NCBI RefSeq assembly: GCF_011758645.1 | Contig: NZ_JAAMOZ010000001.1 | Location: 2,232,001-2,296,000, forward strand | Origin: Brooklawnia cerclae | Lineage (GTDB): Bacteria > Actinomycetota > Actinomycetes > Propionibacteriales > Propionibacteriaceae | Reading direction: 5' to 3' | Length of the DNA: 64,000 nucleotides | Part shown: positions 1 through 64,000 of the stretch, piece after piece | Layout: each line of letters opens with the position of its first letter | Position numbering within the stretch: position 1 is the stretch's first letter | Notes under the pieces: model-generated | Databases searched by the model: none | What the model saw: the letters and a program-made list of their open reading frames with translations, nothing else | What the model was told of the DNA's origin: nothing | Translations under genes and position numbers: made by a program

Positions 1-992
1 AAGGCGGGGGTGTCTGCGGGAGCCAGCCAGAGACGCTCCAACTCGTCGTCCAGGAACATGACCGACAGGGACGCACCCGCCATGTCGAGCGACGTCACCT
101 GCTCGCCGACGACCGGGTGGACGATCGTCAGTCCACGCCGTTCCAGGAGTTCGGCGACCGAACCGAACAGTACGAACAACTCCTCGTACTTCGTGGCCCC
201 CAGGCCGTTCACGAGCACGGCGACACGTCCCCGGTAGCCGTCCTCGGTACGGTCGGGTTCCTCCGCCAGCACTCGGTCGACGAGCAGGGACGCGATGTCC
301 GCAGCGGTGGCCATGGGATGCAAGGAGATACCGGGCTCGCCATGGATGCCGAGCCCCAGGGCGAACTGCCCAGCCGGCACCGTGAACAGCGGCTCGTCCG
401 CCCCCGGCAGCGTGCACCCGGTGAAGGCGACGCCCAGCGACCGGGTCAGGCCACCGGCTCGGCGGGCCACCCGCTCGACATCGTCGATCCGCAAGCCCGC
501 CTCCGCGGCCGCGCCGGCAACCTTCACGACGAGCAGGTCGCCCGCGATGCCGCGCCGGTCGCCGTGGTGATCAGGAGTGTTGGACGCGACGTCGTCCGAG
601 ATCGTGACGACACGCACATCGAGGCCATCAGCCCCGAGCGACGACGCCGCCTCGCCGAAATGAAGACAGTCACCCGCGTAGTTGCCGAAGAGGAGCAGGG
701 TGCCTCCCCCGTTGTCCGCCGCTCGTACCACGGACTCGACCTGCGAGGCCGAGGGGGATGCGAAGACGTTCCCGCATACCGCGCCATGGGCCATGCCGGG
801 ACCGACCCAGCCGGGAAACGCCGGATAGTGCCCGGAGCCACCGCCGACGACCACCGACACCTGCCCGTCCGGGCTCGTCGTCGCCCGCACGATGCCACCG
901 TGCACGGGCGCGACATGGTCGCCGAACGCCGCGACCATTCCCCTGACGGCATCGGCCGCGAATTCCTTGGGATCGTTCACCAGGTACGTCAT
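1..992 (-). CDS. DhaK-family ketose kinase (C-terminus beyond window edge)
   Basis: About 330 residues are present; the 3' end lies outside the window. This is a dihydroxyacetone-kinase DhaK domain: GGGSGHYPAFPG (50-61) is the substrate-binding loop, and IHGEPG carries H217, the residue that in this family forms a covalent hemiaminal with the ketose. ATP-dependent single-chain enzymes carry a DhaL domain after DhaK; whether one follows cannot be seen. The ATG is preceded by GGAG at 8 nt. It sits 133 nt downstream of the ApnO-like gene in the same direction. In the known apionate route through OiaC the product is L-erythrulose, phosphorylated by a DhaK-family kinase (LerK). I infer that role from context; a plain dihydroxyacetone or other tetrulose kinase remains possible. 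Confidence 0.85.
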   Translation of the reverse strand, partial: MTYLVNDPKEFAADAVRGMVAAFGDHVAPVHGGIVRATTSPDGQVSVVVGGGSGHYPAFPGWVGPGMAHGAVCGNVFASPSASQVESVVRAADNGGGTLLLFGNYAGDCLHFGEAASSLGADGLDVRVVTISDDVASNTPDHHGDRRGIAGDLLVVKVAGAAAEAGLRIDDVERVARRAGGLTRSLGVAFTGCTLPGADEPLFTVPAGQFALGLGIHGEPGISLHPMATAADIASLLVDRVLAEEPDRTEDGYRGRVAVLVNGLGATKYEELFVLFGSVAELLERRGLTIVHPVVGEQVTSLDMAGASLSVMFLDDELERLWLAPADTPA

Positions 993-1125
993 CGTCTCTG
1001 CTCCATCGGATCGGGTTCCGCCTCGATCGAGTGCGCGGTCGCCGCCCCACGGAACGATTCCACGACGATCAGGCCCGCGAGGACCGGATCCACAGGGATC
1101 GTGAGAGGGACGGCGACCGAACGGG

Positions 1126-1980
1126 TCAGCGCTCGATCTTGTCGAGCTTCAGCATCTTCGCCACGACGACGTCGAGGTCCGCGTCGTCGTAGATCCGCTT
1201 CCAGTCCTCCTTGATGATCGCCTCGCGACCGTAGTCCATGGCGAGCAGGCAGGCGTCGGAGAACGGGTTCGAACCACGCAGCGCGTTGGTCAGCGCGATG
1301 TAGATGTGCCCGTAGAACATCGCCTTGACGGTGTCCTCGTCCATGTCGGTCACCTCGACCGTGTAGTCGAGGACGTCCTTGAGGAACTGCCCGATCATGC
1401 ACCCGATGGTCTCGTTGAGCGTCGGCTCCAGCACCGCAAGGTCGTGGACCGAGGCCCAGTAGACCTTGATGACCGGGCCGTAGATGACCTCGATGACCTT
1501 CTCGGCGATCGGCTTCCAGTGGTCCGACGGCGTGAACATGGCCGCCACGGCGTTCTGCGGCGCCGCGACCCCTCCGAAGGTGTCGGCCCACTCCTCGGGA
1601 GTGTGCCGCTCCAGGAAGACCGACGGGTGGGTGGGATGTGCGACCACGTAGGTGAGGCCCTCGCGCATGAACAGCTGGTTCGCGTAGGCCGCGGCTGGGT
1701 CGAGCGTCAGCACCACCGACCCGTCCTTCATCAAGGGCACCACTTCGGTCGTCACCGCGTTCAGTGCGACGTCCGGAACCGCGAAGACTACGATGTCCGC
1801 GTCCTTGACCGCCTCGTCGTTGGAGACGACATGACGCCCGAGTTCCTCGTTGCGGGCAACGCCGGCGGGGCTCTTCTCCGCGTACTTCACGTCCCAGTCG
1901 GTCTTCTGGAGGTTCGCGGAGACGCGCATCCCCATCTTGCCGCCCGCGCCGATCACCGCGAGCTTAAGGTTGTCAGTCAT
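1126..1980 (-). CDS. apnO: D-apionate oxidoisomerase-like NAD-dependent enzyme
   Basis: A 284-residue protein with a Rossmann motif GAGGKMG (11-17) and the all-helical C-terminal domain of the 6-phosphogluconate/hydroxyacid dehydrogenase type. ApnO proteins, known from D-apionate catabolism, belong to this family (often named phosphogluconate dehydrogenase C-terminal domain protein). They oxidise and rearrange D-apionate to 3-oxo-isoapionate with NAD. The start ATG lies inside the end of the upstream decarboxylase-like gene (8-nt overlap), so translation is probably coupled. The neighbouring lactonase-like and OiaC-like genes are the main support for ApnO over a generic dehydrogenase. Assignment is from remembered family resemblance and gene order. 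Confidence 0.72.
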   Translation of the reverse strand: MTDNLKLAVIGAGGKMGMRVSANLQKTDWDVKYAEKSPAGVARNEELGRHVVSNDEAVKDADIVVFAVPDVALNAVTTEVVPLMKDGSVVLTLDPAAAYANQLFMREGLTYVVAHPTHPSVFLERHTPEEWADTFGGVAAPQNAVAAMFTPSDHWKPIAEKVIEVIYGPVIKVYWASVHDLAVLEPTLNETIGCMIGQFLKDVLDYTVEVTDMDEDTVKAMFYGHIYIALTNALRGSNPFSDACLLAMDYGREAIIKEDWKRIYDDADLDVVVAKMLKLDKIER

Positions 1981-2791
1981 TGTCGATCCTCTCCTTGATG
2001 TACTCGATGGCACTCTTCGTCCACCGTTTTTCCGTGTCGACGGTTGTCGTGATGTCTCCCTGCCAACCGAGCCAGTGCTCGACCACCTGGCTGATGCCCC
2101 TCTGCACGGGGCGCACCATGGCCGCTTCGAACGCGTAGTCGAGCAGTCCGGTACCCATCGGGGCACCCGCGTAGGTGAATCCCACCCAGCCGTCCTTGCG
2201 GGAGAACCCGAAATCCTTGACATGGAGGTTGAGGGTGATCGGCGCGCATCGGCGGATCACGTCGATGGGGTCTTCCAGACGGGCGACCGAGTTGGCCGGG
2301 TCAAGCGCGACCCCGATCCTCGGGCTGGCGAGCGCGTGCACCAACCCGACCAGGTCGATCACCGCGAGTTGCTCATAGGTCTCCAGGGCGATGCTCACCC
2401 CGCGCGACTCCAGTTCCGAAGCGAGCGAGCCGAGTGCGGCAAGCGCTCTCCCCGTGGGATGCGACCCGGCGTCCGGGATGACCATCGAGCGCAGCATGTG
2501 TGCGTCGAGCGCCTCACACAGATCGAGATACGCACGAAGGTGCTCGACCTCAACCCCTCGGGTGCCCAACTCGATCTCGACGCCCAGGTCGGCGGCCTGC
2601 CTGCGCAACCCGGCCAGTTCCCGGGCCTCCAGGTGCTCGATGGGCCGGTAGTCGCAGATCTGGAGCACGTTGCACCCGAGTTCGGCGGCCCGATCGAGCA
2701 TCCCGCCAGGCCCGATGGGTTCGGGATTGCGTTCCGAGCACTCCCAGAAGAGCGCGTAAGTGCTGATGCCGATCCGCGGTGCGACGCTCAT
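1973..2791 (-). CDS. oiaC: 3-oxo-isoapionate decarboxylase-like TIM barrel (sugar phosphate isomerase/epimerase fold)
   Basis: A 272-residue xylose-isomerase-like TIM barrel. Likely metal ligands are E137 (ALETYE), D164 (ALDPANS), H190 (LNLHVKDF) and E238 (VVEHW), the usual set for this fold. OiaC, which decarboxylates 3-oxo-isoapionate to L-erythrulose, is a member of this family and travels with apnO and a DhaK-type kinase. The ATG overlaps the stop of the upstream MFS gene as ATGA, and its own end overlaps apnO, so the three genes form one coupled operon. The fold is clear; the exact substrate is inferred from neighbours. Hydroxypyruvate isomerase-like or inosose-type activity would be the alternative. 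Confidence 0.7.
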   Translation of the reverse strand: MSVAPRIGISTYALFWECSERNPEPIGPGGMLDRAAELGCNVLQICDYRPIEHLEARELAGLRRQAADLGVEIELGTRGVEVEHLRAYLDLCEALDAHMLRSMVIPDAGSHPTGRALAALGSLASELESRGVSIALETYEQLAVIDLVGLVHALASPRIGVALDPANSVARLEDPIDVIRRCAPITLNLHVKDFGFSRKDGWVGFTYAGAPMGTGLLDYAFEAAMVRPVQRGISQVVEHWLGWQGDITTTVDTEKRWTKSAIEYIKERIDND

Positions 2792-4155
2792 GCGATGGCC
2801 ACCTCGTCCGCCGAGTCGGTGGTCGTGCCCTTTCGCCCGCCGCGCCGGGCGTCCACGCCCCTGAGACTGACCAGGATCAGGCCCGATATCGCCATGACTC
2901 CCCCGACGACGAACATCGGCACGATGTACCCGCCGGTCAGATCCTTGAGCCAACCCGTGATGTACCCGGCGGAGAACCCTGCGATGTTGCCCACGGTGTT
3001 GATGAGCGCGGTGCCAGCCGCCGCGGCGGCACCGGTCAGGAACTGGGTCGGCAAGGTCCAGAAGTTCGGGAGCACCGCGAAGATCGAGCACGCCGTCAGC
3101 GCGACGAAGACCATTGTCACCAAGGGGTTCCCCTGGACGAACAGGGCTGTGGGAATCGACACGGCCCCGACGAAGGCCGGGAGCACGATGTGCCACACCT
3201 TGAGTCCGTCCTTCTGGACCTTGCGCGACCACAGATAGAGGACGACCGCGGCGACGACGTAGGGCGCACCGGTGATCAGCCCCTCCTGAGTGGCCGACAG
3301 ATCACCCAGCTGCTCCCGGAACCCGTTGACGATGGTGGGAAGGAAGAAGCTCAACGCGTACAACCCGTAGATGAAACCGAAGTAGACGAACGACAGCGCC
3401 CACACGCGCCCGTTCCGGAAGGTCTCGGCGAGCCCGACCTTGTGCACCGCCTCTGTCTGGGCAGCCTCCCGGGCCAACTCGCTGGTCAACCAGCCCTGCT
3501 CCTCGGAGGTCAGCCAGTGGGCCTCACCCGGGTGATCCTTAAGGATGACGAGCGCCAGGATGCCGACGACGATCGCCGGAAGGCCGACGCCGAGGAACAT
3601 GACCCGCCACCCGTCGAGGCCGAAGAGGCCGTGCAACTGGATCAGCAAACCCGCCAGGGGCGCTCCGATGGCAGTGGTCAGCGGCTGCGCGATGTAGAAG
3701 AGCCCGAGGATCTTCGCCCTGTGACGCGCGGGAACCCACATCGACAAGAACAAGATCGCACCAGGGAAGAACCCGGCCTCCATGACGCCCAGGAGGAAAC
3801 GCAACCAGTACAACTGCACCGCGCTTTGAACCCACGTGAAGAGCACGGCCACGATTCCCCAGGTGACCATGATGCGGGCCAACCACTTGCGGGCCCCGAA
3901 CTTGTGCAGGGCGAGGTTGGAGGGGATCTCCAAGATGATGTAACCGATGAAGAACACCCCGGATGCGAACCCGAACTGCGCAGCGGACAGCCCCAGATCG
4001 TCTCTCAGCCCATGGGGTGCCGCGAACGAGATCGCCGTTCGGTCGAGGAAGTTGATGAAGAACATCAGTGCCACGAAGGGCACAAGGCGGCGCGAGACCT
4101 TTCCGATCGCCGATCTCTCAACATCCGATCTCGGCTCCTTGACGCCAGAATCCAC
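2788..4155 (-). CDS. MFS transporter, anion:cation symporter type (probable sugar-acid uptake)
   Basis: A 455-residue protein with about twelve hydrophobic segments. The N-terminal stretch FFINFLDRTAISFAAP (about 33-48) and later FLLGVMEAGFFPGAI are typical of the anion:cation symporter family of the major facilitator superfamily, which imports hexonates, tartrate and other sugar acids with protons. The GTG start is chosen because GAGGAG lies 5 nt upstream. First gene of the operon that continues with the decarboxylase-, oxidoisomerase- and kinase-like genes. Its promoter overlaps a palindrome shared with the second transporter. An acid substrate such as apionate fits both family and context; the substrate is inferred. 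Confidence 0.85.
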   Translation of the reverse strand: MDSGVKEPRSDVERSAIGKVSRRLVPFVALMFFINFLDRTAISFAAPHGLRDDLGLSAAQFGFASGVFFIGYIILEIPSNLALHKFGARKWLARIMVTWGIVAVLFTWVQSAVQLYWLRFLLGVMEAGFFPGAILFLSMWVPARHRAKILGLFYIAQPLTTAIGAPLAGLLIQLHGLFGLDGWRVMFLGVGLPAIVVGILALVILKDHPGEAHWLTSEEQGWLTSELAREAAQTEAVHKVGLAETFRNGRVWALSFVYFGFIYGLYALSFFLPTIVNGFREQLGDLSATQEGLITGAPYVVAAVVLYLWSRKVQKDGLKVWHIVLPAFVGAVSIPTALFVQGNPLVTMVFVALTACSIFAVLPNFWTLPTQFLTGAAAAAGTALINTVGNIAGFSAGYITGWLKDLTGGYIVPMFVVGGVMAISGLILVSLRGVDARRGGRKGTTTDSADEVAIA

Positions 4156-4239
4156 GTTGACTCCTCAAAACTGCAGGTGTGATGCCCCGTCTCATCGACG
4201 AGCGGGACGGCTGACGGACCTCAATGCCCGACGCGAACC

Positions 4240-4278
4240 AGTATGGTCACGTTTCCCAGATTGGTCAACCGGTTGACC
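4240..4278 (-). promoter_or_regulatory. Promoter and operator of the oiaC-apnO operon
   Basis: The perfect 16-bp palindrome GGTCAACCGGTTGACC occupies 4263-4278. Read on the minus strand its second half supplies a -35 box TTGACC (4268-4263), followed by a 17-bp spacer and a -10 box CATACT (4245-4240). The GTG of the MFS gene is 84 nt further on. The same palindrome with the same spacing recurs at 7654-7692. An operator covering the -35 box suggests repression, most simply by the FadR-type regulator encoded next door; each half reads GGTnnACC, close to the half-site style of that family. Confidence 0.75.
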
Positions 4279-4362
4279 GATAGTTGCGAGAGCGATCTCT
4301 CGAAATCGCGTGTCTGGCTTACTCCGGGGTTTACCTACCCATGACGCGATTCCCGTACAGCG

Positions 4363-6213
4363 CTACCCCATAGCTCCCTCGCCTTTCACGATGCGTACGC
4401 GACAAGCAGGAACGACAATCCCAGGGAACCGGAACCCCCCGACGACGATCTCAGGTACGTCGATCTCATCGCACCCCGGGTTTGTCAACAGGATCTCGCC
4501 CGTCCCATCGCGAGCGGCCACAACGCCGTAGGCTCCGGTCGGCAGAAACGCTCCTAACTCGTGGATCGTCCCTCTTCGATGCCCCAGGAACCATTCGATT
4601 GCCTCACCACAGGCAGACAAATGGCCATCGGGCTCGCGGATTCCCCTCGGCCCTGAGCTCTCGTACAGGCAGACCTCCGCTACTTCCGACCCAATGAGCT
4701 GAGCGAGGCACGCTGCAGTCCAGGCACCCGCGAACGGAGTTCCCTGGCGAGCATCCGTGCTCTCCGACACATACTCCGGCCCGAAGCCAGCGAGATCAGA
4801 TGGGCCGGGTCCACCCTCGCGAGTCGCGACCGCGTTCAACCTCGGACGCAGGGTGATCGGGCCGATCAACAGGGGACGCCCTTCCACCAGTTCGCGAGCA
4901 CTTGCGATCACTCCCGGTATCGCGTCGACGACCTCCCGAATATGCCTCTGCTCCTGTACGTGCATCTGGGGGCTCAGAGAGAAGCAATACCCGTCGGCAT
5001 CAGAGGGAAATCTATGCACGTTCCTGTTGAACTCCGCGAAGTGCCCGCATGTGCCCGCCACGAGTTCCGCTCCAAAACTTCGGTTGAGCCGCACCAGGGA
5101 TCGCCACACGTCGCTCTCAGTCACCAAAGTCGAGGCGTCGAAAGCCGCCAACCGGGCGATCCGCAAGTCCGTCTGCCCGAAGAAGTCGAGAACGCTTTCG
5201 AGCCCGGCCTCGGAGCCAGCCCGCACCCGCAGGTCCAGCGGGATTCCAGCACCTCTCGTCTCCCGGCGCGCTTGCTCCGCGATGCGGCCAAGCGGGTCCC
5301 GGTCGGTGACCTCCAACACGAGGGCATCCGGAACCTCACAGCCGAGGTCGGCCGAAGGCGGGGAGTCCAGGAATCGTGTACTCGCTCCTAGATCGAAAGT
5401 CGGCAGTCCTCCCCTACCCCCATCCACGGACCTCCAAGAGCGCGGTGAGGCGGCCGATATCCGACGCCCTTCGCTCTGTGGGGCATGCCTCGCACGCGCC
5501 ACGACAGATTGGGAGATCACCGCATCTTTCCGGAGCATGTACGGGAAGGGCAGACCCAAGGGGCGGTTGTAGACCTTGAAGGAGAAATCGCACCAATTGC
5601 GCTGATCTTCCATTTCGAAGGTGTCGCCCGCGAAGTCCACCTCAACGTCCACTCCGTCACGTGTCCATCGCAACCCTTTGATACCTAGACACGGTTGATA
5701 GGGCGAGACCTGGACAGGAAGACGAAGCGGGTGCGAATAGCCGTCGACGGTATCCACCGTCAGATCGGATCCCGCCAAGGTTCCCGGCAACAGAGCCACG
5801 AGGCCAGCGCGGTTCACCGCCGAATCCCGCAATGCGCGCAGGCGGAGACCAACGGACGCCCCCTGGTTTTCGATCGCAAAGCGGATCTCGGCCGTCAGAT
5901 CAGCATCGTCACTCGTGAGACGCTCGACGACGGTTACCGACAGACCGTCGTCGGTCCACACCTGATCTTCAGTCTCGACGACACCGCGCAATGTGTACCA
6001 ATCCGGGTCGCGCACGGCCAGACGCACCCCGTCCAGCACCCGGCTGCCATCGAACTCGATGCCGAACAACTCGCGATCGGCCAGCTTGGCAGACCATGGC
6101 CCCCACGCCAAGGGACCGTCGTCCGTCCTTGCACCCGTCGAGGCTCCAGATGCTCCGCCGGAATCAATCGCGCCTTCTTGCCCGATCTGACGTGTCACCC
6201 CAACCGAATTCAT
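4363..6213 (-). CDS. apnL: D-apionate lactonase-like protein
   Basis: A 616-residue protein without signal peptide. The N-terminal third is beta-rich; GDTFEMEDQRNW (196-207), followed by a W/C/D-rich stretch to about 225, is the block I associate with D-apionate lactonases (ApnL). The C-terminal half looks like a TIM-barrel/glycoside-hydrolase-like fold. ApnL hydrolyses D-apionolactone to D-apionate, upstream of ApnO. The ATG lies just after the stop of the upstream MFS gene, with GAGGAG 13 nt before it, so the two are co-transcribed. Without the neighbours I would call it a hypothetical glycosidase-like protein; the pathway context raises confidence. No sugar dehydrogenase to make the lactone is in the window. 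Confidence 0.68.
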   Translation of the reverse strand: MNSVGVTRQIGQEGAIDSGGASGASTGARTDDGPLAWGPWSAKLADRELFGIEFDGSRVLDGVRLAVRDPDWYTLRGVVETEDQVWTDDGLSVTVVERLTSDDADLTAEIRFAIENQGASVGLRLRALRDSAVNRAGLVALLPGTLAGSDLTVDTVDGYSHPLRLPVQVSPYQPCLGIKGLRWTRDGVDVEVDFAGDTFEMEDQRNWCDFSFKVYNRPLGLPFPYMLRKDAVISQSVVARARHAPQSEGRRISAASPRSWRSVDGGRGGLPTFDLGASTRFLDSPPSADLGCEVPDALVLEVTDRDPLGRIAEQARRETRGAGIPLDLRVRAGSEAGLESVLDFFGQTDLRIARLAAFDASTLVTESDVWRSLVRLNRSFGAELVAGTCGHFAEFNRNVHRFPSDADGYCFSLSPQMHVQEQRHIREVVDAIPGVIASARELVEGRPLLIGPITLRPRLNAVATREGGPGPSDLAGFGPEYVSESTDARQGTPFAGAWTAACLAQLIGSEVAEVCLYESSGPRGIREPDGHLSACGEAIEWFLGHRRGTIHELGAFLPTGAYGVVAARDGTGEILLTNPGCDEIDVPEIVVGGFRFPGIVVPACRVRIVKGEGAMG

Positions 6214-6214
6214 G

Positions 6215-7579
6215 TCAGGCAGCTATCTCCTCGAGTTCCATCCCGGGCTCCACTCTGGGGAGGAAGAACGTCGACGCAGCCTGAGCCGCCCCCAACCCGA
6301 CAGCGATCACGAGCCACGTCGTCTCAAGGCTGACTACCGCGGTCAGACATGCCCAGATCAGGCTACCGAGCATGAACCCACCGACCAGCATGGCGCTCAT
6401 CCAACCAACCCCGAGTGCTCGCACGCGCGTTGGGTAAACCTCCGCCTGGTAGGTGTAGCCGACCCCCGACCATGTACCGTTCGTCGCCTGGTACAGCAAG
6501 AAAATAGCCACCAGCAGCACACTGTCGCTTCCGCTGAGAAGGATCAACAACGCCAACGGAGGAATACACACAGCTGAGCCGATCAGCACGTTCCGACGGC
6601 CGTACTTCTCACCGAGCAACCCACCCACGATGTAGAAGAGGACGCCCGCCGCTCCGCCCACGAGCAGCAGCGACGCCACCCGCGCCGACGACCAGCCCTT
6701 GACCTCGGTCATCCAGTAGGCCAGATAGATGTTCGTGGCGACGTAGGACATCCCATAGAGCAGCCACGTGACAGACATCGTCACTGCCGTGCGCTTCACA
6801 CCGCCCTCCTTGTCGAAGAGCTGGTAGAACTTGCCTTTGGCCAGTTCCTCGACATTGACGTTCCGCTCGCCCTGAAGCCGGGTCACCGTTTCCTCGTCGC
6901 CGCTCGCTAGGGCCTCTCGTAGCGCCTTCATGTGCAGGAACCTCGGGGACTCCCGAACCTTGCCGCGGGCGACAGCCACCAGGATCAACGGCAATACACC
7001 GAACAGGAAGACCGATCTCCACCCAAGGCCGGAGACGAGAAGGTACATGCCCGAGGCCATGAAGACACCGACCGTGTAGCCCGACTGGACGATGGAGTAA
7101 AGCATGCCGCGCCGTTTGGCCGGCACTTCTTCGTTCACGAGGGTCACTGAGACGGCCAACTCAGCGTTCGCAAAGCCGGATGCGATCGATCGGACCAGGA
7201 CCAGCGTCCAGAATCCCTGCACGAAGAAGGTAAGACCGGTGAAGATGCCTGCGATGATGAGGCAGAACATCCAGGCATACTTGCGTCCGCGCCTGTCCAT
7301 GACGTGCCCCATGTAGAGCGCGATCAAGAACTCGGCGGCATACACGAACATCCCCATCACCCCGAGCATCGAGGAAGAGATGCTCAGATCCGCCGTGATG
7401 TCGGCGATCGTGAGGTTGAACAGGTTCGTGTCGTACGCCGCGAGAGCCCAGCCGAAGAGCGCGACGATGATGAGATAGATGATGTAGTGCCGTTCTTGTT
7501 TTTCCTCGGAGTTGCCCGAGTCCTGCCCCTCGTCGGCAGCCAGAGCCGCTGCCCGGGAGATTCCTGCCTGCGAATCCAC
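6215..7579 (-). CDS. MFS transporter, sugar-porter-like
   Basis: A 454-residue twelve-helix protein with a cytoplasmic N-terminus rich in charged residues. GHVMDRRGRKYAWM after helix 2 is the conserved MFS loop motif, and a polar cytoplasmic loop of about 60 residues separates the two halves. The GTG start at 7579 is preferred to an upstream ATG because AAGGGG lies 5 nt before it and the start context (tcaacGTGGATTC) is the same as for the other MFS gene. Followed directly by the lactonase-like gene. It belongs to a different MFS branch from the transporter at 2788-4155, so the cluster may import two substrates, such as the free sugar or lactone and the acid. Confidence 0.85.
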   Translation of the reverse strand: MDSQAGISRAAALAADEGQDSGNSEEKQERHYIIYLIIVALFGWALAAYDTNLFNLTIADITADLSISSSMLGVMGMFVYAAEFLIALYMGHVMDRRGRKYAWMFCLIIAGIFTGLTFFVQGFWTLVLVRSIASGFANAELAVSVTLVNEEVPAKRRGMLYSIVQSGYTVGVFMASGMYLLVSGLGWRSVFLFGVLPLILVAVARGKVRESPRFLHMKALREALASGDEETVTRLQGERNVNVEELAKGKFYQLFDKEGGVKRTAVTMSVTWLLYGMSYVATNIYLAYWMTEVKGWSSARVASLLLVGGAAGVLFYIVGGLLGEKYGRRNVLIGSAVCIPPLALLILLSGSDSVLLVAIFLLYQATNGTWSGVGYTYQAEVYPTRVRALGVGWMSAMLVGGFMLGSLIWACLTAVVSLETTWLVIAVGLGAAQAASTFFLPRVEPGMELEEIAA

Positions 7580-7653
7580 GTTGACCCCTTTCGAGCAATC
7601 AGGACACCGCTGCGACCTCGCAGCCCCCATGTCCAAGCACCGTTGCGTGTGTC

Positions 7654-7692
7654 AGCGTAGAACGATCGTTCAGAGTGGTCAACCGGTTGACC
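7654..7692 (-). promoter_or_regulatory. Promoter and operator of the MFS-apnL operon
   Basis: The palindrome GGTCAACCGGTTGACC (7677-7692) is identical to the one at 4263-4278. On the minus strand it gives -35 TTGACC, a 17-bp spacer, and a -10 box TACGCT (7659-7654), 74 nt before the GTG of the transporter. It lies between that gene and the end of the FadR-type regulator, as expected for a local operator. Confidence 0.75.
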
Positions 7693-7765
7693 TGTATTTG
7701 TGGCGACAGGCTCTCCCCAGTGACTGTGTTCAGTTGAGTTGCTGTCGGTTGTGGCTATGGGACTA

Positions 7766-8569
7766 TCAGGCAGACGCACCGCGCCGAGACGGTTCCGCTT
7801 CTTCCCGGGTTTCCGCGAGACTCGCCTCCGTGAACTGGGCGAGCCGCTCAGCTGCCGTCCGCATGTGCTCGGCCATTGCCTTCGCGGCCCCATCCGGATC
7901 GGCTGCCCGAATCGCACGCAGCACTGCCGCGTGCTCCTCCTGCGCGGTCTGCATCTCGGTGACCGTCCGCACCTGCCGTTCGATCCACACACGGAGCAGC
8001 GCCCTGACCGTGGAGCCGAGGTACGACAGGATCGTGTTGTCGGCAAGTCGGCTGAGTTCGATGTGGAAGCGCTGGTCGGCAGACACGTAGGCGTCGACGT
8101 CCCCACTCACGACAGCTGCTGCCTGATCGTCGACCGTCTCACTCAGGGCGGTCAGGTCGGGGGCCGGGTCAAGGCCAGCGACGATGGTCGCGCACTTCAC
8201 CTCGAGCGCGTCGCGCACGTCGAACAGTTCACCCAGTGAGTCCCGCTCGAGCAGCAACCCCCAGGCGAGCGTCCGGGGCAGCACCTCGGAGGTCGGCGAA
8301 CGAACGTACGTACCTGATCCGGGGAGCACCTCGACGACACCGAGGATCTCGAGGGTCGCGAGCGCCTCTCGCACAGCGGAACGTCCCACATTGAGTGTCT
8401 CCGCGAGCTGGCGCTCCGATGGCAGCCGTTCCCCCACCCCGAGCTGACCCGAGGAGATCGCTGCGAGCACCATCTGTGCGGTCCGGGCCGATGGCGAGTT
8501 GCCGACGACAACGGAGCTGACATCCGGCAGCGCACCCTCGGCCTCGTCCCTCCAGGGCGACTCGCCCAT
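7766..8569 (-). CDS. GntR-family (FadR subfamily) transcriptional regulator
   Basis: About 267 residues. The N-terminal winged helix contains the classical block LPSERQLAETLNVGRS followed by REAL.TLE.LG and the wing GSGTYV; the rest is a helical FCD-type effector domain with several His/Asp residues (RFHIELSRLADN, later EEH and EH) of the kind that hold a metal and an organic acid. The ATG at 8569 has GAGG 9 nt upstream; a GTG at 8584 is an alternative start with no ribosome binding site. It is transcribed toward the catabolic genes and is the best candidate to bind the two identical palindromes. Effector unknown; an apionate-pathway acid is a reasonable guess. Confidence 0.88.
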   Translation of the reverse strand: MGESPWRDEAEGALPDVSSVVVGNSPSARTAQMVLAAISSGQLGVGERLPSERQLAETLNVGRSAVREALATLEILGVVEVLPGSGTYVRSPTSEVLPRTLAWGLLLERDSLGELFDVRDALEVKCATIVAGLDPAPDLTALSETVDDQAAAVVSGDVDAYVSADQRFHIELSRLADNTILSYLGSTVRALLRVWIERQVRTVTEMQTAQEEHAAVLRAIRAADPDGAAKAMAEHMRTAAERLAQFTEASLAETREEAEPSRRGASA

Positions 8570-8686
8570 GCCACCAATCCTCACGGGTCAATGGTACGAG
8601 CGCTTCGTCCGTAGTCGTTCGACCTGCCCCGCCGCGTCGCCACACCGAGGCACGCACGGATTGCCGCAGGTGCGTAAGGTTGGGAC

Positions 8687-9379
8687 GTGGCGTTGATGAT
8701 GGAGTCCCTGGGACTGGCCCCAACGTATGTCGACTACCAGGTCGGCCTCCGCGCGCAGGAACGCGTCCACAACGAGGTGCAGCGGGGCGCGCGGGACGAC
8801 ACGGTGCTGTTCTGTGAGCACGAGCCGGTCTACACCGCAGGACGCCAGGCACGCCCCGATGAGTACCCCTGGGACGGTACCCCCGTCGTGGAGATACCCC
8901 GTGGGGGCAAGGTCACCTGGCACGGCCCGGGTCAACTCGTCGCCTACCCCATCGTCCGGCTGGCGATTCCCCTCAACGCGGTGAAATACGTGCGCGCTCT
9001 GGAAGGCATCATCATGGACGTCCTGTCGGACCTCGGCGTCCACTCCACGCGGGTTGAAGGGCGCACCGGTGTCTGGCTGCCCGCCGACGACCGCGGCCCG
9101 GAACGAAAGATCGCGGCCATCGGCATCCACATCTCGAAGTGGATCACCATGCACGGCCTGGCGCTCAACTGCAACAACGACCTGCGGCCCTTCGGACGCA
9201 TCATCCCCTGCGGCATCGAGGACGCGGGCGTGACCTCCATCAGTCAGGAACTCGGGCGCGAGATCACTCCCGCCGATGTGATCGAGCGCCTGCAACTCGG
9301 TTTCCGATCGAGCGCAGCACTGCACGAGTTGCTCGCGCAATCCCGGCCCGAGCAACCCCGACCCGAGAAGGTGGCCTGA
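8687..9379 (+). CDS. lipB: Octanoyltransferase LipB
   Basis: A 230-residue enzyme transferring octanoyl groups from acyl carrier protein to lipoyl domains. The block [12 protein letters not shown] (72-83) is the family signature; K141 and C175 (IIPCGI) are the catalytic Lys and Cys. GTG at 8687 has TAAGG upstream; ATG at 8696 or 8699 could also serve. Only 1 nt separates it from lipA, forming the two-step lipoate operon. It is divergent from the FadR-type regulator gene. Confidence 0.97.
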
Positions 9380-9380
9380 G

Positions 9381-10376
9381 ATGACGACCGAGACCGGCAC
9401 CCGCAAGCTCCTCAGGCTGGAGTTGCGCAACGCCTCCGTGCCCATCGAGGAGAAGCCCGAATGGCTGCGCAACACCGCCAGCCTGGGCCCCAACTACCTC
9501 CACCTCAAGGACATGGCGCGCTCGCGCGGGCTGCACACGGTGTGTGAGGAGGCCGGATGCCCCAACATCTACGAATGCTGGGAAGACCGCGAGGCATCCT
9601 TCCTCATCGGCGGCTCGGTGTGCACGCGCCGTTGCGACTTCTGCGACATCGCAACCGGGCGCCCGATGATGATCGACGTGGCCGAGCCCCGCAAGGTCGC
9701 CGAATCGGTGCGCGAGTTGGGCTTGCGATACGCGACGGTCACCGGAGTCGCGCGCGATGACGAGCCGGACGGCGCAGCCTGGCTGTACGCGGAGACGATC
9801 CGTGCCATCCACACCATGAGCCCGGGAACCGGCGTCGAGATCTTGATACCGGACTTCCGCGGCGACCGCGATGCGCTCGGCCAGGTCGCTGCCGCACGAC
9901 CCGAGGTGTTCGCGCACAACCTCGAGACCGTGCCACGCATCTTCAAGAAGATCCGGCCCGCCTTCAGCTACGAGGGCTCACTCGACGTACTCGCCTTCGG
10001 CAAGGAACACGGGCTCATCACCAAGTCGAACCTCATCCTGGGTATGGGTGAGACCGACGACGAGGTGTACGAGGCCATGTGCGACCTGGTCGACTCGGGC
10101 TGTGACATCCTCACATTGACGCAGTACCTGCGGCCTTCTGCACTGCACCACCCGATCGACAGGTGGGTTCCCCCGAAGAAGTTCATCGAGTACGCGAAGC
10201 TGGCGAACGAGCTCGGATTCCTGGGTGTGATGGCCGGGCCGATGGTTCGTTCCTCCTACCGGTCAGGCCGGCTCTGGGCGCGCGTCATGAACAAGCTGGG
10301 CAGGTCGATTCCACCCGAGCTCGCCCATATCGCGGACGAGGGCACGGCTCGGCAGGAGGCCAGCCGCCTGCTGTGA
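9381..10376 (+). CDS. lipA: Lipoyl synthase LipA
   Basis: A 331-residue radical-SAM enzyme inserting two sulfurs into octanoylated proteins. The auxiliary cluster cysteines are C55, C60 and C66 ([12 protein letters not shown]) and the SAM cluster cysteines C81, C85 and C88 (CTRRCDFC). It follows lipB directly, and AAGG inside the end of lipB serves as ribosome binding site. Length and motifs are normal for actinobacterial LipA. The iron-sulfur clusters link it functionally to the suf operon later in the window. Confidence 0.98.
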
Positions 10377-10395
10377 GCCGAGGTGCGCCGCGCCG

Positions 10396-10690
10396 GTCCT
10401 CGAGCCTGTCGAAAGGACCACACCCCCGTTTCGACAGGCTCAACGGCCGGTCCTTGAGCCTGGCGGCGGGTCCTTGAGCCTGTCGAAAGGACCACACCCA
10501 CCGTTTCGACAAGCTCAACGGCCGGTCCTTGAGCCTGTCGGCGGGTCCTTGAGCCTGTCGAAAGGACCACACCCACCGTTTCGACAAGCTCAACGGCCGG
10601 TCCTCGAGCCTGTCGGCGGGTCCTTGAGCCTGTCGGCCGGTCCTTGAGCCTGTCGAAAGGACCACACCCACCGTTTCGACAGGCTCAACG
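10396..10690 (+). repeat. Cluster of about 12 TTGAGCCTGTCGAA-type repeats
   Basis: Between the convergent lipA and tsf, the 14-mer TTGAGCCTGTCGAA and its complement TTCGACAGGCTCAA (or the AAGCTC form) occur about twelve times, some ending in GTCGG instead of GTCGAA. Forward and inverted copies alternate around an AAGGACCACACCCACCG spacer, so each pair can fold into a hairpin. Related clusters occur at 34.2, 42.6, 45.6 and 51.8 kb. No gene is seen here. Confidence 0.9.
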
Positions 10691-10749
10691 CCCGTCTGAC
10701 CGGAGCGCCCGGCGCCGTTCTCACGCAGAACGCACCGAACACACCGAAC

Positions 10750-10789
10750 GACAGAGGCGGCGGCCCCCATGGGGGCCGCCGCCTCTGTC
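10750..10789 (-). terminator. 40-bp perfect palindrome, likely tsf terminator
   Basis: A perfect palindrome from GACAGAGGCGGCGG to its complement, centred on CCCCCATGGGGG, begins 16 nt after the tsf stop. It would form a very stable hairpin in either transcript. Only a short T-rich stretch follows on the plus strand and little on the minus, so strict intrinsic termination is likely but not certain; it may work bidirectionally together with the neighbouring repeats. Confidence 0.75.
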
Positions 10790-10805
10790 GTTGTTCTCGG
10801 TTGGA

Positions 10806-11615
10806 TCAGGCGCCGACGACGAAGCGAACGAAGCGCTTGATCGTCACGCCGGCATCCTTGGCCAGCTGGCCGACCGACTTCTTGTCATCGGTGATCGACT
10901 GCTGCTCGTACAGGCAGGTCTCCTTGTAGAAGGCGTTGACGCGCCCCTCGACGATCCGCGGGATGATCTTCTCGGGCTTGCCCTCCTCCAGAGCGGCCTC
11001 GGTGGCGATGCGCTTCTCGCGCTCGATCACCTCGGCGGGCACGTCTGCGGGCGTCACGTAGTCGGGCCGCATCGAAGCGATCTGCAGGGTGACCTGATGG
11101 ACGAACTCCTCGTCATCCCCCTCGTACTCGACCAGGACGCCGACCTGCGGCGGGAGGTCCTGGCTGCGCCGGTGGAGATAGGTGTGCACCGAACCATCGA
11201 AGTGCGCCACGTTGGCGAGTTCGAGCTTCTCGCCGATCGTGGCCTCAAGAGCGCCCACCGCGTCCGCGACGGTGCCCTCGCCGAGCGGAAGCGCCAACGC
11301 GGTCGCCGCGTCGGTCGCCCCACCCTGCTCGACAGCGGCCACGACCCGCTCGGCGAGATCGATGAACTCCTGGTTCTTCGCGACGAAGTCGGTCTCGGAG
11401 CCGAGTTGGATCAGCGAACTGCCAGTGGCGGCCACGAGGCCGTTGTTGGCGGAACGGTCGCTGCGCTTGGCCACCTTCGCGGCACCCGACACGCGCAGCA
11501 GTTCGATCGCGCGCTCGAAGTCGCCCTCGGCCTCGGTCAGCGCCTTCTTGGCGTCCATCATGCCGGCGCCGGTCTGGTCGCGCAGCTTCTTCACATCAGC
11601 GGCGGTAATTGCCAT
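10806..11615 (-). CDS. tsf: Translation elongation factor Ts
   Basis: A 269-residue nucleotide exchange factor for EF-Tu. It starts MAITAADVKKLRDQTGAGMM, the conserved N-terminal domain, and the core has SETDFVAKN, the residues that contact EF-Tu. AGGAGA precedes the ATG. It follows rpsB by 40 nt in the same direction, the universal rpsB-tsf pair. The frame stays open upstream of this ATG, but the conserved N-terminus fixes the start. Confidence 0.98.
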   Translation of the reverse strand: MAITAADVKKLRDQTGAGMMDAKKALTEAEGDFERAIELLRVSGAAKVAKRSDRSANNGLVAATGSSLIQLGSETDFVAKNQEFIDLAERVVAAVEQGGATDAATALALPLGEGTVADAVGALEATIGEKLELANVAHFDGSVHTYLHRRSQDLPPQVGVLVEYEGDDEEFVHQVTLQIASMRPDYVTPADVPAEVIEREKRIATEAALEEGKPEKIIPRIVEGRVNAFYKETCLYEQQSITDDKKSVGQLAKDAGVTIKRFVRFVVGA

Positions 11616-11655
11616 GTTCTCCTGGTGTCCTTTTCGCGTTGTGGACGGGCTGTTG

Positions 11656-12579
11656 TCACTTGGCCTCGGCGGCGTCCGCGGCTGCAGGCTCCGGCTCTGC
11701 GGGCTCGTCGGCCTTCGGCTGCTCGGCGGCTGCCTCACCCTCCGCTGCAGGCTCCTCGGTCTTGCCTTCCTCGGCCTTACCCTCCTCGGCCTTGCTCTCC
11801 TCGGCCTTACCCTCCTCGGACGTGGCCAGCAGTTCACGCTCCCAATCGGGCATCGGCTCGACCTCGGCCTGATCGCCGGATCCGCCCTGCGAACGGTTCA
11901 CGAGGCCGTCGGCCACGGCGTCGGCGACGATCCTGGTGAGCAGCGAGACGGAGCGGATCGCGTCGTCGTTGCCCGGGATCGGGTAGTCGACCTCGTCCGG
12001 ATCGCAGTTGGTGTCGAGGATCGCGACCACCGGAATGTGCAGCTTGCGTGCCTCGTCGATGGCCAGGTGTTCCTTCTTGGTGTCCACGATCCACACGGCC
12101 TGCGGAACGCGGGTCATGTCGCGGATGCCGCCGAGGGACTTCTCGAGCTTGTCCTTCTCGCGACGCAGGCCCAGGAGCTCCTTCTTGGTCAGACCGCCGG
12201 GAACCACGTTCTCGAGGTCCATCGACTCGAGTTCCTTGAGCCGCGCGATGCGCTTGCTGATGGTGGAGAAGTTCGTGAGCATACCGCCCAGCCAACGCTG
12301 GTTGACGAACGGCATGCCGACGCGGGTGGCCTGCTCGGCGATGGCCTCCTGCGCCTGCTTCTTGGTGCCGACGAACAGCACCTGGCCTCCGCGGGCAACG
12401 ACGCCGCTGACGAAGGTGTACGACTTGTCGATGTAAGTCAGCGACTGACGCAAGTCGATGATGTAGATGCCGTTTCGCTCGTTGAAGATGAACCGCTTCA
12501 TCTTCGGGTTCCAACGCCGCGTCTGGTGCCCGAAGTGGACGCCGTTCTCAAGCAGCTGACGAGTGGTGACCACGGCCAT
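11656..12579 (-). CDS. rpsB: 30S ribosomal protein S2 with acidic C-terminal tail
   Basis: A 307-residue S2. The start [19 protein letters not shown] is the conserved N-terminus; AGGA lies 6 nt before this ATG, whereas an ATG 6 nt earlier would have no spacing. The core ends near residue 250, and the remaining tail is built of K-A-E-E-G/S-like repeats and Ala/Glu/Pro. Such low-complexity acidic tails occur on S2 in several actinobacteria. First gene of the rpsB-tsf unit. Confidence 0.97.
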
Positions 12580-12930
12580 GGTCATTCCTTTCCGGGGCAC
12601 CCGCCTGCCGCTAGGCCTGCTGCGGGCGCCCGATCGTGTGGGCACGCAGCCCACTGGGTTCTTCCGGTGACTGGTCGCCACCGCCTGACGTGCCACCGCA
12701 CCCCGCCCGATCACCGTGTGGTGCCGAGACCTCGGGAGCCCGGTCCGGGGGCTCGCCCCGGTTTGGCACATGCGAAGTCAGCCCGCATATGCGAACTGCG
12801 GGAACCATCTTACGCAGTCGAGTTGAAGGGCGCCAACCACGATGCTCCGCGTAGGCCGCGGCCGCACCGAACTTGTCCACAGGGACGACGATTCTGGCGC
12901 ACGGACCCCGGACTCACCAACAACCTAAGC
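12580..12930. other. Divergent intergenic region between rpsB and the M23 peptidase gene
   Basis: About 350 bp without a convincing gene. The part next to rpsB is GC-rich with several short inverted repeats (for example GGGCGCCC), consistent with a structured ribosomal-protein leader, but I cannot assign a known leader motif. A 10-bp CGCATATGCG palindrome lies near 12787. Promoters for both directions should lie here; none is clear enough to place. Confidence 0.4.
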
Positions 12931-13968
12931 ATGCAACCATCCCGGATTCACCCGGCACCTGCGGCGCCCGATGGAAGACGACGCCGCACCTCGCCTTTCT
13001 GTCCTCTCGCCGTCACAAGAGGCGCGGCGATCCTGGGCCTCGTGCTGCTCCTGATCACGTGCATGCTCGGCCTTGTCGGCGCGGGGACGCAACTGTCTGC
13101 CGCGTCCCCCACGTCGCGGGTCGTTCCCCTGCCCGGCCCGGTGCTGCGGGACTTCGAGGCCGCCGAGCCCGACTGGTTGCGGGGGCATCGTGGTGTCGAC
13201 CTCGGCGGCGACGCGGGCGCCCAGGTGATGGCGGCCGCCGACGGCACGGTCGCCTGGGTCGGGACGATCAACGGGGTCTCCATGGTGAGCGTTCAGCACC
13301 CCGACGGTATCCGCACCACCTACCAGCCCGTGGATCCCGCAGTCTCGCGGGGCGAGGCCGTCCGTGCGGGTCAGATGCTGGGCACGCTGCTCCCGGGGCA
13401 TTGCACGACCGGCGCCTGCCTGCACTGGGGCGTGCGCCAGGGCGAGCGTTACCTCGACCCGATGGTCTGGCTCGGCGGCGGTGCAGCAGGCGAGGTGCGG
13501 CTGCTGCCCAGATCGGCCGTACCGCGCCAACAGCCACCGGAAGGAGCGATCGAATCGGCTGACGCGGTGACCGCGCTCGCGGGTGGCCTGCCCGTCGCTG
13601 GGCCCGTGACGTCCCCGTTCGGGTCACGCGTCAATCCGATCAGCGGCGCGACCGAGTTCCACGACGGCATCGACATCGGAGTCCCGTGCGGGACGCCGGT
13701 GGTCGCGTCCGCGCCTGGCGTCGTCCTCGCGGCAGGAACGGCCGGAGGCTTCGGGCTACGGGTGGAGCTGGATCATGGCACGGTCGGCGGCGCACAACGA
13801 GGGTCGTCCTACTCGCATCTGTCGAGGATCGACGTGAGCGCCGGCCAGCAGGTGCGGGCCGGCGAGATCGTCGGTCTGGTGGGGACGACGGGGTACTCGA
13901 CCGGCTGCCACCTTCATTATTCGGTCACCGTCGACGGTTCCACGGTCGATCCCCTGGGCGTGGGCTGA
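12931..13968 (+). CDS. Membrane-anchored peptidase with two M23 (LytM) domains, first one degenerate
   Basis: 345 residues. A basic N-terminus and one membrane segment (31-50) place the rest outside the cell, where M23 zinc peptidases cut peptidoglycan cross-links. The first M23 domain has H86 and D90 (HRGVDL) but its HxH motif reads CLHWG, with C163 in place of the first His. The second has all zinc ligands: H244, D248 and H327-L-H329. The start ATG is chosen because it gives a normal signal-anchor; the frame is open far upstream through rpsB antisense. Its place beside rpsB-tsf is common in actinobacteria. The second domain is probably the active one; the first may bind substrate or regulate. 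Confidence 0.88.
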   Translation: MQPSRIHPAPAAPDGRRRRTSPFCPLAVTRGAAILGLVLLLITCMLGLVGAGTQLSAASPTSRVVPLPGPVLRDFEAAEPDWLRGHRGVDLGGDAGAQVMAAADGTVAWVGTINGVSMVSVQHPDGIRTTYQPVDPAVSRGEAVRAGQMLGTLLPGHCTTGACLHWGVRQGERYLDPMVWLGGGAAGEVRLLPRSAVPRQQPPEGAIESADAVTALAGGLPVAGPVTSPFGSRVNPISGATEFHDGIDIGVPCGTPVVASAPGVVLAAGTAGGFGLRVELDHGTVGGAQRGSSYSHLSRIDVSAGQQVRAGEIVGLVGTTGYSTGCHLHYSVTVDGSTVDPLGVG

Positions 13969-14024
13969 GGCATCGGATGCTCGCGAAAAACCGGGCCCGC
14001 GGACGAACCGGGGCGGACGGACGG

Positions 14025-14960
14025 TCAGGCCCGCGGATGGGCCAGCTGGAACGCCTGGCGCAGGCGTTCCCCGCTGACATGGGTGTAGATCTGCGTGGTC
14101 GCGGGCGAGGCGTGCCCGAGCATCTCCTGGACGCTCCGCAGATCGGCGCCTCCCTCCAGCAGATGCGTGGCCATCGCATGGCGCAGGCCGTGCGGCCCGA
14201 TGTCGGGGGCATCCGGTATGGCGCGCATCGCCTCGTGGACGACACGCCTGGCGACCCTCGGATCGAGGCGTCCTCCACGGTGACCGAGGAACACCGCCTG
14301 CCGCGAGGCAGGACCGATCCATTCGGGACGCCGGGCGAGCCACGCGTCCAGGGCACGCAGGGCGGGCACGCCGACGGGCACGGTGCGCTCCTTGTCACCT
14401 TTGCCGAGCACACGCAGCACCCCGCGGTCGAGGTCGATGTCGGAAAGGTCGAGCCCGCAGAGTTCCGAGACGCGCAGCCCGGAGCTGTAGAGCACCTCCA
14501 GGATCGCGACATTGCGAACGGCGGCCGGGGTGTCGTCCAGTTGCGCCGCGTCCATCACCGCTTTCATGAGCGTCTCGGCATCGTCCCGGGTCAGCGTTCG
14601 TGGAAGGCGACGGGGCACTTTGGGCGACTTGAGCGCAGCCGCCGGGTCGTCGACGACGAATCCCCGGGACCGCGCCCAGCGGAAGAACACCCTGCACGCG
14701 CCACTGCGCCGCTGCAGCGTGGCCGCCGACAGCCCTGCCGACTGCTCACCTGCGAGCCAACCCCGCAGATCGGCGAGACCGACCTGATCGAGTCTCTCGA
14801 CGCCGTTGGCGAGCAGATGACGCATGAGATCGTCCACGTCGCCGCGATAGGCGCGCACCGTGTGCTCCGAGCGGTTCTCCTGCCAGGTCAGATGCTCGGC
14901 GAACTCGTCCAGCACCTCCTGGAAGCCGGCCGGCAGCTCGCGGGGCGTCGGTTCGTCCAC
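14025..14960 (-). CDS. xerC: Tyrosine recombinase XerC
   Basis: A 311-residue site-specific recombinase. It has a SAM-like N-terminal core-binding domain and a catalytic domain with R164 (GLRVSEL), K188, H258-x2-R261 (HGLRH), H284 and nucleophile Y293 (IYTHVS). Such proteins resolve chromosome dimers at dif. GTG at 14960 has GGAGG 6 nt upstream. Convergent with the M23 gene. The position next to the rpsB region, and not a prophage, favours the housekeeping XerC; XerC versus XerD cannot be decided from motifs alone. Confidence 0.9.
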   Translation of the reverse strand: MDEPTPRELPAGFQEVLDEFAEHLTWQENRSEHTVRAYRGDVDDLMRHLLANGVERLDQVGLADLRGWLAGEQSAGLSAATLQRRSGACRVFFRWARSRGFVVDDPAAALKSPKVPRRLPRTLTRDDAETLMKAVMDAAQLDDTPAAVRNVAILEVLYSSGLRVSELCGLDLSDIDLDRGVLRVLGKGDKERTVPVGVPALRALDAWLARRPEWIGPASRQAVFLGHRGGRLDPRVARRVVHEAMRAIPDAPDIGPHGLRHAMATHLLEGGADLRSVQEMLGHASPATTQIYTHVSGERLRQAFQLAHPRA

Positions 14961-15091
14961 TACGCACCTCCTCGATCCAGCATCCCCCTTCGCGCCCCAC
15001 GGCTGGCGGAGCCGCACGGGAGGTCGTATAAGTTGGGTTGGTCAGGCCCCGCTACGGGCCGCGCAGACAGCTGGACAGAAGGTGGGCGAGA

Positions 15092-15679
15092 ATGCCAACT
15101 CCACGGGAATGGGCCGAACGGGGCACGATACGGCGGATCACTCGATGGGACGAGACCGTCATGCGAACGCCGACCCGGCCCGTCACCGAGTTCGGGGACG
15201 ACCTGCAGAGTCTGGTCGCCGACATGTTCGCCACGATGGAGGCCGCGGACGGCGTGGGACTGGCGGCCCCACAGATCGGGATCGATCTGGCGATCTTCGT
15301 CTACCACTGCCCCGACGCCGACAACCATCTGCGCCACGGAGTGGTGTGCAACCCGGTCGTCACTCTTCCCGAGGGGAAGGACCGGCGCCTGGACGCCACC
15401 GAGGAGGGCTGCCTCAGCTGGCCGGGAGCCTATCAGCCCTTGGCACGCCCCGATCATGCGGTCTGCGAGGGCGCCGACGAGCACGGGGAACCGGTACGGA
15501 TCGAAGCGACGGGGCTGCTGGCCCGGTGCGTCCAGCACGAGACCGACCACCTGCACGGCACGGTGTTCGGCGACCGCCTGTCGAACCGGTCGCGGCGCCT
15601 GCTCGACAAGCAGAAGGAGCAACAGGCGCACCTGTACCCGGAGAACTGGCCGGTCAACCCCAAAGGCAAGTCGCTGTAG
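15092..15679 (+). CDS. def: Peptide deformylase
   Basis: A 195-residue metalloenzyme removing formyl groups from nascent proteins. All three motifs are present: GVGLAAPQIG (54-63), EGCLSW with metal ligand C107, and HETDH with H149, E150 and H153. The start MPTPREW is supported by AAGGTG upstream. Divergent from xerC. Actinobacteria often carry two def genes, so this need not be the only one. Confidence 0.96.
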   Translation: MPTPREWAERGTIRRITRWDETVMRTPTRPVTEFGDDLQSLVADMFATMEAADGVGLAAPQIGIDLAIFVYHCPDADNHLRHGVVCNPVVTLPEGKDRRLDATEEGCLSWPGAYQPLARPDHAVCEGADEHGEPVRIEATGLLARCVQHETDHLHGTVFGDRLSNRSRRLLDKQKEQQAHLYPENWPVNPKGKSL

Positions 15680-15758
15680 GAGTCCGCCGGAATCCCGAGG
15701 ATTCCACGGCACGCCGAATGGGCCTCCCGCCCCCCGGCGGGACGATAGGCTCCCACAC

Positions 15759-17465
15759 GTGTCCAGGGATTTCGAATTCGTCCGTCGCAATGGCCGCAGG
15801 GTCGTCCGTGTCGCCGCCAGAGGCCGCGATGTGCTCAACAACCCGATGATCAACTTTGGAACCGCCTTCACCACCGAACAGCGGGAGTCCCTGGGACTCA
15901 CGGGTCTGATGCCGAGCGCAGTCGTGGGCATGGAGGCCCAGCTCCGCCGCGTCTATCGGCAGTACTCCCACGAGCCCACCGATCTGGCCAAGTACATCTA
16001 CCTCAGCACGATGCAGGACCGCAACGAGACGCTGTTCTATCGCCTGCTCACCGAGAACATCGAGGAGATGCTGCCGATCGTCTACACCCCGACGATCGGC
16101 AAGGCGATCCAGGAGTACAGCCACTGGTATCACAAGCCGCGCGGGGTCTACCTCAACATCGATCATCCCGAGGACATCGTGAATTCGCTGCAGGCCGACG
16201 GCCGCGGCGCGGACGACATCGACCTCATCGTCGTCACCGACTCGGAAGGCATCCTGGGCATCGGGGACCAGGGAGTCGGCGGAGTCGCGATCACGGTCGG
16301 CAAGCTGAGCGTCTACACGGCCGCGGCGGGGATCCACCCCCACAGGGTGCTGCCCGTCGTCCTCGACACCGGCACCGACAACCTGGACCTGCTCAACGAC
16401 CCCGGTTATCTGGGCATACGCCACGCCCGGGTGCGCGGTGAGGAGTACGACCAGTTCGTGCGCAGCTTCGTGGACGCGGTCACCGAGTGCTTCCCCCATG
16501 CTCTGCTCCACTGGGAGGATTTCGCGGCCGGCAACGCGCATCGCATTCTCGCCCGGTATCGCGACGAGATCTGCACGTTCAACGACGACATCCAGGGAAC
16601 GGCGGGGGTCGTGGTGGCAGCGCTGCTGTCCGCGGTCAGAACCACCCGGAGTCGGCTGGAGGACCATCGCATCGTCATCCACGGGGCGGGCACCGCGGGG
16701 GTCGGCATCGCGAACCTGCTTGTGGACGTGATGGTGAGCGAGGGCATGACGCGGGCTGAAGCCACCCGCCACTTCTGGGGACTGTCGAGCCACGGCCTGC
16801 TGATCGAAGGCGGTCGGCAGCGCGATTTCCAGGCCCCGTTCGCCCGGCCCCGCAACGAGGTGGACAACTGGAAGCTGGACGTGCCCGGCGAATACCGCCT
16901 GGCGGATGTCATCCGCAACGTGCAGCCCACGATCCTGATCGGCACGTCCGCCCAGGCGGGCGCGTTCACCCGGCCGATCGTCACCGACATGGCCGCGCAC
17001 TGTGAACGCCCGATCATCATGCCTTTGTCGAACCCGACGGCCCGCGCGGAAGCTCTCCCCTCCGACCTTCTCGACTGGACGGACGGGGCAGCCCTGATCG
17101 CGACCGGCTCGCCGTTCGAACCCGTCGTCCACAACGATGTGACCTACAACATCGCACAGGCGAACAACGCGCTGATCTTCCCGGGCATCGGGCTCGGCGT
17201 GATCACCTCGCTGGCCTCCCGGGTCACCGACACCATGATCGCCGCTGCCGCTGCCGCCGTCGCCTCGGCGGTCACCGATCGGCGTCCGGGTGCCTCGCTG
17301 CTTCCGACCATGACCCAGCTGCGCAGCATCTCGGCCCGCGTCGCGGTCGCCGTCGCGGAGGTCGCGGAGAAGGAGGGCCTTGCGGGACGCGAACTCACCA
17401 CGCCGATCCAGGAGGTCTACGACAACATGTGGCAGCCGGTGTACCCCGAGGTCGAGGTCATCTGA
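15759..17465 (+). CDS. NAD-dependent malic enzyme
   Basis: A 568-residue enzyme for oxidative decarboxylation of malate to pyruvate. The order is malic domain (EMLPIVYTPTIGKA, the catalytic Tyr block; later GILGIGDQGVGG), metal-binding FNDDIQGTAGV, then the NAD domain with HGAGTAGVGIA and SNPTARAEA. The length of about 560 residues fits the large NAD-linked type. GTG at 15759 gives VSRDFEFV; the ribosome binding site is weak. It stands alone between def and an rRNA methylase gene. NAD versus NADP preference cannot be proven from sequence by eye. Confidence 0.93.
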   Translation: MSRDFEFVRRNGRRVVRVAARGRDVLNNPMINFGTAFTTEQRESLGLTGLMPSAVVGMEAQLRRVYRQYSHEPTDLAKYIYLSTMQDRNETLFYRLLTENIEEMLPIVYTPTIGKAIQEYSHWYHKPRGVYLNIDHPEDIVNSLQADGRGADDIDLIVVTDSEGILGIGDQGVGGVAITVGKLSVYTAAAGIHPHRVLPVVLDTGTDNLDLLNDPGYLGIRHARVRGEEYDQFVRSFVDAVTECFPHALLHWEDFAAGNAHRILARYRDEICTFNDDIQGTAGVVVAALLSAVRTTRSRLEDHRIVIHGAGTAGVGIANLLVDVMVSEGMTRAEATRHFWGLSSHGLLIEGGRQRDFQAPFARPRNEVDNWKLDVPGEYRLADVIRNVQPTILIGTSAQAGAFTRPIVTDMAAHCERPIIMPLSNPTARAEALPSDLLDWTDGAALIATGSPFEPVVHNDVTYNIAQANNALIFPGIGLGVITSLASRVTDTMIAAAAAAVASAVTDRRPGASLLPTMTQLRSISARVAVAVAEVAEKEGLAGRELTTPIQEVYDNMWQPVYPEVEVI

Positions 17466-17499
17466 GGTCTTCCGACTCGGGACGTGGCCAGCTGCCGGC

Positions 17500-18303
17500 T
17501 CAGCGGATGCGCAACTCGTAGCAGGCCACGGCCGCCGCGGCGGCAACGTTCAGCGAGTCGATGCCGTGCCCCATGGGTATGCGCACGACGACGTCGGCCT
17601 GGCTCAGCCAGTGCGCGCTGAGCCCGTCGCCTTCGGTCCCCAGCAGCAGGGCGAGCTTGCGGTGCCTGGCGACGAGATCCGCGGCCAGGTCGTCCAGGGT
17701 CACCGAATCGTCCCGCAAAGCCATGGCCGCGATCATGAACCCCTGTTCGCGCAGACGCTGCAGGCCCCCGCGCCAGTCGTCCAATCGTGCCCACGGAAGT
17801 GAGAACACCGCACCCATGGACGTCTTGATCGCCCGGCGGTAGAGCGGGTCAGCAGCGCGCGGGGCGAGCAGCGCACCGTCCCAGCCGAGCCCGGCCACGC
17901 TGCGGAGGATCGCCCCGACATTCGTGTGATCGACGATGTCCTCGCAGACCACCAGACGCTGGGCATCCAGCAGATCGTCCATCCGCCAGCGCGTGACCCG
18001 CTCCAATGAGGCCAGCGCTCCTCTGTGCACATGGAATCCGGTGACCCGCTCGGCGAGCGCCTCGTCCACGACGTACACCGGCGCCTCACTGCGTTGCAGA
18101 ATGTCGGCCAGGCCGTTCAGCCACCGCTCGGCGAGCAGGAACGACCGAGGACGATACCCCGCCTCGACCGCGCGGCGGATCACCTTCTCACCCTCGGCAA
18201 TGAACAGTCCTTCGTCGGCCTCCAGGCTTCGCCTCAACGAGACGTCCCGCAGGTCGACGTAGTCGTGCAGCCGCTCGTCGTGCGGGTCGTCGATCGAGAT
18301 CAT
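17500..18303 (-). CDS. TrmH/SpoU-family RNA methyltransferase
   Basis: About 267 residues. An N-terminal substrate-binding part (GLFIAEGEKVIRRA) precedes a SPOUT knot with three family motifs: VCEDIVDHTNVGAILRS, LLLGTEGDGLS and RIPMGHGIDSLNVAAAAAV. Such enzymes 2'-O-methylate ribose in rRNA or tRNA; the exact site is unknown. ATG at 18303 is used; GTG at 18312 is equally possible, neither having a clear ribosome binding site. Convergent with the malic enzyme gene. Confidence 0.93.
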   Translation of the reverse strand: MISIDDPHDERLHDYVDLRDVSLRRSLEADEGLFIAEGEKVIRRAVEAGYRPRSFLLAERWLNGLADILQRSEAPVYVVDEALAERVTGFHVHRGALASLERVTRWRMDDLLDAQRLVVCEDIVDHTNVGAILRSVAGLGWDGALLAPRAADPLYRRAIKTSMGAVFSLPWARLDDWRGGLQRLREQGFMIAAMALRDDSVTLDDLAADLVARHRKLALLLGTEGDGLSAHWLSQADVVVRIPMGHGIDSLNVAAAAAVACYELRIR

Positions 18304-18446
18304 GTGGGCCACGGGCGGTGATCATAGCCCGGGCCGACGATCGCAAGGCCCCGTGAGACGCGAGACGACCAGGCGAGCGAGCGCAGGCGTCCCGCGTTCC
18401 GAAATGCGGCGTCACATCAACGTAACACCTTGTTCGACTAGCCTCC

Positions 18447-18489
18447 CCGCATATGCGGATCAATTGGCACGCTCATACCGCATTTGCGG
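18447..18489 (+). promoter_or_regulatory. Paired dyads upstream of the 27-codon ORF and methyltransferase
   Basis: CCGCATATGCGG (18447-18458, perfect palindrome) and CCGCATTTGCGG (18478-18489, one central mismatch) start 31 bp apart, close to three helical turns. The second overlaps the ribosome binding site of the 27-codon ORF. The layout suggests two operator sites for one regulator on the same DNA face; no candidate regulator gene is adjacent. Confidence 0.5.
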
Positions 18490-18497
18490 AGAGAATC

Positions 18498-18581
18498 ATG
18501 CAGACCGCCGGGACAGTCCCGACGGTCCGACGCACGCTGACCGACGACGAGCTCGCAGCCATCATGGCGGGGAGCAAGTAG
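18498..18581 (+). CDS. 27-residue leader-like peptide
   Basis: A short ORF (MQTAGTVPTV..., ending DELAAIMAGSK) with a good ribosome binding site, GGAG 6 nt before its ATG. Its stop is 2 nt before the ATG of the methyltransferase gene, and the methyltransferase ribosome binding site lies inside it, so the two are probably translationally coupled. Pro/Thr/Arg-rich first half, acidic-helical second half; no similarity that I recognise. It could be a regulatory leader, a substrate of the methyltransferase, or a chance ORF. Confidence 0.5.
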   Translation: MQTAGTVPTVRRTLTDDELAAIMAGSK

Positions 18582-18583
18582 CC

Positions 18584-19456
18584 ATGGAACCGCTCATCAA
18601 CTGGAAGGAACTGCAGTTCGCTCGTCTGGGACGCCCAGCGGGCGGGCCGGGCGGTGCGGTCGACTGGAGCGCCATGGCTGCCATGTACGCCCGTATGGCC
18701 GAGATGGAAGCCGAGCACACCACCTACCAGGTGGACGCATTCCCCACAGACGCGGCCGACACGGTGCTGGACATCGGTTGTGGTCCGGGGCGGATCAGCA
18801 TTCCCATGGCACGGCGGGCCGCGAGGGTCACGGCGATGGACTCGGCGTCCGGCATGCTCGACGCCTGCCGCGCCAACGTGGCGGCCGCGGGGCTCGACAA
18901 TGTCGACTACCTCCAGCTCGACTGGCACGAGGCCGTGGCCGGTGAGAACGTCCCGCTCCACGACATCGTGATCTGCTCACGCACGGTCGCTCTCAGTCAA
19001 CTCGAGCGGCTGAGCGAGTTCGCCCGCAAACGCGTCGCAGTGGTGATGTGGGCGAACGCGCCGAGCATCCCGCCGATCCTCGATCGCATCTTCGAGGGCG
19101 CACAGGACCCTCAGAACTCGATGCGAGGACACGGCTCCCCTGATCGTCGCCTGGCGTACAACGTGCTCTACAACATCGTCTACGACCTCGGCTTCGAGCC
19201 GAATGTCGTCGTCGTCCCCGACGGGTTCACCCGCACTTTCGCCACTCCCGAGGAGGAATACGACTACCTTCGCGTCCTGCGGCCCATGCTGCCGGGCGCA
19301 CAGGCGGAGGCCGCATTCCGCACGAACGTCGACCACTTCACCACCACGAATCCGGACGGGAGCGTGACGTTCCTCGTCACGACCCGGTCAGTGGTGTTGT
19401 GGTGGGACGTTCACCCGGCCAGCTACGAGGAGGTCTGGCCGACCCACGCCCACTGA
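18584..19456 (+). CDS. Class I SAM-dependent methyltransferase
   Basis: A 290-residue protein with motif I VLDIGCGPGRIS, then AMDSASGML (motif post I) and a typical Rossmann order. The C-terminal third (PDGFTRTFATPEEEYDY and following) is unlike common ubiquinone- or rRNA-type enzymes, so I assign no substrate. GGGGAG lies upstream of the ATG within the preceding small ORF. It forms a two-gene unit with that ORF, preceded by paired dyads and followed by a terminator, so it is an isolated regulated transcription unit. Confidence 0.85.
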   Translation: MEPLINWKELQFARLGRPAGGPGGAVDWSAMAAMYARMAEMEAEHTTYQVDAFPTDAADTVLDIGCGPGRISIPMARRAARVTAMDSASGMLDACRANVAAAGLDNVDYLQLDWHEAVAGENVPLHDIVICSRTVALSQLERLSEFARKRVAVVMWANAPSIPPILDRIFEGAQDPQNSMRGHGSPDRRLAYNVLYNIVYDLGFEPNVVVVPDGFTRTFATPEEEYDYLRVLRPMLPGAQAEAAFRTNVDHFTTTNPDGSVTFLVTTRSVVLWWDVHPASYEEVWPTHAH

Positions 19457-19548
19457 TCCTTCCGCACCCAGAGAGGAAGAGACAAACACACCCGACGAGA
19501 GGAGACAAGAAGAACACGAAAACTTACCGCATGGAATTCCCAGAGGCG

Positions 19549-19583
19549 ATGACCCGGGCCCGCGTTCGGTGGGCTCGGGTCAT
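19549..19583 (+). terminator. Intrinsic terminator after the methyltransferase gene
   Basis: A 13-bp stem (ATGACCCGGGCCC with GGGCTCGGGTCAT, one wobble pair) around a 9-nt loop, followed by TGTTGT. It lies about 90 nt after the methyltransferase stop and before the next gene on the same strand. Confidence 0.75.
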
Positions 19584-19640
19584 TGTTGTCACCTGTCGGC
19601 CGCGAAACCGGCCACCCGGCGAACCCGTATCGTTGGACGG

Positions 19641-20666
19641 GTGAGTCAAGCCCCTCATCAGGCCAAACCGTGGTGGAAGCGCCTCGACTGGTTCCTGATA
19701 GCCATCGTCCTGGCGGCGGTCACCGCCACAGTCCTACCCGCGGGGGGCGCCGCCGTCCCCGTGGTCGACTGGGCGTCCACCATCACGATTGCGATCCTGT
19801 TCTTTCTCTACGGGGTGCGCCTGAAACCGGCCGAGACGCTCACAGGTCTGCGTCACTGGCGACTGCACACCGTCATCCTCTCGTTCACCTACGTGGCCTT
19901 CCCGATCATCGGCCTGGCGCTGAGGCTGCTCGTCCCATCGGTCATCAGCGAGGAGCTCTACCGCGGGCTGCTGTGGGTGTGTCTGCTGCCGTCTACGGTG
20001 CAGAGCTCGATCAACTTCACCTCGATCGCACGCGGCAACGTCGCCGCGGCGATCGTCAGCGCTTCCATGTCGAATCTGCTGGGAGTCTTCATCACCCCGC
20101 TTCTGGCCATCGCGCTGATGAGCACCACCGGCCTGCACATCGACCCCAGCTCGATCCTCGACATCTCGTTGCAGATCCTGGCGCCGTTCATCCTCGGCCA
20201 GCTCTCACGCCGCTGGACCGCCGATTTCGTCGCCCGGCACCCGCGTCTCAAGCTGTTCGACCAGGCATCGATCGTGCTGGTGGTCTACAAGGCCTTCGGC
20301 CAGGGCGTGCGCAACGGTATCTGGCAGCGCACCGGTCTCGCCGACATCGCGATCATCCTCGTCGTGAACGCGGTGATACTCGCCCTCATGCTGTGGCTCA
20401 CCTGGCACGTGGCCGGCTGGCTGCGTTTCAACCGCCGCGACCAGATCGCCATCCAGTTCTGCGGGACGAAGAAGTCGCTCGCCACGGGCGTGCCCATGGC
20501 CGCCGTCATGTTCCCTGCAGCCCAGGTCGGCCTGATGGTGCTGCCCCTGATGATCTTCCACCAGATGCAGCTCATGATCTGCAGCACCCTGGCGTCCCGC
20601 TATTCCAAGAACGACGAAGCCTGGTTGGACGAGGACAATCGTCCTGGCAATGATGCGAACGAGTAG
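19641..20666 (+). CDS. Bile acid:sodium symporter family (SBF-like) membrane protein
   Basis: 341 residues with about ten hydrophobic segments. The features YGVRLKPAETLTGL, VCLLPSTVQSSINFTS and CGTKKSLATGVPMA are typical of the SBF-like branch (YfeH/PF13593 type), which is related to ion-coupled organic anion carriers. GTG at 19641 gives the first hydrophilic residues before helix 1. Substrate unknown; proteins of this branch have been linked to organic acids or metal-related phenotypes. Single gene following a terminator. Confidence 0.88.
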   Translation: MSQAPHQAKPWWKRLDWFLIAIVLAAVTATVLPAGGAAVPVVDWASTITIAILFFLYGVRLKPAETLTGLRHWRLHTVILSFTYVAFPIIGLALRLLVPSVISEELYRGLLWVCLLPSTVQSSINFTSIARGNVAAAIVSASMSNLLGVFITPLLAIALMSTTGLHIDPSSILDISLQILAPFILGQLSRRWTADFVARHPRLKLFDQASIVLVVYKAFGQGVRNGIWQRTGLADIAIILVVNAVILALMLWLTWHVAGWLRFNRRDQIAIQFCGTKKSLATGVPMAAVMFPAAQVGLMVLPLMIFHQMQLMICSTLASRYSKNDEAWLDEDNRPGNDANE

Positions 20667-20793
20667 CCGCACCGATTCACCTGCGTTCTGCGCACTAGCA
20701 GGACAAGCACCAAACCGACCGGGCCGATCACGACGGCCTCCCCGGGCCGCGCCATCACTCCAGTTGAGTTGAGCAGTGCATGCCGCCTGCGAA

Positions 20794-21597
20794 CTACGCG
20801 GTCGGCACGTGCTCGATGTCCATCCGCGCCGACCAGCGTCCGTCGGCGATCCCCACCTTCAACGGCAGACCGAAAGCCGACGTCATGTTGTCGCTGGTCA
20901 GCACCTGATCGATTGGGCCGGCGGCCACCACCTTGCCGTGCGAGAGCAGCAGCGCGTGGCTCACCCCGGCGGGAATCTCCTCCACGTGGTGGGTGACCAG
21001 CACGGTGGTGGGCGCGTCCGGATCGAGGCACAGCTCCGACAGCGTCGCGACAAGGATCTCGCGGCCCGCCAGGTCGAGCCCAGCACCGGGCTCGTCCAGC
21101 AGCAGAAGCTCGGGATCGGTCATCAGCGCACGAGCGATCTCGACACGCTTGCGCTCGCCCTCGCTCAGCGTGCCGAAGGTGCGATCGGCAAGCTCCGACA
21201 CGTGGAATTCGCGCATCAGGGCATCCGCACGCCCGTAGTCCTGTTCGTCGTAGCGCTCGTTCCAGCGTCCCACCACGCCGTAGGACGCGGAGACCACCAC
21301 GTCACGCACCAGTTCGTGCCCAGGAATTCGCACAGCGATCGCGGACGACGACACACCGATGCGGGGCCTCAGTTCGAACACGTCCACGGCACCGAGATAT
21401 TCGCCGAGCAGTTCCACCACGCCGGTCGTCGGGTGCATCTGGGCGCTGAGCAACTGCAGCAGGGTGGTCTTGCCCGCGCCGTTGGGGCCGATGACGACCC
21501 AGCGCTGTCCCTCGTCCACAACAAAATCGACATTGTCGAGCAGGAGCGCCTGTCCGCGTCGAACGCTGACCCCGGCCAACTCGGCTACTGCAACCAT
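20794..21597 (-). CDS. ABC transporter ATP-binding protein without a permease partner
   Basis: A 267-residue single ATPase domain: Walker A GPNGAGKTT (about 38-46), signature LSEGERKR, Walker B LLLLDEPGAG, and H-loop VTHHVEEIP. The overall form resembles YlmA/ModF-like stand-alone ATPases. No membrane subunit is adjacent; the neighbour is a DUF456 protein on the same strand 138 nt upstream. Function unknown; it may serve a distant permease. Confidence 0.92.
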   Translation of the reverse strand: MVAVAELAGVSVRRGQALLLDNVDFVVDEGQRWVVIGPNGAGKTTLLQLLSAQMHPTTGVVELLGEYLGAVDVFELRPRIGVSSSAIAVRIPGHELVRDVVVSASYGVVGRWNERYDEQDYGRADALMREFHVSELADRTFGTLSEGERKRVEIARALMTDPELLLLDEPGAGLDLAGREILVATLSELCLDPDAPTTVLVTHHVEEIPAGVSHALLLSHGKVVAAGPIDQVLTSDNMTSAFGLPLKVGIADGRWSARMDIEHVPTA

Positions 21598-21735
21598 GAC
21601 CTTGCCTTCCTCGGGCCCTCGGGGAAGCGGACCACCGCCCCCGACGATAGCGGGCCCAGCCGCCCGGCGCAGCCGGGCACGCCCCGGCGGATCGCGACGT
21701 GGCGTCGGGTGTCGTATGCCCGGGCGTCCACCGCC

Positions 21736-22221
21736 TCAGAAATGAACGAACACACCGATCACCCAGACCGTGATCGCCAGCCCCGCGCAACCGAACTCGA
21801 TGAGCATGCCGATCCCTGTCGACTTCAGGGCCACCAACGACGATTCCCATGCCGCGCCCGCGTCCCGCAACCGGAGCCACTCACATGCGTACAGACCGGC
21901 GATGAATCCGATGATCAGACCGACGACCGGGATCACGAAGGCCCCGATCACTCCCACCACCGTGGCCACGAGAATCGTGCGGTTGGGGATCTGGCGTTCC
22001 TTGAGGCGTTTCCCTGTGAGCAGCCAGGACGCACTCATGCCCGCCAGGGCGCAGGCGGCACCGATACCGAAGACGACCCAGCCGACCGGCCCACCGATGC
22101 CGATGGCCCACACGAGCAACCCGACGATCACCAGAATGCTGCCGGGCAGCACGGGGAAGATGACCCCGAGCGCCCCGACGAGCAGGAGCATGCCGGCCAC
22201 GATCGTCACGACTGCCTCCAC
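21736..22221 (-). CDS. DUF456 small membrane protein
   Basis: 161 residues with four to five hydrophobic, Gly-rich segments; GVIFPVLPGSILVIVGLL near the N-terminus and the repeated GLIIGFIAGLYACEW block identify the DUF456 family, of unknown function. GTG start with GGAG 5 nt upstream. Last gene of ordinary composition before the A+T-richer accessory zone. Confidence 0.9.
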   Translation of the reverse strand: MEAVVTIVAGMLLLVGALGVIFPVLPGSILVIVGLLVWAIGIGGPVGWVVFGIGAACALAGMSASWLLTGKRLKERQIPNRTILVATVVGVIGAFVIPVVGLIIGFIAGLYACEWLRLRDAGAAWESSLVALKSTGIGMLIEFGCAGLAITVWVIGVFVHF

Positions 22222-22425
22222 GGCTGCTCCTTATCGTCCGTCATCCCCGGCCAGGGCCACCAGGCCCTTGTCGAGCGGGCGTCCCGCCGACGTCGCCCAT
22301 CGTACCGGGCGGCCTGCATGTGGGCTTCATGCACCAACAAGGCTTCCCTGCGCACTCATCCGGAAGATCACTTTGCTATCGCAAGCACACGGAAAGACCA
22401 CGATTCAGACGCGGGTCCTACAGGT

Positions 22426-22821
22426 TCATTCAACTCCGCAATCGATCGCGTTCGACGAATAGCTCTGGCAGTAACGCGGGTAGGAATTGGCGGTATACGC
22501 CCCAACTGCCGCGCCTGTGCCGACGCTCCAAGAAACTCTCATTCTGCTGGAAGTCAAGGCCCACGTTTCAACAGTTGCGTTGGACGCTCGTCCTACAACC
22601 TTCGAGGAGCCGACTCGCGTACCGGAGCCCTTAATCGCATAAGCGCCGACAGCGTCTCAAAAGTACCGACTCGAAATGTGGGCTGTTCCGCACCAGTATC
22701 CTTGCGGCGAGGTCGTATCATCGCCGATTTCACCGTCGGCATAAGCGGGCGACAAAGACAACGACCCAACCACTACTGTCGCTAGCACGGCATTAATGAT
22801 ACGACTTTTCTTACTCGTGAT
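22426..22821 (-). pseudogene. Small secreted protein gene broken by an in-frame TGA
   Basis: Reading on the minus strand from 22821, a signal peptide (KKSRIINAVLATVVV..., cut after AYA) is followed by DGEIGDDTTSPQGYWCG. A TGA at 22659-22657 (codon 55) interrupts the frame, yet the same frame stays open and protein-like for 76 more codons (Gly/Ser/Tyr-rich, two Trp, two Cys) to a TGA at 22428-22426. The start also looks damaged: after AGAGGGA the codon is ATC, with no ATG, GTG or TTG at a sensible distance. The intact product would be about 131 residues, secreted. It lies 22 nt after the disrupted lipoprotein gene, probably one former operon. Family not recognised. Confidence 0.6.
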
Positions 22822-23210
22822 TATTCCCTCTTGTCTCAACCGATTAGGCGCAATAACGCTCCCCAAGAGGCACAGTCGGGGCAGTTGCGGCCGGAGCGGC
22901 CACATCCATGGACTTCCGACCGTCATAGGAGTGAATCATCATTTGCTCCTGCCCCGTCGGGTTCACGATGACAACCAGGTTGTTATTGATGAGGCAGTAC
23001 AAGCCGTCATCGGTGGTCAGATAATCGTATCCATCCTGAACTACTATGTAGCTGATGGGCGCATGGTTCTCATCAGCATAGAAGAAGGCGAACTGTGGCA
23101 GATAGCTCACGGGTGCGCCACAGTTAAAAAACGCATGACGCCCCGCATAACTGGCTATCGTACAGACGACATCATCACGGTTCACACCAAGATAAAGGTG
23201 GCCATCAGGA

Positions 23211-23218
23211 ACATTTCC
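23211..23218. repeat. Left copy of the 8-bp target-site duplication
   Basis: ACATTTCC immediately before the left end of the ISL3 element; identical to the right copy at 24643-24650. Confidence 0.93.
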
Positions 23219-23273
23219 GGCTCTTCGCAGTTGAGGGTGTAGTGCGGGGCGGCGCGTCGGTCACCGGATAGGG

Positions 23274-23328
23274 GTCGAGGTCTTCCGAAGATGGAGGTTC
23301 TCACGCCACCCATCCGGAAGACCTCGAC
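23274..23328 (+). promoter_or_regulatory. 14-bp perfect inverted repeat abutting the transposase start
   Basis: GTCGAGGTCTTCCG (23274-23287) and its exact complement CGGAAGACCTCGAC (23315-23328) enclose a 27-nt loop; the second arm ends at the base before the GTG. In a read-through transcript the hairpin would bury the translation start, a control seen in other insertion sequences. It could instead be a transposase binding site. Confidence 0.6.
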
Positions 23329-24639
23329 GTGCCCGACGCTACCTTCGCTCGCCCTGACCTGACCACATTCGCCCGCCTCGACGAGCTCGGCCTTCAGGTC
23401 GTCGGGCAGCGCCTCGAGCCCGACCGGGCGGTCCTGGCCTGCCGGGTCGTCGAGCCCGACGGGTGGTGCCGTCGGTGCGGCTGCGAGGGCACGCCACGCG
23501 ACACCGTCACCCGCGAGCTCGCGCACGAGCCGCTGGGGTGGCGCCCCACCACGCTGGAGGTCACGGTGCGCCGCTACCGGTGCACCGGATGCGGGCACGT
23601 GTGGCGCCAGGACACCACCGCCGCGGCCGAGCCGCGGGCCAAGCTCTCCCGCCGGGGCCTGCGCTGGGCCCTGGAGGGCATCGTCGTCCAGCACCTCACC
23701 GTCGCCCGCGTCGCAGAAGGGCTCGGTGTCTCGTGGAACACCGCCAACACCGCGGTCCTGGCCGAAGGAAGCCGCGTCCTGATCGACGACCCGACCCGCT
23801 TCGACGGCGTCACGGCCGTCGGCGTGGACGAACACGTGTGGCGCCACACCCGCCGCGGGGACAAGTACGTCACCGTCATCATCGACCTCACCGGCGTCCG
23901 GGACGGGACCGGGCCCTCGCGGCTGCTCGACATGGTCGAGGGACGCTCCAAGCAGACGTTCAAGACCTGGCTCGCCGAACGCCCCCAGGCCTGGCGAGAC
24001 GGCGTCGAGGTCGTCGCTATGGACGGCTTCTCCGGCTTCAAGACCGCCACCACCGAGGAACTGCCCGACGCGGTCGCGGTCATGGATCCCTTCCACGTCG
24101 TCCGCCTGGCCGGTGACGCGCTCGATGAGTGCCGCCGCCGCGTCCAGCAGCACACCCGTGGCCACCGCGGCCGCAAGGGCGACCCGCTCTACACCGCCCG
24201 CCGCACCCTGCACACCGGCGCCGACCTGCTCACCGACAAGCAGAAGCAACGGCTCGATCGGCTGTTCACCGGGGACGACCACGTCGAGGTCGAGGCCACC
24301 TGGGCCGTCTACCAGCGCATGGTCACCGCCTACCGCGAACCCGACCGGACCCGGGGACGAGACCTCATGACCCACCTGATCGCCTCCCTCGCACAGGGAG
24401 TCCCGGCCACGCTGACCGAGCTGCGGACCCTGGGCCGTACTCTCAACCGACGCGCTGCCGACGTCCTGGCCTACTTCGACCGCCCCGGCACCTCGAATGG
24501 GCCTACCGAGGCCATGAACGGCCGACTCGAACACCTACGCGGCTCCGCCCTCGGCTTCCGCAACCTCACCAACTACATCGCCAGATCGCTCCTCGAGGCC
24601 GGCGGATTCAGACCCCGACTACACCCTGGATTCGGATGA
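23329..24639 (+). CDS. ISL3-family transposase
   Basis: 436 residues. Two N-terminal CxxC zinc-finger-like pairs (WCRRCGC; YRCTGCGHVW) precede a helix-turn-helix region (VARVAEGLGVSWNTAN) and a DDE catalytic domain: VGVDEHVW (first Asp), VAMDGFSGF (second Asp) and a C-terminal GPTEAMNGRLEHLR with the Glu. Full length for the family with no frameshift. GTG start abuts a 14-bp inverted repeat that may restrict translation. The stop lies 3 bp inside the right end of the element. Confidence 0.96.
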   Translation: MPDATFARPDLTTFARLDELGLQVVGQRLEPDRAVLACRVVEPDGWCRRCGCEGTPRDTVTRELAHEPLGWRPTTLEVTVRRYRCTGCGHVWRQDTTAAAEPRAKLSRRGLRWALEGIVVQHLTVARVAEGLGVSWNTANTAVLAEGSRVLIDDPTRFDGVTAVGVDEHVWRHTRRGDKYVTVIIDLTGVRDGTGPSRLLDMVEGRSKQTFKTWLAERPQAWRDGVEVVAMDGFSGFKTATTEELPDAVAVMDPFHVVRLAGDALDECRRRVQQHTRGHRGRKGDPLYTARRTLHTGADLLTDKQKQRLDRLFTGDDHVEVEATWAVYQRMVTAYREPDRTRGRDLMTHLIASLAQGVPATLTELRTLGRTLNRRAADVLAYFDRPGTSNGPTEAMNGRLEHLRGSALGFRNLTNYIARSLLEAGGFRPRLHPGFG

Positions 24640-24642
24640 GCC

Positions 24643-24650
24643 ACATTTCC
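24643..24650. repeat. Right copy of the 8-bp target-site duplication
   Basis: ACATTTCC directly after the right end of the ISL3 element; identical to 23211-23218. Confidence 0.93.
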
Positions 24651-25079
24651 GAACCACCGCCACTCATCAGGAAGAGGCACGCCGCCTTTCTTAGCCATCT
24701 CGAGAGGCGGATCGTCAAAATCTTGCCTCGGCCGATCAAGCACAGACAACGTGTTTCCCGCAGGTGCGCACGCGCCAAACACTCCGAGCCCCGTCACAAG
24801 CACAGCAGTAAGGCAGATCCGGCCGACAACACAGATGCTCCGACGCATCAGAACTCCTGGGGGAAAAGTCCACAACGACTACCCAGATAGGTTCTCCCGC
24901 GTGGTCCTGCCACGTCAAGACCCCAATGCCACCCACCCGACAACCACCACGGCGTCTTCGTTGGTCCACCGACGGGCCCGCGCGTGGCAGCAGTTGTGGT
25001 CATGCGGTGCTCAGGGCGTTCCGTGCACAAGGCGGCACCGATGCCGCTCGTCCAGGCACACGGCCGACCAGGAGCGTTC

Positions 25080-25487
25080 CTACTCCGGCCCCATTTCACG
25101 GTGCTCGGCCCGGCCGTGACCGCCCGCACCGACGGAGCTCGCCGCACCGGGACGGCCCTCCATGACATGAGGCATGACCCCGTAGACGGCGTCAATGAGT
25201 CCCGCCAGAGCATCAGCCACCCGCGCGCCGTCTGCCGTGACCCCGTACTCGACGTGGCGGACGCCCGGAGCCGTACGGGTGACGAACCCGTCGGCCTCGA
25301 GGATCTTGAGGGTCTGGGAGAGCATCCGGTCGCTGATACCGCCGACCGCCCTGGCGATCTCGGCGAACCGGAGCTCTCCGGGACGAAGGGCCACCAGGGT
25401 GAGCGCACCCCAGCGGCTCATCACATGGTCGAGCACCTCGCGGGAGGTACATCGAGCATCGAAGACATTGAAGGGCATCGGTTTCAT
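25080..25487 (-). CDS. HxlR-family transcriptional regulator
   Basis: A 135-residue winged-helix protein: C13 near the N-terminus (FDARCTSREVLDHVMSRWG), then LRFAEIARAVGGISDRMLSQTLKILE, the MarR/HxlR recognition region. HxlR proteins of this form often sense reactive electrophiles or oxidants through the N-terminal Cys. Divergent from the NmrA-type oxidoreductase gene, with an inverted repeat between them. The C-terminal tail beyond residue 110 is low in complexity. Confidence 0.92.
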   Translation of the reverse strand: MKPMPFNVFDARCTSREVLDHVMSRWGALTLVALRPGELRFAEIARAVGGISDRMLSQTLKILEADGFVTRTAPGVRHVEYGVTADGARVADALAGLIDAVYGVMPHVMEGRPGAASSVGAGGHGRAEHREMGPE

Positions 25488-25506
25488 GGCGACTTCCGGT
25501 TGACGG

Positions 25507-25544
25507 ACTTACTTACTGATATATAGTTCTTACGCCAAGTAAGT
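25507..25544. promoter_or_regulatory. Divergent promoter region with ACTTACTT/AAGTAAGT inverted repeat
   Basis: ACTTACTT (25507-25514) and AAGTAAGT (25537-25544) form an inverted repeat around an A+T-rich core (GATATATAGTTCTTACGCC). It lies midway between the HxlR gene and the NmrA-type gene and is the likely HxlR operator controlling both. Confidence 0.65.
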
Positions 25545-25564
25545 TTACCCGAATGGAGGAGTCC

Positions 25565-26413
<849 letters not shown>

Positions 26414-26503
26414 AGGCCGAGCGCGGCCTCAGCTTTCTCGGCCGCGGCGCTCCTCCGGATCGTCCAGGCGATTCTGGCACCGGGCGATGCTGCGCGTTGG
26501 CTG

Positions 26504-27277
26504 TCAGGCTCCAGTGGAATGAAGCCCGCCATCGACGTGCACCATCGTCCCGGTGGTCGCGGGGAACCAGTCGCTCATCAGCGCGACCACCGCCTTGGCC
26601 ACCGGGGTGGCGTCCTTGGGATCCCATCCCAGAGGCGCACGCTGGGCCCACACGTCGTTGAAGGACGCGGACCCCGGAATCGCCTTCTTCGCGATCGTGT
26701 CGACCGGGCCTGCGGCCACGAGGTTGCTGCGGATGCCGTCCGGGCCGAGGTAACGGGCCAGGTAGCGGTTGGTCGACTCCAGGGCCGCCTTGGCCACGCC
26801 CATCCAGTCGTAGGTGGGCCAGCTGACGGTGGCGTCGAAGGTCAGCCCGACGATCGACGAGCCGGGGACCAGCATGTCGCGCACCGACATCGTGAGGCTC
26901 TGCAACGAATAGGCCGACGTGTGCAGGGCGAGCGACACATCGTCCCACCCGGTCTGCAGGAAAGCCCCACCGAGGGCGCGCTCGGGGTTAGCGAACGCGA
27001 TCGAGTGCACCAGCCCGTCGAGCCGGGCGAAGCCGAGTTCCTTGAGCTGCCCCGGCAGCCCGGCCAGCTGCTCCGGATCGGTGACGTTGAGGTCGATCAC
27101 CTCGGGCACCGGATCGAGCTTCTTGATGACGCGCCGCGTCAGGCTCATGCCCCGCCCGAAGTTCGACACGATGACGTTGGCACCCTCCTCCTGAGCGATC
27201 CGTGCCACCGCGTAGGCGATCGACGTGTTCAGCGTCACGCCGGTGACGAACACGTTCTTGCCCTCAAGAATGCCCAT
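26504..27277 (-). CDS. fabI: Enoyl-ACP reductase (InhA-type FabI)
   Basis: A 257-residue NADH-dependent enzyme for the last step of fatty acid elongation. FabI-style nucleotide motif GVTLNTSIAYAVA (13-25) and catalytic Y156-x6-K163 (WPTYDWMGVAK), plus the C-terminal FPATTGTMVHVDGG. The wording is closest to actinobacterial InhA. One nt separates it from the upstream fabG stop, so the two reductases of the elongation cycle are co-expressed, an arrangement also known for mabA-inhA. Confidence 0.96.
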   Translation of the reverse strand: MGILEGKNVFVTGVTLNTSIAYAVARIAQEEGANVIVSNFGRGMSLTRRVIKKLDPVPEVIDLNVTDPEQLAGLPGQLKELGFARLDGLVHSIAFANPERALGGAFLQTGWDDVSLALHTSAYSLQSLTMSVRDMLVPGSSIVGLTFDATVSWPTYDWMGVAKAALESTNRYLARYLGPDGIRSNLVAAGPVDTIAKKAIPGSASFNDVWAQRAPLGWDPKDATPVAKAVVALMSDWFPATTGTMVHVDGGLHSTGA

Positions 27278-27278
27278 G

Positions 27279-28004
27279 TCAGTTCCCCATTCCCAGGCCA
27301 CCGTCCACGGGGACGACCGCCCCGGTGACGTAGCCCGCCTCGTCCGACACCAGATACCTCACCGCGTTCGCGACATCCGCGGCCGTCCCCATGCGGCCCA
27401 CCGGGATACGCTCCGCATACGCCTTGCGAGTCGCCTCGTCCAGCACCTCGGTCATCTCCGTCTGGATGAAACCCGGGGTGACGACGTTGGCCGTCACACC
27501 GCGTCCCCCAAGTTCGCGTGCCACGCTGCGCATCATGCCGATCAGCCCGGCCTTCGTGGACGCGTAGTTGACCTGCCCGGCCGACCCCAGCAGTGCCACC
27601 ACCGAGCTGATGGCGACGATGCGCCCGAAGCGCTGCCTCACCATGCCCCTGGTCGCGCGCCGCACCACCCGGTAAGCACCCGTGAGGTTGATGTCGACCA
27701 CCTGCTGCCAGTCGTCGTCGCTCATGCGCATGAGCAACGTGTCGCGTGTGATCCCCGCGTTCGCGACGAGCACCTCGACCGGCCCGAGTTCGGCCTCCAC
27801 CGTGGCGAAACCCGCGTCCACGGCCTGCGGATCGGTGATGTCACAGGCCACGCCGAGCACCCCGGCGGGGGCGGCGTCCGACCTGGCGAAACCCGCCACC
27901 CGGTACCCGGAATCTCGGAGTGTCTCGGCGATCGCGGCACCGATGCCGCGGCTCGCCCCGGTGATCAGGGCGACCCGGCCCTGTCGGTCGACGGATTCAG
28001 TCAC
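27279..28004 (-). CDS. fabG: 3-oxoacyl-ACP reductase
   Basis: A 241-residue short-chain dehydrogenase with TGASRGIG (15-22), NAG (82-84), catalytic Ser in ISSV (132-135), Y147 and K151, and the C-terminal GYVTGAVVPVDGG. It reduces 3-oxoacyl-ACP with NADPH. GTG at 28004 with GGGG just upstream gives the expected N-terminus; the frame is open further upstream. Paired with fabI. Confidence 0.95.
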   Translation of the reverse strand: MTESVDRQGRVALITGASRGIGAAIAETLRDSGYRVAGFARSDAAPAGVLGVACDITDPQAVDAGFATVEAELGPVEVLVANAGITRDTLLMRMSDDDWQQVVDINLTGAYRVVRRATRGMVRQRFGRIVAISSVVALLGSAGQVNYASTKAGLIGMMRSVARELGGRGVTANVVTPGFIQTEMTEVLDEATRKAYAERIPVGRMGTAADVANAVRYLVSDEAGYVTGAVVPVDGGLGMGN

Positions 28005-28134
28005 GATCCCCAACCTAACGGCCGTCCGCCTCGGCCCGCCGCGCGACCGCCACAAAAACGCGGCGCCATCGTTGGCGGATTTGGGCAAGGATAGGGGGCG
28101 GCACTTTTCGGACGATCGTCAGAACGGCAGGCTC

Positions 28135-28893
28135 ATGCGACTCGGATTGAACAACAAGGTCTTCCTCGTCACCGCTGCGAGCGGTGGCCTCGGTCTCGCG
28201 ACGGCGCGTGCCCTGGTGGACGAGGGCGCAGGCGTGCTGCTCACCTCACGCAGCCAGGAACGGCTCGACCGAGCGGTGAGCATACTCGGCGGCACCCAGC
28301 AGGCGATCGGGCTGGCCGCAGACCTGTCCGACCCGCACGCGGCCGACCTCGCCGTCAAGGCCGCCCTGGACAGCTTCGGGCGGATCGACGGAGCGTTCGT
28401 CAGCGCGGGCGGCCCGCCCAAGGGACACGTCGCCGAGGTCAGCGACGAGCAGTGGCGGGCGAGCTTCGACTCGGTGTTCCTGGGCGCGATGCGGGTCGTC
28501 CGCGCCATCGTCGCCGTGAACCGTGCCGCGACTCTCGGGTTCGTCCTGTCGACCTCCGTGAAGGTGCCACTGACCAACATGGCATTGAGCAACGGGCTGC
28601 GTCCGGGCCTCGGCATGCTGGTGAAGCAACTCGCTGACGAGATCGGCCCCGACGGCGGCCGGGCCTTCGGCATGATGCCCGGTTCCATCGCCACGCAACG
28701 GCTCATCGACCTCAACAAGGGAACTCCCGATCCGGATGCGGCCCGCGCGGCCTCGGAGGCCGCGATCCCGCTTCGCCGCTTCGGCCAGCCGGAGGAGTTC
28801 GGACGGGTCGCCGCGTTCCTGATGTCGGAGGCCGCGTCCTACGTCACCGGATGCGTGATCCCGGTCGACGGCGGCTCACTACGCTCCCTGTGA
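28135..28893 (+). CDS. SDR-family protein lacking the catalytic Tyr-Lys pair
   Basis: A 252-residue Rossmann protein: nucleotide motif TAASGGLGLATA, SAGGPP in place of NAG, and C-terminal ASYVTGCVIPVDGG. At the active site, Ser is followed by TNMALSNGLRPGL where YxxxK is expected, so Asn and Arg stand in for Tyr and Lys. A known subgroup annotated as FabG-like oxidoreductases has a similar LSN.LR block. Enzymatic reaction unknown. Divergent from fabG-fabI; the RlmA-like gene follows after 4 nt. Confidence 0.88.
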   Translation: MRLGLNNKVFLVTAASGGLGLATARALVDEGAGVLLTSRSQERLDRAVSILGGTQQAIGLAADLSDPHAADLAVKAALDSFGRIDGAFVSAGGPPKGHVAEVSDEQWRASFDSVFLGAMRVVRAIVAVNRAATLGFVLSTSVKVPLTNMALSNGLRPGLGMLVKQLADEIGPDGGRAFGMMPGSIATQRLIDLNKGTPDPDAARAASEAAIPLRRFGQPEEFGRVAAFLMSEAASYVTGCVIPVDGGSLRSL

Positions 28894-28897
28894 GCCG

Positions 28898-29761
28898 ATG
28901 CCCGAGCCTGGTCAGCGATCGGATGCCATGAGCGGCCCGGACGCCACGAACCGGTTGGACGCCGCGATAGGCCTACTGGCCTGCCCTGTGTGCGGCTCAC
29001 AGTTCCGTCGCGTCGAGCGAGTGCTGCAGTGCACGATGCGGCACTCGTTCGACATCGCCCGGCAGGGTTACGTCAACCTGCTCGGCCGCAAGCCGCCGCA
29101 CAACGCCGACACCCCCGACATGATCGCCGCGCGCGAACGGTTCCTGTCGGGCGGGCACTACTCCCCCATCCGCGACGCCGTCGTGGCAGCCTGCCCGCCG
29201 AGGGAGTCGGTGATCGAGGTCGGTGCGGGCACGGGGTACTACCTGTCGGGGGTGGTCGCTGCCCGTCGTCCCACTGGGCACCTGGCCCTGGACGTATCGG
29301 TCGCCGCCGTCCGCCGCACTGCCGCGGCCGGCCTGGCCGCTGCCGTCGCCGACACGTGGGCGGGCCTGCCGGTGGCCGACGCCTGCGCCGGCATCGTGCT
29401 GTGCGTCTTCGCACCGCGGAACCCGGCCGAGTTCGACCGAGTGCTCCGTCCCGGTGGACGGGTGGTCGTCGTCACTCCGCAACCTGGCCACCTCGCAGGC
29501 CTGCGGCACGACCTCGGCCTGCTCGACATACCGGTCGACAAGGAAGATCGCCTGGACGAGTCCTTGGCGGCGGCAGGACTTCGCCTCGCGAGCCGGACTG
29601 CCGTGCGATTCGATCGGACGCTCACCCCCCACGAGGTCGCCGATCTCGTGGGGATGGGCCCGAATGCCTTCCACCATCGTTCGACTCTCACGGACGGGGC
29701 GGGTGGGGCGTCGTCCACCATCGACGTCGCTGTCGACATCAGCACGTTCGTCCAGGCGTGA
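28898..29761 (+). CDS. 23S rRNA guanine-N1 methyltransferase, RlmA family
   Basis: A 287-residue protein with an N-terminal zinc site (ACPVCGSQF, then C and H in LQCTMRHSFD) followed by ARQGYVNLL, the RlmA hallmark. A class I methyltransferase domain (VIEVGAGTGYY) and C-terminal MGPNAFH follow. RlmA(I) modifies G745 and RlmA(II)/TlrB modifies G748; which one applies here is unclear. ATG at 28898 follows the upstream stop by 4 nt; ATG at 28928 is an alternative. Confidence 0.9.
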   Translation: MPEPGQRSDAMSGPDATNRLDAAIGLLACPVCGSQFRRVERVLQCTMRHSFDIARQGYVNLLGRKPPHNADTPDMIAARERFLSGGHYSPIRDAVVAACPPRESVIEVGAGTGYYLSGVVAARRPTGHLALDVSVAAVRRTAAAGLAAAVADTWAGLPVADACAGIVLCVFAPRNPAEFDRVLRPGGRVVVVTPQPGHLAGLRHDLGLLDIPVDKEDRLDESLAAAGLRLASRTAVRFDRTLTPHEVADLVGMGPNAFHHRSTLTDGAGGASSTIDVAVDISTFVQA

Positions 29762-29821
29762 GGCTTCACCGGTCTCGCCGGCCTCGCACGCGCGTCGGGC
29801 CGGGACCCACGGCACTCTTCA

Positions 29822-29920
29822 CGCGGCCCGCGTGACCTCACGCGGGCGCTGTCATTTCCCGCGAGCGCTATATCACCCGCGGCAGTACATACGACTCGCG
29901 TGATTCACACAGCACCCGCG
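29822..29920. repeat. 19-bp periodic CGCG array
   Basis: CGCG cores occur at 29822, 29829, 29841, 29860, 29878, 29897 and 29917; the last five are spaced 19, 18, 19 and 20 bp. Flanks are related but diverged (on the minus strand CCGCGGGTGATATAGCG, CTCGCGGGAAATGACAGCG and similar), so this is a decayed tandem array with unit about 19 bp. A diverged copy of its central part is at 31839-31886. It fills most of the gap between the RlmA-like gene and the lipoprotein gene. Confidence 0.75.
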
Positions 29921-29954
29921 GGAGCACCTGTACTTGTTCTTGGCACGGCCATGT

Positions 29955-30526
29955 TCAGCCGACGCAGGTGAATGCGGCTTCGGTTCCCTGGTGCCCGAGG
30001 TCCTGCAGGTCGCCTCGCCATGACGTGTAGGTGTCGAAGCCCCAGATCGTCTCGCTCGTGTCGAGCCGGACCCGCGCGACCGAGATGATCTCGGTTTCTG
30101 GGACCAGCGGGTACGGCGCCAGATAGGCGCGTTTGCTGATCGGCGGCACCGAGCCCCGGTCGGACGGGTCGGACCACGCGAAGATCGCCCACTGCCCGGA
30201 CGGCGAGGTCACGACGGCGCCGATCGGCATATGGACGTCATCACGCCGCGGTCTGCCCTTGGCGCTGGTCGGGTCGAGCATCCAGTCGACGAACTCGTCA
30301 GGGGCTTGAACGCAGTCGACGAACTCGATCGACGGAGTGAACCCATCGGGATACTCGACGACGTCGGTGTGGTAATTGCGCGTCGGACTCGGCGCGATCG
30401 CCACCGAGGACGGCACAGCGGGGGCCGACGTCGGCGAGGGCTCGGACGGCGCGTCCGGCTGTGAGGACGCAGGCGCGCACCCGGCCACCAGCAGCACGGA
30501 CAGCACCCGAGGTGAGACAGCCGCAT
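29955..30526 (-). pseudogene. Lipoprotein gene with a one-base deletion in its signal peptide
   Basis: From GTG at 30506 the frame reads VLSVLLVAGC (lipobox) and about 174 further residues ending FTCVG. No proper n-region precedes it. An ATG at 30526 with GGAGG 5 nt upstream encodes MRLSHLG but in the neighbouring frame; restoring one base near 30507 would give MRLSHL-G-VLSVLLVAGC, a textbook lipoprotein signal, and 191 codons. The mature part is Pro/Ser-rich, then a globular domain with several Trp. A real deletion or a sequence error are both possible. Related fragment at 30718-30825. Confidence 0.65.
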
Positions 30527-30724
30527 TCCTTCCTCCGTCACCTCCACTATTACGTGATCGCTAACGATATTTCCCGAAAGGATGTGGCCCTCGGTTGCCT
30601 TGTAACCGATTATCAGACTTATGAGAATGCAAGTCACCAAAAGTAGAACTCGAAGAATTTTCTTTAGAGGGCCTTCGCTTGCAGCATTATCACTAGACAC
30701 AATCTGCCGTCCTATGATACCCAC
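30527..30724 (-). pseudogene. Small membrane-protein remnant
   Basis: From 30724 a frame gives about 65 residues with one hydrophobic segment (ILRVLLLVTCILISLIIGY) and then VIVEVTEEG, before running without a stop into the shifted lipoprotein reading. The segment is visibly more A+T-rich than its surroundings. It looks like a leftover of a membrane protein fused by rearrangement to the lipoprotein region. I do not recognise a family. Confidence 0.35.
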
Positions 30725-30825
30725 CAGTCGATGAACTCGTCAGGGGGCTTGAACGCAACCGACGAACTCGATCGGCGGAGTGAACCCATCGGGATACTCG
30801 ACAACGTCGGTGCGGACAACAGGTG
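30718..30825 (-). pseudogene. Fragment of a second copy of the lipoprotein gene
   Basis: About 100 bp closely resemble 30270-30378 of the lipoprotein gene (encoding TDVVEYPDGFTP.IEFV..CVQAP.DEF.DW), with an extra C in a run of Cs that shifts the frame at the QAP position. Nothing of the rest of the gene is found, so this is a remnant of duplication and deletion. The rest of the gap to 30904 shows no gene. Confidence 0.75.
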
Positions 30826-30904
30826 ATGTCGTCCACAAATGTGGGGAGTCAATCGGCGAACTATTCTCTCGAAAGCTCCTTCTTGACGACTGAGCAACGT
30901 CTTC

Positions 30905-31300
30905 TTAGGCGGGCAAAGCCTGTAGCGCTTGGTGAGTAAAATACGCGGCTGCGATACCGAGTCCGACCTCAATTACAACCAAGGCGGCAAAAAGTTTCCA
31001 TTTCGGGACAAAGAAAAGCACTGCCGAACCAACGGGCAGCAGCGACGCAGCGATGAAAAAGATCCTCAAAGTTATCCGGTTTAAACGCGCGATGTGTTGC
31101 CAGACTGGGTCAGACGGGTTATAAATGTAGTCATCGGACCCTATCCCCACCGTTATCAGCCTATACAATATATATAGACTGATAACGAGAGCGGAGTGGA
31201 AGAACGCCAAACCGGGCCATACATTGCGCCCCCTCTTTTGCATATCTGGCATGATTCTCGGTTCATCAGACAAACTGGGCTCCTTGGCAACGCGCTCCAT
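30905..31300 (-). CDS. Small membrane protein of unknown function
   Basis: 131 residues with three hydrophobic segments (about 30-50, 80-100 and 105-125) and short charged loops. Base composition is clearly lower in GC than the flanking core genes, suggesting acquisition from another source. No strong ribosome binding site before the ATG at 31300; internal Met at about residue 17 or 20 are alternatives. No family recognised. It lies in the decaying stretch 29.8-31.9 kb. Confidence 0.55.
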   Translation of the reverse strand: MERVAKEPSLSDEPRIMPDMQKRGRNVWPGLAFFHSALVISLYILYRLITVGIGSDDYIYNPSDPVWQHIARLNRITLRIFFIAASLLPVGSAVLFFVPKWKLFAALVVIEVGLGIAAAYFTHQALQALPA

Positions 31301-31391
31301 ATTAGATTATGACTCTCCTAGCAGGGCGGTCGATTCTGGCGGCCAAGAAGGCCTCTATCCGTTTTGTCGTCATTGTTCATGAGGTTGCTCT

Positions 31392-31760
31392 TTATGCATC
31401 GGCTGTGATGATTTGGTGCCCGACAGCGGCAGCAATTTCTTGGAGTTTAGCATCTGGTGACCCCAGGACTATTTCAGAGTGGGAGGGTTGGGGCGTGTCA
31501 TAGGTGCCTCCCCAGTTGACGGCTGGGGCTCCGCTGTGTGGCGTGGTTGTGGCAGACAGGCCGAACAGTGGTGTTTCGAAGATGCCACCGGCGGGGTCGA
31601 GCCGGAATTGGACGAGCCACCCGTTGGCGCTGGCCCAGCCGGAGAATAGATCACCCACGCGTTGTTCGGCTTCATCGACTTGTGCCTGAACGTCCGGCGG
31701 GAAGCCCGGGGTGGGTGGTTCCGGGGTAGGGTCAGCTCGCGCAACTGCGGGTAGGCCCAT
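31392..31760 (-). CDS. Hypothetical protein, possibly a C-terminal fragment
   Basis: From ATG 31760 about 122 residues: a Pro/Thr-rich linker (DPTPEPPTPGFPPD), then a compact domain with two Trp ending VGHQIITADA. Pro-rich linkers normally join domains, so the upstream half may be missing; the frame continues open upstream but loses protein-like composition. No family recognised. Codon use is closer to the core genes than that of the neighbouring membrane protein. Confidence 0.45.
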   Translation of the reverse strand: MGLPAVARADPTPEPPTPGFPPDVQAQVDEAEQRVGDLFSGWASANGWLVQFRLDPAGGIFETPLFGLSATTTPHSGAPAVNWGGTYDTPQPSHSEIVLGSPDAKLQEIAAAVGHQIITADA

Positions 31761-31838
31761 CGTTTCCCACGAGGGCCGTTGTGACGCCAGCAAACAGGTA
31801 CGTTCATCCGCGGTTGAGGACGCCGCTGTGGCGCAGCT

Positions 31839-31886
31839 CTCATGCGAGCGCCGTCGCTTCCAGCAGGCGCTACACCACCCGCGGCA
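31839..31886. repeat. Diverged copy of the 29.84-kb intergenic repeat
   Basis: About 48 bp starting CTCATGCGAGCGCCGTC and ending CACCCGCGGCA align with 29837-29884 at roughly four bases in five, by eye. It lies between the hypothetical protein and the ABC-F gene. Confidence 0.6.
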
Positions 31887-31938
31887 ACGCGACCCAGAAG
31901 GTACAGGGGCCGACTCGCGCTGGGCGATCCAGCATTCC

Positions 31939-33549
31939 TCAGGCCAGCGAGACCAACTCGGCGTAGTCCTCGTTCCAGAGATCCTCGGTGCCATCGGGCA
32001 GGACGATCACCCGGTCGGGCTCCAACGCGTGCACAGCCCCCTCGTCGTGGGTGACCAGCACGATCGCCCCCGCGTAGTGGCGGATCGCGTTCAGTACCTG
32101 CTCCCGGGATGCCGGATCGAGGTTGTTGGTCGGCTCGTCCAGCAGAAGCACATTGGCCGCCGACACCACCAGCGTCGCCAGGGCCAGGCGTGTCTTCTCA
32201 CCACCCGACAGGACGCGGGCCGGCTTGTGGTCGTCGTCCCCGGTGAACAAGAACCCACCCAGCACCTTGCGGGCGTCGGTCTCGTTGAGGTTCGGCGCAG
32301 CGTCCATCATGTTCTCCAGCACCGTGCGCTCGGGGTCGAGCAGATCGTGCTCCTGGGCGAAATACCCGATCTTGAGGCCGTGCCCGGCAACGACCTCGCC
32401 CGTGTCGGGTTCCTCCAACCCCATGAGCAGGCGGAGCAGCGTCGTCTTGCCCGCGCCGTTGAACCCCAGGATCACCACCCGCGAACCTCGGTCGACGGCC
32501 AGGTCGACGCCGGTGAACACTTCCAGCGACCCGTAGCTCTTCGACAGGTCGTGAGCCGACAGCGGGGTCTTGCCACACGGTGCCGGGGTGGGGAAGGTGA
32601 TCTTGGCCACCTTGTCCTGGGCACGCTCGCCCTCCACACCCGCCAGCAGGCGTTCGGCACGCCGCGCCATGTTCTGGGCGGCGGTGGCCTTCGTCGCCTT
32701 GGCCCCGAGACGCTCGGCCTGCGTCAGCAGCTGTGCGGCCTTGCGCTCGGCGTTCTGCCGTTCCCGCTTGCGGCGCTTCTCGTCGGTCTCCCGCTGCTGC
32801 AGGTAGGCCTTCCAGCCCATGGAGTACTGGTCGAGGGTGGCCCGGTTGGCGTCCAGATGAAAAACCTTGGTCACCGTGGCGTCCAGCAGCCCCGTGTCGT
32901 GGCTGATCATGATCACGCCGCCGGCGTAGGTCTTGATGAAGTCGCGCAACCACACGATCGAGTCGGCGTCCAGGTGGTTGGTGGGCTCGTCCAGCAGCAG
33001 CGTCTCGGCGTTGCTGAACAGGATCCTCGCCAGCTCGACGCGCCGCCGCTGACCACCCGACAGCTCGTGCAGCGGCTGGCCCAGCACCCGGTCGGGCAGG
33101 CCGAGGTTGGCGGCGATGCGCGCCGCCTCCGACTCGGCCGCGTACCCGCCGGCCGCCATGAGCTCGGCCTCGGCCCGCGCATACGACGCCATGGCGCGTT
33201 CCTGCTCGTCGCCCTGCGTGGTGGCCATGAGCTCCTCGAAACGGTGGAGCCGTTCGAGGATGCTGTCGAGCCCGCGGACACTCAGGATGCGGTCACGGGC
33301 GAGCGTCGACAGATCGGACTCCCTCGGATCCTGCGGGAGGTAGCCGATCCGACCGGCGCGGCTCACCTGCCCGGCAGCGGGCAAGGACTCCCCCGCGAGG
33401 ATTCGCATGGTCGTCGTCTTCCCGGCGCCGTTCCGGCCGACGAGGCCGATCCTGTCGCCGGGGTTGACCCGGAAAGTGGTGGGTTCGAGCAACAGCCGCG
33501 CGCCCGCGCGGACCTCGAGGTCTGATGCCTGCAACATGTCGTCGTCCAT
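31939..33549 (-). CDS. ABC-F family ATPase
   Basis: 536 residues with two ATPase domains and no membrane segments: Walker A GRNGAGKTT and GFNGAGKTT, signatures LSGGQRRR and LSGGEKTR, Walker B LLLDEPTNHLD and LLLDEPTNNLD. A charged linker of about 80 residues (RRKRERQNAERKAAQLL) lies between. ABC-F proteins act on ribosomes, in translation control or in antibiotic protection; the subfamily is not certain. ATG at 33549 has GGGGAG too close; ATG at 33537 is an alternative. Divergent from thpR. Confidence 0.93.
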   Translation of the reverse strand: MDDDMLQASDLEVRAGARLLLEPTTFRVNPGDRIGLVGRNGAGKTTTMRILAGESLPAAGQVSRAGRIGYLPQDPRESDLSTLARDRILSVRGLDSILERLHRFEELMATTQGDEQERAMASYARAEAELMAAGGYAAESEAARIAANLGLPDRVLGQPLHELSGGQRRRVELARILFSNAETLLLDEPTNHLDADSIVWLRDFIKTYAGGVIMISHDTGLLDATVTKVFHLDANRATLDQYSMGWKAYLQQRETDEKRRKRERQNAERKAAQLLTQAERLGAKATKATAAQNMARRAERLLAGVEGERAQDKVAKITFPTPAPCGKTPLSAHDLSKSYGSLEVFTGVDLAVDRGSRVVILGFNGAGKTTLLRLLMGLEEPDTGEVVAGHGLKIGYFAQEHDLLDPERTVLENMMDAAPNLNETDARKVLGGFLFTGDDDHKPARVLSGGEKTRLALATLVVSAANVLLLDEPTNNLDPASREQVLNAIRHYAGAIVLVTHDEGAVHALEPDRVIVLPDGTEDLWNEDYAELVSLA

Positions 33550-33621
33550 TCTCCCCGGTCAGGGGCGTCAGACCAATTCGGCGTCTACGACGCGCCCGCC
33601 GAACGCCGCTATCGTGAACCT

Positions 33622-34176
33622 GTGTCGAGGCGCATGTTCATCGCCGTGCTCCCACCGGCCCAGGTCATCGAACACCTGGCAGACCAGATCGAGCACGTCG
33701 GTCCACCCGCCGGGCGTCCGCGCATGACCACCCCGGGCTCGTGGCACATCACCTGCGCGTTTCTGGGTGAGGTGGACGACGATCGGGCGGACCGGCTCGC
33801 CGACGCGCTCCCCGATCACGCCGCGGGCATCGAACCCTTCCCCCTGCGGTTGGCGGGAATCGGTGCCTTCCCCGACCTGGCGACGCCGAGGCACTGGTGG
33901 GTCGGGGTGGACGATCCCACCGGACGCCTGGCCACGCTGTTCCGCGCCTGCCGACAGGCCTGCCGCGAGTCAGGAATCGCTGTCGGCCGCGCGGCCCAAC
34001 TCGCACACCTGACCGTCGCGCGCGGCAAACCCGCTCCCGACCCGGAGTGGGCGGCTGCGTGGCAGGGGTATCTCGGGCCGGAGTGGACGGTGGACGGCCT
34101 CGACCTGATGGTCTCGGTGCTGAGCGGCACCGGAGCCCACTACAGCTCGATCGCCCGTTTCCCTCTCGGTCGTTGA
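33622..34176 (+). CDS. thpR: RNA 2',3'-cyclic phosphodiesterase ThpR
   Basis: A 184-residue 2H phosphoesterase with both HxT motifs: H42-x-T44 (HITCAF) and H129-x-T131 (HLTVAR). It opens 2',3'-cyclic phosphates on RNA; the cellular role is unclear. GTG at 33622 or ATG at 33634 may start it. Convergent with the suf operon, separated by a repeat cluster. Confidence 0.92.
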   Translation: MSRRMFIAVLPPAQVIEHLADQIEHVGPPAGRPRMTTPGSWHITCAFLGEVDDDRADRLADALPDHAAGIEPFPLRLAGIGAFPDLATPRHWWVGVDDPTGRLATLFRACRQACRESGIAVGRAAQLAHLTVARGKPAPDPEWAAAWQGYLGPEWTVDGLDLMVSVLSGTGAHYSSIARFPLGR

Positions 34177-34198
34177 GTGTTTCGCCCTCGGCCGTTGA

Positions 34199-34322
34199 GC
34201 GTTTTGCCTCCGGTCGTTGAGCTTGTCGAAACGACTTCCCTTCGACAGGCTCAGGGAGCATACAGTCCCTTCGACAGGCTCAGGGGGCGTGGTTCGACAG
34301 GCTCAAGGAGCGTACTCGGCCC
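34199..34322. repeat. Repeat cluster of the TTCGACAGGCTCA type
   Basis: Four copies: TTGAGCTTGTCGAA once, then CTTCGACAGGCTCAGG twice and TTCGACAGGCTCAAGG once. It sits between the convergent thpR and the last suf gene; the first copy can pair with the others as a hairpin. Confidence 0.85.
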
Positions 34323-34335
34323 CTCGATGCCGGTC

Positions 34336-34752
34336 TCAGATCATGAAGCCGATCGCGCGCAACTGCTCGCGTCCGTCCTCGGTGATCATGTCGAGGTTCC
34401 ACGGCGGCATCCAGATCCAGTTGATCGTGACGCTGCGGGCGAGTTGCCCGAGCACGGCCTGGGCCTCCCACTCGATCTGGTCTGTCAATGGACAGGCGGC
34501 GCTGGTCAGCGTCATGTCGATGGTCACGTTGAGGTCGTCGTCGATGTCGAGGTCGTAGACCAGGCCGAGGTCGACGACGTTGACCATCAGTTCGGGATCG
34601 ACGACCTCCTTCAGGCCTTCGAGGAGGACAGCCTTCTTCTCCTCCTTGCTCGACTCCGCCCAGGTGGTGCCGGCCTTGGGCGCGTCCGGCAGGTCGTCGC
34701 GAACCAGGTCGGACGGACGAGGCTGCTCGAACGGGTAGGACTCCATCGGCAT
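34336..34752 (-). CDS. sufT: Metal-sulfur cluster assembly factor (SufT/DUF59)
   Basis: About 138 residues: a disordered charged N-terminus, then the DUF59/MIP18 domain with VVDPELMVNVVDLGLVY and TSAACPLTD, whose Cys is the conserved one. SufT assists delivery of iron-sulfur clusters to target proteins. ATG at 34752; a GTG at 34758 shares a base with the sufU stop. Last gene of the suf operon. Confidence 0.92.
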   Translation of the reverse strand: MPMESYPFEQPRPSDLVRDDLPDAPKAGTTWAESSKEEKKAVLLEGLKEVVDPELMVNVVDLGLVYDLDIDDDLNVTIDMTLTSAACPLTDQIEWEAQAVLGQLARSVTINWIWMPPWNLDMITEDGREQLRAIGFMI

Positions 34753-34757
34753 GCTCA

Positions 34758-35231
34758 CTATGCGCTCCTCGTTTCATTCGCCACCGGGCCGGGCAGTGAC
34801 GCGCCCGCGCGCGCCAGAGCGTCCCGCAGCGCCGACCACCCGAGCATCGCGCACTTGACGCGGCCGGGGAACTGGGCGACACCGGCGAACGCGATGCCGT
34901 CCTCCAGCCGGTCCTCGTCGGGCTCGATGCGCCCCTGGCCCTCCATCAGCGTGCGGAAGTCGTCGAACAGCGCGAGGGTGTCCACGATGTCACGGCCGAT
35001 GACCAGATCGGTCATCACCGACGTCGAGGCCTGCGAGATCGAACAGCCCTCCGCGTGGTACGAGATGTCCCCGACCCGGTCGCCGTCCAACTCGACCCGC
35101 AGGGTGATCTCGTCGCCGCACGTCGGGTTGACGTGGTGCACCTCGGCGCCGAACGGCTCGCGCAGCCCGGCATGGTGCTTCTCGCGGTAGTGGTCCAGGA
35201 TGATGTCCTGGTACATCTCCTCGACGTTCAT
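34758..35231 (-). CDS. sufU: SufU, sulfur-transfer/scaffold protein
   Basis: A 157-residue IscU-like protein with three conserved Cys: C38 (NPTCGDE), one in AEGCSIS and one in VKCAML. In Gram-positive bacteria SufU is a zinc protein that takes persulfide sulfur from SufS. The ATG overlaps the sufS stop as ATGA. No IscA-like gene is seen in the operon. Confidence 0.95.
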   Translation of the reverse strand: MNVEEMYQDIILDHYREKHHAGLREPFGAEVHHVNPTCGDEITLRVELDGDRVGDISYHAEGCSISQASTSVMTDLVIGRDIVDTLALFDDFRTLMEGQGRIEPDEDRLEDGIAFAGVAQFPGRVKCAMLGWSALRDALARAGASLPGPVANETRSA

Positions 35232-36511
35232 CGTCCCGCACTCTTCCTGGTGAAGAAGTCGTGAGCCCACTCGATGGTCGACACGAGGGTGTCGACCTCC
35301 TCGAGGGTCGTGTAGAAGTAGCCGGAGGCCCGGCTCGAGCTCTGGACGCCGAGACGCTGGTGCAGCGGCGCCGCGCAGTGGTGCCCACCACGCACGGCCA
35401 CCCCCCGGCTGTCGAGCAGTTGCATCAGGTCGTGGGGATGCACCCCGTCGACCGTGAACGACACGGCACCACCGCGGTCGACCACCTCGGTCGGGCCGAG
35501 GACCGTCACCGCGTCGAGGGTGCCGAGGCCTTCCAGGATGTGCGCGGTGATCTGCTCCTCGTGCTCCTGGATCGCCTCCATCCCGATCGCGTCGATGTAG
35601 TCGATCGCTGCCGCGAGACCGACCGCCTGGGCGATCGGCTGCGTCCCGGCCTCGAACCTGTGCGGCGGAGGTGCGAAGGTCGAGCCCTCCATCCGGACGA
35701 CCTCGATCATCTCTCCGCCACCGAGGAACGGCGGCAACTGTTCCAGCAGGTCGAGCCGACCCCACAGGACGCCGATGCCGGTCGGACCGCACATCTTGTG
35801 CCCGGTGAATGCCAGCAGGTCGGCGCCGAGTGCCGTGACGTCGGTCGGACGCTGCGGGACGCCCTGTGAGCCGTCGACCACCAGCACCGCCCCGAAGGCG
35901 TGTGCGCGCTCGGCCACCTGGGCGATCGGGTTCACCGTGCCGAGCACATTGCTCACCCACGTCAGCGCGACCACCTTGGTGTGCTCGTTGATCAGGCCCT
36001 CGGCATCGGCCTTGTCGAGGTCGAGTCGCCCGTCGGCGGTGATGTCGAACCACCGGAGAGTCGCGCCCGTGCGCTCGCACACGAGCTGCCAGGGAACGAG
36101 GTTCGAATGGTGCTCCATCACCGAGATCACGACCTCGTCCCCCGGGCGCAGGCTAGCGCCGAGGGTGTTGGCGGCGAGGTTGAGCGCCTCGGAGGAGTTC
36201 TTCGCGAACACGATCTCGTCAGGACCGGCCGCCTTGATGAAGGACGCGACCCTGGCACGTGCCCCCTCGAAGGCCGCTGTCGCCTCCGCACCGAGGGTGT
36301 GCATGGCGCGGGCGACGTTCGCGTTGTGGTGCAGGTAGTGATCGCTGATCGCGTCGACCACCTGGCGGGGCTTCTGCGAGGTGTTGGACGAGTCCAGGTA
36401 GACCAGGGGCCACTGCCCCACCCGGCGCTCGAAGATGGGGAAGTCGGCGCGGACGGCGGCCACGTCGAGGTCCCGGTCCGCCACGACCGTGGACACCGGG
36501 ACGCTGTTCAT
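35228..36511 (-). CDS. sufS: Cysteine desulfurase SufS
   Basis: A 427-residue PLP enzyme releasing sulfur from cysteine. K239 (FTGHKMCGPTG) should bind PLP and C379 (RGGHHCAAPL) is the persulfide Cys. The N-terminal signature reads YLDSSNTSQKP where YLDSGATSQKP is more usual, as in several actinobacterial SufS. It overlaps sufC upstream and sufU downstream, each by ATGA. Confidence 0.96.
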   Translation of the reverse strand: MNSVPVSTVVADRDLDVAAVRADFPIFERRVGQWPLVYLDSSNTSQKPRQVVDAISDHYLHHNANVARAMHTLGAEATAAFEGARARVASFIKAAGPDEIVFAKNSSEALNLAANTLGASLRPGDEVVISVMEHHSNLVPWQLVCERTGATLRWFDITADGRLDLDKADAEGLINEHTKVVALTWVSNVLGTVNPIAQVAERAHAFGAVLVVDGSQGVPQRPTDVTALGADLLAFTGHKMCGPTGIGVLWGRLDLLEQLPPFLGGGEMIEVVRMEGSTFAPPPHRFEAGTQPIAQAVGLAAAIDYIDAIGMEAIQEHEEQITAHILEGLGTLDAVTVLGPTEVVDRGGAVSFTVDGVHPHDLMQLLDSRGVAVRGGHHCAAPLHQRLGVQSSSRASGYFYTTLEEVDTLVSTIEWAHDFFTRKSAGR

Positions 36512-37269
36512 GCCCTCACGGCCTTCAGGTAACGGTCGTAGCCGGAGACCTCCAGCTCGTCGGCCAGCTCCCTGCCGCCCTCCTCCACGACGTGCCCGTC
36601 CACGAAGACGTGCACGTGGGTCGGCTCGACGTAGCGCAGGATTCGCGTGTAGTGCGTGATGAGCAGCACCCCGTGGTTACCACGCTCGGAGTAGCGGTTG
36701 ATCCCCTCGGCGACGATGCGCACGGCATCGATGTCGAGCCCGGAGTCGATCTCGTCGAGGACGGCCACCTTCGGGTCGAGCAGATCGAGCTGGACGATCT
36801 CGCCGCGCTTCTTCTCGCCACCCGAGAAGCCCTCGTTGATCGACCGCGTGGCGAAGCTCGGATCCATGTCGAGACGTTCCAGCGACGCGGCGACCTCCTT
36901 TGGCCAGGTGCGCACCTTGGGAGCCACACCGTCGAGCGCCGCCTTCGCGGTGCGCAGGAAGTTCGTGGTCGACACGCCGGGCACCTCCACCGGGTACTGC
37001 ATGGCGAGGAAGAGGCCCGCTTTCGCGCGCTGATCCACCGACAGCTCGGTCAGTTCGACGCCGTCGAGGGTGACCGACCCGGAGGTGATGGTGTACTTCG
37101 GATGTCCCGCGATCGAGTACGCCAGCGTGGACTTCCCGGATCCGTTCGGGCCCATGATCGCGTGCACCTCGCCGGTGCGAACGGTCAGGTCGACGCCCTT
37201 CAGGATCTGTTTGGGACCGGACTCGGTCTCCACATCGGCGTACAGGTCTTTGATGACTAGGTCTGCCAT
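36508..37269 (-). CDS. sufC: Fe-S assembly ATPase SufC
   Basis: A 253-residue ABC-type ATPase of the SufBCD complex: Walker A GPNGSGKST, signature FSGGEKKR, Walker B VAVLDEIDSGLD and H-loop ITHYTRIL. Start MADLVIKDL matches the family. The frame is open upstream into the Rieske gene but composition and conservation fix the start. Confidence 0.97.
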   Translation of the reverse strand: MADLVIKDLYADVETESGPKQILKGVDLTVRTGEVHAIMGPNGSGKSTLAYSIAGHPKYTITSGSVTLDGVELTELSVDQRAKAGLFLAMQYPVEVPGVSTTNFLRTAKAALDGVAPKVRTWPKEVAASLERLDMDPSFATRSINEGFSGGEKKRGEIVQLDLLDPKVAVLDEIDSGLDIDAVRIVAEGINRYSERGNHGVLLITHYTRILRYVEPTHVHVFVDGHVVEEGGRELADELEVSGYDRYLKAVRA

Positions 37270-37273
37270 GGCT

Positions 37274-37648
37274 TCAGTCCTCCTGGTTGGCGTGCCCTGC
37301 TCGGGCGGGGTCTGGGTGGGTTGAGATGGGGTTGTCGATGTCGACGACGATCTGGTCGTCCTCGATGGCACAGGGATAGACGGGCACCGGTTGCGTGGCC
37401 GGAAGGTTGAGCGCCTCCCCGGTGCGCAGGCTGAACATGGACCCGTGCAGATAACACTCGATACTGAGATCGTCGGTGTCCACGTCGCCCTCCGACAGAC
37501 GCACGTGCCCGTGGCTGCACTCGTCACGAACCGCGAACACCTCGTCCCCGACACGCACCAGCGCCACCTCGAGGTCACGCCCCGGCACCTCGACGCCCAG
37601 GGGCAGATCACCGAGTTCGTCGGCCGATGCGACGATCACTCCGCTCAT
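37274..37648 (-). CDS. Rieske-type ferredoxin of the suf operon
   Basis: A 124-residue Rieske [2Fe-2S] protein with C44-x-H46 (CSHGH) and C65-x2-H68 (CYLH). Such small Rieske proteins are regular members of actinobacterial suf operons between sufD and sufC, with an unknown but probably electron-donating role. Its ATG overlaps the sufD stop as ATGA, and it ends 4 nt before sufC. Confidence 0.94.
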   Translation of the reverse strand: MSGVIVASADELGDLPLGVEVPGRDLEVALVRVGDEVFAVRDECSHGHVRLSEGDVDTDDLSIECYLHGSMFSLRTGEALNLPATQPVPVYPCAIEDDQIVVDIDNPISTHPDPARAGHANQED

Positions 37649-38841
37649 ACGGGATCCCCCTCCTCGGCGAGGACCGGCTCCGAGGCCATCCCGGCGATCG
37701 TCGACAGCTGTGCGCTGAGTGCCTGGACGAGGCGCTCCTCGACATCCGGGATACCGATCCGGCCGATGATGTCGAGGAAGAACCCCTCGACCACGAGTCG
37801 GCGCGCCTGATCCTCGGGGATACCGCGGCTCTTGAGGTAGAACAGCTGCTCCTCGTCGAAACGCCCGGTGGAGCTGGAGTGGCCGGCACCCTGGATCTCG
37901 CCGGTCTCGATCTCGAGGTTGGGCACCGAGTCTGCCTGACAGCCCTCGGTGAGCATGAGGTTCTTGTTCGTCTCGTACGTGTTGATGTCGACGGCGACCG
38001 AGCGGATCAGCACGTCCCCGATCCACACCGAGTGCGCACCCTTGCCCTGCAGCGCCCCCCGGTAGTCGACGTGGCTCACCGTCCGCGGCGCATTGTGGTC
38101 GACGAACATGCGGTGCTCCACGTGCTGGCCGGCCTGGACGAAGTACAGGCCGAGTTGCTCCAGCGAACCGCCCGGCCCCTGGAACTCCGCCCGCTCCACC
38201 AGCCGGACGTCGCCCTTGCCGATGCTCGCCTGGATGGTGCGGACGGTCGCGTCGCGTCCCACCAGCACCGACACCTGACCGCCGTGGACCGAGCCCGCCT
38301 GCCAGTCCTGGACGCTCACCAGATCGAGATGCGCACCCTCGCCCGCGTGGACCTCCACCTTCGCCGCCAGGTTGCCGACGCCGGTGTGCCGCAGCACGAG
38401 CGTGACCTTCGCGTGATGTCCCACGTCGACCAGCAGGTGACCGGCCAGGGACTGCCCGGCCCCCTCGAGATCCACGACGACGGGAGCGTCCGGTTCGGCC
38501 TCGGGAGCGATCCGGACGAGCGTGACCTCGTCCCCCGCCCCCGCCACAGCACGCGCGGCGACCAGGTCGACAGGGGCGTCGAACGAGAACGCGCGGGCCT
38601 GCTTGGCCGACACCACCGTAGAGGTCACACCGTCGGGGAGCTGCGCGTGCCACGACGGGTGCTCGAGCGGGCGATCCTCCATGAGGACGCGGAACCGCGG
38701 CACCGGGCTGAAGCGCCAGGTCTCCTCACGACCGGTGGGCACGGGGTGGTCGTCGAGGTTCCAGGACGGCTTCGGGTGCAGGTGCGACCGCAGAGCGGCA
38801 TACGCATCCGTCGGGTTCGGTTCGCGCGTGGTGGTGGTCAC
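37645..38841 (-). CDS. sufD: Fe-S assembly protein SufD
   Basis: 398 residues. The C-terminal half is the SufB/D beta-helix, with DHNAPRTVSHVDYRG and the final GAGHSSSTGRF.EEQLFYLKSRG block. It forms a scaffold with SufB and SufC. GTG start, ribosome binding site GAGAAAA-like and weak. 45 nt after sufB. Confidence 0.96.
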   Translation of the reverse strand: MTTTTREPNPTDAYAALRSHLHPKPSWNLDDHPVPTGREETWRFSPVPRFRVLMEDRPLEHPSWHAQLPDGVTSTVVSAKQARAFSFDAPVDLVAARAVAGAGDEVTLVRIAPEAEPDAPVVVDLEGAGQSLAGHLLVDVGHHAKVTLVLRHTGVGNLAAKVEVHAGEGAHLDLVSVQDWQAGSVHGGQVSVLVGRDATVRTIQASIGKGDVRLVERAEFQGPGGSLEQLGLYFVQAGQHVEHRMFVDHNAPRTVSHVDYRGALQGKGAHSVWIGDVLIRSVAVDINTYETNKNLMLTEGCQADSVPNLEIETGEIQGAGHSSSTGRFDEEQLFYLKSRGIPEDQARRLVVEGFFLDIIGRIGIPDVEERLVQALSAQLSTIAGMASEPVLAEEGDPV

Positions 38842-38886
38842 GTTTTCTCCTGGTAGTGGGTGCGGGGGGCAGACGCGGGCGGGCGA

Positions 38887-40317
38887 TCAGCCGACAGAGC
38901 CTTCCATCTGCAACTGGATCAGGCGGTTCAGTTCCAGCGCGTACTCCATGGGGAGTTCGCGGGCGATCGGCTCGACGAAACCGCGCACGACCATCGCCGC
39001 CGCCTCGTCCTCCGACAGACCCCGCTGCATGAGGTAGAACAACTGGTCCTGGCTGATCTTGCTGACGGTGGCCTCGTGGGCCATCGACACGTCCTCTTCC
39101 CGCACGTCGACATAGGGATAGGTGTCGGTGCGGGAGATGCTGTCGACCAACAGTGCGTCGCATTTCACGCTGGACGCCGAGTGCAGCGCGCCGGGCTGCA
39201 CCTCGACCAGTCCGCGATAGGACGACCGCCCACCGTCACGGCTGATCGACTTCGACACGATCGTGCTCGACGTCCGGGGGGCGCAGTGCACCATCTTGGC
39301 GCCCGTGTCCTGATGCTGGCCTTCACCCGCGAACGCGATCGACAGCGCCTCACCCTTGGCGTTCGGGCCCATCAGGTAACAGGCGGGGTACTTCATGTTC
39401 ATCTTGGAGCCGATGTTGCCGTCGATCCACTCCATTTGGCCGCCCTCGGCCACGGTGGCGCGCTGGGTGACCAGGTTGTACACGTTGCCCGACCAGTTCT
39501 GGATGGTCGTGTACCGGACGCGGGCGTTCTTCTTGACGATGATCTCGACGATCGCCGAATGAAGCGAGTCGGTCTTGTAGATCGGTGCCGTGCAGCCCTC
39601 GACGTAGTGCACGTAGGAGCCCTCGTCCGCGATGATCAGCGTCCGCTCGAACTGGCCGAGGTTCTCGGTGTTCATGCGGAAGTACGCCTGTAGCGGAATC
39701 GTCACGTTGACGCCCTTCGGCACGTAGATGAACGAACCGCCGCTCCACACCGCCGTGTTCAGCGCCGCGAACTTGTTGTCTCCGGCCGGGATCACCGTGC
39801 CGAAGTACTCCTCGAACAGATCGGGATGCTCGCGCAGGCCCGTGTCGGTGTCGAGAAAGATGACCCCCTGCTTCTCGAGTTCCTCGTTGATCTTGTGGTA
39901 GACCACCTCGGACTCGTACTGGGCGGCCACACCCGCCACCAGGCGCGCCTTCTCGGCCTCGGGAATGCCGAGACGGTCGTAGGTCGTCTTGATGTCGTCC
40001 GGCAGGTCTTCCCAGGCCGTGGCCTGGCGGTCGGTCGGGCGCACGTAGTACTTGATGGAGTCGAAGTCGATGGACGACAGGTCGGCGCCCCACGTCGGCA
40101 TCGGCTTCTTCTCGAACAGCCTCAGCGCCTTGAGCCGACGCTTCAGCATCCACTCGGGCTCGTTCTTGATCTCCGAGATGCCACGGACGACGTCGGCGTC
40201 CAGACCCCTCTTGGCGGTGGCCCCGGCGGCGTCCGAGTCGTGCCACCCGTACTTGTAGGTGGACAACGAATCGAACTGCTCGACCTCGGTCTCAGCCTTT
40301 TCTGCCTGCGTGGTCAT
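38887..40317 (-). CDS. sufB: Fe-S assembly protein SufB
   Basis: A 476-residue scaffold protein. Conserved blocks include [51 protein letters not shown] and the C-terminal [18 protein letters not shown] lies just before the ATG, within the end of sufR, which overlaps by ATGA. First structural gene of the operon. Confidence 0.97.
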
Positions 40318-41006
40318 GCGTTCACCTCTCGATCTGCGCTTCGAATGACAGGGGCGGGCAACAGGGTTGAGCCCCCCAAATGGGTGCGACAAGCGGCATC
40401 ACCCTGGGCGATGGTTGCCGATCGCGAGATGCTGGTGCCCAGCAACTTGGCGAAGATGCGAGTCTCGGCCTCGCACAACTCGGGGTAGGTGGCAGCCACC
40501 TCGGCCACCGGGCAGTGGTGTTGGTACAGCTCGCCGTCATCGGGCACCGAGGCGAAATGGCCACCCGCGCTCAGTGCTTCGGCCAGAGCCTCGACGGGAT
40601 TGCCGTCGGGATCGGCCGTCCTGCGCGCGCGGTAGTCGTCCGTGACATCACTCAGCCGCTTCTGAGCGAGGCGATCGATGGCGCCGGGACCGGCGAGGTC
40701 GATCAGCTCGGCCAGCGCCGAGATCGCCAACTCGTCGTAGGCCTGCCCGAAAGTCTCCCGGCCCGTGGGAGTGAGGACGAACACCTTGGGCGGGCGACCC
40801 CGGTCGTGTGGCCCCTCCTGGTCACGCGCCTCGATATCGCCGGATTCCAGTAGGGTGTCCAAATGCCGACGCACGCCGGCCGTCGTCATGTTGAGGGCAT
40901 CGGCCAGTTCACGCGCGGTGAGCGGGCCCCGGGCGAGCAGGAGCTCGAGCACCCGGGCCGCACGTGGCGCGGAATCCGTCGAAGCCTTGATATTCACAAC
41001 AACCAT
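40314..41006 (-). CDS. sufR: SufR, Fe-S cluster sensing repressor of the suf operon
   Basis: 230 residues. A winged-helix domain ([21 protein letters not shown], 29-49) precedes a helical part and the cysteines C165, C178 and C206 that fit the SufR cluster-binding pattern. The repressor leaves DNA when cluster supply is poor. It opens the suf operon and overlaps sufB by ATGA. The start at 41006 lies within a dyad and only 7 nt downstream of a TATTTT box, suggesting a leaderless or near-leaderless message. Confidence 0.92.
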
Positions 41007-41019
41007 GTTGTCAAAATAG
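40993..41019 (-). promoter_or_regulatory. Dyad over the sufR start codon with adjacent -10-like box
   Basis: Arms TTCACAAC (40993-41000) and GTTGTCAA (41007-41014), seven of eight paired, flank the six bases that include the start codon. TATTTT on the minus strand (41019-41014) would be a -10 box placing transcription start at or next to the ATG. Consistent with autoregulation by SufR; no clear -35 box is seen. Confidence 0.45.
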
Positions 41020-41247
41020 GCGCGAAACCCCAAACGCGCGTCCAGCATGCGCCCCGTCATCAACTCGTAACCGGCGACGCGTAGCGTGCCGCGGATGCCA
41101 CGCCGCAGGGGGTGACGGCATTCCCGCGACCTGGGTGTTGCATGCTGGTCTGGACGGCGGATCACGAACGGCGCAGGCCCGTCGGCGGCGCCACGCGTGA
41201 TCGCCCGAACGTATACCGAAGCCGGCGGCTACAGGAGGCTCGACGAG

Positions 41248-42483
41248 ATGAGGCGGACGATCACCGCGGGAGTGACGCTTGCCCTGGTCCTCGGGCTGGC
41301 GCTCAGCGGTTGCGACGGGGACGATCCCGCCGCGACCAGCACCCCGTCCGCGACAGCGACCGCCATGATCACGGTCTGGGTGGACGAGAACCAGGAGTCC
41401 GCCTTCGCCCCCCTCGCCGAAGAGTTCGAGCAGGACACCGGCATCGCCGTCAACCTGGTCGTCAAGGACGACTCCGAGCTCGTCGACGACTTCGCCGCCC
41501 AAGCCGCGAGCGGATCGGGGCCCGACGCGATCATCGCCCCGAACGACGCCGTCGGCTCGCTGGCCGCCGACGGCCTCATCTCCCCGATCGACCTCGGGGA
41601 GGCGACCGCGAATTTCCAGGACGCCGCCGTCGAGGCGTTCACGGTCGACGACGAGCTCTACGGCGTGCCCTACGCCGTAGAGAACCTCGCCCTGATCCGC
41701 AACACCGATCTCGCCGCCGAGGCCCCCGCGACATGGGACGACGTCCTGGCCGCCGGCGATGCGGCCGGCACCCCACTCCCGATACTCATCGGGGGCACGG
41801 ACTCGTCGGCGGCCAGCGCCTACAACCTGTACCCGTTCCAGCAGTCCTTCGGTGCCTCCGCGTTCGAAGTGGCGGACGACGGGTCCTACGACCCCACCCG
41901 GCTCGCGATGGGCGGTGAGAACGGCCGCGCGTTCGCCGAATGGCTCGATGCCCAGGCGCAGGCGGGGATATTGCGCTCGACCATCACCGACGACGTGGCG
42001 ATCGCGGAGTTCCTCGCGGGCAACGCCCCGTTCATCGTCACGGGGCCCTGGAACCTCGCGACGATCAAGGAGTCCGGGATCGCCTACGCGATCGATCCGA
42101 TCCCGCAGGCCGGCCCCTATGCGTCGTCCCCGTTCATCGGGGTGCAAGGTCTCGTGATGAGCGCCCACAGCCGCAACCCCACTGCTGTGCGGGAATTCCT
42201 GGTGGACTACGTCGCCTCGCAGGAAGGGCAGACCGCGATCTACCGGGTCGGCAACCGGGCACCCGCCAACAGCGCCGCGTTCGAGGACGCCGAGTCCGAC
42301 GCCGACACCGCGGCCTTCGTCGCCGCCGGGGCAGGGGGGATCCCCGTGCCCAATTCCCCGGCCATGGACGAGGTATGGGCCGAGTGGAGCCAGGCCGAGA
42401 CCCGCATCATCGACCGGAGCACCGACGACGCGGCCGGCACCTGGGACGACATGGTGTCGAGCCTGCAAGCCGAGCTCGGATAG
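41248..42483 (+). CDS. Extracellular solute-binding lipoprotein, family 1, orphan
   Basis: 411 residues. Signal peptide with lipobox ALSGC at about residue 18, a Thr/Ser/Ala-rich linker, then a maltose-binding-protein-like fold (ITVWVDENQESAFAPLAEEFEQ; YGVPYAVENLALIRN; PFIVTGPWNL). It would deliver a sugar or oligosaccharide to an ABC importer, but no permease genes are adjacent. AGGAGG lies 9-11 nt before ATG 41248; the frame is open upstream. Confidence 0.92.
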   Translation: MRRTITAGVTLALVLGLALSGCDGDDPAATSTPSATATAMITVWVDENQESAFAPLAEEFEQDTGIAVNLVVKDDSELVDDFAAQAASGSGPDAIIAPNDAVGSLAADGLISPIDLGEATANFQDAAVEAFTVDDELYGVPYAVENLALIRNTDLAAEAPATWDDVLAAGDAAGTPLPILIGGTDSSAASAYNLYPFQQSFGASAFEVADDGSYDPTRLAMGGENGRAFAEWLDAQAQAGILRSTITDDVAIAEFLAGNAPFIVTGPWNLATIKESGIAYAIDPIPQAGPYASSPFIGVQGLVMSAHSRNPTAVREFLVDYVASQEGQTAIYRVGNRAPANSAAFEDAESDADTAAFVAAGAGGIPVPNSPAMDEVWAEWSQAETRIIDRSTDDAAGTWDDMVSSLQAELG

Positions 42484-42520
42484 CGCGAGCCGAGCTCCGC
42501 GAGCCCCGTGCCGCGTCCAC

Positions 42521-42731
42521 GTCCTTTCGACAAGCTCAAGGACCCGACCGTTACGACCTGAGTGGTGACGCCATGGTCAAGGTCCTTTCGACAAGCTCAA
42601 GGACCCGACCCCGGCCCACACCAAGAGGTCAGAGGAAAAAGCTATCCTTTCGACAAGCTCAAGGACCCGACGTTGGCTGTTCCAGCCGAGTCCGAGCTGG
42701 CTCGGTCCTTTCGACAAGCTCAAGGACCCTC
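42521..42731 (+). repeat. Four copies of CCTTTCGACAAGCTCAAGG
   Basis: The 19-bp near-palindromic unit, mostly followed by ACCCGAC, occurs four times at about 61-64 bp intervals, separated by unrelated unique sequence. It lies downstream of the solute-binding gene and upstream of the pyrophosphatase gene; the rest of the 380-bp gap shows no gene. Confidence 0.9.
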
Positions 42732-42864
42732 AGGTAAAGCCCGCGTATACGCGCGGCGAGGGTCGGCGTAGCGTATGGGCAGAGGCGAGGAAGCCCCCCA
42801 TACCCCGGCCGAGGGACACGCGTCGTTGCGCTCCCAGCGGCCATACAGACGAAGGATCCGCACA

Positions 42865-45501
<2,637 letters not shown>

Positions 45502-45517
45502 GGAACCGCTGATCAAT

Positions 45518-45695
45518 GATCCCTGAGCCTGTCGAAGGGCCGTGACCCCTGAGCCTGTCGAAGGGCCATGACCCCTGAGCCTGTCGAAGGGCCGTGACCC
45601 CTGAGCCTGTCGAAGGGCCGTGACCCCTGAGCCTGTCGAAGGGCCGTGGAACTGCCGTCCGACAACGGGCTTCGACAGGCTCAGCCAGCGTTTCC
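45518..45695 (+). repeat. Five CCTGAGCCTGTCGAAGG units and one inverted copy
   Basis: CCTGAGCCTGTCGAAGGGCC followed by GTGA or ATGA repeats five times at 26-bp spacing, then one inverted copy CTTCGACAGGCTCAG. It occupies most of the gap between the pyrophosphatase and the FGGY kinase genes and can fold between the last direct and the inverted copy. Confidence 0.9.
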
Positions 45696-45784
45696 CGCAT
45701 TGATCAGCGTTTCCACAGGCCCGGCTCTGTCCAAGCTGCGCCCGCCGTTCCACGAGACGGTGCGGCTCCCAATAGGCTGCCTGC

Positions 45785-47314
45785 ATGGCTAGTGACGACT
45801 TCGAGATCGGTCTCGGCCGGGCGGTCGACCCTCTGGTGCTCGCGATCGACATCGGGTCGACGGCCAGTCGCGGAAGCCTCTACGACGCGCTGGGCAGGCC
45901 GGTCAAGCCTCGCGAGAAACGTCCGCACGCCTTCGTCTCCACCCCGGACGGCACATCGGTGATCGATCCCGACCAGGTCGTCGACGAGGTCTCTCAGATC
46001 ATCTCGGGGCTCGTGGACGACGCCGGAAACCGCCCCATCGCGGCCGTGGCCATGGACACGTTCGCATCGTCCCTCGTGGGCGTCGACCGACGGCATCGGG
46101 CCATCACGCCGTGTTTCACCTACAACGACAGTCGCTGCGCCGATCAGGTCGCCTGGCTGCGCGACAACGCCGACGAGCAGGAGATCCAGGACCGCACCGG
46201 CTGCCGCTTCCACGCCAGCTATCTGCCCGCCCGGTTGAGATGGCTGGCCGAGACCCAGCACACCGTGTGGCGTCGTGCCACACAGTGGATGTCGCTGGGC
46301 GAGTACGTCTATCTGAGTCTGCTCGGCCACACCGCGGCGGGCACCTCCACCGCGGCCTGGTCGGGTCTGCTCAACCGTCGCTCGGGGCGGTGGGACGAGC
46401 CGGCCCTGGAGCTCGCACGCATCGATCCCGGCAAGCTCTCCCTGATCGCCGACCCCGAACAGACGCTCCACGCCTCGGCGGGGTCGACCGCCCACAGTCG
46501 CTGGCGTCCGCTGCGAGGGGCACGGTGGTTCGCACCCCTGGGAGACGGCTATTCGTCCACCCTCGGGGTCGGGACAGCTCCCGGAGGGGTCGTCATCAAC
46601 CTCGCCACCTCAGGGGCCATGCGCAGGCTGGTGGACGATCCGGTCGGCACCGACGGGCTCGATGTACCGACGGGCCTGTAGAGCTATCGCGTGAACTCCC
46701 GGCAGAGCCTCGTCGGGGGCGCCACCAACGACGTCGGGCGCGCGACGAGCTGGCTGCAGCGCGAGCTACGGCTCCCCGAGCCCGACGAGTTGGCGCGGCT
46801 CCTCGCGGCCCCGCCCGGTGACGCCGTGCCGCTCGTGCTGCCCTTCCTCACGGGGGAACGCTCCACCGGCTGGGTCGGATCGGCGCGCGCCACGTTGCAC
46901 AAGGTCGGCTTCGCCGCGACGGCGGTCGACCTCTACCGGGGAACCCTCGAAGCGATCGTCTGGTCGTTCCAGCGGATCGCCGAGCAACTCGCCGTCGTCG
47001 GGGGCCCGGTCGACCGAGCGAGCGTCGGCGGCCGTGTCACCAACGAGGCACCCGGTCTGCTGCCGCTGCTGGCGGACGGCCTGGGCATCGACCTCGTCCC
47101 GGTGACCATCAAGCGATCCACACTGCGCGGAACCGCCCTGGTCGCTCTCGACGTCATCGCTCCGGACGAGAAGCGGGCCGACGTCACGACCGGGCAGACG
47201 ATCCGCCCGCGCTCCGATCAGGCGGACCGTCTCGCTCGCCGCCGCGCGGAACTCGACGAGCTCTACCGGGCCGTCGTCCCGGCGATTCCATCGGGATCCA
47301 GACCCCCCTTGTGA
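45785..47314 (+). pseudogene. FGGY-family carbohydrate kinase (gluconokinase-like) with an in-frame TAG
   Basis: The frame codes for a 509-residue FGGY kinase: ATP site LAIDIGSTASRGSLYD (19-34), and later GGRVTNEAPG with a C-terminal ATPase half. At 46679-46681 (codon 299) TAG interrupts it, in TGL*SYRVNSRQSLVGG, where gluconokinase-like proteins have a Trp (TGG). Both halves keep normal codon use and no other lesion, so this is a recent nonsense mutation, a sequencing error or suppression. A GTG at 46691 could restart the C-terminal part. Gluconate phosphorylation would feed the adjacent pentose-phosphate genes, but sugar specificity is inferred. Confidence 0.8.
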
Positions 47315-47362
47315 GCCCCGAGGCTAGAGTGGCAACGCTGAGCACCCACGTTGAGGAGAAGA

Positions 47363-48466
47363 ATGAACCAGAATCTCCAGGCCTTGCAGGATGCCGGAGT
47401 CTCCATCTGGCTGGATGACCTGTCGCGGCAGATGATCCGCAGCGGTGAACTGTCGTCCTACATCACCGACAAGGCCGTGACCGGTGTCACCACGAACCCC
47501 AGCATCTTCGCCGCAGCGTTCCAGGATCTGTCCCAGTACGGCGCCGAGCTGTCGCAACTCAAGGCCGACAGCGTCGACGTGGAAGAGGCGATCCGGCGGT
47601 TGACGAGCCGCGACGTCGCCGAGGCCTGTCGGCTGTTCACCGACGCCTATGCGACTTCCGCAGGCTACGACGGACGCGTGTCGATCGAGGTGGCTCCCAC
47701 CCTGGCGATGGACACCGCGGCAACCATCGAGCAGGCCGCTGCCCTTCACGAGCTTGTCGGCGAGCCCAACGTCCTGATCAAGATTCCTGCCACGCAGGCC
47801 GGCATCCCCGCCATCCGCGCGACGGTCGCAGCCGGCATCAGCGTCAACGTCACACTGATCTTCAGCATCGATCGCTACCACGAGGTCATGGACGCCTACA
47901 TCGCCGGCCTCGAGGACGCGCTCGCCGCCGGTCGCGACATCTCGACCATCCACTCCGTGGCCTCCTTCTTCGTCAGCCGTGTCGACTCCGAGATCGACAA
48001 GCGCCTCAACGACATCGGCACGCCCGCGGCCCTCGCCCTGCGCGGACGATCGGCCGTCGCCAACGCCCGGCTGGCGTTCAAGGCCTACGAGGAGGTCTTC
48101 GGTTCCGCGCGCTTCACGGCGCTGGCCGCCAAGGGCGCCAACGTGCAGCGCCCGCTGTGGGCGAGCACAAGCGTGAAGAACCCCGACTACGACGACACCA
48201 TGTACGTCGCCCAGCTCGTGGCACGCCCGACCGTCAACACGATGCCCGCGAACACGCTCGCGGCCTTCGCCGACCACGGGATCGTCTCCGGTGACACCAT
48301 CACGCCGAACCTCGACGACGCCGCACAGGTGCTGGACGAGGTGCAGGCCCAGGGTATCGATCTGGCCGAGGTTTGCGACAAGCTGGAACATGAAGGCGTC
48401 GACAAGTTCGTGGTGTCCTGGACAGGACTCGTGGAAGGCGTCACAGTGGCCCTGGCCAGGGCCTGA
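47363..48466 (+). CDS. tal: Transaldolase
   Basis: 367 residues, length and wording of the actinobacterial type. GVTTNPSIF (41-49) and K140 in NVLIKIPAT, the Schiff-base Lys; SFFVSRVD later. It exchanges three-carbon units between sugar phosphates in the non-oxidative pentose phosphate pathway. GGAGAA lies upstream of the ATG. Heads tal-zwf-opcA-pgl. Confidence 0.97.
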   Translation: MNQNLQALQDAGVSIWLDDLSRQMIRSGELSSYITDKAVTGVTTNPSIFAAAFQDLSQYGAELSQLKADSVDVEEAIRRLTSRDVAEACRLFTDAYATSAGYDGRVSIEVAPTLAMDTAATIEQAAALHELVGEPNVLIKIPATQAGIPAIRATVAAGISVNVTLIFSIDRYHEVMDAYIAGLEDALAAGRDISTIHSVASFFVSRVDSEIDKRLNDIGTPAALALRGRSAVANARLAFKAYEEVFGSARFTALAAKGANVQRPLWASTSVKNPDYDDTMYVAQLVARPTVNTMPANTLAAFADHGIVSGDTITPNLDDAAQVLDEVQAQGIDLAEVCDKLEHEGVDKFVVSWTGLVEGVTVALARA

Positions 48467-48489
48467 TCAAATCGACCACGGAGGCGACG

Positions 48490-50019
48490 TTGAGCACAAC
48501 TGCCTGGAGCAACCCACTTCGAGATCCTCGTGACCGCCGTCTGCCGCGGCTCGCAGGGCCCAGCGTCCTGGTCCTGTTCGGCGTCACCGGCGATCTGTCG
48601 CGCAAGAAGCTCCTTCCGGCGATCTACGACCTGGCCAACCACGGTGCCCTGCCACCGGGCTTCGGCCTGATCGGGTTCGCGCGACGCGACTGGGACGCCC
48701 AGCAGTTCGCCGACCAGATCGAGGCCAGTGTGCGCGAGGGCGCGCGGACCCCGTTCCGTGAGGAGGTGTGGCGCCAACTCGTCAGTGGGATCGACTTCGT
48801 CCAGGGCACCTTCGACGACCCCGATGCCTTCGCCCGGCTCAAGGAGACGCTCGACCGCTTCGACCGGGAACACGGCACGGGCGGGAATCACGCGTTCTAC
48901 CTGTCGATACCGCCGAAGAACTTCGAGCAGGTCGTCCACCAACTCGACTCGCACGGGCTCACCGACCAGTCGCAGGGCTGGAAACGCGCCATCATCGAGA
49001 AGCCCTTCGGCCACGACCTGGCCAGCGCCCAGGAACTCAACCGGGTGGTCTCGGCCGCCTTCCCGCCGGAGTCGGTCTTCCGCATCGACCACTACCTCGG
49101 CAAGGAGACGGTGCAGAACCTGTTGGCCTTCCGGTTCGCCAACATGATGTACGAGCCGGTCTGGAACCGGAACTTCGTCAGTGACGTGCAGATCACGATG
49201 GCCGAGGACATCGGCATCGGCGGCCGCGCCGGCTACTACGAGGGGGTCGGCGCCGCCCGCGACGTCATCCAGAACCACCTCTTCCAGCTCCTCGCGCTGA
49301 CCGCCATGGAGGAGCCGAACACGTTCGATCCCGGCGACCTGAGGCGTGAGAAGGAGAAGGTGCTGGAGGCCACCCGTGTGCTCGGCCCGCTGGACGCGCA
49401 CACGGCCAACGGCCAGTACTCGCGCGGATGGCAGGGCGGGCGGCTGGCGAAGGGCTTCCTCGAGGAGGACGGCATCAATCCCGATTCCCGTACCGAGACC
49501 TACGCCGCCCTGCGGGTGGACATCGACTCGCGGCGCTGGGCCGGCGTCCCCTTCTACCTGCGCACCGCGAAGCGGGCGCCACGCCGCATCACCGAGATCG
49601 CGCTCAACTTCAGGCGCACCCCACACATGCCTTTCACCCAGCCCGCCATCGAGGGGCTCGGCGTCAACGCCCTGGTGATGCGGATCCAACCCAACGAGGG
49701 CATCGAGATGAACTTCGGCGCCAAGGTGCCGGGTACCCAGATGGAGATTCGCCAGGTCAGCATGGACTTCTCGTACACCGGGTCGTTCACCGAGACCAGC
49801 CCGGAGGCCTACGAGCGGCTGATCCTCGACGTGCTGCTCGGTGATCCGCCGCTGTTCCCCCAGCAGCACGAGGTGGAGCTGTCGTGGCAGATCCTCGACC
49901 CGGTGCTCGCCCACTGGGCCGAGGCGGGCCAACCCGAGCAATATCCCGCCGGAACCTGGGGACCGCAGGGCGCCCATGCCATGCTGGTACGCGACGGGTT
50001 CGCCTGGCGGCGTCCCTAG
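48490..50019 (+). CDS. zwf: Glucose-6-phosphate 1-dehydrogenase
   Basis: 509 residues. NADP site GVTGDLSRKK (31-40) and active-site RIDHYLGKE. First step of the oxidative pentose phosphate pathway. The start is TTG at 48490 with GGAGG 5 nt upstream; no ATG fits. Follows tal by 23 nt. Confidence 0.97.
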   Translation: MSTTAWSNPLRDPRDRRLPRLAGPSVLVLFGVTGDLSRKKLLPAIYDLANHGALPPGFGLIGFARRDWDAQQFADQIEASVREGARTPFREEVWRQLVSGIDFVQGTFDDPDAFARLKETLDRFDREHGTGGNHAFYLSIPPKNFEQVVHQLDSHGLTDQSQGWKRAIIEKPFGHDLASAQELNRVVSAAFPPESVFRIDHYLGKETVQNLLAFRFANMMYEPVWNRNFVSDVQITMAEDIGIGGRAGYYEGVGAARDVIQNHLFQLLALTAMEEPNTFDPGDLRREKEKVLEATRVLGPLDAHTANGQYSRGWQGGRLAKGFLEEDGINPDSRTETYAALRVDIDSRRWAGVPFYLRTAKRAPRRITEIALNFRRTPHMPFTQPAIEGLGVNALVMRIQPNEGIEMNFGAKVPGTQMEIRQVSMDFSYTGSFTETSPEAYERLILDVLLGDPPLFPQQHEVELSWQILDPVLAHWAEAGQPEQYPAGTWGPQGAHAMLVRDGFAWRRP

Positions 50020-50027
50020 GAGGTCAC

Positions 50028-50960
50028 ATGATCAGGCTCGAGAACACCGACGCACGGCAGATCAACGAAACGCTCTTCCGCCTGCGCAAGGAAGGCCAGG
50101 CGACGTCCGGCCAGGTGCTCACGCTGGTCGTCGACACCCTTGCCGACGAGTACGAGGACGCCATGCGCGAGGCCCAGGAGGCCGGGAGACTGCATCCTTC
50201 GCGCATCCTCCTTGCCATCCGCGGGATGCCGGGCGGCGACGTGCTCAACGCGGTCGTGCACCAGGCGACGACGTCGACCGAGGTGGTCGCGATCGAGATG
50301 GGCGGTGAGATCGACAAGCACGCCGAATCGGTGCTGCTCCCGCTGCTGCTGCCCGAACTGCCGGTGGTCATCTGGTGGCCGAACCGCTGCCCGGATCAGC
50401 CGACGACCTGCGACTTCGGCCGACTCTCGTCACGCCTGATCCTCGATTCCATGGCGCTTCCCCAGTCGCTCGACCGCGTGCACAAGCTCGCCGCGCAGCA
50501 TCGCCCGGGAACCACCGACCTGTCGTGGACGCGCCTCACGAAGTGGCGTGCGCTGTTGCTGGCCTCCCTCGACCAGGTGCAGTCTCCCGTTACCTCGGCC
50601 GCCGTCGCCGGCCCGGCAACGGCCTCACGCGAGTTGATCGGCGCCTGGCTCGAGACACAGCTGGGAGTCCCCGTCAGCTACGCCTTCGCCCACGACGAGG
50701 CCAACCCCGGGCTCCACTCGGTGCAGCTGTTCACCGAGGCCGGCGAGATCCGGCTGGAGCGGGTGTCCCCCATCGACGCAGTGCTGGCGCTGCCCGATCA
50801 ACCGGTCCGTCCGGTGGCGCTGGCTCGCCGGACGATCCAGGACATGCTGACCGAGGAGTTGCTGCGCCTCACCGGCGACGAGGCGCTCGACGACTTGATG
50901 GACTATCTGGCCCGGCGTGGACGGCGTCCGGACGACGATGCCGGGGCACCGAAGTCATGA
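50028..50960 (+). CDS. opcA: Glucose-6-phosphate dehydrogenase assembly protein OpcA
   Basis: 310 residues, with the actinobacterial OpcA blocks PVVIWWPNRCPDQP and DLSWTRLTKWRALL. OpcA is an allosteric partner that activates Zwf in actinobacteria and cyanobacteria. AGGAGG lies before the ATG, and its stop overlaps the pgl start as ATGA. Confidence 0.95.
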   Translation: MIRLENTDARQINETLFRLRKEGQATSGQVLTLVVDTLADEYEDAMREAQEAGRLHPSRILLAIRGMPGGDVLNAVVHQATTSTEVVAIEMGGEIDKHAESVLLPLLLPELPVVIWWPNRCPDQPTTCDFGRLSSRLILDSMALPQSLDRVHKLAAQHRPGTTDLSWTRLTKWRALLLASLDQVQSPVTSAAVAGPATASRELIGAWLETQLGVPVSYAFAHDEANPGLHSVQLFTEAGEIRLERVSPIDAVLALPDQPVRPVALARRTIQDMLTEELLRLTGDEALDDLMDYLARRGRRPDDDAGAPKS

Positions 50961-51697
50961 GCCTCGAACGCGTCCTGCGCTACCGCAGCCTGGGAGAGCT
51001 GGCCCCCAGCATGGCCGGCCGGCTCGCCCGGCGGCTCGTGGAGCTGCAGGACGACCGCGATCGAGTGCACGTCGCCCTCGCGGGCGGCAACACCTCCGTG
51101 GTCCTCTACGAGGCATTCGCCAACCTCGCGCGCGCCACCGCGCTCGATTTCGGCAAGCTCGAGCTGTGGTGGACCAGTGAGCGCTACGTTCCCACCACCG
51201 ACCCCGACCGCAACTCGACCCAGGCCCTGTCGGTGCTCGCGCGGACGCTGCCCATCGTGTCGTCCCAAGTGCATCCCATGCCCAGCACCACCGGCACCTC
51301 CGACCCGGACGAGGCCGCCTACCTGTACGCGAACGAACTCGGCGACACCGTGTTCGACATCTGCCTGCTGGGCGTCGGCACCGACGGGCACATCGCCTCC
51401 ATCTACCCCGACCATCCGAGCTTCGCCGTGCAGTCGGAGACCAGCCTGCTGGCGGTCGGTGTGCTGGACGCCCCCAACAAGCCCTGTGAACGGATGACGC
51501 TCACGCTCAACGCCCTCAACCGATCCCATGAGGTGTGGCTGCTGGCCAGCGGACGCGAGAAGGCCCACGTGGTGTCGCGCGCGCTCCAGCACGACCCCTC
51601 GCTACCCGCGTCATTGGTGCACGGGGTCACCAAGACGAACTGGTTCCTCGATTGGGACGCCGCCTCCGAGCTGCCCTACTACCGCTGCGAGTTCTAG
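50957..51697 (+). CDS. pgl: 6-phosphogluconolactonase
   Basis: 246 residues with LAGGNTS (43-49), WWTSERYVP (usually WTDER) and GVGTDGHIASIYP. It hydrolyses the product of Zwf. Last gene of the operon, followed by a repeat cluster. The dehydrogenase that would follow in the pathway (gnd) is not in the window. Confidence 0.96.
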   Translation: MSLERVLRYRSLGELAPSMAGRLARRLVELQDDRDRVHVALAGGNTSVVLYEAFANLARATALDFGKLELWWTSERYVPTTDPDRNSTQALSVLARTLPIVSSQVHPMPSTTGTSDPDEAAYLYANELGDTVFDICLLGVGTDGHIASIYPDHPSFAVQSETSLLAVGVLDAPNKPCERMTLTLNALNRSHEVWLLASGREKAHVVSRALQHDPSLPASLVHGVTKTNWFLDWDAASELPYYRCEF

Positions 51698-51715
51698 TTC
51701 GCGGGACGACGATCT

Positions 51716-51870
51716 CCCTTCGACAGGCTCAGGGAGCGGTGGTTGGGCCCGTGCGATCGGGTGGTTGAGCCTGTCGAAACCACCAAGCCCGTGAGATCGG
51801 GTGGTTGAGCCCGTCGAAACCACCAAGCCCGTGAGATCGGGTGGTTGAGCCTGTCGAAACCATCGAGGCC
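51716..51870. repeat. Repeat cluster between pgl and a small membrane protein gene
   Basis: One CTTCGACAGGCTCAGG copy followed by three GGTGGTTGAGCCTGTCGAAA units (the second with CCCGTC for CCTGTC) at about 40-bp spacing, separated by ACCACCAAGCCCGTGAGATC. Located between convergent genes. Confidence 0.9.
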
Positions 51871-51886
51871 GCTCACAGCGCGGCCC

Positions 51887-52261
51887 CTACCGTTCGTCCC
51901 CGTTCAGCAGCGCCCGGTTGAGCCGCTCCGCGCACCGCGCTTTCTCGACTCGTCCACGCGCCAGCAGGGGCCCCAGCCCCAGCGCCAGTGCGACAACGGC
52001 AGCACCCGGCCACGACCATACGGAGTGAGCCAGGATGACGAAAACCACGGCGAGCACCACGTACGACCGTTGCCGGTACATGCCCGTACCGCCGATCTGC
52101 CGATACCGAGCCGCGTATTCGACGGTGATGGCGGCCAACTCAGGCTTCCGCACAGTGCTTCCCGAGGCGACCGCCCTCAGCACCTCGTCACGGTCCTCAT
52201 GGCTGAGGCGCCAGAGCCGGTCCTCGAAGGGGGCGCCATTCCCGGGGCGAATGGACATCAT
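51887..52261 (-). CDS. Small membrane protein of unknown function
   Basis: 124 residues: a hydrophilic N-terminal half (about 1-62), two hydrophobic segments (about 66-80 and 84-100) and a basic tail. AAAGGA lies 8 nt before the first of two ATGs. Separated by 74 nt from rbpA on the same strand. No family recognised. Confidence 0.75.
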   Translation of the reverse strand: MMSIRPGNGAPFEDRLWRLSHEDRDEVLRAVASGSTVRKPELAAITVEYAARYRQIGGTGMYRQRSYVVLAVVFVILAHSVWSWPGAAVVALALGLGPLLARGRVEKARCAERLNRALLNGDER

Positions 52262-52335
52262 CGATGAGATCCTTTGCGCTACACGTGCGTGTCACACAGA
52301 GTAGCGCCGACCGGGCCGGGATGCGGCGTGTCGAC

Positions 52336-52692
52336 TCAGTAGATGACCTCGCCGGCGGCCCGGCGGGCGCGCAGCAACTCCAGCGCCTCGCTGAGGATCG
52401 CCTCGGCCTCCTTGTCGCTCCGGCGCTCCTTCACATAGGCCAAGTGGGTCTTGTAGGGGGCGTTCTTCGGCGGCGGGGGCGGATTCAGCCGATCCTTGCT
52501 CGCGGGCAGCCCGCACCGCGTGCACTCCCACTCGTCCGGGATATCGGCGTCCAGAGAGAATGCCGGACGTGTCTCATGCCCATTGGCACAGAAATAGCTG
52601 ACTCGTGTCCGCGGGGCCGAGTCCCCACGCTCGGCCTCACCCATGGGGCCCGCACCCACTCGACTTCCCCGAATGGCGTTGCCACTTACCAC
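52336..52692 (-). CDS. rbpA: RNA polymerase-binding protein RbpA
   Basis: 118 residues. N-terminal SGNAIRGSRVGAGPMGEAERG, a zinc-like core (FCANGHET and WECTRCG) and the sigma-interacting C-terminal helix (KTHLAYVKERRS). RbpA stabilises open complexes with the principal sigma factor in actinobacteria. The GTG start has GGAGGAG 8 nt upstream. It follows secG by 40 nt. Confidence 0.97.
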   Translation of the reverse strand: MVSGNAIRGSRVGAGPMGEAERGDSAPRTRVSYFCANGHETRPAFSLDADIPDEWECTRCGLPASKDRLNPPPPPKNAPYKTHLAYVKERRSDKEAEAILSEALELLRARRAAGEVIY

Positions 52693-52732
52693 TTCTTCTG
52701 CTCCTCCACCCGCATTTGACGTCGTCGCACGA

Positions 52733-52963
52733 CTAGATGCCGACGCGGTACAACACCAGCAGGCCGATGATGCACAACACCCACAGCAGGCCGACGATCA
52801 CTGTCAGCCGGTCGAGGTTGCGCTCGGCCACCGACGTACCGCTCATCCCCGTGGTCATGCCGCCGCCGAACAGGTCGGACAGGCCGCCTCCGCGTCCCTT
52901 GTGAAGCAGGATGAAGGCGGTCAGGATCACGCTCAGCACGATCAGGATGATCGACAAGGTCAT
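52733..52963 (-). CDS. secG: Preprotein translocase subunit SecG
   Basis: 76 residues with two membrane helices and the conserved FILLHKGRGGGLSDLFGGG loop. Part of the SecYEG channel. ATG at 52963 gives the usual length; an upstream GTG would add about 16 residues. Downstream of tpiA, the common actinobacterial order. Confidence 0.95.
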   Translation of the reverse strand: MTLSIILIVLSVILTAFILLHKGRGGGLSDLFGGGMTTGMSGTSVAERNLDRLTVIVGLLWVLCIIGLLVLYRVGI

Positions 52964-53108
52964 AACTGGCCACGCGATCAGCGGTACGAAAGTCACGCGC
53001 ACGACTATAACCCACACGCACGGCCGACCCGAATCCCGCCCCACGCTCAGCCTGCCGGATGCGCGCAGTCCGTCGGCGGCGGGAACCACGATGTCGCGAC
53101 ACGCAGCG

Positions 53109-53146
53109 GTGCCCGGCGCCCCGGCACGGCCGGGTGCGCCGGGCAC
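53109..53146 (-). terminator. Long hairpin after tpiA
   Basis: GTGCCCGGCGC-CCCGGC-ACG-GCCGGG-T-GCGCCGGGCAC forms a 17-bp stem with one bulge, 13 nt after the tpiA stop. It lacks a clear T-run, so full intrinsic termination is uncertain; it separates tpiA from secG. Confidence 0.65.
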
Positions 53147-53158
53147 CGTGTCACGAGC

Positions 53159-53950
53159 TCAGGCGAGCGCGGGGAGATCGTAGAAGCGGATGATCGCCGC
53201 GAACTCCTCGGGCTTCAGGCTGGCTCCACCGACCAGACAGCCGTCGACGTCGGGCTTGGCCATGATGGCCCCGACGTTGGCCGCCTTGACCGAGCCGCCG
53301 TACTGGATGCGGACCTGGTCGGCCACGGAATCGCCATAGAGGTCACGCACCGCGGCGCGGATCGCCCCGCACACCTCCTGCGCGTCCTCGGGCGTGGCAA
53401 CCTCGCCGGTGCCGATCGCCCAGATCGGCTCGTAGGCGATCACGAGACCGGCCACGTCCTCGCCGGAGATGCCTGCCAGAGCGCCCTTCACCTGGGCGAC
53501 GGTGTGCTCAACGTGGGTGCCCTGCCTGCGCACCTCGAGGCCCTCGCCGACGCAGATGATGGGCACCAGGCCCTTCGACAGCGCCTTGACGGCCTTGGCG
53601 TTGATGAGTTCGTCCGACTCGTGGTGGTACTCACGGCGCTCGCTGTGCCCGATGACCACGTAGCTGCAGTCGAGCTTGACGAGCATGTCGGCCGAGATGT
53701 CGCCGGTGAAAGCGCCGTTGTCGTTCTGCGAGAGGTCCTGGGCCCCGTGCTTCAGCGGGAGCTTGTCACCGTCGATGAGGGTCTGGACGGTACGCAGGTC
53801 GGTGAACGGAGGGATGACGACGGCCTCACACTTGGTGGGATCGTAGTGCTGGTCGGCCAGCGTCCAGGCCAGCTTCTGGACGAGCCCGACGGCCTCGACG
53901 TGGTTGAGGTTCATCTTCCAGTTGCCGGCCATGATGGGAAGACGCGACAT
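53159..53950 (-). CDS. tpiA: Triosephosphate isomerase
   Basis: 263 residues with K12 (NWKMN), H102 (IGHSERR) and E174 ([11 protein letters not shown]), the three catalytic residues. Its ATG shares a base with the pgk stop (TGATG), and the ribosome binding site AAGGAGAG lies inside pgk. Confidence 0.98.
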
Positions 53951-55167
53951 CAGTTCTCTCCTTCCAGCACGGCGAGCCCGGGCAGTTCCTTGCCCTCGAG
54001 GTATTCGAGGGACGCGCCGCCACCGGTCGAGATCCACCCGAACTGGTCGTCCGCATAGCCCAGGTCGCGCACGATGGCCGCCGAATCGCCGCCGCCGATG
54101 ACCGTCAGGCCGTCGACCTCCACCAGGGCCTTGGCGACAGCCTTGGTGCCGCTCGCGAACTCCTCGATCTCGGCGACGCCCATCGGCCCGTTCCAGAAGA
54201 CCGTCTTAGCCCCCTTGATGGTCGTGGCGAACAGTTCCTCGCTGGCGGGGCCGATATCGAGCCCCTCCTTGCCCGCCGGAATGGCGTCCGCGGACACCAC
54301 CGACACCTCACCTGTCACCGTGCGAGCCGCGAAGTCCATGCCGTCGGCGACGCGCAGGTCGACCGGCAGGACGATCTGCTTGCCCGCGGCCTCGGCCTGC
54401 TTGAGGTACTCCGCACACACCTCGACCTTGCTCTCGTCCAGGATCGAGGAGCCGACCTCGTATCCCTTCGACTTGAGGAAGGTGTAGGCCATGCCGCCAC
54501 CGATGACCAGGGCGTCGGCCACCTTGAGCAGGTTGTCGATCACGGCGAGCTTGTCGGCCACCTTGGCCCCGCCCAGGACGACGACGAACGGGCGATCGGG
54601 CTGCGTCGTCAGCTTGCTCAGGACTCCGACCTCCCTGGCGACCAGCTCACCGGCGGCCGAGGGCAGGAGCTTGGCGATGTCGTAGACCGACGCCTGCTTG
54701 CGGTGGACGACACCGAAGCCGTCCGACACGTACCAGTCGCCCAGCTGCGCGTACTTCGCGGCGAGCTCCTGACGCTCGGACTCGACCTTCGACTCCTCCG
54801 CCGGCTCGAACCGGACGTTCTCGACCAGGCAGACCTCCCCGTCGGTCAGAGAGTTGGACAACGCCAGGGCGGACGGCCCGACGACGTCGGAGGCCAGCTT
54901 GACCTCGGCGCCGAGGAGTTCGCCGAGCCGCTTGGCCACCGGGGCCAGCGAGTACTTGGGGTTGACCTGGCCCTTGGGACGACCGAGGTGGGCCAGGGCC
55001 GTGACCCGGGCGCCGGCCTCGCGAAGCTTGTTGAGCGTGGGCAACGCTGCCTTGATGCGGCCGTCATCGGTGATGACGTCGCCGTCCAACGGCACGTTGA
55101 AGTCGCAGCGAATGACGATGCGCTTGCCGCGCAGGTCGGCGGCAGGCCAGTCGTTCACAGATCGCAC
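53950..55167 (-). CDS. pgk: Phosphoglycerate kinase
   Basis: 405 residues with [18 protein letters not shown], the [10 protein letters not shown] loop and the C-terminal GGGDSAA nucleotide site. Second gene of the gap-pgk-tpiA operon. GTG start with AGGGAT upstream. A hairpin lies in the gap between gap and pgk. Confidence 0.98.
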
Positions 55168-55212
55168 GATGGGATCCCTTCGATTGTGTGTGGTGGTTCA
55201 GATGGGAGAAAG

Positions 55213-55238
55213 GGCGCGTCAGCCGAAGCCGACACGCC
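55213..55238 (-). terminator. Hairpin between gap and pgk
   Basis: On the minus strand GGCGTGTCGGC and GCTGACGCGCC pair (11 bp with two wobble pairs) around a TTCG tetraloop, followed by CCTTTCTCC. It may attenuate transcription so that gap mRNA exceeds pgk-tpiA, or act as an mRNA-stabilising stem. Confidence 0.65.
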
Positions 55239-55267
55239 CCTCCCCGATTGCGTCTGGTGTGTTCGAC

Positions 55268-56344
<1,077 letters not shown>

Positions 56345-56458
56345 TTATCCAATGGGGTCTTTCCGTGTGACGGGGAGCCCTCCGCGGGCACACCCCGACT
56401 CGGCTGGCGGGACATGCCTTCCGCCGACCGACCATCACCCCTGCTCCGAGCGGCCAGC

Positions 56459-57445
56459 CTATTCGCCTTCCTCCAGCAGATCCGGGGTGAGCGCGGCCTC
56501 CGTGTTGGGGATCCCTTTGTCGGCCGCGGCCTTGTCGGCCATTGCCAGCAGCCTGCGGATACGCCCGGCGATGGCGTCCTTCGTCAGTGGCGGATCATGC
56601 AACTGGCCCAGTTCCTCCAGGCTCGCCTGCTTGTGCTCCAGGCGCAGCAGGCCGGCGACCCTCAGATGATCCGGCACGTCGTCGCCGAGGATCTCGAGCG
56701 CGCGCCCGACCCTGGCGCCTGCGGCGACCGCGGCCCTGGCGGACCGGCGGAGGTTCGCGTCGTCGAAATTGGCCAGCCTGTTCGCCGAGGCACGCACCTC
56801 GCGGCGCATGCGGCGTTCCTCCCACACCAACACGGATTCGTGGGCGCCCATGCGCGTCAGCAGCGCGGCGATGGCGTCCCCGTCGCGCACCACCACCCGT
56901 TCGACCTGGCGCACCTCCCGCGCCTTCGCCGGGATGTCGAGACGGCGTGCCGACCCGACCAGGGCCAGCGCAGATTCCGAACTCGGGCACGTGATCTCCA
57001 GCGACATCGAGCGTCCCGGCTCGGTGAGCGAACCCCGTGCCAGGAAAGCGGCCCGCCAGACGGCCACCTGATCGGAGATGCTGGCCCCCACGACCTGTGC
57101 GGGCAGCCCCCGCACCGGGCGGCCCCGGGAGTCGATGAGCCCGGTCTGCCTGGCCAGGGCCTCGCCGTCCTTCACCATGCGCAGCACGTAGCGAGTTCCC
57201 CGCCGGATGCCGGAGCCCGTGACCACGAGAAGCTCTGATTCGAATGCGTAGAGATCGGAGATGGCGGCGCGCAGGCGACGGGCGGCTGCGCCCATGTCGA
57301 ACTCGGCCTCGATGACGATCCGTCCGCTGACGATGTGCAGGCCTGCCGAGAACCGGAGCATGGACGCCACCTCAACGGCACGGGTTGCGGGCTTGAGCAC
57401 TCGCACCGTTGCCAGTTCCGACTTCACCTGTTGAGTCAACGCCAC
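56459..57445 (-). CDS. whiA: DNA-binding regulator WhiA
   Basis: 328 residues: an N-terminal LAGLIDADG-like domain and a C-terminal sigma-region-4-like helix-turn-helix ([21 protein letters not shown]). It controls sporulation or division genes in actinobacteria, and is retained in non-sporulating members. The GTG start gives [12 protein letters not shown], the family N-terminus. Third gene of rapZ-yvcK-whiA. Confidence 0.96.
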
Positions 57446-57510
57446 GTTCGAATCATCCCATACTCTCTTCCAGCCGGTCACCGCAGCCTCGCACAAGGCA
57501 CGACGGTGAT

Positions 57511-58455
57511 TCAACCGACCATCAGCTCCCGGTAGACCGAGGCCAGGCGCAGCGGGTCGTGGCGGGCCGAGCCGTCACGCATGCGCAGGTCGGCGACCAC
57601 CACCTCGGCCCCGAGGGCTTGCGCGTACCGGTGCAGGTGCCGGTCGTCGGCGGCGAACGCGGCGTCCACGATGATCGTGTCCAGGCGCAACGCCGGGGCG
57701 TGTTCGGCGAGAAGCTCCAGATGCCTGGCCGGGGAGAACCCCTCGGTCTCCCCCGCAGGCACCACGTTGAGGGTGAGCACCCGGCGTCCCCGCGCGTTCA
57801 CGATCGCATCCGCGAGTTCGGGGACGACCAGGTGTGGCAGCACCGAGGTGAACCACGATCCGGGGCCGAGGACGATGAAGTCGGCGTCCTCGACCGCCGC
57901 CACCGCCTGCGGACAGGCGGGCGGCGCGTCGGGCACGAGCCGGATGCACAGCACTTCGCCCTGGGCAACCGCCACCTCATGTTGGCCCCGGATGACGCAG
58001 GGGTCGTCCGGGCGCCGCGGGTCGGCGCCGATGACGTCGGCCTCGATCGCCAGCGGCACCAGCGACATCGGCAGCACGCGTCCCTGGACATGCAACAGCT
58101 GGCCGACGAGTTCGAGCCCCTCGACAGGGCCCAGGTGCTGCCACACACCCTCGATGAGCAGGTTGCCGATCGCATGACCGTTCAACGGGCCGGGGCTGTG
58201 GAAACGCGACTGGAGCACTCCGGCCCACTGGCGGCCCGTGGAGTCGTCCCCACACAGCGCGGCGAGCGCCATGCGCAGGTCGCCCGGCGGCAACCCGCCG
58301 AGCTCGCCACGCAGGCGTCCCGACGATCCGCCGTTGTCCGCGACGGTCACCACAGCACACAACTGATCGGTGACCTGCCGCAGAGCCTGAAGGGACGCTG
58401 ACAGCCCATGCCCCCCACCCAGCGCTGTGACACGAGGCAGATGATCCAAGGTCAT
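57511..58455 (-). CDS. yvcK: YvcK/CofD-like protein (gluconeogenesis factor family)
   Basis: 314 residues with [15 protein letters not shown] (11-25), [14 protein letters not shown] and GHAIGNLL, the UDP-sugar and structural motifs of YvcK. YvcK is needed for growth on gluconeogenic carbon and normal cell shape in Bacillus. Its ATG overlaps the rapZ stop as ATGA. Confidence 0.95.
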
Positions 58456-59378
58456 TCCCGCCCGAGGTCGCGATGCAGCACGCTCACCTGGATGCCCCGG
58501 GCGCGCAGCCTGGCGGCGAACGCCTCGCTGATGGCCGTGCTGCGATGCTTGCCACCCGTGCAGCCGATCGCGAGCGTCGCCTGTCGCTTGCCCTCGCGAG
58601 CGTAGCCGGGGCCGATGATGTCGATGAGCTCTGTGAGCTTGGCCAGGAACTCCTGCGCCCCCGGCTGCCGCAGCACGTAGTCACTCACCTCTGTCGACAG
58701 GCCCGTCTGAGGGCGCAGGTTCGGCACCCAGTGCGGATTGGGCAGGAATCGCACGTCGAAGACCATGTCGGCGTCCACGGGCAGACCGTTCTTGAACCCG
58801 AAGCTCATCACCTGGAAACGGGTGGCCTGGTCGTCCCGCGAGCCGTAGATGTGACCGACCCTGGCCTTGAGCTGGTGCACGTTGAGGTTCGACGTGTCGA
58901 TCACGACATCGGCGGTGGCACGCAGATCGCGCATCATCCGCCGCTCCTTGGCGATCGCCTGGATGATGCTGCCCCCACCCTGCAACGGCAGCGAACGCCG
59001 GGACGACTCCTGGCGCCGCACGATCGCCTCATCGCTGGCCTCGAGGAAGCAGACCTCACGCCGCACGCCCTGGGCCTCCAACTGGGCCAGGATGAGAGGA
59101 AGCTGGTCGAACAACTCGCGCGACCGCACGTCCAGCCCCACGGCGAGCCGATCCTGCCCGGCGCGCCGGGCCGTCTCGATGAGTTGCGGCAGCAGGCTCG
59201 GCGGGAGATTGTCGACGACGAACCAGCCGAGATCCTCCATCGCGTGCGCGGTGCTGCGCCTGCCCGCGCCGGACATACCGGTGATGACCACCAGTCTCGG
59301 CAGTGCGGGCAAGCCGTGCGGTCTGCCCGCAGCGACAGTCTGGACCGCGGACTCGGCTGGAATGCTCACGGATTCCAT
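58452..59378 (-). CDS. rapZ: RNase adapter protein RapZ
   Basis: 308 residues. P-loop GMSGAGRRST (34-43), then DLGWFVVDNLPP, and the C-terminal GCTGGKHRS, which binds UDP-GlcNAc-type ligands in E. coli RapZ. The ATG at 59378 has AGGG 5 nt upstream. Overlaps yvcK; 71 nt after uvrC. The role in actinobacteria is less clear than in enterobacteria. Confidence 0.95.
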   Translation of the reverse strand: MESVSIPAESAVQTVAAGRPHGLPALPRLVVITGMSGAGRRSTAHAMEDLGWFVVDNLPPSLLPQLIETARRAGQDRLAVGLDVRSRELFDQLPLILAQLEAQGVRREVCFLEASDEAIVRRQESSRRSLPLQGGGSIIQAIAKERRMMRDLRATADVVIDTSNLNVHQLKARVGHIYGSRDDQATRFQVMSFGFKNGLPVDADMVFDVRFLPNPHWVPNLRPQTGLSTEVSDYVLRQPGAQEFLAKLTELIDIIGPGYAREGKRQATLAIGCTGGKHRSTAISEAFAARLRARGIQVSVLHRDLGRE

Positions 59379-59449
59379 TATTCCCTGACCGACCGACATC
59401 GGCACGACTCGCAACGGGCGCGGCACATGTCGGGCCGGACAACACTCGG

Positions 59450-61432
59450 CTACAACTCGGAAACCTCTCCGGTCGACATGTTGATCGCCACGCCGACCTC
59501 GCCACCCGCGAGAGCGTCCACGACGGCCTGCGCGGTGCGCGGACCGAAACCGGGCAGCGCACTGATGTCGTCCACACCGGCGGCGCGCAGTTTCTTCAAG
59601 CTGCTGAAATGCCTCAGCAGCGTCTTGCGCCGTACCTCCCCCAGACCCGGCACGTCGTCGAGCACCGACTCGACCATCGCCTTCGACCTGCGGCTGCGAT
59701 GAAAGGTGATCGCGAAGCGGTGCGACTCGTCCCGTACCCGCTGCAGGAGATACAGCCCCTCGGACGCGCGGGGAAGGATCAGCGGGAACTCCTCCCCCGG
59801 GATCCACACCTCTTCCAGGCGCTTGGCGAGCCCGATGAGCCGCACCTCGTCGGCCAGGTCCAGATCATCCAGCACCTCCTGGGCGGCGTTCACCTGCGGC
59901 AGGCCACCGTCGACCACCACGAGCGAGGGGGCGTAGGAGAACGACCGGGCAGCGCCCGTGGAAGGATCGATCAGGGCGGCACCTCCGTCGTCCGACGCGT
60001 CCTGGGCCATCTGCTCACGGTCGTCGAGGAGGCGCCGGAAACGCCGCCGTAGCACCTCGTCCATGGCCGCGATGTCGTTGGAACCCTCGAAGCTCTTGAT
60101 CACGAAGCGCCGGTACTCGCTCTTGCGGGGCATGCCGTCCTCGAACACCACCATCGAGCCGACGACCTCGGTTCCCTGCAGGTGGCTGATGTCGAAACCC
60201 TCGATGCGCAGCGGTGCCTGGTCCATGCCGAGGGCCTGCTGGAGTTCCTCCAGTGCCCGTCCACGGGTGCTGAGATCGGAGGCGCGTTTGGTCTTGTGGA
60301 CCGCGAGCATGTCGGCCGCGTTGCGCGAGACGGTGTCGAGCAGCACCCGCTTGTCGCCCCGCATGGGCACATGTATCCGCACGTGGCTGCCGCGCTGGGA
60401 CGACAGGATGTCGGCCAGCACGTCACCCGAGGCGGGTGCCACCGGCACAAGAACCTCGGGCGGGACGGACGAGCCGGCGCTCGACTGGAACCCCTGGTCG
60501 TCGGCGTACAGCGAGAACAGGAAGCTCTCGATCATGTCGGCGGTATCGGCGTCGTCGGCCCGATCGGCCACCCACCCGCGTTCGCCGCGGACGCGCCCGG
60601 CACGCACGTGGAAGATCTGCACGGCGACCTCGAGCGGGTCCTCGGCGAGCGCGATGACATCGGCGTCCGTGCCGTCGGGCAGCACGATGGCGTTCTTCTC
60701 GGTGGCCTGGCGCAACGCGTCGAGCGCGTCGCGCAGGACGGCGGCCTGCTCGTAGTGCTGCTGCTCGGCGGCCTGCTTCATCTGGCGGGTCAGCTTGCGC
60801 TCGAGGCCACGGGTCTGCCCGGCCCAGAAGGCGCAGAAGTCCTCGACGACGGCTCGGTGGTCGTCGGCCGAGATACGTCCCACGCACGGCGCCGAGCACT
60901 TGCCGATGTACCCGAGCAGACACGGCCGCCCGGACGCCGCCGCGTTGCGGAACACCCCGTTGCTGCACGAACGCATCGGGAAGACGCGCAGCAGCGAGTC
61001 GACGGACTCACGAACCGCCCAGGCTTGCCCGAAGGGCCCGTAGTAGCGCCACCCCTTGTGCTTGGCCCCTCGTCCGACGAAGACGCGCGGGAACTCATCG
61101 GTCCAGGTGACGCACAGCCACGGGTAGGACTTGTCGTCCCGGTACTTGATGTTGAACCGCGGGTCGTACTGCTTGATCCACGTGTACTCGAGTTGGAGCG
61201 CCTCCACCTCGGTCTGGACGACCGTCCATTCGACCTTGGCAGCGGTGCGCACCATCGTCTGCGTACGGAAGTGGAGGTTCGCCGGATCGGCGAAGTAGGA
61301 GTTCAGCCGGTTGCGCAGGTTCTTCGCCTTGCCCACGTAGATGACGTGGCCGTGGGCGTCGCTGAACCGGTACACGCCCGGGTCGGTGGGGATCGACCCA
61401 GGCGCGGGTCGATAGGTCGAAGGATCGGCCAT
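59450..61432 (-). CDS. uvrC: Excinuclease ABC subunit C
   Basis: 660 residues. The GIY-YIG nuclease is at the N-terminus (PGVYRFSD...[13 protein letters not shown]), followed by a Cys cluster ([13 protein letters not shown]), UVR motif, an RNase-H-like nuclease ([19 protein letters not shown]) and C-terminal helix-hairpin-helix repeats ([19 protein letters not shown]). It makes both incisions in nucleotide excision repair. Starts 1 nt after the uvrA stop. Confidence 0.97.
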
Positions 61433-61433
61433 G

Positions 61434-64000
61434 TCAGGCCGCCGGGCTCGTACGGACGGACCCCTTCCGCGCGGACGAGGACTTCGTCGACCGTGCCGCC
61501 GGCGTGTCGGCGTCCGCAGGCCTACGGGACCGCTTCTTCTTCGTGGGCGCCGGTTCAGCGGCAGGCACCTCGCCGTCGGGTTCGGCCGCCGGCTCGACCG
61601 GCACCTCGTGCCCATGGAGGATCTCGGACAGGAACGCTCCGGTGTGGCTCTCGGTTGTGGCGGCCACCTGCTCCGGAGTTCCTGTTGCGACGACCTGCCC
61701 ACCCCGGAACCCGCCCTCGGGCCCCATGTCGATCACCCAGTCGGCCGTCTTGATCACATCGAGGTTGTGCTCGATGACCACCACCGTGTTCCCTCCGTCG
61801 ACCAACCGGCTGAGGACGTCGAGCAGACGCCGTATGTCCTCGAAATGCAGGCCCGTGGTCGGTTCGTCGAGCACGTAGAGAGTGTTGCCGGTGGAACGGC
61901 GCTGCAACTCGGAGGCCAGCTTCACCCGTTGTGCCTCGCCGCCCGACAGCGTCGTGGCAGGCTGACCCAGTCGCACGTAGCCGAGCCCGACCTCGACGAG
62001 AGTCTTCAGGTGTCGCGAGATGGCCGAGATCGGGGCGAAGAACTCGGCCGCCTGTTCGATCGGCATGTCGAGCACCTCGGCGATCGTCTTGCCCTTGTAG
62101 CGCACCTCAAGCGTCTCGCGGTTGTAGCGAGCGCCATGGCACACCTCGCACGGCACGTAGACGTCGGGCAGGAAGTTCATCTCGATCCTGATGGTGCCGT
62201 CGCCCATGCAGTTCTCGCAGCGTCCCCCCTTGACGTTGAAGCTGAACCGGCCGGGTTGATAGCCGCGGGCCTTGGCCTCGGGGGTTTGACTGAACAGCGT
62301 CCTGATCTTGTCGAAGACACCGGTATAGGTCGCGGGGTTCGAACGCGGCGAACGCCCGATCGGAGACTGGTCGACGTGGACCACCTTGTTGACGTTCTCG
62401 GCGCCCGTGATGCCCTCGTGGCGCCCCGGCACGTCCTTCGCGCCGTAGATCGTCTTGGCCAGCGATCGATAGAGGATCGCATTCACCAGAGACGACTTCC
62501 CGGAACCCGACACGCCCGTGACAGCGATGAACCGCCCCAGGGGGAACTCGACGGTGACGTCGTCCAGATTGTTCTCCGCTGCCCCATGGACGACCAGTGT
62601 CTTCCCGTTCCCGCGGCGACGACGCTCGGGCAGTGCGATGGAGCGGCGCCCCGACAGGTAGGCCCCAGTGAGTGACCGCTCACAGGCGACCAGGTCGTCG
62701 AAACCGCCCGACACCACGACCTCGCCACCGTGTTCGCCCGCTCCGGGGCCGATGTCGACCACCCAGTCGGCCGCTCGGATGGTGTCCTCGTCGTGCTCGA
62801 CCACGATCAGTGTGTTGCCCAGGTCACGCAGCTTCTCCAGCGTCTCGATCAGCCGGCGGTTGTCGCGTTGGTGCAGGCCGATCGAGGGCTCGTCCAATAC
62901 GTAGAGCACGCCGGTGAGCCCCGATCCGATCTGGGTCGCGAGCCGGATGCGCTGAGCCTCACCACCCGACAGCGACCCCGCGCTGCGGGCCAGGGTCAGG
63001 TAGTCGAGGCCGACGTCCAGCAGGAACCTGACCCGCTGCTGGATCTCCTTGACCACCTGCGCCGCGATGGCCCGCTCACGCTCGGACAGTTCGAGCCGTC
63101 CCATGAACTCGGACAGCTGCGAGATGGCCAGTTCGCTCACCTGATGGATGTTGCGATCGGACACGGTCACGGCCAGGGTCGAAGGCTTCAGGCGAGCCCC
63201 CTTGCACACCGGGCAGGCGACCTCACGCAGGTAGGCGCCCCACCGCTCGCGGGCCGCGTCCGTCTCCGACTCGTCGTAGCGGCGCCGCACGTGCGGGACC
63301 ACGCCTTCGTACTTCTGCGTGTACGAACGCACGCGGCCGAATCGGTTGCGGTAACGGATCAGCACCGGATCGTCGTAGCCGTCCAGGATGAAGTCACGCA
63401 CGTCGACGGGCAGTTCCCGCCAGGGAGTGTCGACCGAGAAGCCGAGCTTGTCGCCCATGCCCTCGAACACGTGGGTGTAGTGGGCAGCCACCGTGGGGCT
63501 CGACCAGGGCGCGATCGCGCCTTCCGCGAGGCTCTTGTACTGGTCGGGGACGACCAGCTCCCGATCGACCTCGAGCGTCGTCCCGAGCCCGGTGCAGGCC
63601 GGGCAGGCGCCCCACGGGCTGTTGAAGGAGAACTGGCGCGGCTCGAGCTCGTCGAGCGCTATGTCGTGCCCGTTGGGGCAGGCGAGCTTCTCGCTGAAGC
63701 TGCGGCGCCGGGCCGGATCCTTCTCGTCCCGATCGACGAAGTCGAGGACGATCAGGCCGTCGGCCAACCCCAGAGCGGTCTCCACCGAGTCGGTGATCCG
63801 TTGCTTGGCCGACGCCTTGACCGCCACCCGGTCGACGACGACGTCGATGTCGTGTTTGCGCTGCTTGTCGAGCTTCGGTGGCGAGGTCAGTTGCGAGACC
63901 TCCCCGTCGACGCGGACGCGCGCGAACCCCTGCGTGGCCAAGTCTCGGAACAGTTCGGTGTATTCGCCCTTGCGACCACGGACGACCGGAGCCAGCATCT
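61434..64000 (-). CDS. uvrA: Excinuclease ABC subunit A (N-terminus beyond window edge)
   Basis: The C-terminal 855 or so residues of UvrA, the damage-recognition ATPase. Two signatures LSGGEAQR, zinc modules (ACPNGHD...CPAC, CPVC and CENC...CEVC) and the second P-loop GVSGSGKSS are present. The first P-loop lies outside the window. A Lys/Ala/Pro-rich tail of about 60 residues follows the last domain. Forms an operon with uvrC. Confidence 0.97.

Follow-up and report, generated by a model that had tools for sequence, protein, structure and literature searches.

FadR/FCD-type GntR regulators of sugar-acid genes, such as UxuR, ExuR, DgoR, LldR and NanR, combine a GntR HTH with an FCD domain, adjoin or diverge from their target operons, and use single or double intergenic sites, palindromes in which TGGT/ACCA boxes are combined with a GT-N2-AC spacing (Suvorova et al. 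2015, PMC4494728). The published FadR-type sites have a GT-N2/3-AC centre, often with weaker extra boxes 7-12 nt from it (PMC4494728). Two further systems invite comparison. The (GGTATA)3 operator of E. coli NanR consists of direct repeats, to which three dimers bind by means of an N-terminal extension of 32 residues (PMC8012715), and the Atu1419/VanR-type FCD repressor acts on several identical palindromes (10-mer ATGTATACAT) that overlap promoter elements of its targets, lie 109-190 bp apart and are looped by a tetramer (PMC7797058).

Here we describe a locus with the same protein domains and a comparable arrangement of regulator, sites and target operons, located in a 64,000-nucleotide stretch of the Brooklawnia cerclae genome (the window). 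We consider it highly probable, from sequence comparison, that the FCD-type GntR regulator encoded next to them uses two identical palindromes in this locus as its operators and would thereby repress two operons for the predicted import and catabolism of D-apionate or its lactone, enzyme functions being assigned by distant homology. Unlike the sites catalogued in PMC4494728, these operators have two GT-N2-AC dyads around CCGG instead of one central GT-N2/3-AC. They resemble the NanR operator in having several GGT boxes in close register, but the boxes form an inverted repeat. As with Atu1419, identical palindromes overlap the promoter elements of the targets, although here they lie 3.4 kb apart and serve separate operons. 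We regard this as a clear new FadR/FCD regulon, with an operator of somewhat unusual build. It provides a predicted regulator-operator pair for a plant-sugar (apiose/apionate) pathway that had no regulator in the open-access literature searched, in which we found nothing relevant on an apionate regulator or on this motif.

Gene neighbourhood and the candidate regulator

On the minus strand, the gene for the proposed binder (7766-8584) is followed by operator O1 and promoter P1, MFS transporter 1 (6215-7579), an ApnL-like lactonase (4363-6213), operator O2 and promoter P2, MFS transporter 2 (2788-4155, assigned by profile matches), a xylose-isomerase-like TIM-barrel protein (1973-2791, PF01261), a KARI-like/PGDH_C NAD-dependent enzyme (1126-1980, PF16896 and PF07991; the dehydrogenase below) and a dihydroxyacetone-kinase-family kinase of 571 aa that runs off the window (1-992). 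MFS transporter 1 begins operon 1 and MFS transporter 2 begins operon 2. The lactonase is distantly related to the D-apionate lactonase ApnL (NCBIfam profile NF049900, E 4.3e-46); its 157.7 bits fall under the equivalog cut-off of 750, so that it is homologous and not certified as the same enzyme, and the substrate of the cluster is a prediction for this reason. We assume from pathway knowledge that the gene set corresponds to a route from D-apionolactone through D-apionate and 3-oxo-isoapionate to L-erythrulose, followed by phosphorylation. The KARI-like enzyme is a candidate ApnO-like D-apionate oxidoisomerase and the kinase a candidate L-erythrulose kinase, both by inferred role, while the TIM-barrel protein is, as we take it from pathway knowledge and linkage, a candidate OiaC-like 3-oxo-isoapionate decarboxylase. 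Since the lactonase is missing from the seven other genomes of the genus in the sample, the cluster is accessory.

The regulator has an N-terminal GntR winged HTH (PF00392, 68.4 bits against a cut-off of 27) and a C-terminal FCD effector domain (PF07729, 87.4 bits against 24.3), which places it in the FadR subfamily. Its best NCBIfam match is NanR (120.8 bits, under cut-off), and the solved structures nearest to it belong to FCD regulators, NanR (6on4) among them. Across 44 orthologues, HTH residues G59, R60, S61, A62, R64 and E65 are invariant, as are FCD residues R116, D162, H166, H210 and H232 (A2 numbering). Set against TM0439/HypR (PMC6608401), the latter five agree with the metal- and carboxylate-binding site typical of such domains, so that the effector could plausibly be a carboxylate, for instance apionate. 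An AlphaFold2 model of the regulator is of fair quality (pLDDT 80), and its top Foldseek matches are FCD GntR structures with whole-chain TM scores of just 0.34-0.52 by query length; because its domain arrangement superposes poorly on any whole chain, nothing here is built on the model.

The regulator gene precedes operon 1 and is transcribed with it in one direction, whereas in most relatives it is divergent. Unlike most relatives, too, it has no operator upstream in a motif-model scan, which makes direct autoregulation unlikely here. Apparent regulator-lactonase fusions in two other loci (885-aa ORFs, L052 and L053) were discarded as frame artefacts, being two genes in different frames.

Distribution of the palindrome across genomes

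The 16-mer GGTCAACCGGTTGACC, a perfect palindrome, occurs at 4263-4278 and 7677-7692. The earlier note had reported this pair, judged it improbable by chance and proposed a genome-wide search. That search of the 3.79-Mb genome returned two exact copies, both in the window, and no copy with one mismatch. The inner 12-mer AACCGGTTGACC is confined to the same two places, in support of the proposed local regulon of exactly two promoters. Nine places elsewhere in the genome have two mismatches, all scoring at most 16.7 on the motif model, compared with 35.6 for O2 and 30.2 for O1; the next best score within the window is 11.2. A single 16-bp perfect palindrome is unremarkable here (6 seen in the window vs 2.45 expected), and the improbability holds for the identical pair, which appeared in 0 of 100 simulated windows.

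The palindrome recurs with the regulator in other genomes. Seven same-family genomes that encode an orthologous regulator and pathway genes have it in the cluster with 0-2 mismatches, mostly directly adjoining the regulator gene. When the regulator alignment was used to scan species genomes, 80 loci in many genera were recovered. The palindrome is present with at most two mismatches in 69 of these (60 half-site-shuffled control palindromes: mean 1.0, max 14). These sites are mostly intergenic, between the regulator and a divergent catabolic operon, and palindrome and regulator gene stay together despite varied gene orders across many actinobacterial genera. The core AACCGGTT is missing from 15 of 124 regulator-upstream regions, and ten of those 15 loci carry the site elsewhere (L049, L050, L063, L080, L097, L119, L123, L132, L185 and L194). 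Among them, L063 is the closest relative of the cluster (regulator 61% and dehydrogenase 84% identical): it shares the window's order at the regulator-operator-MFS1-lactonase end, with the MFS1 orthologue behind the same operator, and its promoter reads TTGACC-N17-TAGCGT. The palindrome is missing from two related lactonase/dehydrogenase clusters, which may be controlled in a different way: L054 is without a regulator orthologue, and L055 has a diverged GntR. An exact 16-mer in a same-genus genome (L057) lies inside a long open reading frame and was taken as chance.

A second set, seeded by the enzyme, avoids selection by the regulator. As a phylum-wide dehydrogenase search gave few loci, we used 40 loci around dehydrogenase orthologues, 39 from Microbacteriaceae and one from another family. 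An FCD-GntR regulator orthologue is present in 37 of them and AACCGGTTGACC in 34 (300 shuffled 12-mers: mean 0.09, max 6). Across 300 Microbacteriaceae genomes, the 15-mer GTCAACCGGTTGACC gave 28 matches, 24 within 1.5 kb of the regulator, two beside MFS2 and two beside ApnL (the L221 match assigned via its overlap with L185), and no off-target match. The dehydrogenase occurs in 24 of the 26 genomes with a match and in 37 of the 274 without (Fisher p 8e-17, a value that overstates independence because species share ancestry). The suggestion that the FadR-type protein is the binder is thus supported by comparison (69/80 and 34/40 loci, and 28/28 matches at regulator or pathway genes), and the motif has the specificity needed for annotating the regulon in other actinobacteria.

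Promoter and operator architecture

Both promoters lie on the minus strand. In P1 (7654-7682) the -35 box TTGACC (7682-7677) lies inside O1 and is separated by a 17-bp spacer from the -10 box TACGCT (7659-7654), with a GTG start at 7579, 74 nt past the -10. In P2 (4240-4268) TTGACC (4268-4263) lies inside O2, the spacer is again 17 bp, the -10 box is CATACT (4245-4240) and the GTG start follows 84 nt past it at 4155. The earlier description of TTGACC as the palindrome's second half, with this spacing and these starts, is accurate for both copies. The geometry is kept in relatives: scoring the -10 pattern NANNNT at 81 non-redundant sites gave a spacer of 17 in 33 and of 18 in 19, against a background of about 2/81 for other spacer lengths. 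No comparable -10 enrichment was seen on the regulator strand of the 81 sites, the -10 box being on the catabolic strand only. We had considered that both halves might be -35 boxes of divergent promoters and dropped this for lack of that enrichment; just one palindrome half serves as a -35 box.

The operator itself extends beyond the 16-mer. From 83 non-redundant sites, chosen by the core AACCGGTT and oriented along the catabolic operon, we derived the consensus AATTGGTCAACCGGTTGAC(A/C)A(G/A)T, from which the full operator is a palindrome of about 24 bp, AATTGGTCAACC|GGTTGACCAATT. Its footprints correspond to 7673-7696 for O1, at the promoter of the MFS1-lactonase operon, and to 4259-4282 for O2, at the promoter of the MFS2-TIM-dehydrogenase-kinase operon. 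The core is invariant in all 83 sites, which is not independent evidence because the sites were selected for it; the flanks are independent. The upstream half is strict, and the promoter-side half drifts toward the -35 sequence TTGACA (A in 47 of 83). Unlike in the sites of PMC4494728, the halves are constrained differently because one of them is the -35 box; the 81 sites show a palindrome whose halves diverge since one must double as a promoter element.

TGGT and ACCA form the outer boxes of each operator and the GT-N2-AC spacing is present, but the true centre of symmetry is CCGG. Around this invariant CCGG, GT-N2-AC dyads lie at -4 (76 of 81 sites) and +4 (50 of 81) from the centre; compared with the published NyGTM-N0-1-KACNy motif with TKGT/ACMA boxes (PMC4494728), each dyad agrees at one M/K position only. 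The symmetric placement suggests, without proving, two dimers per operator. Several relatives have tandem operators with cores 22-28 bp apart, and the pairs at L052 8586-8623, L053 7780-7818, L064 9854-9891 and L066 9856-9895 come from several genera and are spaced 22-24 bp core-to-core, or about two helical turns. Extra 8-bp GGTCAACC-like units lie in register at the operators of L075 (1158-1181) and L121 (around 9907), as if such an 8-mer were the operator's building block. Tentatively, the 24-bp operator may be a doubled FadR-type site with dyads 8 bp apart, taken up cooperatively by two dimers in a NanR-like but inverted arrangement, one dyad being traded off against the embedded -35; the extra units and the operator pairs point the same way, though we regard this as a possibility on the doubtful side.

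The start contexts of the two transporter genes had also been noted to match. The match is real: GTCAACGTGGATTC is common to both MFS genes (7572-7586 and 4148-4162), after a Shine-Dalgarno-like stretch. The related GGAGTCAACGTG occurs at MFS genes of L063, L064, L073, L098 and L133 as well. As a ribosome-binding-site-plus-start context at several related transporter genes it is translational and says little about regulation. Separately, a second perfect palindrome, GAACGATCGTTC, lies at 7660-7671, at the end of the P1 spacer beside the -10 box. Neither P2 nor the promoter of L063 has it, and it may be bound by another regulator or be fortuitous.

Proposed control and alternative readings

The same palindrome stands at the same kinds of genes, beside the same regulator, in dozens of actinobacteria, so it is very probably the regulator's binding site. 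With no substrate present, one or more regulator dimers would sit on the 24-bp palindromes O1 and O2 and keep both operons off, excluding RNA polymerase from the -35 box embedded in the operator. A pathway carboxylate, apionate or 3-oxo-isoapionate, would release the regulator from the DNA; this ligand may sit at the conserved Asp/3-His metal site in the FCD domain. The additional site upstream of the divergent regulator gene in most relatives would allow autoregulation there.

Our first guess at the binder was a LacI-family regulator encoded elsewhere, as the CG-centred symmetric core AACCGGTT resembles LacI-type operators and differs from the single GT-N2/3-AC centre that FadR-type sites usually have, and 19 LacI-type genes in the genome score over cut-off. 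This guess was dropped after the gene-linkage test and is now quite improbable: of the 40 dehydrogenase-seeded loci only a minority have LacI genes nearby, in varying places, against 37 with the FCD-GntR orthologue; over the 300 genomes, every match of the 15-mer is at a locus that encodes this regulator or genes it would control; and two clusters that lack the regulator orthologue, L054 and L055, lack the motif too. A reading with no dedicated regulator, in which the palindrome was duplicated by chance or is just a recurring promoter element, is extremely improbable. Palindromes of 16 bp are indeed expected in a window of this size, and one half is a -35 box; yet both halves are conserved, and more strictly so the left one, which does not serve as a -35. 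No unrelated promoter in the genome has the palindrome, while it is conserved across genera.

Accepting the FCD-GntR protein as binder, we consider it unlikely that it activates these promoters, whether exclusively or in addition to repressing them, instead of being a simple repressor. FCD regulators such as CitO are cited in PMC6608401 as activating from sites upstream of -35, and the -35 and -10 boxes of the present promoters are imperfect. Here, by contrast, the operator covers the -35 hexamer itself, and its promoter-side half drifts to the better -35 TTGACA, which is what one would expect if the promoter needed no activator. Repression by the neighbouring regulator is the reading that we retain.

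Apart from the regulon, the window has a further repeat at 10395-10690, downstream of a lipA-like gene, where an inverted-repeat unit, tcgagcctgtcgaaaggaccacacc / gtttcgacaggctcaacgg, recurs as an intergenic repeat family.

Follow-up and report, generated by a model that had tools for sequence, protein, structure and literature searches.

Palindromic arrays of short DNA sites, spaced about 19 bp apart, flank one family of nuclease-like genes throughout actinobacteria, an arrangement suggesting that they belong to a self-spreading element of an undescribed kind. One family of such arrays is dispersed over the genome of Brooklawnia cerclae (G000), and two of its copies lie in the window analyzed here, a stretch of 64,000 nucleotides of that genome, which holds solo copies and no cassette. 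We interpret the window array as a solo copy, not autonomous itself, of a palindromic element that in its autonomous form would be a cassette composed of an array, a DnaA-box-like motif, one gene and a second array, and we assign this reading a probability of about 0.6.

The full array copy in the window occupies positions 29819..29927 on the plus strand, as delimited by its sequence, the alignment of copies and a match to the family model (C1:2261819-2261925, E 7e-24). It is composed of six sites of about 19 bp, with a TCACGCGGCCCGCGTGA cap followed by right-facing sites at 29841 and 29860 and by left-facing sites at 29878, 29897 and 29917, the dyad centre being located between 29863 and 29878. 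Seven CGCG cores start at 29822, 29829, 29841, 29860, 29878, 29897 and 29917. The chain with spacings of 19/19/18/19/20 forms a run of six cores at 17-21 bp, whereas none of the 200 second-order Markov simulations of this sequence gave a run longer than four. Thus the cores spaced by 18-20 bp that the first-pass annotation had pointed out, with two more at the left edge, are real. A degraded copy with about two sites is present at 31836..31891 on the plus strand (model match C1:2263836-2263891, E 3.7e-6; E=5e-5 for this place in the whole-genome search). Both copies share a 48-nt direct repeat (29837-29884 and 31839-31886), for which an identity of about 80% had been estimated by eye and 79% was measured without gaps.

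The 108-nt window array had 66 matches in its own genome, and a sequence model built from 28 aligned copies identified 40 distinct places at E<=1.4e-5. These places were merged by hand from 90 strand-wise rows, as each dyad copy matches both strands. The possibility that the repeat has no further copies and no better-than-random match is therefore clearly contradicted, and the two window copies are not a pair but members of a family of about 40. Together with three weaker places we considered 43 copies, 39 of which lie clear of predicted genes or overlap them by at most 20 nt; 12 are located in convergent, 13 in divergent and 18 in tandem intervals. The gene calls used for this placement, as well as for the control genes below, came from a simple codon-score caller trained on the window. 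The solo copies have diverged, with a mean of 0.59 in an alignment extending into the flanks, and the earlier suggestion of an old element fits such diverged and dispersed copies. The same family was found in none of the seven other genomes of the genus that were searched, and the exact long array pattern had no match in the named genomes. One copy, in locus L009, is adjoined by a TPP riboswitch (1290-1399, E 2.5e-10).

The array consensus begins with TTCACGCGG and ends with GCGGGAA(C). It represents a row of asymmetric sites, TTCMCGCGGG, spaced by about 19 bp, in which the left sites face right and the right sites face left; at the array centre, where the orientation flips, the core-to-core distance is 18. 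Information content peaks in the cores and in the outer T/A of each site, and is near zero at several spacer positions. For the possible 28-bp stem, the proportion of paired cells was 79.4% versus 79.1% in shuffles, and there were no compensatory pairs among the 14 pairs of the predicted consensus structure. The conserved feature is a set of DNA sites and not an RNA fold. The proposal of a multi-site protein binding array, also made in the first-pass annotation, agrees with this conservation of repeated site cores rather than of base pairing.

The 19-18-19 geometry reaches wider than the array sequence, into unrelated-looking arrays and into other genera. Using a centre-free pattern (CGCG cores, 19-bp outer spacing, centre of 12-24), we found a centre of 18 in 24 of 33 places in the B. 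cerclae genome, including a second array family (for example, C1:469091) and a third type (C1:1753584). The centre was also 18 in 10 of 11 places in G002 from the same genus (centre free at 12-24), and in 17 of 18 places in G016 from another genus (centre free at 15-22). A search of 393 genomes of the class with the fixed 19-18-19 pattern gave mostly single matches, which look like chance matches by the control counts, along with 24 matches in G656 (another family) and nine in G024. G011 (C1:5429-5527) and G086 (C1:3381599-3382167) also contain long tandem arrays with CGCG cores that repeat every 19 bp in a single direction, lacking the dyad flip.

Certain arrays enclose a gene. In B. cerclae, the near-identical family-1 arrays at C1:77129 and 78254 enclose one gene at C1:77245-78165, the family-2 arrays at C1:469091 and 470143 enclose one at C1:469185-470072, and in G002 the arrays at 3081605 and 3082743 enclose one frameshifted gene; these three genes are mutually homologous. 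Only two of the approximately 40 family-1 arrays in B. cerclae bracket the nuclease-like gene. The array-gene-array arrangement was found for all three homologs in B. cerclae, as well as in G002, G024, G656 and others, and the array differs between genes. Judging from sequence comparisons, the bracketed gene always belongs to one family, in which a predicted AbiEi-like DNA-binding part is fused to a DUF559/Vsr-like C-terminus. The AbiEi models of PADLOC match all 25 aligned members, and Pfam AbiEi_4 matches 18 of 25 at E<=1. The C-terminal half contains invariant D224, E235 and D237 and near-invariant K241, with E259, R262 and E263 also in the conserved pattern. DUF559 scores are weak, with matches in two of 25 members (best 0.025; L374 at 0.0028, below the cut-off). 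These weak scores and the conserved D/E/K residues hint at a putative PD-(D/E)XK-type nuclease. A profile search of PDB gave no significant match and no solved relative for the protein family, NCBIfam gave no match, and no relatives were found in viral contigs or in phage records. The gene family is present in 60 of 79 actinobacterial genomes, with up to 14 members per genome, and the named records looked at annotate its members as hypothetical proteins or AbiEi-type antitoxins.

Bracketing of this gene by same-direction array copies is general in actinobacteria. We analyzed two sets of homologs. Set 1 comprised 39 loci derived from 43 homolog rows in 18 genomes, partly chosen for holding arrays, after merging gene pieces and omitting a contig-end copy in G007. 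Set 2 came from 79 genomes of the class, for which 30 loci out of a longer list of rows were available; L345 repeats a set 1 locus and was dropped, leaving 29. Loci with an in-frame stop (L336, L339, L341, L290, L366) were retained in the counts. An exact direct repeat of at least 14 nt within 400 bp brackets 22 of the 39 homologs in set 1, or 19 of 36 when the three loci discovered by way of their arrays are set aside. With this threshold, fixed on set 1 and left unchanged, 13 of the 29 homologs in the independent set 2 are bracketed, as compared to five of 496 control genes (Fisher p 1.6e-14). These controls were the called genes of L145-L224; eight of 640 random intervals were also bracketed, as were three of 163 genes in B. 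cerclae, two of them being homologs themselves. Four of six homologs in named records of the plasmid collection were bracketed, including those from Tsukamurella, Arthrobacter and, from another class, Collinsella.

The bracketing copies run in the same direction, one located upstream of the gene (median 173 nt) and one downstream (median 80 nt). The repeats are mostly palindromic and differ in sequence from gene to gene. For example, the element in G011 is a perfect 60-bp palindrome with TGCA cores at 0, 19, 37 and 56 (that is, 19-18-19) and two further TGCA words between them, and the element in G006 is a perfect 58-bp palindrome. Exact 9-mers repeated at an offset of 19 occur in 29 of 78 homolog flanks versus none of 312 control flanks. 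The set 2 period peaks at 20 bp (15 of 58 flanks), a value first noticed in that set. At 18 of the 68 homolog loci, both the direct repeat and the 19/20-bp period were lacking. Cassettes of the genus occupy unrelated positions, since G006 and G007 alone share flanking ORFs among nine cassette loci, compared mostly over 1.5-kb flanks, one of them shortened by a contig end.

A second feature of these loci is the motif TTNTCCACA, which resembles a DnaA box. Upstream of the gene, in the adjoining 300 bp, it occurs at 31 of 68 homologs; downstream it occurs at none of 67. The corresponding controls were two of 800 random stretches, two of 288 B. cerclae genes and one of 496 genes of the named genomes. 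In the independent set alone, the motif is present upstream of 12 of 29 homologs (Fisher p 8e-16).

The analysis thus establishes the array family, its geometry and its association with the gene; DNA binding, cleavage, spreading and a timing with replication are inferred. These observations could be explained by an undescribed class of selfish elements in actinobacteria, in which an AbiEi-derived protein with a Vsr-like nuclease part is flanked by palindromic arrays of its own and spreads them genome-wide, by cutting the DNA at the array and copying it there, with a DnaA box setting the timing relative to replication; each co-evolving paralog would have a private array with the ~19-20-bp geometry kept. 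We consider the chances of this broader scheme to be about even. The AbiEi-like part would bind the ~19-bp sites as a row of monomers meeting head to head at the centre, and the C-terminal part would cut or nick DNA at the array. Repair or copying could then seed new arrays in intergenic DNA and keep the cores alike, and expression might be coupled to replication through DnaA. The solo arrays, including the fossil or still-bound copy that the window array would represent, may be a non-autonomous or left-over form, by analogy with REPINs and their RAYTs as outlined in PMC3116915. PMC7319586 and PMC3985639 describe cooperative binding of Streptococcus AbiEi to two inverted repeats of 23 bp, with bending of the DNA, and binding of M. 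tuberculosis Rv2827c to four repeats in tandem; thus an AbiEi-like part reading head-to-head rows of ~20-bp sites would fit the domain behaviour described there. As for mobility and a possible classification as MITEs of a DDE transposon, no target-site duplication was seen by eye in seven family-2 copies of B. cerclae, and the analysis found no empty site, no recent near-identical copies at distant places and no direct evidence of movement. These negative results count against the proposed element, as do the divergence of the solo copies, the 18 homolog loci lacking both signals, the weak DUF559 scores and the small number of family-1 arrays that bracket the gene.

Several other explanations were weighed against the proposed element. 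The arrays might be operators, with the AbiEi-like protein as a repressor that binds inverted repeats close to the gene encoding it, and with a regulon formed by the dispersed copies. Autoregulation through inverted repeats is described for AbiEi and Rv2827c in PMC7319586 and PMC3985639, and one array copy is indeed located upstream of each bracketed gene. However, operators do not account for the second copy downstream, nor for the 12 of 43 arrays between convergent genes, where no promoter is expected (a further 18 lie in tandem intervals), and the family is absent from the other searched genomes of the genus; we regard this explanation as unlikely. A reading as terminators or as operators only was rejected, since the orientation of the neighbouring genes speaks against it. 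Phased sites with conserved cores, spread through intergenic DNA genome-wide, would also be expected of chromosome organisers that bind a nucleoid-type protein at multiple sites without mobility, similar to BIMEs. Yet the families are species-restricted, each paralogous gene has a different array, and the link to one gene family is consistent, which makes such a role rather improbable. Still less support can be claimed for RNA hairpins of the REP type, serving as terminators or mRNA stabilisers: the left and right halves are complementary and there are several perfect 58-60 bp palindromes among the bracketing elements, but the consensus lacks compensatory pairs, full-stem pairing equals that of shuffles, 13 of 43 arrays are in divergent intervals, and the window has no Rfam match at gathering scores. 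This possibility appears very improbable. Structured RNA was also sought at five array loci in Rfam and rejected, the only results being the L009 TPP riboswitch beside the array and a sub-threshold chance match.

The remaining alternative, raised in the first-pass annotation, concerns the window alone and treats its two copies as old recombination ends of a lipoprotein segment. The full copy is preceded at 57 nt by the end of a methyltransferase gene (28898..29761, plus strand), an ORF conserved in the 150 related loci found and presumably RlmA-like, and a lipoprotein-like ORF with no Pfam match (29955..30506, minus strand; ORF list and Pfam search) converges on the array. The degraded copy is 47 nt from the 3' end of an ORF (31939..33549, minus strand) syntenic with L145, which, judging from its sequence, presumably encodes an ABC-F type ATPase. 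In L145, a syntenic relative from an uncultured Propionibacterium MAG, the interval between rlmA and the ABC-F gene is 440 nt and array-free versus 2178 nt in the window. The window copies thus border, on either side, a segment absent from L145, and in this sense a bracket exists. A special relation between the two copies did not emerge, as their identity ranks 565th among the 780 pairs of 40 copies. Given also that the second copy is degraded and that the window, including the stretch between the copies, contains no homolog of the nuclease-like gene, recombination ends are a highly improbable explanation. Ranks 1 and 2 belong to two other neighbouring pairs, C1:1652450/1655070 (2.6 kb) and C3:95634/101203 (5.5 kb); the segments they bracket, in which a protein search detected no member of the nuclease-like gene family, could be cargo or local duplications. 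In the window, a 72-nt direct repeat (30301-30372 and 30744-30815, 93% identity) duplicates part of the lipoprotein ORF into the adjoining low-GC stretch. Another family of dispersed repeats, whose core is GAGCCTGTCGAAA / TTTCGACAGGCTCAAGG, forms tandem arrays of 20-95 bp period at 10395-10694, 34156-34313, 45517-45648 and 51747-51862, and its motif truncates one CGCG array in L030. The ORF at 23329-24639 resembles an ISL3-type transposase gene.

If the gene family does maintain palindromic arrays, a widespread family of ‘antitoxins’ would really be the enzyme of a dispersed-repeat system, and the REPIN/RAYT role would have had a second, independent origin. The family is also a naturally occurring collection of DNA-binding proteins whose cognate sites can be read, because each bracketed gene has them on either side, and it makes a connection of such elements with replication via DnaA open to testing. 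In the open-access literature searched, as judged by titles and beginnings of abstracts, no description of AbiEi/DUF559 genes flanked by palindromic arrays was found, and no paper combined AbiEi with DUF559.

Among known systems, Tn402/Tn5090 and Tn7-like transposons carry at each end an array of enzyme-binding sites of ~19-22 bp, the two arrays being oppositely oriented. In contrast, each array described here is itself a dyad with exactly abutted halves, the flanking copies run in the same direction, and no such transposase was identified. Vsr-like homing endonucleases provide another comparison class, which the bracketed protein recalls through its weak DUF559 similarity and conserved D/E/K pattern. 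DUF559 is often found in Vsr-like enzymes, according to PMC12907096; here, however, the DUF559-like part is joined to an AbiEi-like one, and the gene is associated with palindromic arrays. The AbiE type IV toxin-antitoxin systems (AbiEi / Rv2827c) share the AbiEi-like N-terminus, and the AbiEi proteins covered in PMC7319586 and PMC3985639 bind inverted and tandem repeats of ~23 bp. Membership in AbiE fails because the partner is absent: the two CGCG-array cassettes examined in B. cerclae contain no AbiEii toxin gene, only a single gene between the arrays and no room for another. The extra DUF559-like C-terminus and the repeats on both sides of the gene and dispersed genome-wide are further differences.

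The closest likeness is to REPINs or REP sequences with their RAYTs, which PMC3116915 and PMC3733652 present as dispersed extragenic pairs of inverted motifs with a variable spacer, found near a cognate gene and differing from gene to gene. Similarly, the arrays contain an inverted pair of a conserved motif with a less conserved spacer, are dispersed extragenically (39 of 43 copies), and have copies beside one cognate DNA-acting gene with a different repeat for each gene. Membership fails, despite this similar working, as the Y1 transposase and the tags are absent: the RAYT transposase (Y1_Tnp, PF01797) had no match in B. cerclae, the same search being positive in five of 14 genomes, and inspection of the consensus found no GTAG or CGTC tag at the array end. 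The systems also differ in the AbiEi/DUF559-like gene, the rows of ~19-bp sites with an 18-bp centre, the same-direction copies on both sides of the gene and the DnaA-box-like motif. On this comparison, the dispersed arrays and their cognate enzyme are probably best read as a REPIN/RAYT-like system built on an unrelated protein.
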